DNA of 41,513 nt from Actinomycetes bacterium (GTDB lineage Bacteria > Actinomycetota > Acidimicrobiia > Acidimicrobiales > Ilumatobacteraceae), in contig JANYKS010000104.1 in NCBI GenBank assembly GCA_025358125.1, positions 1-41,513 of the forward strand. Reading direction: 5' to 3'. The notes below the pieces were generated by a model that worked only from the letters and a program-made list of their open reading frames with translations, searched no databases and was not told the DNA's origin. Each line of letters begins with the position of its first letter. Position 1 is the first letter of the stretch. The position numbers and the translations under genes are program-made. Positions 1 through 41,513 of this stretch are shown here, in pieces.

Positions 1-1
1 C

Positions 2-3000
2 AAGCCTGCCACGCTGATCGCGGCGGTGTGGGTCGCCGGGGTGGATGCCGGCGGGCGGGTCGAACTGCCTACCGGCGCCCATTACGTCGGTCGCTCGTCC
101 TCGGCGGTGGTCCGTTGCCGTGACCGCTCGCTGGAGTTGCATCACGCACTGCTGGCCGTCGACGCCGGCGGGCACGCAACCCTGACCCAGATCGCCGGTC
201 GCCAGCCGGTGCTCGTCGACGGATCACCGATCGACGCAACCGTGCCGGTTCGTATCGGGCAACGGATCGACATCGGATCCAGCGTGCTCGTGCTGCGCAA
301 GCCGGCGGTTGCGATCGGCAGCGATGCCGGCGCCGCCGCGCCGCCCCGGCCCGACCGGTCCGGCGCCTCCAACGACCCGTGGCGCATGCCACTCCAACGC
401 TCTCCTCGCCCGCTCACGCCGTTTGTGGCAGAAGTCATCCAGGCACCGGGGCGCCGGAGTGCACAGACGGGGATCGGCGGCGGGATCTTGCCGGCACTGC
501 TCGGGTTGGCCGGCGCCGCTGTGATGGCGCTGCTGTTCGACCAGGCGATGTTCTTCCTCTTCGGTTTGATGGGTGCGCTCGTCGCGATCGGAACCTGGGC
601 TGCGCAAAAGATCGGGGTGCTGCGATCGCGTCGGAGCTCGGCGCGAGATCACGAACAGGCGGTGGTGCTGTTCGCGGTGGCGCTGCAGTCGCAGCGGGAT
701 CGGGCGCGGGAGGCCCACATCGCGAGCGCGCCGACCCTCGAGCGAGCGGTGCTGGCGATGAGCAGCCGTGCAGCCGAGCTGTGGTCCATCCGCCCGGCCG
801 ATCCGGATTCGTTCCGAGTATCGATCGGCGAGGGCAGCTGCGTTTGGCAACCGACCGTGTCGGGCATCGATGGGGACACGCCTGCAGATGTGTGCGCGAT
901 GATCGACGCCGCGTGCAGATTCGACCCCGTCCCCGTTTGTGCGTCGCTCGCCGCTGGCACGGTCACCGCGCTCGTCGGAGGGCAGAGCGCCGCTGCGGTC
1001 GGGCGTTCGATGATCATCCAACTCGCGGCCGTGAGCGGCCCCGCCGACTGGCAGCTTGCGATCATCGCCGAACGTTGCGACGAATGGCGTGCCCTCGGAT
1101 GGCTCGGCCACCTCGATGACGGGTCGGGGTCGGCGCGGTTGATGGCGAGCTGCGATATCGGCGGGTTCGTGGCCGGTCTCGACCCGGCCGACCGGCGACA
1201 CCTCGTGATCGTGATCGACAACACCGATCTGCTCACGACGAGGACGAGCGCCCTGCGCCGTTTGCTCGCCGGCGACCGGTCGCTCGCGGTCGTCGTGTTG
1301 TGCCACAGCGAGGCGGACATCCCTGGCGTCGCGACGAGCGCACTCGTGGCCGGCGGACGTGGATGGGGCCGATGGATCGCGGACACTCGTGCCAACGGTC
1401 TTGCGGAACCACTGCGGATCGCCGGAATCTCGGCCGACCGCGCCTTCGACGCCGCTGCCGCGATCGCTTGTCTCATCGACCCCGAAGCCGGCGACGGTGG
1501 CAAGGCACTGCCGACCGAGATCGCCATGGTCGAACTGCTCGCCGACGAAATCGGTCGCGACGCGTCCGCCTACGCCCGACGTATCGCGGCGCTGTGGTCG
1601 GCGAGTAGCGGCGATCCGGCGCCGACTTCGCCGATCGGTGTCGCGGCCGACGGCGTGATCGAGATCGATCTCGTCGCCGACGGGCCGCACGGTCTGCTCG
1701 CCGGCACGACCGGCGCCGGCAAGAGCGAGTTGTTGCGCAGCCTCGTGGTCGGACTCGCCACACGACTGAGTCCCGACCACATCACGTTCGTGCTCGTGGA
1801 CTACAAGGGCGGCTCGACGTTCGACGCCTGCGCGGACCTGCCGCACACCGTTGGCCTCGTGACGGACCTCGATGACCGGCTGGCGACGAGGGCACTGCGC
1901 AGCCTCGAAGCCGAGCTGCGTCGTCGCGAGCGACTGCTGCGGGATGCCGGCGCGAGCGACCTCGCGGGGTACCGGGCGCTGGACGACACCCGCGCTCTCC
2001 CGCGGCTGGTCGTCGTCGTCGATGAATTCGCGAGCCTCGCGGTGGCGCAGCCGGGCTTCATCGGGGCTCTTCTCGGTATCGCCCAGCGCGGCCGCAGTCT
2101 CGGCGTGCATCTGCTGTTGGCGACGCAACGGCCGCATGGGGTGATCAGCGACGACATCCGGGCCAACACCAATCTGCGGATCGCATTGCGGGTCCAGGAT
2201 CGTGCCGACGCCACGGACGTGATCGGCGATCCGAGCGCGTCCACGTTGCCCCGCTCGGTGCCAGGCCGCGCGATCATGCGTCTCGGTGTCGATGAGCTGA
2301 TCATGTTCCAGACGGCCCGCTCGACTGCGACCGACCTCGATCTGCTCGTCCGCGCAGTCGGCGAGGCCACGAGGCTCAACCACATTGCGCCTCCGTATCG
2401 GCCATGGTTGCCGCCGCTCGACGACATCGTCGGGTCGGAGATGACCGACCTCGACGCGATTGGCGTCGTCGATGATCCCGATCATCAGCGCCGTCGGCCC
2501 CTGACATGGACGTGCGGCGACGGGCATCTCCTGCTCGCCGGCATGACCGGTACCGGAACGACGACGGCTCTGCTGACCATCGCAACTGGTCTCGCAAGCG
2601 GCGTGGCGCCGCCTGAACTGTACGTGATCGATGCGATGGGCGATGCCCGGCTGAGCCTTCTTCATTCGTTGCCGTGTTGTGTTGGCGTCGTGCGCCTGAG
2701 TGAGCGGGAACGACTGTTGCGCCTACTGGCCCGCCTGAACGACGAGATAGCGATGCGTAAATCGTCGGCCGGCGCGTCGCGCGACCGGCGCCAGATCGTC
2801 GTGGTGATCGACGGCTTCTCGGCGCTGCGCAGCGAGCTGGAGAACGGCGCGACCTTCGAGCAGATCGACCAGCTCGACCGCATCGTCGCCGAGGGTGTGA
2901 GCGCCGGCGTGACCGCTGTGATCGCGACAACCCTGCCGGGGAGCGTGCCGACCAGCGTGCTCGCCTCGATCGGCCGGCGGTGGGTGTTCCATCTCACCGA

Positions 3001-3964
3001 TCCGGCTGACGCCTCGCTGCTGGGCGTGAGGCCGAGCGATGTCCCCGGCCCCATCGCCGGGCGCCTGATCGACAACCGCAGCGGTCTCGAGGCCCAGATC
3101 ATTCCTGCCGACGAACAACGCCTGCTCGATCTCGCCTGCTCGCTCACGATCGACCGACCCGATCAGTCTCTGAACCCTGGCAACCCTGGCAACCCTGGCA
3201 ACCCTGGCAACCCTGGCAACCCTGGCGGTCCCCGCGCCTGTGCCAATGCCAGTGCCAGTGCCCGCGCGCTCGGCGTGCTGCCCGAACACTTGGACATCGC
3301 CCAGCTACCCATTGGCGGCGTCGGCGCCGGCGTCACGACCCTGCCGATCGGAGTAGCGTTCACAACTCTTCAGCCGATCGTGCTGACGATCGCGGACGGC
3401 GAGCACGCGTTGATCGTCGGCCCGTCGAGGAGCGGGCGCACGACAGCGCTCGGCACCATGACGAGCGCCTGGCGGCGGGTCCATCCGCACGGCTGGGTCG
3501 GTTGCGTTGCGCCGCGTCGGAGCAGCGCCCGTGTCGGATCAGTTTTCGCCGACATATCGTCTTTGCTGCAGGCCGTGCCGGTCGACGCGCCGACGCTGAT
3601 CGTCATCGACGACGCGGAACTGGTCGACGACGCTTCGGCAGCGCTCACGAACCTGATCACCGGCCGCCGTGATCGATTGGCCGTGATCGCCGCCGGGCGG
3701 GCCGAGTCGTTGCGGTGCGCGTACGGGCACTGGACGGGTGCCGTTCGACGATCCCGACTTGGCCTGGTCATGGCGTCGTCGTGCGAACTCGACGGCGATC
3801 TGTTGGCCACGTTGCTGCCGCGCCGGCTGCCGATCCCTCCCCGTGCGGGTCTTGCCTGGTTGGTGGCTGAGGGAGACCGCCAGCTCATCCAGATCGCGCA
3901 ACCGATGAACGATGATCCGATGCAGGTCGCGAACGCATTTGACGCCGTCGGCGCCTGCCCGTAA
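2..3964 (+). CDS. FHA-FtsK/SpoIIIE ATPase, EssC/EccC-like (5' end cut by window)
   Basis: Large membrane ATPase of the type that drives type VII (WXG100) secretion. The frame is open to the left edge of the window; the first GTG inside is at 26, but the FHA domain already appears under way, so the true start is probably outside. Numbering from that GTG: FHA domain about 1-95 (G-R-S motif near 22), two adjacent membrane segments about 152-196, then three FtsK-like ATPase modules. Module 1 has an intact Walker A (GTTGAGKS, about 560-567) and Walker B (VVVVDEF, about 660-668), plus the TQRP and IRANTNLRIALR signatures. Module 2 (GMTGTGTTT, about 839) and module 3 (GPSRSGRTT, about 1132) have lost the Walker A lysine. 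A linker of six Asn-Pro-Gly units separates modules 2 and 3. An EssC/EccC role is inferred from architecture; no WXG100 gene is visible here. Confidence 0.85.
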   Translation, partial: KPATLIAAVWVAGVDAGGRVELPTGAHYVGRSSSAVVRCRDRSLELHHALLAVDAGGHATLTQIAGRQPVLVDGSPIDATVPVRIGQRIDIGSSVLVLRKPAVAIGSDAGAAAPPRPDRSGASNDPWRMPLQRSPRPLTPFVAEVIQAPGRRSAQTGIGGGILPALLGLAGAAVMALLFDQAMFFLFGLMGALVAIGTWAAQKIGVLRSRRSSARDHEQAVVLFAVALQSQRDRAREAHIASAPTLERAVLAMSSRAAELWSIRPADPDSFRVSIGEGSCVWQPTVSGIDGDTPADVCAMIDAACRFDPVPVCASLAAGTVTALVGGQSAAAVGRSMIIQLAAVSGPADWQLAIIAERCDEWRALGWLGHLDDGSGSARLMASCDIGGFVAGLDPADRRHLVIVIDNTDLLTTRTSALRRLLAGDRSLAVVVLCHSEADIPGVATSALVAGGRGWGRWIADTRANGLAEPLRIAGISADRAFDAAAAIACLIDPEAGDGGKALPTEIAMVELLADEIGRDASAYARRIAALWSASSGDPAPTSPIGVAADGVIEIDLVADGPHGLLAGTTGAGKSELLRSLVVGLATRLSPDHITFVLVDYKGGSTFDACADLPHTVGLVTDLDDRLATRALRSLEAELRRRERLLRDAGASDLAGYRALDDTRALPRLVVVVDEFASLAVAQPGFIGALLGIAQRGRSLGVHLLLATQRPHGVISDDIRANTNLRIALRVQDRADATDVIGDPSASTLPRSVPGRAIMRLGVDELIMFQTARSTATDLDLLVRAVGEATRLNHIAPPYRPWLPPLDDIVGSEMTDLDAIGVVDDPDHQRRRPLTWTCGDGHLLLAGMTGTGTTTALLTIATGLASGVAPPELYVIDAMGDARLSLLHSLPCCVGVVRLSERERLLRLLARLNDEIAMRKSSAGASRDRRQIVVVIDGFSALRSELENGATFEQIDQLDRIVAEGVSAGVTAVIATTLPGSVPTSVLASIGRRWVFHLTDPADASLLGVRPSDVPGPIAGRLIDNRSGLEAQIIPADEQRLLDLACSLTIDRPDQSLNPGNPGNPGNPGNPGNPGGPRACANASASARALGVLPEHLDIAQLPIGGVGAGVTTLPIGVAFTTLQPIVLTIADGEHALIVGPSRSGRTTALGTMTSAWRRVHPHGWVGCVAPRRSSARVGSVFADISSLLQAVPVDAPTLIVIDDAELVDDASAALTNLITGRRDRLAVIAAGRAESLRCAYGHWTGAVRRSRLGLVMASSCELDGDLLATLLPRRLPIPPRAGLAWLVAEGDRQLIQIAQPMNDDPMQVANAFDAVGACP
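3173..3226 (+). repeat. Six perfect 9-bp tandem repeats coding (Asn-Pro-Gly)6
   Basis: The unit aaccctggc occurs six times without a mismatch inside the FtsK-like gene. It encodes a flexible Asn-Pro-Gly linker between the second and third ATPase modules. Length variation in multiples of 9 bp would keep the frame open. Confidence 0.95.
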
Positions 3965-3977
3965 AGGTTGGTGGCGT

Positions 3978-4916
3978 ATGTCCCGCATCCTCACGGTTGG
4001 CGCCGCCCAGCTCGGTCCGATTCAGCGTAATCACTCGCGCGCGAGCGTCGTCGAACGACTCATCGTGCTGCTCCACCAAGCGGCAGACCATGGCGTGCAA
4101 CTGGTCGTGTATCCCGAGCTCGCGTTGACCACGTTCTTCCCGCGGTGGTACCTCGACGACATCACCGAGGCCGATCACTGGTACGAGACATCGATGCCGA
4201 ACGCAGCCACGCAGCCCCTCTTCGACGAGGCGAAGCGGCTCGCCATCGGGTTTTGTCTCGGCTACGCACTGCTCGAAACCGCCGCCGACGGCACGCGCCA
4301 TCGCCACAACGTGCAGACGCTGGTCGAGCGCGATGGTTCGATCGTCGCCACATATCGCAAGGTCCACATCCCCGGTCACGAGCACTACGAACCGGACCGC
4401 CCGTTCCAGCACGCCGAGCGGTACTACTTCGAGCCGAGCAGCGAGGGGTTCGGGGTCTGGCGGGCTTTCGGCAGCCTGATCGGGATGATGATCTGCAACG
4501 ACCGCCGCTGGCCCGAGTCGTACCGCGTGATGGGCTTGCAGGGTGTCGAGATGATCCTGTGCGGCTACAACACGCCGATCCACTACGTGCCGGATCCGGG
4601 CCAGGACATCCTCCAGGGCTTCCACAACGCGTTGGTGATGCAGAGCGGCGCGTACCAGAACGGTACGTGGGTCGTGGGTGTTGCCAAGGGCGGTGTCGAG
4701 GAGGGCGTCGACTCGTTGGCGCAGTCGATGATCGTTGCGCCGAGCGGCCAGATCGTTGCCCAGGCGTTGACCACCGATGACGAATTGGTCGTTGCCCGCT
4801 GCGATCTCGACTGGTGCGCGAAGTACAAGGGCACGCTGTTCGACTTCGACCGCTATCGACGGCCGGAGGTATACGGCCGGATCACCTCTCAGCGCGGTGT
4901 CGAGCTTCCCGGCTGA
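3978..4916 (+). CDS. N-carbamoyl-D-amino-acid hydrolase (nitrilase superfamily)
   Basis: Hydrolyses N-carbamoyl-D-amino acids to D-amino acids, CO2 and ammonia, the second step after a hydantoinase. The 312-residue length fits the family (about 304-313). The catalytic triad is visible: Glu47 in PELALTTFFPRW, Lys128 in YRKVHIPGH and Cys173 in MICNDRRWPE. The segments around these residues closely follow the Agrobacterium enzyme as I remember it. The ATG at 3978 is chosen because it puts Glu47 and the MSRILTVGAAQ N-terminus in register with the family; it lies 13 bases after the preceding stop. A longer frame from 3912 would overlap the FtsK gene. No hydantoinase gene is in the window. N-carbamoyl-sarcosine or another carbamoyl compound cannot be excluded as substrate, which would fit the methylated-amine genes nearby. 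Confidence 0.9.
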   Translation: MSRILTVGAAQLGPIQRNHSRASVVERLIVLLHQAADHGVQLVVYPELALTTFFPRWYLDDITEADHWYETSMPNAATQPLFDEAKRLAIGFCLGYALLETAADGTRHRHNVQTLVERDGSIVATYRKVHIPGHEHYEPDRPFQHAERYYFEPSSEGFGVWRAFGSLIGMMICNDRRWPESYRVMGLQGVEMILCGYNTPIHYVPDPGQDILQGFHNALVMQSGAYQNGTWVVGVAKGGVEEGVDSLAQSMIVAPSGQIVAQALTTDDELVVARCDLDWCAKYKGTLFDFDRYRRPEVYGRITSQRGVELPG

Positions 4917-4959
4917 ATTGCATCTCAGGCCTGCAGCAGCGTCGCTGTAATCTGATGCG

Positions 4960-5877
4960 GTGGACAGCTCCGGCGCTCCCCCGCTCGGTCCCGATGGACG
5001 TGACGAGGAATCGAACGATGAGCCGGGCGATGCGCTCGCTGGCGAGAGCCATCAGGATCGGCCCGCGCGGCGCGGCCGGTGGTGGCTCGCGATCTCGGTC
5101 GCGGTCGTGCTTGCGGGTGTTGCCATCAGCGGGTACCTGCTCTCGCAAGACCCCCGGGCCAAGCAGGTGTCGCTCGCGCAGGCCGTCGAGAAGACTCGGG
5201 CGATGTCGTCGGTGCGGTTCGAGTTCGACACAGACCTCGGGCAGGGCACCATCATTCCGCTCACGGGTGCCTCCGATCTCGCGGCCAAGCTGATCAGCGT
5301 CAGCCTCACGGCCACCGGCATGACGGCTGTTCCTGACGGCTCCACGGTCAGCGCGTTCTTCGACACCGCGAACCGTGTGATGTACCTCGGCGGGGCCTAC
5401 ATCGAGTCGCAACTGGCATCAGCCAAGAAGTATCTCCGCATCGACCTCAAGACATTGGGGGCCGCGACGGGCTTCAGCATCGGCCGGCTCGGCTCGGCCT
5501 TGGAGATCGATCCGATGAGTACGCTCGCCCTGGCCGCGAAAGCCGAAAGGACGACCGACATCGGATCGGAGGTCATTCTCGACGGTGTCAACGCGGAGCA
5601 TGTGCAGATCCAGGTCGACACATCAGCGGTGTTGACGTCTTTGAACGCGAACGGCGACGGCTCACTCGACAAGCAGTTGTCGTCGCTGCCCGAGACGATG
5701 ACGTACGACGTCTGGGTCGACGACGACGACTACATCCGCCAGATCCGGGTCGAGGTACCTCTGTCTGGTGGTATGCGCAGCTACACGATCCGCTACACGG
5801 AGATCAACCCGAAACTCACCCTGACTCTGCCGTCCGATGCGGAGAGCTTCGACATCGGCCGACTACTGAGCGGCTGA
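4960..5877 (+). CDS. Membrane-anchored protein, LppX/LprG-like exported domain
   Basis: A 305-residue protein with a hydrophilic Pro/Asp/Glu-rich N-terminus, one membrane segment (about 41-62, after Arg-Arg-Gly-Arg) and an extracytoplasmic domain. The domain begins with an AQAVEKTRAMSSVRFEF-type segment and ends in a beta-rich part (ETMTYDVWVDDDDYIRQIRVEVPL). This layout resembles the LppX/LprAFG fold of actinobacterial lipid-carrier proteins. There is no cysteine at the end of the membrane segment, so it is not a lipoprotein but an uncleaved anchor. Start is GTG at 4960. The function is not known, and the family call rests on the shape of the sequence only. Confidence 0.6.
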   Translation: MDSSGAPPLGPDGRDEESNDEPGDALAGESHQDRPARRGRWWLAISVAVVLAGVAISGYLLSQDPRAKQVSLAQAVEKTRAMSSVRFEFDTDLGQGTIIPLTGASDLAAKLISVSLTATGMTAVPDGSTVSAFFDTANRVMYLGGAYIESQLASAKKYLRIDLKTLGAATGFSIGRLGSALEIDPMSTLALAAKAERTTDIGSEVILDGVNAEHVQIQVDTSAVLTSLNANGDGSLDKQLSSLPETMTYDVWVDDDDYIRQIRVEVPLSGGMRSYTIRYTEINPKLTLTLPSDAESFDIGRLLSG

Positions 5878-5955
5878 TGACACTGCCGACGTGATTTGTT
5901 CGCCAATCCGGCCCCGGCCTTTCCAAACGGGTCTCGACTTGACAAAATGTAAAGC

Positions 5956-8571
5956 GTGACTGAATCCGCTCTTTCCACTGATGTGTCCTTCACGGTCAAC
6001 GGCACGCCGGTCAGCGTTCGCAGCGATCATCCCCACCTGCTGTCGGCCCTGCGCGACGAACTCGAGATCACCTCGCCAAAGGACGGTTGCTCACCGAGCG
6101 GGCAATGCGGCTGCTGCACCGTGTTGGTGGACGCCAAGGCGGTCGTCAGCTGCCAGGTGCCGCTCGCCAAGGTGGCAGGCAAGTCGGTGGTCACGCTCGA
6201 GGGCGTCGCCGCAGAGGAGCGGGACCGCTTCGCCAACGCGTTCGCAGCGTGCGGTGGGCTGCAGTGCGGCTTCTGCATCCCCGGGATCGTGATGCGGGCC
6301 AAGGCCCAGATCGACAAGAAGGGCGCGGACCTCAAGCGCGACGACATGGCCCGCCATCTCGGTGCCCACCTCTGCCGGTGTACCGGATACGTCAAAGTGC
6401 TCGACGCGATCGAGGCAGTCGCGGCCGGTAAGACCTTCCAGCCGGAACTCGCCGCCACGATCGGCGGCGCGGGCGCGAAGTACGAGGCCAACGAACTCAC
6501 ACTCGGCGATCGCAACTACATCGACGACATGCGGGTTCCGGGCATGCTGCACGCAGCGCTGCACCTCGCCGACCACGTCCGCGCCGACATCCTCGCGATC
6601 GACACGGCACGTGCGGCGGCAGCGCCGGGTGTTCGTGCGATATTCACGGCAGCCGACATTCCTGGCGAACTGCTGGTCGGCATCATCTACAAGGACTGGC
6701 CGGTGATGATTCCCGTCGGTGGGCGCACGAGCTATGCCGGTGACGCGCTCGCGATCGTGGTCGCCGAGACACGCGAGCAGGCTCGCGCCGCGGCCAAGCT
6801 CGTCGACGTCTCCTACGAGGTGCTTGCGCCGGTCACCGACCCCGATGCCGCGCTCGCCGATGATGCCCCGATCGCGGTGTGGGGAACGAAGTCGAACGTG
6901 TTGAGCGTCAGCGAGTACGCACGCGGCGACGTCGACGCGGCGCTCGCCGCAAGCGCGTTCACCGTGCACGAGACGTTCCGGACCCAGCGGATCGAGCATG
7001 CCTTCCTCGAACCGGAGAGCACGGTTGCCGTGCCGCAGCCCGATGGCACCCTGCACGTCTACAGCGGCGGTCAAGGCGTCTGGGACGACCGCAACGACAT
7101 CGCGAGGATGCTCGGCGTCGACAACGACCAGGTCGTCGTCACGCTCGTTTCAAACGGCGGCGCGTTCGGTGGCAAGGAAGACATGTGCAATCAGGCCCAC
7201 ACCGCGCTTGCAGCGTGGTTGATGAAGCAGCCGGTGAAGTGCACGGTCAGCCGTGAGGAAAGCCTGCGGATGCACCCCAAGCGGCATCCGATTCGGCTCG
7301 AATACTGGGCCGGTTGCGACGCCGCCGGCAAGCTCACCGGGGTGCGGGTGCGCGCAGTCGGCGACTCGGGCGCCTACGCGAGCGTCGGGATGAAGGTGCT
7401 CGAACGTGCCGCGGGGCATGCGAGCGGTCCGTATCACGTACCGGCGATCGACGTTCACTCCGTCGCTGTGCGTACCAATAACCCGATCGGTGGCGCGTTC
7501 CGCGGGTTCGGTGCGAACCAGGCCCAGTTCGGGATGGAGGGTGTTCTCGACCGCCTTGGCGAACAGGTCGGCATCACCGGCTGGGAGATCCGCAAACGCA
7601 ACGTGATCCACCCCGGCGAGGTGTGGGGTCCCGGCCAGGTGATGGACGATGGCTGCGCCGGGGCCGAGGCCTGTCTCGATGCGATCAAGCCCAGGTACGA
7701 CGAAGCCCGCGCCGCTGGCAAGGCCGTCGGCCTCGGCCTCGGGCTGAAGAACAGCGGTCTCGGCAACGGTTTCCGTGAGGTCAGCCGGGCGGTCGTCCAC
7801 TTCCGCGCGGCGCCCGACGAGAACGGGCGCGACATCGAGGTCCGCCACGGCTGGACCGAGATGGGCCAGGGCGTGCACACGGTCGCGCTCCAGGTGGCTG
7901 CGCAGGAACTCGGCGTCGATCCGAACCGGATCGAGGTCATCGTCGACACAACCCGCGAGCTCGGGTTCGGCCAGACGACCGGTTCGCGCGGCACGCTGAT
8001 GGCGGCCGGTTCCGTGCGCGAGGCGTGCGCCGCCGCACACGCCGGGGGCTGCGCGATCGGCGTCGACTACGAAGGCGAGCACCTCGTCGACTGGACCCAG
8101 AAGATCGGCGACCCGAATCACCCTCAACCCATCATCCATTCGGCGTTCGGCTACGCAGCGCAGATGGCGATCATCGATCGCGCGACCGGCGCGATCGAGA
8201 AGATGGTGGCCGTCCACGACGTCGGGCGGGCCGTGAATCCGCTGCTCTGCGAGGGCCAGATCGAAGGCAGCCTGCACATGGGACTCGGCTACGCGCTGAC
8301 CGAGCAATTCCCCCACGACCCGGAGACCGGTTTCCCGACCAACATGACACTGCGTTCGCTCGGCATCCTGCGCGCGAAGGACGTCCCGGTGATGGAGGTG
8401 CAGCTGGTCGAGGTGCCCCAACCGCGATCGCCGTACGGCATCAAAGGTGTCGGTGAGATCGGCCTCGTTCCGACTGCGCCGGCCGTGGCCGCAGCGCTGC
8501 ACGAACTTGACGGGCAGTGGCGCAACACCTTGCCGATGCGGCCAAAGGGCGGCTCCGACACCGACGACTGA
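5956..8571 (+). CDS. Fused [2Fe-2S]/molybdopterin hydroxylase, selenium-dependent xanthine dehydrogenase-like
   Basis: An 871-residue molybdenum hydroxylase with the iron-sulfur and molybdopterin parts in one chain and no FAD domain. The N-terminal plant-type [2Fe-2S] site is Cys45, Cys51, Cys54, Cys66 (KDGCSPSGQCGCC, with an extra Cys53). The second site is Cys104, Cys107, Cys140, Cys142 (LQCGFC, LCRCTGY). The molybdopterin part shows GGAFGGKED and the catalytic Glu834 in KGVGEIGLVP. The order and length match the fused xanthine dehydrogenases described as selenium-dependent, and also Mop-type aldehyde oxidoreductases. The substrate (purine, N-heterocycle or aldehyde) cannot be read from the sequence. 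No FAD subunit, XdhC-like chaperone or selD is nearby. The GTG start gives a clean N-terminus. It stands alone, convergent with soxD. Confidence 0.85.
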   Translation: MTESALSTDVSFTVNGTPVSVRSDHPHLLSALRDELEITSPKDGCSPSGQCGCCTVLVDAKAVVSCQVPLAKVAGKSVVTLEGVAAEERDRFANAFAACGGLQCGFCIPGIVMRAKAQIDKKGADLKRDDMARHLGAHLCRCTGYVKVLDAIEAVAAGKTFQPELAATIGGAGAKYEANELTLGDRNYIDDMRVPGMLHAALHLADHVRADILAIDTARAAAAPGVRAIFTAADIPGELLVGIIYKDWPVMIPVGGRTSYAGDALAIVVAETREQARAAAKLVDVSYEVLAPVTDPDAALADDAPIAVWGTKSNVLSVSEYARGDVDAALAASAFTVHETFRTQRIEHAFLEPESTVAVPQPDGTLHVYSGGQGVWDDRNDIARMLGVDNDQVVVTLVSNGGAFGGKEDMCNQAHTALAAWLMKQPVKCTVSREESLRMHPKRHPIRLEYWAGCDAAGKLTGVRVRAVGDSGAYASVGMKVLERAAGHASGPYHVPAIDVHSVAVRTNNPIGGAFRGFGANQAQFGMEGVLDRLGEQVGITGWEIRKRNVIHPGEVWGPGQVMDDGCAGAEACLDAIKPRYDEARAAGKAVGLGLGLKNSGLGNGFREVSRAVVHFRAAPDENGRDIEVRHGWTEMGQGVHTVALQVAAQELGVDPNRIEVIVDTTRELGFGQTTGSRGTLMAAGSVREACAAAHAGGCAIGVDYEGEHLVDWTQKIGDPNHPQPIIHSAFGYAAQMAIIDRATGAIEKMVAVHDVGRAVNPLLCEGQIEGSLHMGLGYALTEQFPHDPETGFPTNMTLRSLGILRAKDVPVMEVQLVEVPQPRSPYGIKGVGEIGLVPTAPAVAAALHELDGQWRNTLPMRPKGGSDTDD

Positions 8572-8608
8572 ACACCACCCAAATCTGAACGTCGGGGTCG
8601 TCGTCGGG

Positions 8609-8878
8609 CTACAGAACCGTGTCGGTCGCGTCCTCGATGCCGGTGTGCAAGACGGCGTCGGTGATGGTGTCACGGCGCGCGGTGTGCCAGCGCCGGCAGC
8701 CGGCGTGATGGAACCAGCGCTCGGTGGTGACGCCGGCGATGTTGTCGAACATCCACACGTAGTCGACGTCGCGCGTCGCCGGGTCGGTGATCCGGTCCGG
8801 CACAGTCGGGAATTCCCCACCGAAGCTGAACTCGTCGATCGGCCGGCGGCCACAGATCGGGCATGTCAGCCACAGCAT
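8609..8878 (-). CDS. soxD: Sarcosine oxidase delta subunit
   Basis: An 89-residue zinc-binding subunit of heterotetrameric sarcosine oxidase, which converts sarcosine to glycine and passes the methyl group to tetrahydrofolate. It shows the expected N-terminal MLWLTCPICGRR Cys-X2-Cys, followed by GGEFP, the VWMFDN segment, and TTERWFHHAGCRRWHTARRDT near the C-terminus. The start ATG overlaps the soxB stop by one base (TGATG), so translation is coupled. It is the last gene of the operon and lies 37 bases from the convergent molybdenum hydroxylase. Confidence 0.88.
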   Translation of the reverse strand: MLWLTCPICGRRPIDEFSFGGEFPTVPDRITDPATRDVDYVWMFDNIAGVTTERWFHHAGCRRWHTARRDTITDAVLHTGIEDATDTVL

Positions 8879-10086
8879 CAGCGGGTCCCCGTGCTTCCCT
8901 GATCGGCGAGCGCTTGGTCGCTCGCGAAACGGTCGAGGCCGAACGGTTCGAGCAGCGGCGGAGTCTTGCCGGTGGCGATCAGTTCCGCCATCAACGACCC
9001 GCCGGCCGGGATCGCCTTGAATCCCCACGTACCCCATCCGGTGGTGATCAGCAGCCCGTCGACACCGGTGTGGCCGATGATCGGCGAGAAGTCTGCCGAC
9101 ACGTCGCAGATGCCGGTCCACTGGCGCAGGATGCGCAGGTTCTTGAGGAACGGCAGCAGGTGGGTCACTTTGCTGGTGCAACTCTGCAAGAAGTTGAACG
9201 ACGACTGGGTGGAGTAGCTCGGTTGCGGATCGAATTCGGCGCCGATCAGCATCTGCCCGCGCGCCGTCTGGGACACGTAGCAGAACAGTTCGGTGTCGCT
9301 GATGATCGGACCCAAGCTCTGCGCGTAGCCGTTCGTGACGAACGCTTGCAGCGGATGTGTGCGCACCGGCAGGCGGAGCTCGGCATGGTTGGCAATGGTG
9401 GTCACGTTGCCACCGACGGCGCTGAGCACGACGCCTGCGGAGATGTTGCCGTTCGCTGTTTGCACACCGGTGACCCGCTCGCCGTCGCGCAGCAAGCCGG
9501 TGACCTGTGTGTTCTGCAGGACGTGCACGCCCATGCGCATCGCGCCCTGCGCATATGCCCACACGACACGATCGTGGCGAGCGGTTGCGGCACCGACGTG
9601 ATGCGAGGCGCCGAGCACGGGATAGCGTCCGCCACCCGACAGGTCGAGCTGGGGGCAGATGGCCTTGGCAGCCTGGGGGTCGACCATCACGGTCTCGGCG
9701 CCGCACGCGGTGTTGAGCAGGCACCGCGCCCGCTCGGATCGCATAGCGGTCTCGGTGTGGGCGAGCCACAGCAGCCCCTTGGTCGCATGCATGATCCAGC
9801 ACCCGGTCTCTTCCTCGAGTGTGCTGTACAGATCGAGGCTGTGCTGATAAAAGCGGACCGACTCGGGGATGCCGTAGTTGGCACGGATGATCGTGGTGTT
9901 GCGCCCGGAGTTCCCCGAGCCGATGTAGTTGGCCTCGACCACGGCGACGTTCGTGATGCCGTGGCGGGTGGCGAGGTAGTACGCCGTTGCCAGGCCGTGG
10001 CCGCCGCCGCCGATGATGACGACGTCGTAGGTGCTCTTCGGCTCGTGCCATTGCAGGTCGAGCAGCGTTTCCACGAACTCGTTCAT
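8878..10086 (-). CDS. soxB: Sarcosine oxidase beta subunit (FAD/FMN flavoprotein)
   Basis: A 402-residue flavoprotein of the D-amino-acid-oxidase fold, and the subunit that oxidises sarcosine. The FAD-binding motif is at about 21-39 (DVVIIGGGGHG). His171 in TARHDRVVWAYAQ aligns with the histidine that carries covalent FMN in known heterotetrameric enzymes (His173). The C-terminus has GWGTWGFKAIPAGG, a typical FAD-contact segment. Start ATG at 10086 overlaps the soxG stop (ATGA). A longer open frame to 10404 exists, but it lies on top of soxG and has no family similarity. Length matches the family (about 405). Confidence 0.93.
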   Translation of the reverse strand: MNEFVETLLDLQWHEPKSTYDVVIIGGGGHGLATAYYLATRHGITNVAVVEANYIGSGNSGRNTTIIRANYGIPESVRFYQHSLDLYSTLEEETGCWIMHATKGLLWLAHTETAMRSERARCLLNTACGAETVMVDPQAAKAICPQLDLSGGGRYPVLGASHHVGAATARHDRVVWAYAQGAMRMGVHVLQNTQVTGLLRDGERVTGVQTANGNISAGVVLSAVGGNVTTIANHAELRLPVRTHPLQAFVTNGYAQSLGPIISDTELFCYVSQTARGQMLIGAEFDPQPSYSTQSSFNFLQSCTSKVTHLLPFLKNLRILRQWTGICDVSADFSPIIGHTGVDGLLITTGWGTWGFKAIPAGGSLMAELIATGKTPPLLEPFGLDRFASDQALADQGSTGTR

Positions 10087-10481
10087 GCCAACCTCTCCGT
10101 CAACTCGCATGCGTACGGCGCCGCGCACAGCAGCAGCGAACGCTCTCCCGTTGCCGATGACGTGAGCCAGATCTTGGCCGGAACGCCGGCGACGAAACCC
10201 TGGACCAGTACCGGCCGTTCCACCGGCAGCGGCCAATCGATGTGCTCGGCGACGTGGGCGAGTTGTTCGTCCGTGAGCCAGCAGCCGACGAAGCCGGACT
10301 CGGCTTCGACTATCGCGTACTCGCCGCTGATCGAAATGGTTTCTGCTCCCAGCACGAACACGTCGTCGGGTGCGAAGCGGAGCACGGTGACGCTCGTCGA
10401 CCACGTTGCGGCATCGAGCGCGTCGAGTGCCTCGGGAGCGGCGACGATCCGGGTCCCGTGGAGGGTCTCAAGCGCGAGCAC
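10083..10481 (-). CDS. soxG: Sarcosine oxidase gamma subunit-like
   Basis: About 132 residues, with stop overlapping the soxB start by four bases. Similarity to the gamma subunit (a YgfZ/GcvT-like fold that helps bind folate) is weak. It rests mainly on position between soxA and soxB, length, and the C-terminal segment that runs into a helix (LLLCAAPYACELTERL). The GTG at 10481 is preferred because a good Shine-Dalgarno sequence (GGAGGG) ends five bases upstream. An ATG at 10499 is the alternative, with 32 bases of overlap with soxA. It is shorter than most gamma subunits (about 180-200 residues), so it may be a reduced version. Confidence 0.65.
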   Translation of the reverse strand: MLALETLHGTRIVAAPEALDALDAATWSTSVTVLRFAPDDVFVLGAETISISGEYAIVEAESGFVGCWLTDEQLAHVAEHIDWPLPVERPVLVQGFVAGVPAKIWLTSSATGERSLLLCAAPYACELTERLA

Positions 10482-12681
10482 GAAGGCCCTCCGGATCATA
10501 GAAAGGCGGGCGGGCGACGGTCGCGGTGCGGCCGTCGATCTGGACCTGCTCAGGCCACGGCGTGTGCTTCAGCCAGCCGAGCATGATGCCGTGGCCGAGC
10601 AGTGGTGATGTGAAGCTCGATGCCACATGGCCGACGATCGCGCCGTCGGAAAAGATCGGGCTGCCCTCCGTCGGTGCAGCGCCTTCGACGGTGAAGCCGA
10701 ACAGGCGGCGCTCGTCGGGAAGGTCTGCGGTACGGGCCAGCGCGCTGCGGCCGAGGAAATCGGGCTTGTCCATCTTGACCGCCCAGTCCATGTTGAGCCG
10801 CCGCGGGGTGGAGTCCATTTCGGAGTCCATCCCGACGATGACGTGGCCCTTCTCCAGGCGCAGGCCGAACAGCGCCTGCAGGCCGTGCGGCTTGACGCCG
10901 AGATCCCGACCGCTGGCCATCAGCGCCCGCCACAGCTCGGCGGAGCGGTCGGCCGGGTGATGCAGTTCGAACGAGGCCTCGCCGGTGAAGCTGAGCCGCA
11001 TGACATGACACGCCACACCAGCGACGGTGGCGTGGACGTGATGGAGGAACGACGGCTGGTCGGCGAGGCCGACCCGTTGCAGCAGTTCGCCGGCGAGCGG
11101 GCCGGTGACGTTGATCGCGGCGAGCGACATCGTCTGATCGAGCACGTGCACGCGCAGGCCCCACGTCTCGATCCAGTCGCGCACCCACATCTCGGCGTTT
11201 GCCGCGCCTCCGGATGTGAACGTCAGTACGAACTTCGAGTCGGTCTCGCGGCAGATCATTCCGTCGTCGATCAGGTGTCCGCGTTCGTTGAGAAGCAACA
11301 CGTATCGCGACCGACCGGGCTTGATGTCGGCGACGGTGGTCGGGTAGAGGCGCTCGAGCAGTTCGACGACGTCGGGTCCCGAGAGGACGAGCTTGCCGAG
11401 CGTGCTCACATCACCGAGCGACACGGCTTCGCGGACGGCCCAGTACTCGGCGACGTGATCGCCATAGTTCCACGGCCGCCACCAACCGCCGAAGCGATCG
11501 AGTTGGGCGCCGAGGGCGAGGTGTTCGTCGTGCAGCGGTGAGCGCCGGAAGACATCGGTGTGAACATCGGCCGCGGCCTCGGCGAGCGTGATCTGGCGCG
11601 TCGCCGGCCGGGCGGTGAACGGTTCGGGAATCGCACCGGACCGCTCCGCGATGAAGGCCCGCAGGTGGGGCACGCACACGCTGCCCTGGCAGGTGCCGGT
11701 GCCGGTGAGGCTGGCCCGCTTGACGAGTTCGAGTTCTCGAAAACCGCGGTCCCAGACGCCGTCGAGATCGTCGACGCCGATCTTCGAACACGGGCACACG
11801 ATGCCGGCGGTGGGGCACGGGGGCAGTGCGAAACGCTCGGCCGCCTGCCCGACGGTGCGCACCGGGAGGTGGGGCGCAGCCATCCGCGAGAGCACGTCAC
11901 GCGGCGCGAAGCCGAGCCCGACGATCAGCGTGTCGCAGGGTGTCGTCGTCTCGTTGCCGTCGTGTGAGACCACGACCGCGCTGAGCTTGCCGTCGGCTTC
12001 GACGATGCGCACGAGCGAGCCCGGCACGGCCATGCACGGTGCTGTCTGCGGTGGTGTACCGACAGCGACAGCAACACCGAGGTCGACGCCTGCAGTGTGC
12101 ATCTGATCAGCGGCGCGTGCGGTCACGATGCCGATCAGGGTGTTGCCGGGGCACACCGGCTGGATCTCGGCAGCGCCCGTCGCGACGACGACTTCGTTGG
12201 CGTTGTAGTGGACCATCGCATCCGGGCGGCGCACGATGACCGTCGGGCCGCCATAGATCGCGACGACCTCGTTGCCGTCGGCGGAGTCGAGCACGGTGAC
12301 CGCCCGGCCTGCCGCCACTGCCTCGGCTTCGGCGATGCGACCGCTCTCACCGGCGCCGATGACGACGACATCCGTCTCGATCCGGCGGACTTCGATGTGC
12401 GCTGCCGCCGGTGACCTGGCCACGTTCGGTTGCGCCGGCTCGCGAATTTCAGGTGCGCCGACCTCGGGATGGCGACGAACGACGAGGCCCGGCTTGGCCG
12501 GCGTCTGACAGGTGCGCACGTAGGCGATCCCGTCGACCTCGCACACGCAGTTGGGGCAGTCACCGGCGAGGCACAGCGCGCCACCGTGATGCGGATGCTC
12601 GCCGGCCCGCAGGACGGCCATCGCCACCGAGTCGCCCGATTCGTACGGGATCGTCCTGCCATCAACGACGATGCGACTCAC
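10468..12681 (-). CDS. soxA: Sarcosine oxidase alpha subunit, shortened, with two iron-sulfur motifs
   Basis: A 737-residue alpha subunit; most are about 950-1000. In order: an N-terminal ferredoxin-like domain with Cys37, Cys42, Cys45, Cys58; a compact nucleotide-binding domain (VVVIGAGESG near 100), apparently missing about 200 residues; a BFD-like segment with Cys296, Cys298, Cys331, Cys336 (CPC...CQGSVC); and a GcvT aminomethyltransferase domain from about 360 to the end that would load the methyl carbon on tetrahydrofolate. In classical sarcosine oxidase the first cysteine set is absent, so this looks closer to opine- or cyanide-forming flavoenzyme alpha chains in that region. The GTG start overlaps the upstream stop (GTGA), so it is translationally coupled. 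The remaining sox genes follow. Confidence 0.88.
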   Translation of the reverse strand: MSRIVVDGRTIPYESGDSVAMAVLRAGEHPHHGGALCLAGDCPNCVCEVDGIAYVRTCQTPAKPGLVVRRHPEVGAPEIREPAQPNVARSPAAAHIEVRRIETDVVVIGAGESGRIAEAEAVAAGRAVTVLDSADGNEVVAIYGGPTVIVRRPDAMVHYNANEVVVATGAAEIQPVCPGNTLIGIVTARAADQMHTAGVDLGVAVAVGTPPQTAPCMAVPGSLVRIVEADGKLSAVVVSHDGNETTTPCDTLIVGLGFAPRDVLSRMAAPHLPVRTVGQAAERFALPPCPTAGIVCPCSKIGVDDLDGVWDRGFRELELVKRASLTGTGTCQGSVCVPHLRAFIAERSGAIPEPFTARPATRQITLAEAAADVHTDVFRRSPLHDEHLALGAQLDRFGGWWRPWNYGDHVAEYWAVREAVSLGDVSTLGKLVLSGPDVVELLERLYPTTVADIKPGRSRYVLLLNERGHLIDDGMICRETDSKFVLTFTSGGAANAEMWVRDWIETWGLRVHVLDQTMSLAAINVTGPLAGELLQRVGLADQPSFLHHVHATVAGVACHVMRLSFTGEASFELHHPADRSAELWRALMASGRDLGVKPHGLQALFGLRLEKGHVIVGMDSEMDSTPRRLNMDWAVKMDKPDFLGRSALARTADLPDERRLFGFTVEGAAPTEGSPIFSDGAIVGHVASSFTSPLLGHGIMLGWLKHTPWPEQVQIDGRTATVARPPFYDPEGLRARA

Positions 12682-15131
12682 TGGCGCATCCTCGAACCCG
12701 ATGGATCGAAGATCGGCTCCATCTGCAGCCGGGCCGGGCGGCGGCGACCGATGATCTCGATCTCGAACTCGCCGGCATCGGTTGTCGCGAGATGGGTCGG
12801 AATGTAGCCGAGCGCGATCGACGCCTTGCTGTAGTGGGCGAAGCCGCCCGATGTCACCCAACCAACCACGGCGCCATCGTGCCAGATCGGCTCGTCGCCG
12901 ATCACGTCCGCCGGATCATCGGGTTCCGGTTCGACGACCATCGTCACGAGCCGCCGGGCCGGGCCGGTCTTGAGTTCGGTCTCGTGCGCCGACCGGCCGA
13001 TGAAATCGTGGTCGAGTTTGATGTAGGAGAGGATGCCCGATTCGAGCGGGGTGTAGATCGGCCGGTATTCGCGGAACCAGGTGCCGAAGCTCTTCTCGAT
13101 CCGCAACGACATCAGCGCCCGGAACCCGAACAGGCGGATGCCGAACTCTTCGCCCGCTGCCATCAGTCGATCGAACAGCGCCCGCTGGTACTCCGGTGCG
13201 ACCCACATCTCGTAGCCGAGGTCGCCCGAGTAGGTGATCCGCCCGACCTTGGCGGGGATCATCCCGAGATCGATCTGCTTGAAGTCCATGAACTTGAACG
13301 ACGGCGTCGCCAAGTCGACGTCGGTGATCTTCTGGAGCACGTCGCGAGCGTGCGGCCCGGCGAGCGACAGACCGACGAGGCCGAGGCCGAGCACATCGAA
13401 GGTGATTTCGCCGTCCGCCGGGAGATGATCGAGGAACCACCGGCTGTGGTGCTTCTCGGCTGCCTGCGAACCGAACAGGTAGAACTCACTCTCGCCGACA
13501 CGGGCAACGGTGAACTCACCTTCGATCCGGCCGTTCGAGTTGAGCATCGCGGTCAGGTTGATCCGGCCGATGTTGGGCATCTTGTTCGTCAAAAGGCTGC
13601 TCAGCCACTCGGCCGACCCCGTGCCGGACACGTGGTACTTGGCGAAGTTGGAGATCTCGGTCAGGCCGACCCGCTCGCGAACGGCCGTGCACTCGGCTGC
13701 CACCTGATCCCAGGCGTTGCTGCGCCGGAACGTGACCTCTTCCTTCGGCTCCTGGCCCGCCTCCTGGAACCACAGCGCGTGCTCGAGCCCGTACGAGGCG
13801 CCCCACACGGCATTGGCATCGGTCAGGCGGTCGTAGATCGGCGTGGTGTGCAGTGGGCGTGCAGCTGGAAGCTCCTCGTTTGGGAACGTGATCCGGAACC
13901 GGCGGGAGTAGTTCTCGCGGACTTTCGCGTTCGTGTACGGCAGCGTCGCGTAGTCGCCGTAGCGGGCCACGTCCATGCCCCAGATGTCGAGGCCGCTGTC
14001 GCCGGTTGTCATCCAGTTCGCGAGTGCGAGGCCGACACCGCCGCCTTGGGACAGCCCGGCCATCACCGCGCAGGCGACCCAGCAGTTGCGGATGCCGCGC
14101 AGTGGGCCGACGAGCGGGTTGCCGTCGGGGGAGAACGTGAACGGCCCGTTGATGACCTTCTTGATCCCGGCGGTGCCCATCGCGGGATAGTGCTTGAACG
14201 CGACCTCCAACTCGGGTGCGCAGCGTTCGAGGTCGGGGGTGAGCAATTCAGCGCCGAACGTCCACGGCGTCTCCTTCGGCGACCAGGGCACGCAGGCCTG
14301 TTCGTAGGTGCCGAGTAGCATCCCGCCCTGCTCCTGGCGGATGTAGATCTCGCCCTTGAAGTCGAGCGCCATCGGCATTTCCTTGCCGGTCGCGGCCATG
14401 TTCGCGGCAACCTCTGGCATGTCCTCGGTCAGCAGGTACATGTGCTCCATCGCCAGCACCGGCAGCTCGACGCCGACCATCCGCCCGACCTCGCGAGCCC
14501 ACAGCCCGCCGGCGTTGACGATGTGTTCGGCGTGGATGTCGTCGCCCGGCTGGCCATTGATGTCGGTGTGCACTGTCCACGTGCCGTCGGGCCGCTGATC
14601 GAGTCCGTTGACCCATGTGTTGCGGTAGACCTCGGCGCCGGCGTTGCGGGCGCAGATCGCGTAGGCGTGGGTCACGCCGTACGGGTCGACGTGGCCCTCA
14701 ACCGGATCGTACAGCGCGCCGACGAAGTACTGGTCCTCCATCAGCGGGAAGATCGCCTTGGCTTCCGATGGAGTGATCAGTTCCAGCTCCATGCCGAGGT
14801 AGCGGCCGCGAGCCTGGGCCATCCGCAGGAAATCCATCCGCACTTCGCTGTCGGCCAGCATCAGCCCGCCCGGCAGGTGGATGCCGCAGTTCTGGCCGGA
14901 CTCGCGCTCGATCTCCTCGTACAACTGGATCGTGTACTGCTGCAGCTTCGAGACGTTCGGGTCGCCGTTCAACGTGTGCATGCCGCCGGCCGAATGCCAG
15001 GTCGAACCCGACGTCAGTTCTTTGCGTTCGAGCAGTACGACATCGGTCCAGCCGGCCTTGGTGAGGTGATAGAGCACGCTTGCTCCGACGACACCGCCGC
15101 CGATCACGACGACCTGAGCTGAAGACTTCAC
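12678..15131 (-). CDS. Dimethylglycine dehydrogenase-like FAD/GcvT protein
   Basis: An 817-residue two-domain enzyme. The N-terminal half is a DAO-type flavoprotein: GGGVVG at 11-16, and SGSTWHSAGG with His46 at the position of the histidine that carries covalent FAD in dimethylglycine dehydrogenase. The C-terminal half is a folate-binding GcvT domain (about 425-810; motifs YSGDLGYEMW, RIEKSFGTW). It would remove a methyl group from dimethylglycine, sarcosine or a related N-methyl compound and make 5,10-methylene-tetrahydrofolate. The GTG at 15131 is chosen because AAAGGAAA sits about six bases upstream and the FAD motif then begins near residue 7. It is followed by soxA with a GTGA overlap and preceded by the mttB-like gene. 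Confidence 0.88.
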   Translation of the reverse strand: MKSSAQVVVIGGGVVGASVLYHLTKAGWTDVVLLERKELTSGSTWHSAGGMHTLNGDPNVSKLQQYTIQLYEEIERESGQNCGIHLPGGLMLADSEVRMDFLRMAQARGRYLGMELELITPSEAKAIFPLMEDQYFVGALYDPVEGHVDPYGVTHAYAICARNAGAEVYRNTWVNGLDQRPDGTWTVHTDINGQPGDDIHAEHIVNAGGLWAREVGRMVGVELPVLAMEHMYLLTEDMPEVAANMAATGKEMPMALDFKGEIYIRQEQGGMLLGTYEQACVPWSPKETPWTFGAELLTPDLERCAPELEVAFKHYPAMGTAGIKKVINGPFTFSPDGNPLVGPLRGIRNCWVACAVMAGLSQGGGVGLALANWMTTGDSGLDIWGMDVARYGDYATLPYTNAKVRENYSRRFRITFPNEELPAARPLHTTPIYDRLTDANAVWGASYGLEHALWFQEAGQEPKEEVTFRRSNAWDQVAAECTAVRERVGLTEISNFAKYHVSGTGSAEWLSSLLTNKMPNIGRINLTAMLNSNGRIEGEFTVARVGESEFYLFGSQAAEKHHSRWFLDHLPADGEITFDVLGLGLVGLSLAGPHARDVLQKITDVDLATPSFKFMDFKQIDLGMIPAKVGRITYSGDLGYEMWVAPEYQRALFDRLMAAGEEFGIRLFGFRALMSLRIEKSFGTWFREYRPIYTPLESGILSYIKLDHDFIGRSAHETELKTGPARRLVTMVVEPEPDDPADVIGDEPIWHDGAVVGWVTSGGFAHYSKASIALGYIPTHLATTDAGEFEIEIIGRRRPARLQMEPIFDPSGSRMRQ

Positions 15132-15170
15132 AACTGTTTCCTTTCGGGACCAAACGAGTGGGCCGCTGTT

Positions 15171-15191
15171 CCGGCAAGAGAAATCTGCCGG
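15171..15191 (-). other. Small intercistronic hairpin between mttB-like gene and DMGDH-like gene
   Basis: A six-base-pair perfect stem (ccggca/tgccgg) with a nine-base loop lies just after the mttB-like stop. It could stabilise or partly attenuate the operon transcript. No T run follows, so it is not a typical terminator. Confidence 0.4.
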
Positions 15192-15193
15192 CA

Positions 15194-16753
15194 CTAATAA
15201 TCTGTTGGCACGCCGCCCTCGGCGTGGCGGCGGGCGACGAAGGCGACGAGTTCCTCGCGGACGGCGGCGTCGATCGGGGGAGGCTCGTAGGCGTTGATCA
15301 TTTCCTTCCAGATCGCGTTCGCCTTCGCGGGAGCCTGCGGGCTGCCGGCTTCCTCCCACGACTCGTAGTTGCGCCAGTCGGAGATCATCGGCTTGAAGAA
15401 TGCCGTGCGGAACCTGTCCTGGGTGTGTTGGGTACCGAAGAAGTGCCCGCCCGGACCGACATCGCGGATTGCGTCGAGACCGAATGAGGCTTCGTCGATC
15501 GCGGGTGGCTCGAGGAACGCAGAGACCATGTGCAGCAGGTCCGCGTCGACGATCATCTTCTCATAGCTCGCGTGGAGGCCGCCTTCCATCCACCCCGCGC
15601 CGTGCATCAACATGTTGACGCCGCCCATGATCGCGCCCCACAGCGAGAACACCGATTCGTACGCGGCCTGGGCGTCGAGCGCGTTGGCGGCGCACACGTT
15701 GCTGCTGCGGTAGGCGAGGTTGTAGCGGCGAGCGAGTTGGCCGCCGACCATGGCCGTGCGCATGTATTCGGGAGTGCCGAATGCGGGGGCGCCCGATTGC
15801 ATGTCGACATTCGATGTGAAGCCGCCGTACACGGCCGGCGCCCCCGGGCGAACGACCTGGGTGAACGCGATGCCGGCAAGAGCTTCGGCGTTCTGCTGGG
15901 CGAGCGCGCCGGCGAGCGTGACCGGCGCCATCGCGCCGGCAAGCGTGAACGGGGTCATCACAACGATCTGATTGCGCGACGAGAACTCCATGATCCCGTG
16001 CAGCATGGGGGTATCGAGCCGCAGCGGCGAACTCGAGTTGATGACGGTGAAGATCGAGGGCTCGCGCTCCAGCGTTTCGTCATCGACCCCGCGGGCGATG
16101 CGGACCATCTCGAGGCAGTCCCGGTTGCGTTGACGGCCGAGGCTGTACGCGTGGAACGGCTTGTCGGTGAGCGTGAGCGCGTCGAACGTTGCGTCGAGGT
16201 GGCGGATCGATGCGTGCAGATCGATCGGCTCGACCGGGTAACCGGCCAGGAAGTGAACACTGTTGAGCATCTGCGAGAGGCGCAGCAGGTTCTGGTAGTC
16301 GGCGTGATTGCCGATCCGGCGGCCCCTGTCGAGGTCGGCTACGTTCGGGGCGCTGGCCACCGAGCCGAACGCCATGTAGTCGCCGCCGATCTGGAGGTTG
16401 TGCTCGGGATTGCGGGAGTGCAACGTGAACGACGACGGCGCGGTGCTGATCGTGTCTGCGATCATCTCCCGATCGAACCTGACGCGCTCGCTGCCGACCT
16501 CGACGCTGGCCCCGGCCTCAGCGAGCAACTGCCGCGCCTCGGGGTCGAGGAAGTCCATGCCGATGTCTTCGAGGATTCGCATCGACGCGTCGTGGATCGA
16601 TTCCAGTTCGTCGGCCGAGACGACCTCGGTCGGCTTGTAGCGCATCCGCGGCTGGGCGAACGGGCGCTGCAGCGGTAGTCGGCTCCGTTCGGCGGTCGAG
16701 CGACCGCGTCGCCGGTTCCCGCCGGCACTCGTCTCGATATGGATGTCGGTCAC
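15194..16753 (-). CDS. MttB-family (trimethylamine/betaine) methyltransferase, non-pyrrolysine
   Basis: A 519-residue member of the trimethylamine methyltransferase family (MttB superfamily). These TIM-barrel enzymes move a methyl group from a quaternary or tertiary amine to a corrinoid protein. The frame is uninterrupted, so there is no internal TAG for pyrrolysine; non-Pyl members act on substrates such as glycine betaine, proline betaine or carnitine. Recognisable stretches are RILEDIGMDFLDPEAR near the N-terminus, the Gly-rich GAIMGGVNMLMHGAGWMEGG and the C-terminal DVGPGGHFFGTQHT. First gene of the demethylation operon; the GTG start has AGGGGAA just upstream. No corrinoid protein or reactivase is visible in the window. 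Glycine betaine is the obvious substrate given the dimethylglycine- and sarcosine-type genes that follow, but this is inference. Confidence 0.88.
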   Translation of the reverse strand: MTDIHIETSAGGNRRRGRSTAERSRLPLQRPFAQPRMRYKPTEVVSADELESIHDASMRILEDIGMDFLDPEARQLLAEAGASVEVGSERVRFDREMIADTISTAPSSFTLHSRNPEHNLQIGGDYMAFGSVASAPNVADLDRGRRIGNHADYQNLLRLSQMLNSVHFLAGYPVEPIDLHASIRHLDATFDALTLTDKPFHAYSLGRQRNRDCLEMVRIARGVDDETLEREPSIFTVINSSSPLRLDTPMLHGIMEFSSRNQIVVMTPFTLAGAMAPVTLAGALAQQNAEALAGIAFTQVVRPGAPAVYGGFTSNVDMQSGAPAFGTPEYMRTAMVGGQLARRYNLAYRSSNVCAANALDAQAAYESVFSLWGAIMGGVNMLMHGAGWMEGGLHASYEKMIVDADLLHMVSAFLEPPAIDEASFGLDAIRDVGPGGHFFGTQHTQDRFRTAFFKPMISDWRNYESWEEAGSPQAPAKANAIWKEMINAYEPPPIDAAVREELVAFVARRHAEGGVPTDY

Positions 16754-16785
16754 ATTTCCCCTGTGCTCGCAACGTGGGTCACGCC

Positions 16786-16791
16786 ATCCTA
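16786..16791 (-). promoter_or_regulatory. Candidate -10 element for the mttB-sox operon
   Basis: TAGGAT on the minus strand lies about 32 bases before the GTG of the mttB-like gene, in the 151-base divergent gap. No convincing -35 was found. Confidence 0.3.
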
Positions 16792-16904
16792 GCCACGCTT
16801 AGTCGGCACAGACGTACCGTGAATCGACAGGCCGATCGGCAATGACGGATGCCCCCATGGTCGACATTAGTATCGGATGCGGGACCCCGACACGGGAGAG
16901 TGCG

Positions 16905-17567
16905 ATGCCGCAGACGAGCGAGCCATTGGTGAAGGTGCTGACGGTGTCGGCGAGATATGGGGCGGGTGGGAGTGTCGTCGGGCCCAAGGTGGCCGAGCGG
17001 CTCGGGTTGGAGTTCTTCGATCGGCTGATCCACGGTGCTGAGACGCGCAGCCTCGAAAAGATCGTGGAGCGCCTGACGAAGGAGGAGGAGAACCAGGCGC
17101 CGACGGGCCGCCTCATGGCGAGTCTGACCCAACTGAGCGCCGGGTTCGGGTTGCCGCAGCCATCGCCGGACGACATGGATCCCCGCCGCCAGCTTCGGCG
17201 CCAGGTCGAGGCGAGCGTTGCGCGCGTGAGCACGGGCGATGGAGGCGTGATCCTCGGTCGAGCCGCAGCGGTGGTGCTCTCCGGTCACCCGTCGTCGTTC
17301 CACGTACGCCTCGCCGGTCCGAGCGATCGATGTCTCGCCCAGGGCATGTTGATCGAGGGCGTGACCGAAGACGTGGCGCGCGATCACCAGGCCAACACAG
17401 ATCGATCATGGACCCGCTTCGTGACCCGGCTGTTCGACCGCGACCCGTCGGACCCCGGGCTCTATCACCTCATGGTGGACTCGACCGCGATCCCGTTGGA
17501 CCACTGCGTCGAATTGATCGCCGCAGCGGCTACCGCGTTCTGGGATCGGGTCGGCGGGGTGCGATGA
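16905..17567 (+). CDS. Cytidylate kinase-like family protein
   Basis: A 220-residue protein resembling the cytidylate-kinase-like family found in many actinobacteria. A P-loop-like N-terminus reads VLTVSARYGAGGSVVGPKVAERLGLEFFDR. GDGGVILGRAAAVVLS and FHVRLAGPSDRC follow, both placed as in nucleoside monophosphate kinases. The Walker lysine is not in the usual place, so nucleotide phosphorylation is uncertain. The ATG at 16905 is preferred to 16842 because GGGAGAG lies at the right distance upstream and the P-loop then starts near residue 10. The stop overlaps the start of the MFS gene (ATGA), so the pair is probably co-expressed. Divergent from the mttB operon. Confidence 0.8.
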   Translation: MPQTSEPLVKVLTVSARYGAGGSVVGPKVAERLGLEFFDRLIHGAETRSLEKIVERLTKEEENQAPTGRLMASLTQLSAGFGLPQPSPDDMDPRRQLRRQVEASVARVSTGDGGVILGRAAAVVLSGHPSSFHVRLAGPSDRCLAQGMLIEGVTEDVARDHQANTDRSWTRFVTRLFDRDPSDPGLYHLMVDSTAIPLDHCVELIAAAATAFWDRVGGVR

Positions 17568-19123
17568 CGCTGACGGCGCAGGACGCGTACGACCGTCGGT
17601 GGTGGACCCTCGGCGTGCTGTGCATGTCGCTGGTAGTGATCAGTGTTGACAACACGATCCTGAATGTGGCCCTCCCGTCGATCGTGCGCGAACTCGGAGC
17701 GCAAGGATCTCAGTTGCAGTGGATCATCGACGCATACACGATCGTGTTCGCCGGCCTGCTCCTGACGGCTGGATCGCTGGGCGACCGGTTCGGCCGGAAG
17801 AAGGCGCTGACGACGGGCCTGGTCCTGTTCGGGGTGTTCTCGGCGCTTGCATCGCAAGTCAATTCGCCGACGATGCTGATCGTCGCGCGCGGCCTGATGG
17901 GCATCGGCGGCGCCTTGATCTTCCCGACGACGTTGTCGATCCTGACCAACACCTTCACCGGCAGAGAGCGCGCCAAGGCGATCGGAATCTGGGCAGGCGT
18001 TTCCGGCCTCGGGATCGTGATCGGCCCGCTCGGCGGTGGACTCCTGCTCGAGCACTTCTCGTGGGGATCGGTGTTCCTGGTCAACGTGCCGTTGTGCACC
18101 CTGGCGGTCGTGTTGGGATGGTTCTTCGTGCCCGACTCGCGCGACCCGGAGGAGGGTCGGCTCGACCTCGTCGGAGCAGGGCTGTCGATCGTCACGTTGG
18201 CGCTGCTGCTGTACGGCATCATCGAAGCACCCGATCTCGGTTGGGGCAACGCCCGTGTCGTCGGCGTACTCGTCGCCGGTGTCGCGCTGCTCGCGCTGTT
18301 CATCTGGTGGGAGCGCCACACCGACCATCCGATGCTCGACGTCCGTTTCTTCGAGAATCCACGCTTCTCCGCGGCATCGGCAACGATCACCCTGACGTAC
18401 TTCGCACTGTTCGGGTCCACCTTCTTGCTGACCCAATACTTCCAGTTCGTGCTCGGCTACTCGCCGCTGAAGGCAGGCTTCATGACCGCCCCGGTCGCCG
18501 TCGGCATCATGGTGGTCGCCCCGCAGGCCCCCAAGTTCGTCGAGCGCTTCGGCACCAAGAGGGTGGTCGTCGCCGGCTTGCTGCTCGTCGCGGCGGCGCT
18601 GTTCTGCTACGCCTCCGACACGATCATGTCCTCGGTGATCGGGGGCGGGCTGGTGCGGGTCCTGTTCGGCGCCGGCCTGGGTCTCACCACGGCGCCGGCC
18701 ACGGAGTCGATCATGGGCTCGCTTCCGCCGGGAAAGGCCGGCGTCGGTTCGGCGATCAACGACACCACCCGCCAGACCGGCGGCGCGCTCGGTGTCGCAG
18801 TTCTCGGCAGTCTGTTCCTGCTCAGATATCAAGCGCTCATCGGCAGTGCTGCCTCCGTCCCGGAAGGTGTCCGAGCGCAGGTCCAGGACTCGATCGGCCA
18901 AGCGTTCGCCGCCGCCCAGTCCATCAGCGGCGCCGACGGGGCAACGATCGTGCAACTCGCGCGTCGCGCGTTCATCGGCTCGATGCGGATCGTCTACGCC
19001 CTGGCCGCGGCGGTGGTCCTCCTCGCGGCATTCGTGTCGTGGCGTTACCTTCCCGCCACCGCGCCCGATCTGTCCGATGACGACGTGGCCCTGGCCGAGG
19101 CAATGAGCGTCGGCGACGCCTGA
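17564..19123 (+). CDS. MFS drug transporter, DHA2 (EmrB/QacA) family
   Basis: A 519-residue membrane protein with about 14 hydrophobic segments, the size and shape of the DHA2 proton-driven exporters. Typical motifs: DNTILNVALPSI in the first segment, GSLGDRFGRKKAL (motif A) after the second, and GLGIVIGPLGGGLL (motif C, the exporter signature). DTTRQTGGALGVAVLGS is present near segment 13. The substrate cannot be told from sequence. It is translationally coupled to the kinase-like gene by an ATGA overlap. Confidence 0.92.
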   Translation: MTLTAQDAYDRRWWTLGVLCMSLVVISVDNTILNVALPSIVRELGAQGSQLQWIIDAYTIVFAGLLLTAGSLGDRFGRKKALTTGLVLFGVFSALASQVNSPTMLIVARGLMGIGGALIFPTTLSILTNTFTGRERAKAIGIWAGVSGLGIVIGPLGGGLLLEHFSWGSVFLVNVPLCTLAVVLGWFFVPDSRDPEEGRLDLVGAGLSIVTLALLLYGIIEAPDLGWGNARVVGVLVAGVALLALFIWWERHTDHPMLDVRFFENPRFSAASATITLTYFALFGSTFLLTQYFQFVLGYSPLKAGFMTAPVAVGIMVVAPQAPKFVERFGTKRVVVAGLLLVAAALFCYASDTIMSSVIGGGLVRVLFGAGLGLTTAPATESIMGSLPPGKAGVGSAINDTTRQTGGALGVAVLGSLFLLRYQALIGSAASVPEGVRAQVQDSIGQAFAAAQSISGADGATIVQLARRAFIGSMRIVYALAAAVVLLAAFVSWRYLPATAPDLSDDDVALAEAMSVGDA

Positions 19124-19241
19124 GCGGTGCTCGACGATCGCCGCTTGCGCAGAATCCGCCGGGTCGCAGCTTGAACGCCACTGATCGGGCGCGGACCTCG
19201 CAGCTCCCAAGCCCGGGGGTCGTCGCTGGTAACGTTCGGCG

Positions 19242-20180
19242 ATGAGCGTCGGCACCCGAGAATTCACTCCGGGCATCCACGTTCCGGCCACGCTTCGAGT
19301 CCGAGTCGCGCTGTTCGTCATGGTCCTGTTCTTCGGTGGCAGCGTTCCGGCGTACAAGCTCGCATCAGCGAGCTTCGGACCGGCAACGACCAATCTCGGA
19401 CGGTTCGTCATCGCGGCGGCGGTGCTCGTGTTCGTTGCCCGCCGACGGCTGGTAACGGCCAGGGGTCACGTCCGGCATCTGTTGCTCATCGGCACGTTCG
19501 GCATTGGTCTGATGGCGGCACTCATGGCGATCGCCGTCGACAAGGGTTCTGCCACCATCGGCTCGATCGTGATCGGCCTCGAACCAATAGGGGTCGCGTT
19601 GGCGGGAATGGCGTTGGCCGGCGACAAACCTTCACGGCGGGCGCTGATCGCGCTGATGATCGGCTTCTCGGGTGCGTTCGCGGCCTCGGGCATCATCACC
19701 GAACGCACCGGTGATGCGCCGATCGTTCCGATGTTGCTGCTGCTCGGCACCGTGATCACGTTCTCGATCTACACGGCGCTCGTGCGCCGCGCCGGTCAAG
19801 GCATCGACCCGTTGGCCGTTGCCGCCATCACCCAGGTCGGTGCACTGTTCCTGGTCGTGCCGGCCTGTCTGCTGGATCTCGCCGACAAGGGCATGGTGCG
19901 AGGTGACTCGGTCAGCGCCAAGTCCGCCGGAGCCGTGCTGTTCTTGGGTTTCGGCTCGGCGCTCGCCTACCTGCTGCTGTGCCGGGTGATCGCCCATCAG
20001 CCGCCGAGCCGGGTGGCGGTGTCGATGTTCCTCACGCCGCTGTTCGGCGTGTTCTTCTCCTGGCTGATCGTCCGCGAACGGTTGCAGGTCCGCGATGGTG
20101 TCGGCGCGGCATTGGTCCTGCTCGCGCTGTGGATCAGTGAACGATCGTCCCCGCCCGCGGAGTTGTCGCTATCGGGATGA
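19242..20180 (+). CDS. EamA/DMT-superfamily transporter
   Basis: A 312-residue membrane protein with ten predicted hydrophobic segments in two EamA repeats. GRFVIAAAVLVFVARRR ends the first pair. SRVAVSMFLTPLFGVFFSWLIVRERLQ near the C-terminus is the usual signature of the second repeat. Such proteins export or import amino acids, sugars or metabolites; the substrate is unknown. It lies 118 bases after the MFS gene and is followed by a strong hairpin, so it may end this transcription unit. Confidence 0.9.
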   Translation: MSVGTREFTPGIHVPATLRVRVALFVMVLFFGGSVPAYKLASASFGPATTNLGRFVIAAAVLVFVARRRLVTARGHVRHLLLIGTFGIGLMAALMAIAVDKGSATIGSIVIGLEPIGVALAGMALAGDKPSRRALIALMIGFSGAFAASGIITERTGDAPIVPMLLLLGTVITFSIYTALVRRAGQGIDPLAVAAITQVGALFLVVPACLLDLADKGMVRGDSVSAKSAGAVLFLGFGSALAYLLLCRVIAHQPPSRVAVSMFLTPLFGVFFSWLIVRERLQVRDGVGAALVLLALWISERSSPPAELSLSG

Positions 20181-20192
20181 TTCAACTTCACG

Positions 20193-20239
20193 CTTGATGT
20201 AACGCCGCGGCAGTTGGACTGCCGCCGCGTTACATCAAG
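20193..20239. terminator. Strong 21-bp hairpin after the EamA gene
   Basis: Two 21-base arms (20193-20213 and 20219-20239) pair with a single mismatch around the loop ttgga. The arms begin with cttgatgtaac and end with gttacatcaag. No T run follows on either side, so it would be a factor-dependent or actinobacterial U-less terminator if it terminates. It sits 13 bases after the EamA stop and just before the cyclic-nucleotide-binding domain frame. Confidence 0.6.
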
Positions 20240-20316
20240 TCGGCTCGTGGTTCCCGCTGGCGGAGGCGGAACTTTTCGCGAACAGCTCGAGGACGGAGAT
20301 CCAGAGGGCTGCAGCG

Positions 20317-20655
20317 TTGTTGACCCCGGTGATGCTCGGAGCCGGTGAGGTGCTGATCAGACAAGGCAGCCCCGGCAGTGAGTTCCTGATCGTCGCCGAC
20401 GGCCTTGTCAACGTGACCAGAGACGATGGGGACGACGTGGAGGTCCTGGCGGTGGTAACGCCGGGCGAAGTGCTCGGAGAGATATCGCTGCTTCATCGGG
20501 TTCCCCGTTCGGCAACGGCTACAACCCTTGTGCCGACCACTGTCTACGCTGCGACGGGTCGGGAGTTCTTCGCTCTGTTGGAAGCGGCACCGTCTGCAGC
20601 AGAGCGCATCGTTCGGGCTGCCACGGATCGCATGCGAGCCAACATGGCTGCCTGA
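20317..20655 (+). CDS. Cyclic nucleotide-binding domain protein (start uncertain, possibly a remnant)
   Basis: A single cNMP-binding domain: GAGEVLIRQGSPGSEFLIVADGLV, then GEVLGEISLLHRVPRSATATT, which is the phosphate-binding cassette region (G-E, Arg-Ser-Ala). No DNA-binding or effector domain follows. The first standard start is TTG at 20317 (112 residues). In-frame codons upstream (from about 20257) still read like the first helix of the domain (AEAELFANSSRTEIQRAAALL). The gene therefore starts at a rare codon (CTG at 20257), or it is a fragment of a longer protein. The frame closes at a stop (20200-20202) inside the upstream hairpin. Convergent with the XRE regulator, 104 bases away. Confidence 0.7.
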   Translation: MLTPVMLGAGEVLIRQGSPGSEFLIVADGLVNVTRDDGDDVEVLAVVTPGEVLGEISLLHRVPRSATATTLVPTTVYAATGREFFALLEAAPSAAERIVRAATDRMRANMAA

Positions 20656-20759
20656 GGTGTTGTCGGGGTCGCGACTCGCCTGCCGATCCGGCCGGCCTCG
20701 TCGGCTTCCCGTTGCGGCCGCTCGCCGTGCCAGCTGAGCGGAAGTAGCCCGACCAGCCT

Positions 20760-21623
20760 TCAATTGCGTAGTCGCTGGGCGATCACCCGCTGTTCCTGCA
20801 AGAACGCAGGGACGTCCGGCGGCTGGACGACCGCTCCCTTGATCAGATCGTCGAACTGAGCGGTGAGCGTGCGCACGTGCTCGGTCGATGTCAACACGAG
20901 ATACATCTGGCCGAGATAGAGCGCCGCACGTAGGGGACCGAAGATCGTGATCGGCGACGAATAGCGCTGGCGGCCGTCGAACAAGAACCAGCGCAGTGTC
21001 GGGTACAACTCGGCGCACAGCTCGATCATGTGATCCAGTTGGGCGAGGCGGCTGTTGAGGTCGAGCGTGCGCCAGATTCCGCCGCCGCGAGCGAACGTTT
21101 CAACGGCCTGAACCGAGTTGCAGCACTCCAGATCGGTCTCGGGGCCGCGGGTCCAGGCCAGCCGCGCGGACGCGGTCTCGATCTTTTGCTCCGGAGTCGT
21201 CGCGACAGCGTCGCCCATCTCGTAGCGGATGACTCTGCTCGTCTTGAGCAGATCCGGCAGTGTCGACGGGACGTAGCGGACTTTGTACCCGATCGCCTCG
21301 CGCAGCCATCCGATCAAACGCTCGTCGTTGTGCGACAGCGCGTTCTTCGCGAACGACATCTGCTCGTTCATCATCTCGGCCTGCATCGGGCCGACGTTGC
21401 TGAGTCCGATCAACCAGTCGATCGAGGCTTGTTGGGATTGAGCGATGGAGGCGATCGTCTCGACGCGGGGGAGTCGTCGATTGGCTGATGAGAGCAACTG
21501 CGACAGCGTCGACCGGTCGAGTCCGACGCTGGTGGCGAACTCGCTGCGGTTCATACCGGATTCGCGGATGATCTTGGCGAGGCGCTCGCGGAACGTATCG
21601 AGCAGCAGCTTGCGATCGGCCAT
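20760..21623 (-). CDS. XRE-family transcriptional regulator with C-terminal sensor-like domain
   Basis: A 287-residue protein. An XRE helix-turn-helix occupies about 12-65 (RSEFATSVGLDRSTLSQLLSSANRRLPRVETIASIAQ). A long C-terminal domain of unknown ligand (about 90-287; ARLAWTRGPETDLECC, YPTLRWFLFDGRQRYSSPITIFGP) presumably senses a small molecule. Divergent from the desaturase/binding-protein pair with a palindrome in between, which suggests it controls that locus and itself. A TAATAC element six bases before the ATG suggests a leaderless transcript. Confidence 0.85.
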   Translation of the reverse strand: MADRKLLLDTFRERLAKIIRESGMNRSEFATSVGLDRSTLSQLLSSANRRLPRVETIASIAQSQQASIDWLIGLSNVGPMQAEMMNEQMSFAKNALSHNDERLIGWLREAIGYKVRYVPSTLPDLLKTSRVIRYEMGDAVATTPEQKIETASARLAWTRGPETDLECCNSVQAVETFARGGGIWRTLDLNSRLAQLDHMIELCAELYPTLRWFLFDGRQRYSSPITIFGPLRAALYLGQMYLVLTSTEHVRTLTAQFDDLIKGAVVQPPDVPAFLQEQRVIAQRLRN

Positions 21624-21629
21624 ACCGTA

Positions 21630-21635
21630 GTATTA
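21630..21635 (-). promoter_or_regulatory. Candidate -10 (TAATAC) for a leaderless regulator transcript
   Basis: The hexamer TAATAC on the minus strand ends six bases before the regulator ATG. Transcription would then begin at about the start codon. The -35 region is weak. Confidence 0.45.
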
Positions 21636-21689
21636 ACACAACAAATGATGTGGAACCACCTCACCCAGAGGTTGGAAGCACCACAAAGG

Positions 21690-21711
21690 TTGCGTTTGTG
21701 CGCAAATGCGA
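21690..21711. promoter_or_regulatory. Imperfect palindrome, candidate operator of the XRE regulator
   Basis: A 22-base imperfect inverted repeat with core GCnTTTGnGC-nCAAAnGC; 8 of 11 positions pair in each half. It lies in the 133-base gap between the divergent XRE and desaturase-like genes, where an autoregulator would bind. Confidence 0.45.
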
Positions 21712-21756
21712 TCCATTCGAATCGATTGAGCCGACCCGATGGGGTAAACCGAGGAA

Positions 21757-22665
21757 GTGGCAGGGACCAAGGACCAGCGCAAAGCCTTCGTCGACTGGCT
21801 GACGGTCGCGGCAATTGGGCTGTTCTGGGTCTCACTGGTCGCAATGGCACTCAACAGCAGCAGGCTCCCGGCAGCCGTGGTCGTCATCGCGCTGGCGGTG
21901 CTCGGTGGCTTCTACATGTCGCTCCAACACGAGGTGATCCACGGCCACCCGACGCACTCGTCGCAATTCAACCGGCTCCTCGTGGGCGCACCGCTCGGAA
22001 TGGTGCAGCCGTTCGCCCGCTATCGCGCGACCCACCTGGCCCATCACGAGAGCGATCTGACCGACCCCGCCGACGATCCGGAGAGCTACTACGTGCTTCC
22101 GGCCGAGTGGGCCCGGGCCGGCGCCGCCCACCGCGCACTCCTGCGCGCGAACCGCACCCTCGCCGTTCGGCTCACGGTCGGACCGGTCTTGGCCGCCTGG
22201 CAGATGCTCCGGTTCGATCGCGGTCGGTTCTGGCACGACGCAAACATTCGCGCCGCGTGGTTCGCTCACATCCCCGCGACCGGTGCGGTGATCGTCGCGA
22301 TTCGGGCCAGTGGGCTCCCGCTGTGGATGTATCTGCTCGGGTTCGTCTACGGAGGTGCGTCACTGACCTCGATGCGGTCCTTCGTCGAGCACCGCGCCCA
22401 CGCCGGTGCGCCGCGCTCGGCAATCGTGCGCAGCAACCGGTTCTTCAGCCTGCTGTATCTCAACAACAACCTGCACTACACGCATCACCAACTGCCCGGC
22501 GTCGCCTGGTTCCGGCTGCCGGAGTTGACCGAGGTGATGGAGGCCGAGACAGCCGTGGCCGATGGCGCTGGGGTGTATCCGGGGTACTTCTCGATCGTCC
22601 GGCGCTACTTCTTGCGTCCCTTCGACCTGCCGGTCTACCCGTTGTCCGAAGCGATCAAGGCGTGA
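21757..22665 (+). CDS. Membrane fatty-acid-desaturase-family diiron protein
   Basis: A 302-residue membrane protein with three histidine boxes of the desaturase/hydroxylase superfamily: HEVIHGH at 58-64, HLAHHESD at about 90-97 and HYTHHQLPG near 240. Several hydrophobic segments surround them (about 15-53, and two pairs around 165-210). Members insert double bonds or hydroxylate using O2 and a diiron centre. The company here is a flavin demethylase and a PhnD-like protein, not lipid genes. An oxidative role on a small N-methylated or lipid-like compound is therefore possible but unproven. GTG start at 21757, forced by an in-frame stop 12 bases upstream. The stop overlaps the next start (GTGA). 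Confidence 0.85.
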   Translation: MAGTKDQRKAFVDWLTVAAIGLFWVSLVAMALNSSRLPAAVVVIALAVLGGFYMSLQHEVIHGHPTHSSQFNRLLVGAPLGMVQPFARYRATHLAHHESDLTDPADDPESYYVLPAEWARAGAAHRALLRANRTLAVRLTVGPVLAAWQMLRFDRGRFWHDANIRAAWFAHIPATGAVIVAIRASGLPLWMYLLGFVYGGASLTSMRSFVEHRAHAGAPRSAIVRSNRFFSLLYLNNNLHYTHHQLPGVAWFRLPELTEVMEAETAVADGAGVYPGYFSIVRRYFLRPFDLPVYPLSEAIKA

Positions 22666-23444
22666 CCACGACCGTCGCCGCAGCCCCGTTCTCCGCGATG
22701 GGCATGTATCCAGCTCAGCCCCTGCGCGCCGCATGGGATCGGCTGTACGCCGCCGCAGCGGCCGAGATCGCGGACGCCCCCGCTGCCCTGTGCTGGGATC
22801 TCGACCCCGCTGACACGTGGCTCGATCCCGGACTCGTGCTCGGGATGACCTGTGGGTGGCCGCTGATCACAACATTGCAGCACCGGCCGCGCGTCGTCGG
22901 AACATTTGCATACGACCTCGGCGGCGCCGCCAGCCCTGCTTACCGCAGCGTGATCATCGCCCGGGTGGAGGCGCCTCTGGAAGACTTCAACGAACGCACG
23001 GTCGCGGCGAACTCGTCCGGCAGCTTGTCGGGTTGGATCAGCCTGCTCGCCGCGTTCGATCGCGGCGGCGCGACCTGGCCGGGCGCCGTTACGTGGACTG
23101 GCTCCCATCTCGCCAGCATCGACGCCGTCCGCGGGGGTTTGGCCGACATCGCCTCGGTTGATGCAGTCACCTGGGCTCATCGACAGCGCGATGCACCGCA
23201 AACGCTGGAGGGGCTCGTCGTGGTCGGCCGCGGACCGCTCGTGCCGTGCCTACCGATGGTGATCGGTGGTGCCACGAGCGATGAGCAATTGGAGGCGTGG
23301 CGGACAGCCTTTCGCGGTGCCATCGAGGACCCGTCGCTCGCCGATGCCCGTGGCACCTTGTTGATCGCCGGCTTCGCCCCACTCGATTTCGCCGACTACG
23401 AAATTGCGCTCGCCGACCTCTTGGTCTATCGGACGACGCCGTGA
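22662..23444 (+). CDS. PhnD/SsuA-type periplasmic-binding-fold protein without signal peptide
   Basis: A 260-residue protein of the phosphate/phosphonate binding-protein type (PhnD family). Signature stretches are MTCGWPLITTL, YRSVIIARVEAP, TWTGSHLASIDAVRGGLADIASVDAVTW and the C-terminal DFADYEIALADL. There is no signal peptide or lipobox; the N-terminus is VTTTVAAAPFSAMGMYP. It is therefore probably cytoplasmic and may sense or carry a ligand rather than serve an ABC importer, of which no permease or ATPase is seen here. Coupled to the desaturase-like gene by a GTGA overlap. Convergent with the flavin oxidoreductase. Confidence 0.8.
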   Translation: MTTTVAAAPFSAMGMYPAQPLRAAWDRLYAAAAAEIADAPAALCWDLDPADTWLDPGLVLGMTCGWPLITTLQHRPRVVGTFAYDLGGAASPAYRSVIIARVEAPLEDFNERTVAANSSGSLSGWISLLAAFDRGGATWPGAVTWTGSHLASIDAVRGGLADIASVDAVTWAHRQRDAPQTLEGLVVVGRGPLVPCLPMVIGGATSDEQLEAWRTAFRGAIEDPSLADARGTLLIAGFAPLDFADYEIALADLLVYRTTP

Positions 23445-23477
23445 CGACGACGCTCGCGATGAAGATGCTCGCCGCGC

Positions 23478-25523
23478 TTACAGGTCTTTGCACAGGCGCA
23501 GCGCGTCGTAGACGGCCGCGTGAATGTTGCGGGCCGACACCGCATCGCCGATCCGGAACAGCTGGAAGGCGCCATCGGGATTCCTGTTGAGCGTCTGCGT
23601 TCGCCCTTGCATCAGCGCGCCGTAGTCGACAGCGCCGCGATTGGACGACCGGTCCTTCAGCGCGAAGTACAACTCGTCGAGCGGCTGCGTGCCGTATTCC
23701 ACGACGACCTGATCGACCCGCCGATCGGCCGTCTCCTCGCCGTAGTCGCTGCCGACGCGGGCGACGAGCTCGTCACCGTCGCGGCGCACACCGAGGAGCC
23801 GACTGTTGATGGTCACCAACGTGGCGGACTTGTGGAACGCGCGCGCGTACGGTACGTGATTGAGCCCGCCGACGTCCGGTGCGAAGAACCGCTCAGGCGT
23901 GACGAATTCCAACTCGCTGCCAGAGTTGGCGATGACCTCGGCTGCTGACAGACCGGGGTGGGCGCCGTTGTCGTCGAACAGCAGCACCCGCGGCGCCGGT
24001 TTGGCCTCGCCGGAGAGGATGTCCCAACTCGACGTGACGAGATCTGATCCACTATCGAGCGGCGGTGTCTGGGCCCATCCGCCGGTCGCGACGATGACTG
24101 CCTCGGGGTCGAGCCCGGTGACGACATCCGCGTCGGCGTAGGTGTCGTAACGGACATCGACGCCGAGTCGGTCGAGTTCGCAAACCCGCCAGTCGATGAT
24201 GCCGACCAGGTCCTTGCGCCGCGGGTTGCGGATCGCGAGACGGATCTGGCCGCCTGCTCTCGGTGTGGCCTCGAGCAGCGTGACCTCGTGTCCGCGCTCG
24301 GCACAGACGCGAGCTGCTTCCAAGCCGGCGATACCGGCGCCGACCACGATGATCCGCCGCTTCGATCCGGCTCTGGGGATCTCGTGCGGCATCGTTGCTT
24401 CGCGCCCGGTTGCAGCGTTGTGGATGCACAGTGCCTCGCCGGCCTCGTAGATCCGGTCGAGGCAGTACGTCGCGCCGACGCACGGCCGGATCTCGGCCTC
24501 GCGACCTTCCGCGATCTTGCGCACGATGTGCGGATCGGCGATGTGGCTGCGGGTCATGCCGACGACATCGAGCAAGCCTTCGCGGATCGCATGGCGAGCC
24601 GTTGCGACGTCGTCGATCTTCGATGCGTGGAGGACCGGCAGGCTCGTCCGCGCCCGGACCTCTCCGCAGAACTCGAGTGATGGCGCCGATCGCATGCCGT
24701 GGATCGGGATCACGTCGATGAGTGCGGCGTCTCTCTCGATATGGCCGCGGATCACGTTGACGAAATCGATCAGCCCGCGGTCGTCGAGGTAGGAAATGAT
24801 CTCCAACCCGTCGTCGCGGGTGAGACCGTCCGGCACGCGCTCCTCGACGGCCATCCGCAGCCCGACGATGAATGCCGGATCGACCCGTGCCCGAATACCC
24901 TCGAGCACTCGGGTGCCGAAACGCATCCGATTCTCGAACGAGCCGCCGTACTCGTCGGTGCGCAGGTTCGTGGCCCGCGACCAGAACGCGTCGAAGAGAT
25001 GCCCGTAGGACTCGATCTCGATGCCGTCCATCCCGCCGGCCTGCATCCGCTCGGCGGCGTCGACGTAGTCGGCGACGATTCGATCGATGTCCCAGTCCTC
25101 GGCCTCCTTGGGGATCGCGCGATGTGCCGGCTCGCGCAGCGGCGAGGGCGCGACGATGGGCAGCCAGTCCGCTTTGTTCCATCCCGTGCGGCGGCCGAGG
25201 TGGGTGATCTGGATCATCACGGCGCATCCGTGGGAGTGCACCTCGTCGGCGAGCTCGCGGATCCACGGAACGATCTCGTCCTTGTACGCGTGCAGGTTGC
25301 CGAACGCCTGCGGGCTGTCGGGGGACACCACTGCCGAACCGGCCGTCATCGTCAGCCCGAGACCGCCCTTGGCCTTCTCGACGTGGTACAGCCGATACCG
25401 TTCCGTCGGCATTCCGTCGTTGCCGTACGCCGGCTCGTGGGCCGATGACATCACGCGATTCCTGAGCCGCAAACCCTTGATCTGGAGCGGCTGCAGCAGT
25501 GGATCATCGCTGAGATCGGCCAT
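23478..25523 (-). CDS. NADH:flavin oxidoreductase, N-methylproline demethylase (StcD)/TMADH-like
   Basis: A 681-residue fusion of an old-yellow-enzyme FMN barrel (1 to about 340), an iron-sulfur segment and an FAD/NAD-binding domain (IIVVGAGIAGLEAARVC, about 375-390), as in trimethylamine dehydrogenase and dienoyl-CoA reductase. The barrel has EIESYGHLFDAFWSRATNLRTDEYGG, the version found in demethylases of betaine pathways, rather than the H-X-A-H-G-Y form. In the iron-sulfur motif RPCVGATYC...ALC the second of the four usual cysteines is alanine. The ATG at 25523 has AAAGAG upstream. Likely reaction: removal of an N-methyl group from N-methylproline or a similar amine. It is convergent with the binding-protein gene and divergent from the enolase-family gene. 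Confidence 0.85.
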   Translation of the reverse strand: MADLSDDPLLQPLQIKGLRLRNRVMSSAHEPAYGNDGMPTERYRLYHVEKAKGGLGLTMTAGSAVVSPDSPQAFGNLHAYKDEIVPWIRELADEVHSHGCAVMIQITHLGRRTGWNKADWLPIVAPSPLREPAHRAIPKEAEDWDIDRIVADYVDAAERMQAGGMDGIEIESYGHLFDAFWSRATNLRTDEYGGSFENRMRFGTRVLEGIRARVDPAFIVGLRMAVEERVPDGLTRDDGLEIISYLDDRGLIDFVNVIRGHIERDAALIDVIPIHGMRSAPSLEFCGEVRARTSLPVLHASKIDDVATARHAIREGLLDVVGMTRSHIADPHIVRKIAEGREAEIRPCVGATYCLDRIYEAGEALCIHNAATGREATMPHEIPRAGSKRRIIVVGAGIAGLEAARVCAERGHEVTLLEATPRAGGQIRLAIRNPRRKDLVGIIDWRVCELDRLGVDVRYDTYADADVVTGLDPEAVIVATGGWAQTPPLDSGSDLVTSSWDILSGEAKPAPRVLLFDDNGAHPGLSAAEVIANSGSELEFVTPERFFAPDVGGLNHVPYARAFHKSATLVTINSRLLGVRRDGDELVARVGSDYGEETADRRVDQVVVEYGTQPLDELYFALKDRSSNRGAVDYGALMQGRTQTLNRNPDGAFQLFRIGDAVSARNIHAAVYDALRLCKDL

Positions 25524-25605
25524 GCGCTCTTTCGTAGCACATCGTCGGCGGTCGAGTATTGTGCAACGATCGTGCGGGTTATTCCAGGCGACCGAGGGAG
25601 CGACA

Positions 25606-25707
25606 GTGTCCATCTATGAGCTCGGACGAGTAACGAGCGATGCCGAACGCCAGATGCTGGCCGAACGTACCGTCCAGTCGTGGAACCGCCTCCGGGCAAT
25701 CGCGTAG
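25606..25707 (+). CDS. Possible 33-residue small protein or leader peptide
   Basis: A short frame from GTG 25606 to TAG 25707 encodes [12 protein letters not shown]...RLRAIA, a charged helix-like peptide ([14 protein letters not shown]). It has a good Shine-Dalgarno sequence (GAGGGAG) at the right distance and ends eight bases before the ATG of the enolase-family gene. This could be a real small protein, a translational-coupling leader or chance; I do not recognise it. Confidence 0.4.
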
Positions 25708-25715
25708 GGGTCGCC

Positions 25716-26843
25716 ATGAGTGTCATCACCCGGATCGACATCACCCATCATCAGCTTCCTCTCGACCCGGCGTTCCCCGCATCGTGGGACCCCCAACCGC
25801 GCACGAAGTTCCCGGCGACGATCGTGCGGGTGCACGACGATGAGGGTCGCCAGGGCATCGGTTCGGGCGACGCGATGTATGGCTTTGCTGACTACCAGCG
25901 CTACTTCATCGGTCAGGATCCGCTCGATCTGGAACGGCACGCAACGGTGTTGGCCAACATCGAATTCCACGCCGGGCGGCCTTGGCCGATGGACGTCGCG
26001 TTGTGGGATCTCGCCGGCAAGATCCGCGACGAACCGATCTGGAAGATGGTCGGAGGTCGCGGCAACCGAATCCGCGCGTACGCGTCGAGCGGCGTTCATC
26101 GCCCGGTGGCGGAGATGGTCGAGGTCGCCCGACGGACCATCGCGCTTGGATTCCCGGCGCTGAAGGTCCGCTTCGGCCGGCCGAGCATCGAGGTCGATCT
26201 CGCTGTGATCAAGGCCGTCCGCGACGCCGTCGGCGATCAGTTGGAACTGATGGTCGATTGCAATCAGGGTTGGCGGATGCCGTGGGACACTCAGCACCCG
26301 TGGACCGTCGATCACGCCACCGATGTGGCCCGCCAGTTGCATACCGAAAACGTCTATTGGATGGAGGAGCCGTTGCACCGCGGCGACTACGACGGGATGA
26401 CCGAATTGCGTAAACGAGTCGGGATCCGCATCGCCGGAGGCGAGTTGACGCGCGAGCCGTACGAGTTCCGGGAGCTGCTCGACCGCGAATGCTTCGATGT
26501 CTTCCAGCCCGATTGCGTGTGTGCCATGGGCATTTCCGGCCTCCGCAAGTTAGCGACCGAAGTCGCTCGGGCCGGCAAGATCTTCACGCCCCACACCTGG
26601 GGCAACGGCATCGGCGTGATGGCCAATCTGCATCTCACCGCTGGGACCGTCGGGGCGCCGTTTGTCGAGTTCCCCTTCGATCCACCCGAGTGGAGCACGG
26701 CACGGCGTGACTACATCCTTCGCGACACGATCGAGGCCGATGGCGATGGTTGGATCACGCTCTCGGATCGTCCCGGGCTCGGGGTCGAACTCGATGAGGG
26801 CGTGCTGAGCGCCACACTCACCGGCCGAGCCACCTTCGCGTAG
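25716..26843 (+). CDS. Enolase-superfamily (mandelate racemase/muconate-lactonizing type) enzyme
   Basis: A 375-residue TIM-barrel enzyme. Visible catalytic pieces: Lys150-X-Arg152 (LKVRFG) at the end of the second barrel strand, metal ligands Asp181 (MVDCNQGW), Glu217 (MEEPL) and Glu243 (AGGELT), and His293 (TPHTWGNG). A Lys-X-Arg plus His arrangement belongs to the mandelate racemase subgroup, which racemises, epimerises or dehydrates carboxylates. Members also include the 4-hydroxyproline-betaine 2-epimerase of betaine pathways. Next to an StcD-like demethylase, a betaine or amino-acid derivative is a reasonable guess, while acid-sugar dehydration remains equally possible. Followed after 10 bases by a TetR gene. 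Confidence 0.88.
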
Positions 26844-26853
26844 GGTACCGGCC

Positions 26854-27462
26854 ATGGCGCGCACTCCCGATATCGAGATGAAGCGCGAACTGCTCGACCA
26901 AGTCGTCGCCTACCTCGCTGACCACGGTCTCGGTGACATGTCGCTGCGACCGATGGCCGCGGCGCTGGGGACGAGCCCGAACCGGTTGGTCCATCATTTC
27001 GGTTCCAAGCAGGAGCTCCTCGGTGCCGCGCTGGCGCAAGCGACGAAGATCCAGGTCGAGGTGCGAACCGTCTGGCTCGACCGAGAGCCGAAGATGACCC
27101 AGGCCAATCTGATGCGCAAGTGGTGGAAGTGGCTCAAGGCGTCGCCGGCGAACCTCGCCCTCACCCGTCTCGGCCTCGAAGCAGCGACGTTGGAAGCGAC
27201 CCACACCGGGCTCACCGGCGAGGTCCGTGCCGAGCAGATCGGTGTGTGGCGCGAGGACATCGAGCAGGGGCTTCTGGCTGAAGGCGTGCCGCTGGCGGAG
27301 GCGGTGATCGAGGCATCGATCCTCAAGGCGATGTTCACCGGCCTCGTGGTCGATCTGATGGCGACTGGCGATCGGCTCCGCTTGACGAGGGCGCTCGAGC
27401 AGGGACTCGGGCGGTTCGAGGCGCTCGAGGCAGCAGCCCGGGCGCGCGGGACCCCCGCCTGA
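26854..27462 (+). CDS. TetR-family transcriptional regulator
   Basis: A 202-residue repressor-type protein. The N-terminal helix-turn-helix spans about 10-55 (DMSLRPMAAALGTSPNRLVHHFGSKQELL), and a helical ligand-binding domain follows. The ATG lies 10 bases after the enolase-family stop, so the two genes are probably co-transcribed and the regulator may control the locus. The ligand is unknown. Confidence 0.9.
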   Translation: MARTPDIEMKRELLDQVVAYLADHGLGDMSLRPMAAALGTSPNRLVHHFGSKQELLGAALAQATKIQVEVRTVWLDREPKMTQANLMRKWWKWLKASPANLALTRLGLEAATLEATHTGLTGEVRAEQIGVWREDIEQGLLAEGVPLAEAVIEASILKAMFTGLVVDLMATGDRLRLTRALEQGLGRFEALEAAARARGTPA

Positions 27463-27562
27463 ATCGAGGATTGAATCGGGCCTGAGATCAGCGGCGAAAC
27501 CCCCGCGCATGTTCGCCCGAGACGTCAGCGCTGAAGTGTCCCTGAAGCCCGAATGGTGCGAG

Positions 27563-28510
<948 letters not shown>

Positions 28511-28558
28511 CGACCTCAGAGCCTATCCAGGCATCGAAGCGACGCGCCGGGGGACGCT

Positions 28559-29641
28559 TCAGAGCGTCGGCACGACGGCGTATGCCCCGCCGCCGCCAGC
28601 AGCGATCACATCGTCGAGCCAATTGCCGGCGTACACGTCGTTTGGACCCTGGATCAGGTCGTTCTCAGCGCCGGCCTGGGTGGTGACGAGCGTCCACGCC
28701 TGTCGTTTGTAGGTCCAGTTCTCCGGGAAAAGTTCGTGGGCCTGACGCCACCACGGCACCGCGGCGTCGTGACCGACGGTGTGCAGCAGGTGTTGACCGA
28801 TCTCGAAACATGCCGCGGCGCGGGCGTGGGCGTCAGGGCGAGGTTGGCTTCGCTCGACGACTTCTTGCGGACTCAGCGCGAACCGGCTCCGCGAACCGTT
28901 GTGGACCCAGTCGATGATCGCAGCGCGGTAGTCCTCGGCACAATCTGGGATCTTCTTCACTTCGCGCAATGCCTTGTCGAGCCGCTCCGGCAGGCCATCG
29001 GGGATGTCCATGTCACGGAGCGGACTGCGCTCGATCGTCGCCGCCTCTGCCGGGCGGACGATGTTGGCGTCTTCGTCGATCCAGATCGCCATCGGGATGT
29101 TGATGAAACCGAACAGCTCGCCCGTGACATGGCCCGTGTCGATCAGACTCGGATGGGTCGCAGCGGCCGCGTCTATCCAGGTAGAGGCATGGGCCGGGTT
29201 GACGTCGAGCGCAACGGTGACGACGGTGAGGCCGAGCGGTTCGAGTTCGATGTGGAGTGCCTGCCACCCGGGCAGACTCGTACGACAGCCTCAATAACTG
29301 GCCCAAGCCACGAGCAGCACCTTGCGACCGTGGAGCGTGCTGAGCCGGAACGGGTTGCCGTCGCGGGTGATCAGTTCGGGGTCGGCGGCGGCCGCGGTGC
29401 TGAGCGCACGACCGGTCGCGGTTGCCGGTCCGAGCGCCCACACGCCGTGCCCGGGGTCGTAGACGAGCGGCATGCCGAGTCGGCTCGCAATGACCTCGAT
29501 ATCGACCGAACCATCAGCGCGCAGTGAGCCGGGAGCTGGGACGCACACCTCACCACGGCACAGGCCCTGCGGCTTGGCGGCCCATCCGGTGCGATCGGCG
29601 ATGTCGTCGGGCTTGACGCTGCCGAGAGATTGGAGGATCAC
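28559..29641 (-). CDS. Predicted selenocysteine-containing redoxin (TGA at codon 117)
   Basis: A single frame from GTG 29641 to TGA 28559 (360 residues) contains one internal TGA at 29293-29291, codon 117. The sequence around it reads KVLLVAWASY-[TGA]-GCRTSLPGWQALH, the AhpC/TSA/TlpA-like redoxin active site with the TGA where a cysteine is expected, followed by Gly-Cys. The redoxin fold continues in the same frame after it (LGLTVVTVALDVNPA, FINIPMAIWIDEDANIV), with a helical C-terminal extension (about 260-360). A hairpin fitting the bacterial SECIS rules begins 11 bases after the TGA. Translated with selenocysteine it would be a U-X-C thiol/selenol oxidoreductase or peroxidase. Nine bases separate it from the SCO6745-family gene upstream. 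Alternatives are a sense-to-stop mutation (pseudogene) or sequencing error, but codons on both sides look fully constrained. The selenocysteine machinery is not in this window. Confidence 0.8.
29255..29293 (-). promoter_or_regulatory. Selenocysteine TGA codon and bacterial SECIS-like hairpin
   Basis: On the minus strand the TGA (29293-29291) is followed by an 11-base spacer. Then come GAGT and CTGCC pairing with GGCAG and ACTC (nine pairs, two bulged bases), closing the five-base loop CGGGT. The loop begins 21 bases after the TGA and has G at its second position. A distance of about 16-37 bases and an early G in a small loop are the accepted features for SelB recognition in bacteria. Confidence 0.75.
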
Positions 29642-29650
29642 GCCAACACC

Positions 29651-30556
29651 CTATGCGTCGCCGGTGGCCTGTTTGGCAAGATCGTGGGGACCGGAACGGA
29701 GATAGCCAAATCCTGCGCGCACGGCCGCGCCCCAGGGTTCGAGGATCTCGAACAGCTCGTGGATGTCGTCGCCGAGTGCGCCGATGGCCCCGGCCATCTG
29801 TGAATCGGTGACCGTCTCGATCAACTCGCGGGCCTCGCGCCCGGTGGCGGTCAAGGCGTCGGCGGTGATCAGGCCGCGTCCCTGCAAGCTCTCGGCGGCC
29901 GCGTCGAACTGATCGTTGGTCCAACCTCGGGTGCGGCTGTAGGAGCGCATCGGCACGCCCCAGTACAACTCGCTCAGCAGTCCGATCTGGGTCGCGTTCA
30001 GACCGGCCGAGATCCATGCGGCCGTGTGGCTGTCGCCGCGGTACTCGCGCAGCATGTCGCCCATCCTCCACATCTTCCCGATCGGCGTGTCCGGCAGCGA
30101 TTGCGAACCGAGCCCGGCGTACAATGGGCGACCTTCCGGGCGCAGCGGCTCGATCGCCCGGGTGAGGAGTTCGTTGACCCGGGCGATGCCCTCTGGTTCC
30201 TCGCCGAGGATGCGGACGAGCTGCGCGATCGCGCCGTCGTCGCGCGCCTGGCAGATGGTGGGGGCATCCGTGCGACTCCAGCCGATGGCAACGCACCGGA
30301 CGACGACCTCCGGGTTGAACACGCCGAATGCCGCCGCGACGACGCCGCCCGCCACCTGGCCCATGACGCTGCCCCGGCTCGTGAAGTACGCCGGACCGTC
30401 GGGCAGAGCGACGCCGCTCGCGTTCGCCGGGCTCGGATCGAAGCCGAGCGCGACGTAGTTGGCGTGGCATTCGGGGGCGAAGTACACCTGCCCGGCGAGG
30501 GGTTCGAGGACGGACCCGAGTTTGCGGGCACGTTCGGAGAGCGTCTCTGTGTCCAT
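29651..30556 (-). CDS. SCO6745-family protein (helix-turn-helix-like, function unknown)
   Basis: A 301-residue protein resembling the actinobacterial SCO6745/SalK family. Features seen: PLAGQVYFAPECHANYVALGF near the N-terminus, a Gly/Ala-rich middle (GSVMGQVAGGVVAAAFGVFNP), and a C-terminal MarR-like winged-helix part (LYWGVPMRSYSRTRGWTNDQFDAAAESLQGRGLI). No catalytic motif is evident. It is the first gene of a two-gene unit with the selenocysteine redoxin nine bases downstream, so the two may act in the same stress or redox response. Confidence 0.85.
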   Translation of the reverse strand: MDTETLSERARKLGSVLEPLAGQVYFAPECHANYVALGFDPSPANASGVALPDGPAYFTSRGSVMGQVAGGVVAAAFGVFNPEVVVRCVAIGWSRTDAPTICQARDDGAIAQLVRILGEEPEGIARVNELLTRAIEPLRPEGRPLYAGLGSQSLPDTPIGKMWRMGDMLREYRGDSHTAAWISAGLNATQIGLLSELYWGVPMRSYSRTRGWTNDQFDAAAESLQGRGLITADALTATGREARELIETVTDSQMAGAIGALGDDIHELFEILEPWGAAVRAGFGYLRSGPHDLAKQATGDA

Positions 30557-30656
30557 TCGCGCACGCTACGTGTCGAATCGCTCTCGATCCGAAGTCGAGC
30601 AACCCTACCCCTGTTCGAGAACCTCGCGAGTTCCGGCGGCGCTAGCGTTCGGGGCC

Positions 30657-31097
30657 GTGCCCGGTCCTATCACTGTCCATATCGCCGACGAGGTGACACC
30701 AGCGGTTGTCGACGCGTTCGCGAGGTTGATCCCGCAACTGTCGCGGTCGTCGCTGCCGCCCACACGTCGAGAACTCGAGCAGATGGTTTCGTCGCCGGCA
30801 ACCGATGTGCTGCTGGCAGGAGACGACGAATCGATCCTCGGCGCGCTGACCCTCGTGGTGTTCCGGATCCCCACCGGGGTGCGCGCTTGGATCGAGGACG
30901 TGGTGGTCGACGACGCGGCCCGTGGCCGAGGTGTCGGCCAGGCCTTGAACGAGTTCGCGTTGGATCTCGCCCGGGCCAAGGGTGCCAAGACTGTTGATCT
31001 GACGTCGCGTCCGTCCCGCGAGGAAGCCAATCGGCTGTATCAGCGCCTCGGCTTCGTGCTGCGCGAAACGAACGTATACCGGATCGGTGTCGGATAG
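30657..31097 (+). CDS. GNAT-family N-acetyltransferase
   Basis: A 146-residue acetyltransferase. The acetyl-CoA motif is ARGRGVGQALNEFALDLAR (about 98-116), preceded by the strand WIEDVVVDD and followed by a C-terminal NRLYQRLGFVLRETNVYRI, the usual final strand pair. The substrate is unknown. The GTG at 30657 fits the domain boundaries; an upstream frame extension overlaps the divergent SCO6745-family gene and is not family-like. Confidence 0.9.
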   Translation: MPGPITVHIADEVTPAVVDAFARLIPQLSRSSLPPTRRELEQMVSSPATDVLLAGDDESILGALTLVVFRIPTGVRAWIEDVVVDDAARGRGVGQALNEFALDLARAKGAKTVDLTSRPSREEANRLYQRLGFVLRETNVYRIGVG

Positions 31098-31119
31098 GCG
31101 CGGGAAACCGACATGTGTT

Positions 31120-31515
31120 CTACGCCGCTCGCGGCCTCGGAAAGACCCGTGATCCCGAACGGCAGACAATGGTGCCGATCGGGAAGGCGCTGCAAACTTC
31201 GCGAATTTCGATGAGGTGATCGGCGACGAGTTCGTCCTGTTCAGCGGGATCCAAGTATCCCAGCCAGCCACCGCGTTCGAGCGAGTCACGTACGGCGCCG
31301 GCCAGCGTGTCGGGGTTCATGTGGGGCAGGTCCGCCACCATTGCCGTGGTCGTCGCCATGGAACTGGCCAACCCCGGAAATCCGCGGCCACAGCCGCACA
31401 TGTCGGGCGAACAGCATTCGGAGCCGAGCGTCGTCACCAACTCGCCCTCCAGCGTTGCGCAATAGTCATCCGGGTGTGCTCCCTGTGACTCGTGAGTTGC
31501 AACCAAGACCTTCAT
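31120..31515 (-). CDS. Cys-rich small hypothetical protein
   Basis: A 131-residue protein, MKVLVATHESQGAHPDDYCATLEG at the start, with a cysteine-rich centre CCSPDMCGCGRGF (about 34-46) that could bind a metal. Further cysteines lie towards the C-terminus (EVCSAFPIGTIVCRSG). The function is not recognised. It is divergent from the UbiA-family gene (about 100 bases) and convergent with the GNAT gene (22 bases). Confidence 0.7.
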   Translation of the reverse strand: MKVLVATHESQGAHPDDYCATLEGELVTTLGSECCSPDMCGCGRGFPGLASSMATTTAMVADLPHMNPDTLAGAVRDSLERGGWLGYLDPAEQDELVADHLIEIREVCSAFPIGTIVCRSGSRVFPRPRAA

Positions 31516-31614
31516 GTCCGTGTCCCTTCGATCGGCGTGTCCGGACAGCATGAACGAAGGGTGCGCGACTGTTGGCCGCGCAACCAACCCGTCCGGCGCA
31601 GCAATACTGCAGAG

Positions 31615-32430
31615 GTGATCCCGCTCCTGCGCTCGAGCCATTTCCAGCCGACAATGGCAGTCACGGGATTCGCAACAGCGTTGGCGCTGTCGGCCGGCAG
31701 GGGTACCGGCGCGATCCTGGTTGCCGCGGCCGTGCTGTGTGGCCAACTGTCGGTTGGCTGGAGCAATGACTACATCGATCGGGCCCGTGACCGGACCGCT
31801 GCTCGAATGGACAAACCGATCGTCGCAGGGAGCGTCTCGGCCCGCCTCGTGTGGAGATGCGCTCTTGTTGCGGCCGCGGCGTGCGTGCCGCTCTCGATGC
31901 TGTCGGGATGGCGGGCCGGCCTGGTCCACCTGGGGGCCGTTGCCATGGCGTGGATGTACAACCTGTCGCTGAAGAACACGGCTGCGAGTGTCGTGCCGTA
32001 TGCACTCGCGTTCGGAGCGCTGCCCATTTTCGTGTCGTTGGGGTTGTCCGGCCACCCGCTGCCACCTGGGTGGGCGATCACTGCGGCGGCGCTGTTGGGC
32101 GCCGGTGCTCACTTCGTGAACACCTTGCCGGATCTGGGTGATGACGCGCTCACCGGGGTGCGGGGTCTGCCCCACCGGCTCGGGCCCCGGCTGTCGTTGA
32201 TCGGTGGGACGGTATTGATGGCGTCGGCGACGGCGACCCTTGCGGTGTTCCCGCGCGGTCGGCTTGGCCCGCTCGGCACGGCGCTGATCGTCGGCGCGTT
32301 CGCAGCGATCGGCGGGGTGATCGTCTCGGCGCTCTCCGGTCACCCCAGAGCCGCGTGGTCCCTCACGCTGTGCGCGGCTGGTCTGACCGTGGCCGTCTAT
32401 CTGGCCAACGGGACGGCGCTGCGCTCCTGA
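31615..32430 (+). CDS. UbiA-family prenyltransferase
   Basis: A 271-residue integral membrane protein with the first Asp-rich motif NDYIDRARD at 51-59 and a second (LPDLGDD) in the second half, both needed for Mg-diphosphate binding. About eight hydrophobic segments. The family attaches prenyl chains to aromatic acceptors for quinones, haem O, chlorophyll or lipids. It lacks the sequence detail needed to choose among them; no menaquinone genes are adjacent. GTG start at 31615, with no in-frame family similarity further upstream. Confidence 0.87.
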   Translation: MIPLLRSSHFQPTMAVTGFATALALSAGRGTGAILVAAAVLCGQLSVGWSNDYIDRARDRTAARMDKPIVAGSVSARLVWRCALVAAAACVPLSMLSGWRAGLVHLGAVAMAWMYNLSLKNTAASVVPYALAFGALPIFVSLGLSGHPLPPGWAITAAALLGAGAHFVNTLPDLGDDALTGVRGLPHRLGPRLSLIGGTVLMASATATLAVFPRGRLGPLGTALIVGAFAAIGGVIVSALSGHPRAAWSLTLCAAGLTVAVYLANGTALRS

Positions 32431-32470
32431 CCGGCGATTTCTCCCGAACGGCGCCCGGCAACTCTTCGGG

Positions 32471-33244
32471 TCAGGCCCCGAAGAACGTCATCACAGCATC
32501 GGCGGTTTCCTCGAACCGCTCCCAGTAGAGCATGTGCCCGCAGTCGATCCGCACGATGCTGAGTCGGTGGCCGAACAACCCCTCCAGCCCGGCCACCGTT
32601 TGGTCGGTGACGAGTCCGGCCTGCTCGGCGATCACGAGCAGGGTCGGCCGCGGTTCGATCATGGCCGGCAGCGGATAGCTGAGTTCGCCCCAGCCCGTGA
32701 CGACCGCCGGCTTGTGGTAGCGGAACCGGTAGCGGCCGTCGTCGCCGAGAGTGAGGTGCGCTTCGATTTCTTCGATCACCGCCGGGTTGATGACTTCGGC
32801 GGCCCCGCCGTTGCGGGCGATCGTTGCCTCCTCTACGGAATTCCAGCCCTCGGCGGCGATGGTTTCGAGCGCGGCCGTGGTCGAGAACTCGCCGGATTGG
32901 GCGAGTGCCGGATCGAGCATCACGAGGCGCTTGACCCGGTGCGGGGCCCGGGCCAGCAGGCTCAGGCCGATGGCCCCGCCGTAGGAGTGGCCGACGACAT
33001 CGAGTTCGGCGAGACCCAACGAATCGAGCGTGTCGAGCAAGTCGGTAAGGTGCTGGGGGATCGACCACGGCCCGTCGTACGTCGAGCGGCCATGACCGCG
33101 TAGATCGACCGCAATCGTGCGCCGCTGCGGCCATGCCTGCTCTGCCAGGCGCCGGAACCGCCGACCATGAGCCGTGATGCCGTGGATAGCAAGCATCGGT
33201 TCACCGGCGGGATCGCCGAACTCGTGGATGTTGAGGATCGTCAC
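32471..33244 (-). CDS. Alpha/beta-fold hydrolase
   Basis: A 257-residue hydrolase. Oxyanion-hole segment HGITAHG (21-27), nucleophile Ser87 in GHSYGGAIG and catalytic His237 in DCGHMLYWER. The DLRGHGRS segment (47-54) is typical of the family. The substrate (ester, lactone or epoxide-like) cannot be told. The GTG at 33244 gives the standard MTILNIHEFG N-terminus. Convergent with the UbiA gene (40 bases) and divergent from the SRPBCC gene. Confidence 0.9.
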   Translation of the reverse strand: MTILNIHEFGDPAGEPMLAIHGITAHGRRFRRLAEQAWPQRRTIAVDLRGHGRSTYDGPWSIPQHLTDLLDTLDSLGLAELDVVGHSYGGAIGLSLLARAPHRVKRLVMLDPALAQSGEFSTTAALETIAAEGWNSVEEATIARNGGAAEVINPAVIEEIEAHLTLGDDGRYRFRYHKPAVVTGWGELSYPLPAMIEPRPTLLVIAEQAGLVTDQTVAGLEGLFGHRLSIVRIDCGHMLYWERFEETADAVMTFFGA

Positions 33245-33341
33245 GGGCCGAATGGTACTTTTCAACCGTGCGCCGGCTTGCAGGAGGAATCGAATTCCCG
33301 GTCCTTTCGGGCCCATCCCGGTCGATTGGGCGCTGATCACC

Positions 33342-33881
33342 GTGGGCAAACTCCAGTCGGAGGGACGTTCGTCCGTCATCACGTCCGCATCGGCACGGGC
33401 CGTGTGGGAGATCATCACCGACCCGAAACGAATCGGCGAGTGGAGTCACGAGACACACGATGGTGATTGGATCGGCCGCTCGAACACCGCCGTCCCCGGT
33501 GCGCGCTTCAGCGGCTCGAACAGGCTCGGCCGGCTGAAATGGACCCGTGTCAATCAGGTGGTCGAGGTCCATCCGGGGCGCCATTACAGCTGGCGCACCG
33601 TGCCGTCGGCGCTGTACCCGGACAGCACGCTGTGGACGATCACGCTCGAACCCCACGCCGAGGGCACCGAGATCGTGCAGACATTCGAGGTACTCAGGAT
33701 CAACCCGATCATCAACCGGCTGTATTACCTCGTCGCGCCCGCGCACCGGCAGCGCCAGGCCGCGCTCACCGCCGACCTGCGCCGGTTGGCCGACGTTGCC
33801 GAACTCCTCACATCGTCTCGCGGGTCATATCCTCGCCAGCCTGGCGGACCTGCCAATCGCGATCCACGAGCGCAGCCGTGA
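33342..33881 (+). CDS. SRPBCC-family (START-like) protein
   Basis: About 179 residues forming one polyketide-cyclase/START-like hydrophobic pocket fold. Signature pieces: SVITSASARAVWEIITDPKRIGEWSHE at the start, GARFSGSNRLGRLKWTRVNQVVEV in the middle, and the final helix RQRQAALTADLRRLADVAELL. A ligand-binding role is inferred from the fold only. The GTG at 33342 is preferred because it sits just before the conserved strand; an ATG at 33252 would add 30 non-conserved residues. Its last 74 bases overlap the convergent HEAT-repeat gene. Confidence 0.75.
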   Translation: MGKLQSEGRSSVITSASARAVWEIITDPKRIGEWSHETHDGDWIGRSNTAVPGARFSGSNRLGRLKWTRVNQVVEVHPGRHYSWRTVPSALYPDSTLWTITLEPHAEGTEIVQTFEVLRINPIINRLYYLVAPAHRQRQAALTADLRRLADVAELLTSSRGSYPRQPGGPANRDPRAQP

Positions 33882-34419
33882 TCGCGGCGTCCACTGCCTC
33901 TCCTTCGAATGGGGCGAGGGCGAGAACGGCTCTGCGGCGCACCGCCGGCTTGTCGGTGCACCCGACGAGGATCGCCGGCAGCCCACGATCATCACCGATC
34001 GCGCCGAGGGCTGCGACAGCCGCTTCGCGCACGAGTGCGTCATCGTGCGATGTGGCCAGCGAGATCAGCCGGCTCAGCACGTCGTCGTCGACGACTTCGT
34101 GTTCGCCACACGACCACGCGGCGACTTCGATCACGGTCGGGTCGCCGTCGTGCAGGAGTGCGAGCAGCGAGACCGCCGGATAGTGAGCAGCCACTTCGGC
34201 CGCGCGCCGGCGAACGGGAGCGGCCGGATCGGCGAAGCTGGCCCGCAGCTCGTCGGGCCGCAGCGCGCCGAGTCGGTGCAGAGCGCCGAGCGCGGTGCCG
34301 CGCACCGACGGCTCCGGGTCGGCGAGCCCCGCGCGCGCGGTGTCAGGGTCTCCCATGTGACCGGCCAGGGCGATGACACGTCGTCGGTGGGCCGCCAACG
34401 GGGCCAGGCTCGCGCTCAT
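33808..34419 (-). CDS. HEAT-repeat protein
   Basis: A 203-residue, alanine-rich helical protein made of about five HEAT-like helix pairs, for example DPEPSVRGTALGALHRLG, DPAAPVRRRAAEVAAHYP and HDDALVREAAVAALGAIGDD. These usually form a curved protein-binding scaffold; the partner is unknown. The start ATG overlaps the stop of the upstream membrane-protein gene by four bases (ATGA), which supports both genes. Confidence 0.82.
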   Translation of the reverse strand: MSASLAPLAAHRRRVIALAGHMGDPDTARAGLADPEPSVRGTALGALHRLGALRPDELRASFADPAAPVRRRAAEVAAHYPAVSLLALLHDGDPTVIEVAAWSCGEHEVVDDDVLSRLISLATSHDDALVREAAVAALGAIGDDRGLPAILVGCTDKPAVRRRAVLALAPFEGEAVDAAITAALVDRDWQVRQAGEDMTRETM

Positions 34420-34730
34420 TTCTTGAGCAAATCGGAAAGGGTTGTGACCGCATAGGCCACCCCGGCCGCGGCCACGATCGCGATCAGCGCGCCGGTCAGC
34501 ACCGTGAGCAAGCCGGCGCTTCCGAGCGCCCAGACGGTTCGCCAGATCGGCGTTCGACGGTACGTCGGCGCGGCAATCTCGGTCACGGCGATCCCCGCTG
34601 TGGGCGGTTTGAACCCGCGTGGCAATCTGGGGGCGGCTCTGGCAGTCTTTCGCCATCCGACGCACAGAAGTGCGAACATGGCGAGGCCGGCGATCCATGC
34701 GGCCCGGATGGTGAAATCAGTGATCGACAC
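34416..34730 (-). CDS. Small membrane protein, function unknown
   Basis: About 104 residues with two hydrophobic segments (about 8-22, FTIRAAWIAGLAMFALLCVGW, and 68-92, ALGSAGLLTVLTGALIAIV), joined by a Pro/Arg-rich basic loop. The start (GTG 34730) is uncertain. The stop overlaps the HEAT-repeat start, so they form a coupled pair, and the proteins may work together at the membrane. It overlaps the 5' region of the divergent S16 protease if the earlier start of that gene (34708) is used. Confidence 0.55.
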   Translation of the reverse strand: MSITDFTIRAAWIAGLAMFALLCVGWRKTARAAPRLPRGFKPPTAGIAVTEIAAPTYRRTPIWRTVWALGSAGLLTVLTGALIAIVAAAGVAYAVTTLSDLLKK

Positions 34731-34740
34731 GCAACAGGAA

Positions 34741-35919
34741 ATGGTACTTGCACAGCCCGTGGTCGCCGTCGCGCCCAGCAACGTGCATCGTGCGTGGGCC
34801 GTTCCGATGGTCGTGGTGGCCTTCGTGGCGCTTCTCGGGATCCTGCTCTCGACGGTCGTTGCAGCGTCGAAGTTCCCCTCCATCAAGCGGCCGTATGCCA
34901 TCGTGCCGGCGGGCGCGGAGCAGGTCGAATCACGCCTCAGCCTCGAGCACGTGAAGCGCTACCCGTCCAAGGGCGAGCTGTTGTTCGTCACCATCCGTGA
35001 GCCCGAACTGCCGTTGCTCGCGTGGCTGATGTTCTGGGGGGTCCACCACGAAAAAGACATCGAGCCGCTGACCTACAAAGACGTCTATGGCGATGGCACG
35101 CCGCAGCAGCTGCAGTCGCGTGGCCGCCGTCAGATGGTGTCGGCCAAGCAGGCAGCAGAGTATGCGGCACTGACCAAGCTCGGGTTTCCGATCAAGCTCC
35201 AGCCCGGCGCGATCGTCATCGATCAGATCATCTGCTACAAGGCCAGCGCCGACGGCTCGACCTGCGAGCAGGAAGCCCCGTCCGCCAAGGTGCTCAAGGC
35301 CGACGACGAACTCGTCAGTGTGGACGGCGTCGACATCAAGGTGGTCGACGACCTGACGCCGGTGCTCGACAAGCACAAGCCTGGCGACACGGTCGAGGTC
35401 AAGTACAAGCGGCCGGGTGTCGACGGTGTGCAGACGGGCACGATCGAATTGGTGGTGTCTCCCGACGATCCGAAGCGAACGCTGATCGGGTTCTACCCGT
35501 TCGACACGTCGACGATCGGCAACGTGCCGTTCCCGATCAACATCGACACCGAAGGCATCGGTGGCCCATCGGCCGGCCTTGCGTTCGCGCTGACCCTCAT
35601 CGACGAACTGACGCCCGGCGAGCTCACCGGCGGCCAGCGGATCGCGGTCACCGGCACGATCGACATCAACGGCAAGGTCGGCGCCATCGGCGGCCTGGCA
35701 CAGAAGGCGTCCGCCGTCCGCCAGACCGGCACGAAGTATTTCATCGTGCCGGCGTCTCAGTCCCCCGAGAGCCTTGCGGCCGCACGGGCGGTCGCTGAGG
35801 GCGATGTCGAGATCATCCCAGTGGCCACACTCGACGAAGCGCTCGCGGTGCTGACACGACTCGGCGGCAACGGCAACGATCTCGGCCAGCCGGGCAAGGA
35901 TTTCCAGGCGACGGGCTGA
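34741..35919 (+). CDS. PDZ-domain S16 (Lon-type) membrane protease, YlbL-like
   Basis: A 392-residue protein: one N-terminal membrane segment (about 20-42, VPMVVVAFVALLGILLS), a PDZ domain (about 170-240; VLKADDELVSVDGVDIKVVDDL) and a Lon-type protease domain with the Ser-Lys pair Ser277 (IGGPSAGLAF) and Lys322 (GGLAQKASAV). It lacks an ATPase domain, as in the YlbL group. It should cut membrane-linked or secreted proteins outside the cytoplasm. The ATG at 34741 is chosen to lie outside the divergent gene; 34708 is an alternative. Confidence 0.88.
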   Translation: MVLAQPVVAVAPSNVHRAWAVPMVVVAFVALLGILLSTVVAASKFPSIKRPYAIVPAGAEQVESRLSLEHVKRYPSKGELLFVTIREPELPLLAWLMFWGVHHEKDIEPLTYKDVYGDGTPQQLQSRGRRQMVSAKQAAEYAALTKLGFPIKLQPGAIVIDQIICYKASADGSTCEQEAPSAKVLKADDELVSVDGVDIKVVDDLTPVLDKHKPGDTVEVKYKRPGVDGVQTGTIELVVSPDDPKRTLIGFYPFDTSTIGNVPFPINIDTEGIGGPSAGLAFALTLIDELTPGELTGGQRIAVTGTIDINGKVGAIGGLAQKASAVRQTGTKYFIVPASQSPESLAAARAVAEGDVEIIPVATLDEALAVLTRLGGNGNDLGQPGKDFQATG

Positions 35920-35979
35920 ACCGTGCGCCGGATCCGATTGCCACCACTTGCGCGCCGTACGGATCTACGCTTGGACGCG

Positions 35980-37782
35980 ATGTCCAATTCCTTCTCGCGT
36001 CCAGACCCGTCATCGCCTGCATCGGTGTCGGCTGCGCAGTTCCCCAGGTCGCGGCGTGGCTACGACCAGTCGGAGGTGCGCGACTTTCTGCGGATGGTGG
36101 CTGCAGAAATGGCTCGTCTCCAAGAGCGCGAGCGCTTTCTCGAACGAGAACTCGGATCGGCCCGGCAGGCGGGACCAGCGGATGCCGCCGTCATCGATGA
36201 AGACACCGCAACCCGGCTGCTCGGAGAGGAGGCGGCGCGCATCCTGCAGACCGCTCGCGAGGGCGCGGCGCAGATACGCACGAGGGCCGAGGACGGTTCG
36301 GCGCGTCTTCTCAGGGAGACGACGGACGAGGCCCAACGCCTGCGCGAGGAAGCCGAGATCGAGGCCGCTCGCCGACGCCAGGATGCATCAGCCGATGCCG
36401 AGGCCGAGGTGCAGATGGCCAAACAGCAGGGGCGCGACATGGTCAACGAAGCCCGGTCGTACCGCGAGCGGGTGCTCAGCGAACTTGCCCGCCGCCGCGA
36501 GCTGGCCCGCCAACAGATCGAGCAACTCATCCACGGTCGCGATCGGCTGCTGCAGGCGTTCGAGCGCTCGCGCATTGCCGCGGTCGAGGTGATGGCTGAG
36601 CTCACGCCGCTCGGAGAACCGAGCGAATATGTCAATCTCCAGCTCACCACCGGCCCGATACCGATCATGGTCGAATCGAGTCCGATGACTCGTCCGGGAT
36701 CCAACGTGGGCGGTGGCGACGATACGCAGATGTACGACGTCGAGTCCGAGTCCGAGTCTGAGGACGACGCGCGAAACCTCCCACCGCGAGAGTTCACTGT
36801 CGCGATCGAAGAGGCCGAACCCGCAGACCCCGCCGAGGCCGTCGGCACTGCTTCGGGCATGGCTCCTGGCGAGGAGACCGGCGGCGAGGCCGGTGAGAAG
36901 TCCGGCGGCGAGAAGTCCGGCGGCGAGAAGTCCGGTGGCCAACCCGGCGAGAAGCCCTGTGGCCAACCCGGCGAGCTGCACATCGTGCGGGAACCTGATG
37001 ACACCGTCGTTTCGTTCCCCCCGCCGGCACCGGCCGAGGAAACCTCACAGGACGACGATCGCGAGCCGGCACAGGTGGTTGCGCTGTTCGCCGGTGAGAT
37101 CGAGCCGTCCGAGACGAGGAACGCCGGCACCGTCAACGACCTGTTTGCCCGCCTGCGCGCCGCACGTACCGAAGTTGTGACGTCGCGATCCGAGGCGGGT
37201 GTCGTCGACCCCGACCGGGCGGCTCTGACGTCGACGGGAGACCTCGTCATCGTCGGTGAGGAACTGGACGCACCTGCCACGGCGCCTGCTGGCGCGGCAG
37301 GTCCCCTCGACGCCAGTGCGGCCGACGAAGTTGTCGTGCCGCTCATCGTTTCGGCAGCGCGCAAGCTCAAGCGGGTCCTCGCCGATGAGCAGAACGAGGT
37401 ACTGGATACGCTGCGGCGCAAGGAGCCGGTGCGGGCCATCGACACGCTGCTGCCGTGGGAGGCCGAACAGTCCGCCAGATACGCGACTGCCGTGGAAGCC
37501 GACCTCCTTGCTGCCGCCGTCGCCGGCGCCGGCGGTGGCGAGAACGGCAGCAACCCGGCCATCGTCCGTCCGGCCCGCGATGCCGTCACCAACGAGATCG
37601 TTGCGCCGCTCCGCGAGCGGCTCACGCGGTGCATCGATAAGGCCGGCGGCGACAACGCCGACCTCGCGAATCAAGTACGGTCTCTGTATCGCGAGTGGAA
37701 GACACACCGGATCGACGAACACGTCGAGGACATCATTCGCCTGGCCTACAACCGTGGCGCGCTGACCATCGCATCACGCTAA
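35980..37782 (+). CDS. DivIVA-domain coiled-coil protein with long acidic tail
   Basis: A 600-residue protein. An N-terminal DivIVA-like membrane-binding part (about 17-60, AAQFPRSRRGYDQSEVRDFLRMV), a long coiled coil (about 85-215, rich in Arg, Glu and Ala), a disordered acidic region (about 245-430) with Gly-Glu-Lys-Ser-Gly repeats, and a helical C-terminal domain (about 445-600; AARKLKRVLADEQNEVLDTLRRKEP). It probably organises pole or septum growth; the C-terminal domain is unusual for DivIVA and is not recognised. ATG at 35980. Confidence 0.8.
   Translation: MSNSFSRPDPSSPASVSAAQFPRSRRGYDQSEVRDFLRMVAAEMARLQERERFLERELGSARQAGPADAAVIDEDTATRLLGEEAARILQTAREGAAQIRTRAEDGSARLLRETTDEAQRLREEAEIEAARRRQDASADAEAEVQMAKQQGRDMVNEARSYRERVLSELARRRELARQQIEQLIHGRDRLLQAFERSRIAAVEVMAELTPLGEPSEYVNLQLTTGPIPIMVESSPMTRPGSNVGGGDDTQMYDVESESESEDDARNLPPREFTVAIEEAEPADPAEAVGTASGMAPGEETGGEAGEKSGGEKSGGEKSGGQPGEKPCGQPGELHIVREPDDTVVSFPPPAPAEETSQDDDREPAQVVALFAGEIEPSETRNAGTVNDLFARLRAARTEVVTSRSEAGVVDPDRAALTSTGDLVIVGEELDAPATAPAGAAGPLDASAADEVVVPLIVSAARKLKRVLADEQNEVLDTLRRKEPVRAIDTLLPWEAEQSARYATAVEADLLAAAVAGAGGGENGSNPAIVRPARDAVTNEIVAPLRERLTRCIDKAGGDNADLANQVRSLYREWKTHRIDEHVEDIIRLAYNRGALTIASR
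36901..36975 (+). repeat. 15-bp tandem repeat and variants coding Ser-Gly-Gly-Glu-Lys
   Basis: Two exact copies of tccggcggcgagaag (36901-36915, 36916-36930) are followed by two longer related units that carry ggccaacccggcgag. They sit in the disordered tail of the DivIVA-like protein. Confidence 0.8.
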
Positions 37783-37802
37783 GTCCGAGTTAACATCGCC
37801 AT

Positions 37803-40685
37803 GTGCGAGACGCCGCCGACCTGCCACCACGTACGCCCCTGGCGCCTCGGCGCCACCGCTTCAGCGACCGAGGACGAACAGCCCTCATCATTGCCGCAGT
37901 CTCGATCGTGGTACTGCTCTTCGTCTCGCGTGCCGGCGCCGACTTCTACGTCGATTATCTCTGGCATCAGAACCTCGGACGCACCGACGTTTTCTGGGGG
38001 ATACTGAACGCCAAGTTGTTCCTGTTCGGCGGCTTTGCGGTGCTGTTCATCGTGCTCGCGGTGTTGAACCTGTTGATCGCGGACCGGCTCGCTCCATCGT
38101 CGTTCAGCGGCGACACCCACCCGGCCGTGATGCGATTCCGCGAGTTGTTCGGCCACCGGATGCTGCTCGTGCGCATCATTGCCGGCGCCATTCTCGGCCT
38201 GATCGTCGCGGTGCCCGCAGCCGGCCATTGGCAGGAATGGCTGCTGTTCCGCAATAGCGTCAGCTTCGACAAGGTGGACCCGCAGTTCTCGACCGACATC
38301 GGTTTCTACGTCTTCCAGCTGCCGTTCCTGGTCTTCTTGTTCGATTGGCTGTTCCTCGCGCTGCTGCTCGTGTTCTTGCTTACCGTTGCTGCGCACGTCC
38401 TCAATGGCGGCATCGTGATCACGCCGCCGATGCCGAAGGTGCGTCGCGCATCGAAGGCGCACTTCGCAATCCTGCTCTCCGTGCTCGCGCTGCTGCGCGC
38501 CGGCGGCTACTGGTTGGAGCGCTACCAGCTCAACACCGAACGTCGTGGATACATACAGGGCGCCACCTACTCGGTTGTCAAGGCCCAACTGCCGGCGGTG
38601 CTGTTGCTGATGCTCATCGCATTACTCGTCGCTGCGCTGTTCCTCTACAGCATCCGTTCCGGCTCGTGGCGTATCCCACTCGTGGCGTGTGCGCTGTGGG
38701 TCGTGATCGCTCTCTTCGGTGGTGTCATCTATCCGGCTGTCATCCAAGCTCTCGTCGTCAACCCTTCGCAAAAAGAGAAGGAGGCGCCGTACATCGATCG
38801 CAACATCGTCGCTACACGCGATGCATTGGGGATCAACAACGTGGAGACGAAATCTGTGACGTTCAAGGATCTCACCGCGGCCACGATCCAGGCCGATCTC
38901 GCCCCGCTGCAGGACCTTCGACTTCTGGACCCCACCGTCATGCTGAGTCGATTCACGCTCGATCAGGGTCAGGTGAACGGTCTTGCGGTCAAGGATCTGG
39001 ACATCGACCGCTACGAGATCGGCGGCCGCGTCCAGCAGGTGGTGGTCGCCGCACGAGAATTGGATCTCCCGAATGTGGCCAACACATCCTGGCAAGGAAA
39101 GCATCTCATCGCCACTCACGGCTGTGGTGTCGTCTCTGCGCCGGTCAGCGAGGTGGAGGCCAACAACCGCCCGGTGTACTCCGAGCTCAAATTGGACAAA
39201 CCCGAGTTGTACTTCAGCCCGGAAATCACCGACTACGCGATCGTTGGCACGTCGACCAGCGAGAAGCCGTGCGGGGGAGCCAAGGTGGAGCCATACTCTG
39301 GCACCGGTGGCGTTCAGTTGAACTCGGGCTTTCGCAAGTTGGCCTTTGCGCTGTCGTTCTTCGACTACAACCTGTGGGGTTCGGACTCCGTCACTCGTAC
39401 GTCTCGGATTCAGTGGGTGCGCGGCGTTCGCGATCGTGCTGCCACGCTGGCGCCGTTCCTGCACTTCGACTACGACCCCTATCCGGTCGTGCTCGACGGC
39501 AGGGCGCTGTGGGTGATCGACGCGTTCACGACCACTGATCAGTATCCCTATGCGCAGGACGGCGACCGCAGCCAACTCGCTTCGGCGAGTGGCTTGAACC
39601 ATGGATTCAACTACGTGCGCAACAGCGTGAAGGTGACGGTCGATGCGTACGACGGCAGCGTTAAGTTCTACGCCTTTGACCCCACCGACCCGATTCTCAA
39701 GACGTGGGAAGCGGCGTTCCCCAATCTGTTCTCAGACGTGTCGACCATGCCCAAGGGGTTGGTCGACCATCTCCGCTATCCCGAGGATCTGTTCCGCGTC
39801 CAGACGGCTGCCTACGCCCGTTATCACCTCGCGTCGTCGGACTTCTTCGAACGCACCAAGGCTTGGAGCGTGGCTCAGGGGCCGCCGATTGCGCCCAGAC
39901 AGCAACCGACGCTGGACAACGGTACGACGGCGTCGACCGACGGCTCCGCAACGCCGGCCGGCGAGTCCGCTGGGAGCACGTCGCAGCGCTACGTCCCGTA
40001 CTACACGATGTTCCATCCGCCGGACACCACTGGTGCCGGTAGCTTCTCGATGCTTCGGCCATATGTGCCCTATTCGAAGGACGACCAACGCACGGAACTG
40101 CGTTCGTTCATGGTGGCGTCGAGCGACCCGAACACCTATGGCCAGCTCACCGCCTACGACGTGACGAACGATCCGTTCGACGGCCCTGCGAAGGTGGCCA
40201 ACAATGCTGAATCCGAAGCTGCGATTTCACGTGAGATCACTTTGCTCGACCAGGGTGGATCGCAGGTTCGCTTCGGCGACCTGCAACTCGTTCCGATCGG
40301 GAGCGGGCTGCTGTATGTCCGTCCGATGTACGTCTTGGTCTCCAAGCAGGCCGAGTTCCGCAAGGTCATCATGTCGTACAACGCCCAGGCCGTGATCGAC
40401 GATTCGATCGGCGGTGCAGTGCGGCAGTTGTTCCCAACCTTCACCGGCAACATTGGTGACCGAACGACCACGTCGACGCAGCCCGGTACCGGCACGACGC
40501 AGCCGAGCACGACCGCGCAGACGGGGCAAACTGCCGATCAGCTGCTCCAGCGGGCGCAGGATCTGTTCGTCGAAGCAGACGACGCATTAAAACTCACGCC
40601 ACCCGACTACGCGACCTACGGGGCAAAACAGGCGGAGTCGCGGAAGTTGATCGCACAGGCGATCAAATTGCTGAAAGCGGGCTGA
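37803..40685 (+). CDS. UPF0182-family membrane protein
   Basis: A 960-residue protein with about seven membrane segments in the first 310 residues (DFYVDYLWHQNLGRTDVFWG is a family signature), followed by a very large extracytoplasmic domain (YIDRNIVATRDALGI, PYVPYSKDDQRTELRSFMVA). A Thr/Gln/Pro-rich linker (about 880-905) precedes a short C-terminal helix pair (LLQRAQDLFVEADDALK). The function is unknown; the family is nearly universal in actinobacteria. GTG at 37803, 20 bases after the DivIVA-like gene, so probably the same operon. Confidence 0.93.
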   Translation: MRDAADLPPRTPLAPRRHRFSDRGRTALIIAAVSIVVLLFVSRAGADFYVDYLWHQNLGRTDVFWGILNAKLFLFGGFAVLFIVLAVLNLLIADRLAPSSFSGDTHPAVMRFRELFGHRMLLVRIIAGAILGLIVAVPAAGHWQEWLLFRNSVSFDKVDPQFSTDIGFYVFQLPFLVFLFDWLFLALLLVFLLTVAAHVLNGGIVITPPMPKVRRASKAHFAILLSVLALLRAGGYWLERYQLNTERRGYIQGATYSVVKAQLPAVLLLMLIALLVAALFLYSIRSGSWRIPLVACALWVVIALFGGVIYPAVIQALVVNPSQKEKEAPYIDRNIVATRDALGINNVETKSVTFKDLTAATIQADLAPLQDLRLLDPTVMLSRFTLDQGQVNGLAVKDLDIDRYEIGGRVQQVVVAARELDLPNVANTSWQGKHLIATHGCGVVSAPVSEVEANNRPVYSELKLDKPELYFSPEITDYAIVGTSTSEKPCGGAKVEPYSGTGGVQLNSGFRKLAFALSFFDYNLWGSDSVTRTSRIQWVRGVRDRAATLAPFLHFDYDPYPVVLDGRALWVIDAFTTTDQYPYAQDGDRSQLASASGLNHGFNYVRNSVKVTVDAYDGSVKFYAFDPTDPILKTWEAAFPNLFSDVSTMPKGLVDHLRYPEDLFRVQTAAYARYHLASSDFFERTKAWSVAQGPPIAPRQQPTLDNGTTASTDGSATPAGESAGSTSQRYVPYYTMFHPPDTTGAGSFSMLRPYVPYSKDDQRTELRSFMVASSDPNTYGQLTAYDVTNDPFDGPAKVANNAESEAAISREITLLDQGGSQVRFGDLQLVPIGSGLLYVRPMYVLVSKQAEFRKVIMSYNAQAVIDDSIGGAVRQLFPTFTGNIGDRTTTSTQPGTGTTQPSTTAQTGQTADQLLQRAQDLFVEADDALKLTPPDYATYGAKQAESRKLIAQAIKLLKAG

Positions 40686-40712
40686 CCCGACACCTTTGTG
40701 TTCAGACGGACA

Positions 40713-41333
40713 TCAGCTGCGCGAGCGTTTGATCTGTTCGGCGAGATGGGCGAGGTCTTGGCGGAACGCAATCTCGTAGCGGGCCTGTTCGTTGGCGAGC
40801 CTGATCTGCGCGCTCGTCAACTGATCGAGCACCTCGGGTGCCACCGCTTGCGCGGCCGCCGTCGTTGGAGTGTTCGCAGCCTGGCTACTCGCCAACCCGT
40901 CGATCTCCCGGCCGAGTTCGCCGAGCTGGTTGGCCAGCTCGGTCGACACGTTGGAAATCCGCTCGTTCAACGTCGCCGTCTGATCCCGGGCCGTCTTGGC
41001 GTCGGTGGACGTGACCTCGACCCGCTCGGCGAGATCGGCCATCTTGGCGTTCAGCTGTCCGTCGAGCGATGCGATCTTGGCTTGAACCACGTCGAGTTGG
41101 GCAACCTGGCGCTTGATGACGTCCACCTCGGCGAGACGGAGCGTGACGTCGTCGACCATGTGCGTGCGCGCGGCAAGTGCGCTGGTCGCCGCGTCGAGTT
41201 GAATGACGTGAGTCTCGAGCACCGTCTTGGAATGCTCGCTGCTCTCGAGCCGGGAGCGCAGGTCCGCCAACTCGGCTCGCAGCGCGATGATTTCAGCGGG
41301 ATCGACCCTCGGCTTCTTGGAGAACAGACCCAT
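40713..41333 (-). CDS. Coiled-coil protein, function unknown
   Basis: A 206-residue protein starting MGLFSKKPRVDPAEIIALRAELADL. Heptad-like repeats run from about 15 to 150 (LRSRLESSEHSKTVLETHVIQL, ISNVSTELANQLGELGREIDGL). A linker rich in Ala and Thr and a final helix follow. No enzymatic motif. Divergent from the initiator tRNA gene. Confidence 0.75.
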   Translation of the reverse strand: MGLFSKKPRVDPAEIIALRAELADLRSRLESSEHSKTVLETHVIQLDAATSALAARTHMVDDVTLRLAEVDVIKRQVAQLDVVQAKIASLDGQLNAKMADLAERVEVTSTDAKTARDQTATLNERISNVSTELANQLGELGREIDGLASSQAANTPTTAAAQAVAPEVLDQLTSAQIRLANEQARYEIAFRQDLAHLAEQIKRSRS

Positions 41334-41353
41334 ACGTCTCCCAATTGTAGGGG

Positions 41354-41382
41354 TTGCGAGCGCGCCGTGTCTTCGATACCGT
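41354..41382 (+). promoter_or_regulatory. Candidate promoter of the initiator tRNA gene
   Basis: TTGCGA and TACCGT are separated by exactly 17 bases; the -10 ends 15 bases before the tRNA 5' end. This spacing fits a vegetative sigma-factor promoter. Confidence 0.5.
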
Positions 41383-41397
41383 GGAAGCACAACACGA

Positions 41398-41474
<77 letters not shown>

Positions 41475-41513
41475 AAGAAGTACCAGCTCAGAAGGGGTTT
41501 CCGATTCGTCGGG

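Follow-up and report, generated by a model that had tools for sequence, protein, structure and literature searches.

The gene at 28559–29641 on the minus strand of the window (the whole 41,513-nucleotide stretch analysed) very probably encodes a genuine selenoprotein, a redoxin whose TGA at codon 117 is read as selenocysteine (Sec117, U). Four lines of evidence lead us to this assignment: Sec machinery in the genome, a homologue column holding Sec or Cys, an association with SelA, and a conserved hairpin behind the UGA. Computation thus supports selection of codon 117 as Sec. Taken together, the explanation that best fits the data is a genuine NF041054 selenoprotein, probably cytosolic, acting by the redox mechanism that we infer below, and we hold this combined reading with high confidence. 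The features discussed are as follows.

28559–29641 (−): selenoprotein gene, 360 residues, NF041054 WAxxUGC_long; GTG start at 29641, TGA stop at 28561–28559
29417–29641 (−): N-terminal module, residues 1–75 (profile search of the order sample)
29543–29560 (−): N-terminal CxxxxC, Cys28 and Cys33; invariant in 118/118 rows with a letter, 5 gaps
29042–29416 (−): ResA/TlpA-like redoxin domain, residues 76–200 (Pfam, Foldseek, sequence alignments to solved redoxins)
29291–29293 (−): in-frame TGA, codon 117, very probably read as selenocysteine; Sec/Cys column in the alignment
29285–29287 (−): Cys119, partner of Sec117 (U-G-C); C in 120/120 rows with a letter, 3 gaps
29259–29277 (−): SECIS-type hairpin, 7 bp, loop CGGGU (folding energy and conservation; 6 bp tested)
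28562–29041 (−): C-terminal, mostly helical region, residues 201–360 (predicted model)
29651–30556 (−): upstream SCO6745-family HTH protein (PF21863), 9 bases away, TAG stop
27563–28510 (−): downstream PAC2-family protein, kept beside the selenoprotein gene in close relatives

Translation of the frame from 29641 down to 28559 gives 361 codons, the last being the terminal TGA, with codon 117 (29293–29291, context WASY-U-GC) as the sole internal TGA. The first-pass annotation had described this 361-codon frame and its single internal TGA, together with the residues either side of the TGA (LLVAWASY before U, GCRTSLPGWQALH after), and its coordinates hold. It had given no strand; the coding strand is the minus strand, and the plus-strand reading of 28559–29641 is a different frame. 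Four close homologues (L026–L029) have ATG at the position of the GTG start.

Predicted fold and possible chemistry

We predicted the structure with AlphaFold2 from an alignment of 70 window and locus sequences (pLDDT 96.3, pTM 0.93). We left out of this alignment 17 named loci or pieces (duplicates, fragments and close copies), together with rows containing unknown residues; this gave 108 references, and 69 of the 100 listed were used alongside the window protein. The predicted model has a redoxin fold, the best solved matches in Foldseek being ResA- and DsbE-type proteins. Among the best 24 rows, 22 superimpose at 1.6–2.5 Å over 113–125 columns, the remaining two at around 9 Å over 146 columns. 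In sequence alignments to four solved redoxins, Sec117 and Cys119 fall on both cysteines of the CxxC, with a one-residue gap, in 4/4 cases among the alignments listed (10 matches).

Cys28 and Cys33 sit on neighbouring strands of the predicted model (26–29 and 32–34). The C-terminal region gives a weak match to a TPR-like repeat, no single stretch of which exceeds the threshold alone. Across 198 genomes of the order, a profile of the N-terminal module finds at least 106 matches (at most 31 candidates scored per genome), 104 of the 106 on contigs that the full-length model also matches, compared by contig. Of the remaining two, one lies at the end of a contig (G195) and the other in a broken copy (G017). 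Stand-alone use of the module was considered and rejected, there being no instance in the order sample beyond these two apparent family fragments. The broken copy (L158, contig 98 of G017) runs for about 40 N-terminal residues before passing into unrelated-looking sequence, and G017 also carries a full-length family member.

From the fold, the alignment of U117 and C119, and the invariant Cys pairs, we infer that Sec attacks, that Cys119 resolves and that the N-terminal pair may act as a relay. Sec117 would stand where a ResA/TlpA-type CxxC has its first Cys, with one residue fewer between the partners. Its selenolate would attack a disulfide or peroxide of the substrate, Cys119 would resolve the adduct to give a Se–S bond, and either the Cys28/Cys33 pair or a cellular thiol reductant would re-reduce that bond; the C-terminal helices may hold a partner protein. 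The likely role is that of a thiol-disulfide or peroxide reductase. Electron relay through Cys28 and Cys33 is possible, and is the least certain step of the mechanism. The fuller proposal, a self-contained selenium relay in which the family-only CxxxxC module reduces the U-x-C centre for turnover of cytosolic disulfides or peroxides, is one that we put forward tentatively and consider rather unlikely.

The same selenoprotein could instead be mainly a peroxidase of the Prx or GPx type, its N-terminal Cys pair being structural (a disulfide or metal site) and taking no part in a relay. Pfam AhpC-TSA and Redoxin both score over cut-off in the gene product, passages of surveys from 2008 and 2022 name UGC proteins Prx-like, and the placement of Cys28 and Cys33 on adjacent short strands would also suit a structural disulfide. 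Set against this, GSHPx falls below its cut-off, and the closest matches among both curated models and solved folds are the thiol-disulfide oxidoreductases ResA, TlpA and DsbE, although the curated ResA and TlpA models score far below their own cut-offs (35.2 bits versus 170 and 31.1 versus 230, respectively). We regard a mainly peroxidatic enzyme as a serious contender, albeit the less probable one.

Selenocysteine at codon 117

The source genome (118 contigs, 93.46% complete) is equipped for Sec insertion. SelA, SelB, SelD and tRNA-Sec, for which the first-pass annotation had proposed a search, are all present above cut-offs: a single tRNA-Sec (64.3 bits, anticodon tca), SelB (272 bits, cut-off 242) adjoining SelA (402 bits, cut-off 268) on one contig, and SelD (320 bits, cut-off 125). 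A further elongation-factor-like gene with an internal TGA (L010) was rejected, the counted TGA fitting, by eye, the gene's own stop; we take it to be a CysN-type gene. The source genome encodes two more family members, one on contig C107 and one on C29, and both have TGA at the motif. The C29 member belongs to a shorter branch and lies below the NF041054 cut-off (193 bits).

Homologues retain the TGA widely. Scanning named genomes yielded 17 loci, all from metagenome-assembled genomes (several of them labelled Acidimicrobiales, Acidimicrobiaceae or Ilumatobacteraceae); 15 cover the site and all 15 have TGA at the same codon. Across 198 genomes of the order, family matches at 1e-30 or better occur in 79 (41 above the family cut-off), with one TGA inside in 97 of 108 match rows and the TGA form in 69 genomes. 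In a sample drawn from the phylum, some of it from this order, 18/296 genomes have a match. One match in the phylum sample (G421 contig 1, 422945–423958) has both one TGA and one TAG inside.

The codon 117 column of 123 aligned rows comprises 110 U, 10 C, 1 Q and 2 gaps, counts that are not independent events, near-identical sequences (for example, L032–L036, L038 and L039) having been kept. The gaps are L041 and L081; L042 gave no match at the motif step. Set aside before alignment were the window, L082 and L083 (the same genes as L020, L022 and L021) and L066, which looks the same as L040. The Q row (L143) and one C row (L145) were rejected as true residues, both being misaligned second pieces of split genes. 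True Cys forms number nine (L072–L080); these belong to the shorter branch, all with CGC. The comparison of homologues at the TGA column, also suggested in the first-pass annotation, therefore finds exchange of Sec and Cys (110 U and nine true C of 123) and no other residue.

Presence of the TGA form tracks the machinery. SelA is found in 67 of the 69 order-sample genomes with a TGA form versus 50 of the remaining 129, and in two of the nine genomes with a Cys form only, the other seven being without SelA; the Fisher tests of these associations ignore kinship. G063 and G170, which have a TGA form but show no SelA, are 78% and 83% complete.

Downstream of the UGA, Sec genes share a 14-base spacer, then a six-pair stem closed by a five-base loop. 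Loop sequences over 110 Sec genes are CGGGT (49), CGTGT (30), AGGTT (19), GGTCT (11) and AGGCT (1). Of these 110 genes, 108 keep the inner five pairs (expected mean 44, maximum 61) and 104 keep all six (expected mean 38, maximum 56), where expectation derives from 1,000 synonymous-codon draws that follow the codon usage of the genes themselves, with a pooled weight added. Cys genes keep the inner five pairs in two of nine cases, close to the 1.7 expected. Paired changes are seen, with T-A for C-G at one pair (four genes) and C-G for G-C elsewhere (two genes).

Passages of PMC13188914 give rules for bSECIS elements: an upper stem of 4–16 bp, a loop of 3–9 nt with G within its first two positions, a distance of 16–37 nt from the UGA and an energy of at most −7.5 kcal/mol. 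The window hairpin lies within all of these, with 6–7 bp, a CGGGU loop 20 nt after the UGA, and energies of −7.6 kcal/mol in place and −11.5 kcal/mol alone. Across genes, 106 of 108 intact stems have an in-place energy of −7.5 kcal/mol or below, and G is found among the first two loop positions in all 108.

Folding energy of the whole stretch was rejected as a SECIS test. Over the 45 bases after the UGA, mean z-scores are −0.36 for 111 Sec genes and −0.79 for nine Cys genes, which does not separate the two; the positional stem test does. In the window, another pairing has lower energy within 43 bases from the UGA (z-score +0.80). Rfam at gathering level matched only a tRNA (tRNA-Met) in the window.

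Could the UGA be read without selenium, as ordinary Trp or Cys, under an altered genetic code or by leaky termination? Selection clearly favours translation through the TGA, which fits such a reading as well as ours. The selenoprotein gene itself terminates in TGA, though, non-TGA relatives have Cys and mostly reside in SelA-less genomes, and SelA, SelB, SelD and tRNA-Sec are all retained in the genome, leaving ordinary read-through very improbable. Least credible of all, to the point of being negligible, is a pseudogene created by nonsense mutation or assembly error in a Cys gene: one stop codon within the frame of one assembled contig would give the same picture, and a separate ATG at 29092 could open the downstream half as a 177-residue ORF, but the TGA recurs at this codon in all 15 named homologues that cover the site and in 110 of 123 aligned rows, 97 of 108 survey rows list one TGA inside, the Sec machinery is present, and sequencing error cannot explain a TGA found in 69/198 genomes with a conserved hairpin. 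Sec at codon 117 is the reading that we retain.

Genomic neighbourhood

The upstream HTH gene and the selenoprotein gene are likely to share a transcript. On the downstream side, the PAC2-family protein has a long Asp run shortly before its C-terminal tail. Comparison of 48 loci places PAC2 at 14 and HTH at six, all within the 17 named-genome loci, most of the other loci carrying short flanks. Neighbour clustering of 113 loci (73 are shorter than 3.2 kb, which keeps the flanks short; 11 close or duplicate loci were left out) returns PAC2 as the best shared neighbour, at eight loci.

PAC2 is also found near L074, a shorter-branch Cys form. NUDIX genes lie near six loci (L039, L041, L074, L075, L078 and L092), five of which also have a GlnD-like gene; NUDIX and GlnD-like genes are common to long-branch and short-branch loci. 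Given that NUDIX, GlnD-like and PAC2 neighbours occur with both, the two branches may share one ancestral neighbourhood.

Contig C107 carries, some 3 kb from its family member, a second TGA-containing gene (L083:9161–10216, plus strand; TGA at codon 239 in the context PV-U-PVC-H). It resembles the PrdB/GrdB selenoprotein B group, with PF07355 over cut-off and TIGR04483 below, and its start codon (ATG) shares sequence with the terminal TGA of a flavoprotein gene of MerA/lipoamide-dehydrogenase-like type (L083:7758–9161). This is probably a fourth selenoprotein of the source genome.

Relation to known families

Judged by profile match, the redoxin selenoprotein is a member of an already catalogued family, NF041054 (ResA-like WAxxUGC motif-containing protein), and is not new as a kind. 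It scores 492.6 bits against a curated cut-off of 300 (E 7.1e-148), the match spanning the TGA from residues 8–356 to profile positions 7–350 of 354, and the WAxxUGC motif is present with TGA at U (WASY-TGA-GC). We found no difference from NF041054 WAxxUGC_long, which shares the whole-length match, the WASYUGC motif and a Sec in the active site. The first-pass annotation had called the gene an unannotated selenoprotein. The second word stands; the first is weakened by the existence of a curated NCBIfam model for exactly this protein, and a pipeline using NF041054 should recognize the gene.

Earlier papers also point to a known kind. Passages of the Global Ocean Sampling survey describe a UGC-containing Prx-like selenoprotein with a pfam00578-type domain, commoner in nonmarine samples (PMC2398784); UGC-containing proteins are entered as Prx-like in the passages of PMC9312934 and as TlpA in those of PMC13188914. 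All three share with our protein the UGC motif and a pfam00578 or TlpA-type domain, and they likely represent the same family as NF041054. A literature search for 'WAxxUGC' found no paper in the collection searched, and 'NF041054' is absent from the main text of PMC13188914. The literature passages found describe no mechanism for the NF041054 family, and those on UGC-containing proteins give no description of the invariant CxxxxC module. What is added here beyond the family name is the ResA-like predicted fold, the U-x-C spacing, the invariant N-terminal CxxxxC and the presence of three members in this genome.

Codon 117 is a clear example of a stop codon that carries a second meaning; the actinobacterial order to which the source genome belongs has SelA in 117 of 198 sampled genomes. 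The CxxxxC, the U-x-C spacing and the natural Cys forms are direct handles on why selenium has been kept, and L072–L080 (CGC) are useful as selenium-free versions of the enzyme.

ResA, TlpA and DsbE are extracytoplasmic proteins, membrane-anchored or exported. By eye, our gene product has no signal peptide, membrane segment or hydrophobic N-terminal stretch. The two groups have a common redoxin fold, predicted here, in which Sec117 and Cys119 lie on the two catalytic cysteines of ResA, TlpA and DsbE. Those proteins use CxxC, whereas the selenoprotein has U-x-C, one residue shorter, and adds an N-terminal CxxxxC module and a C-terminal helical region.
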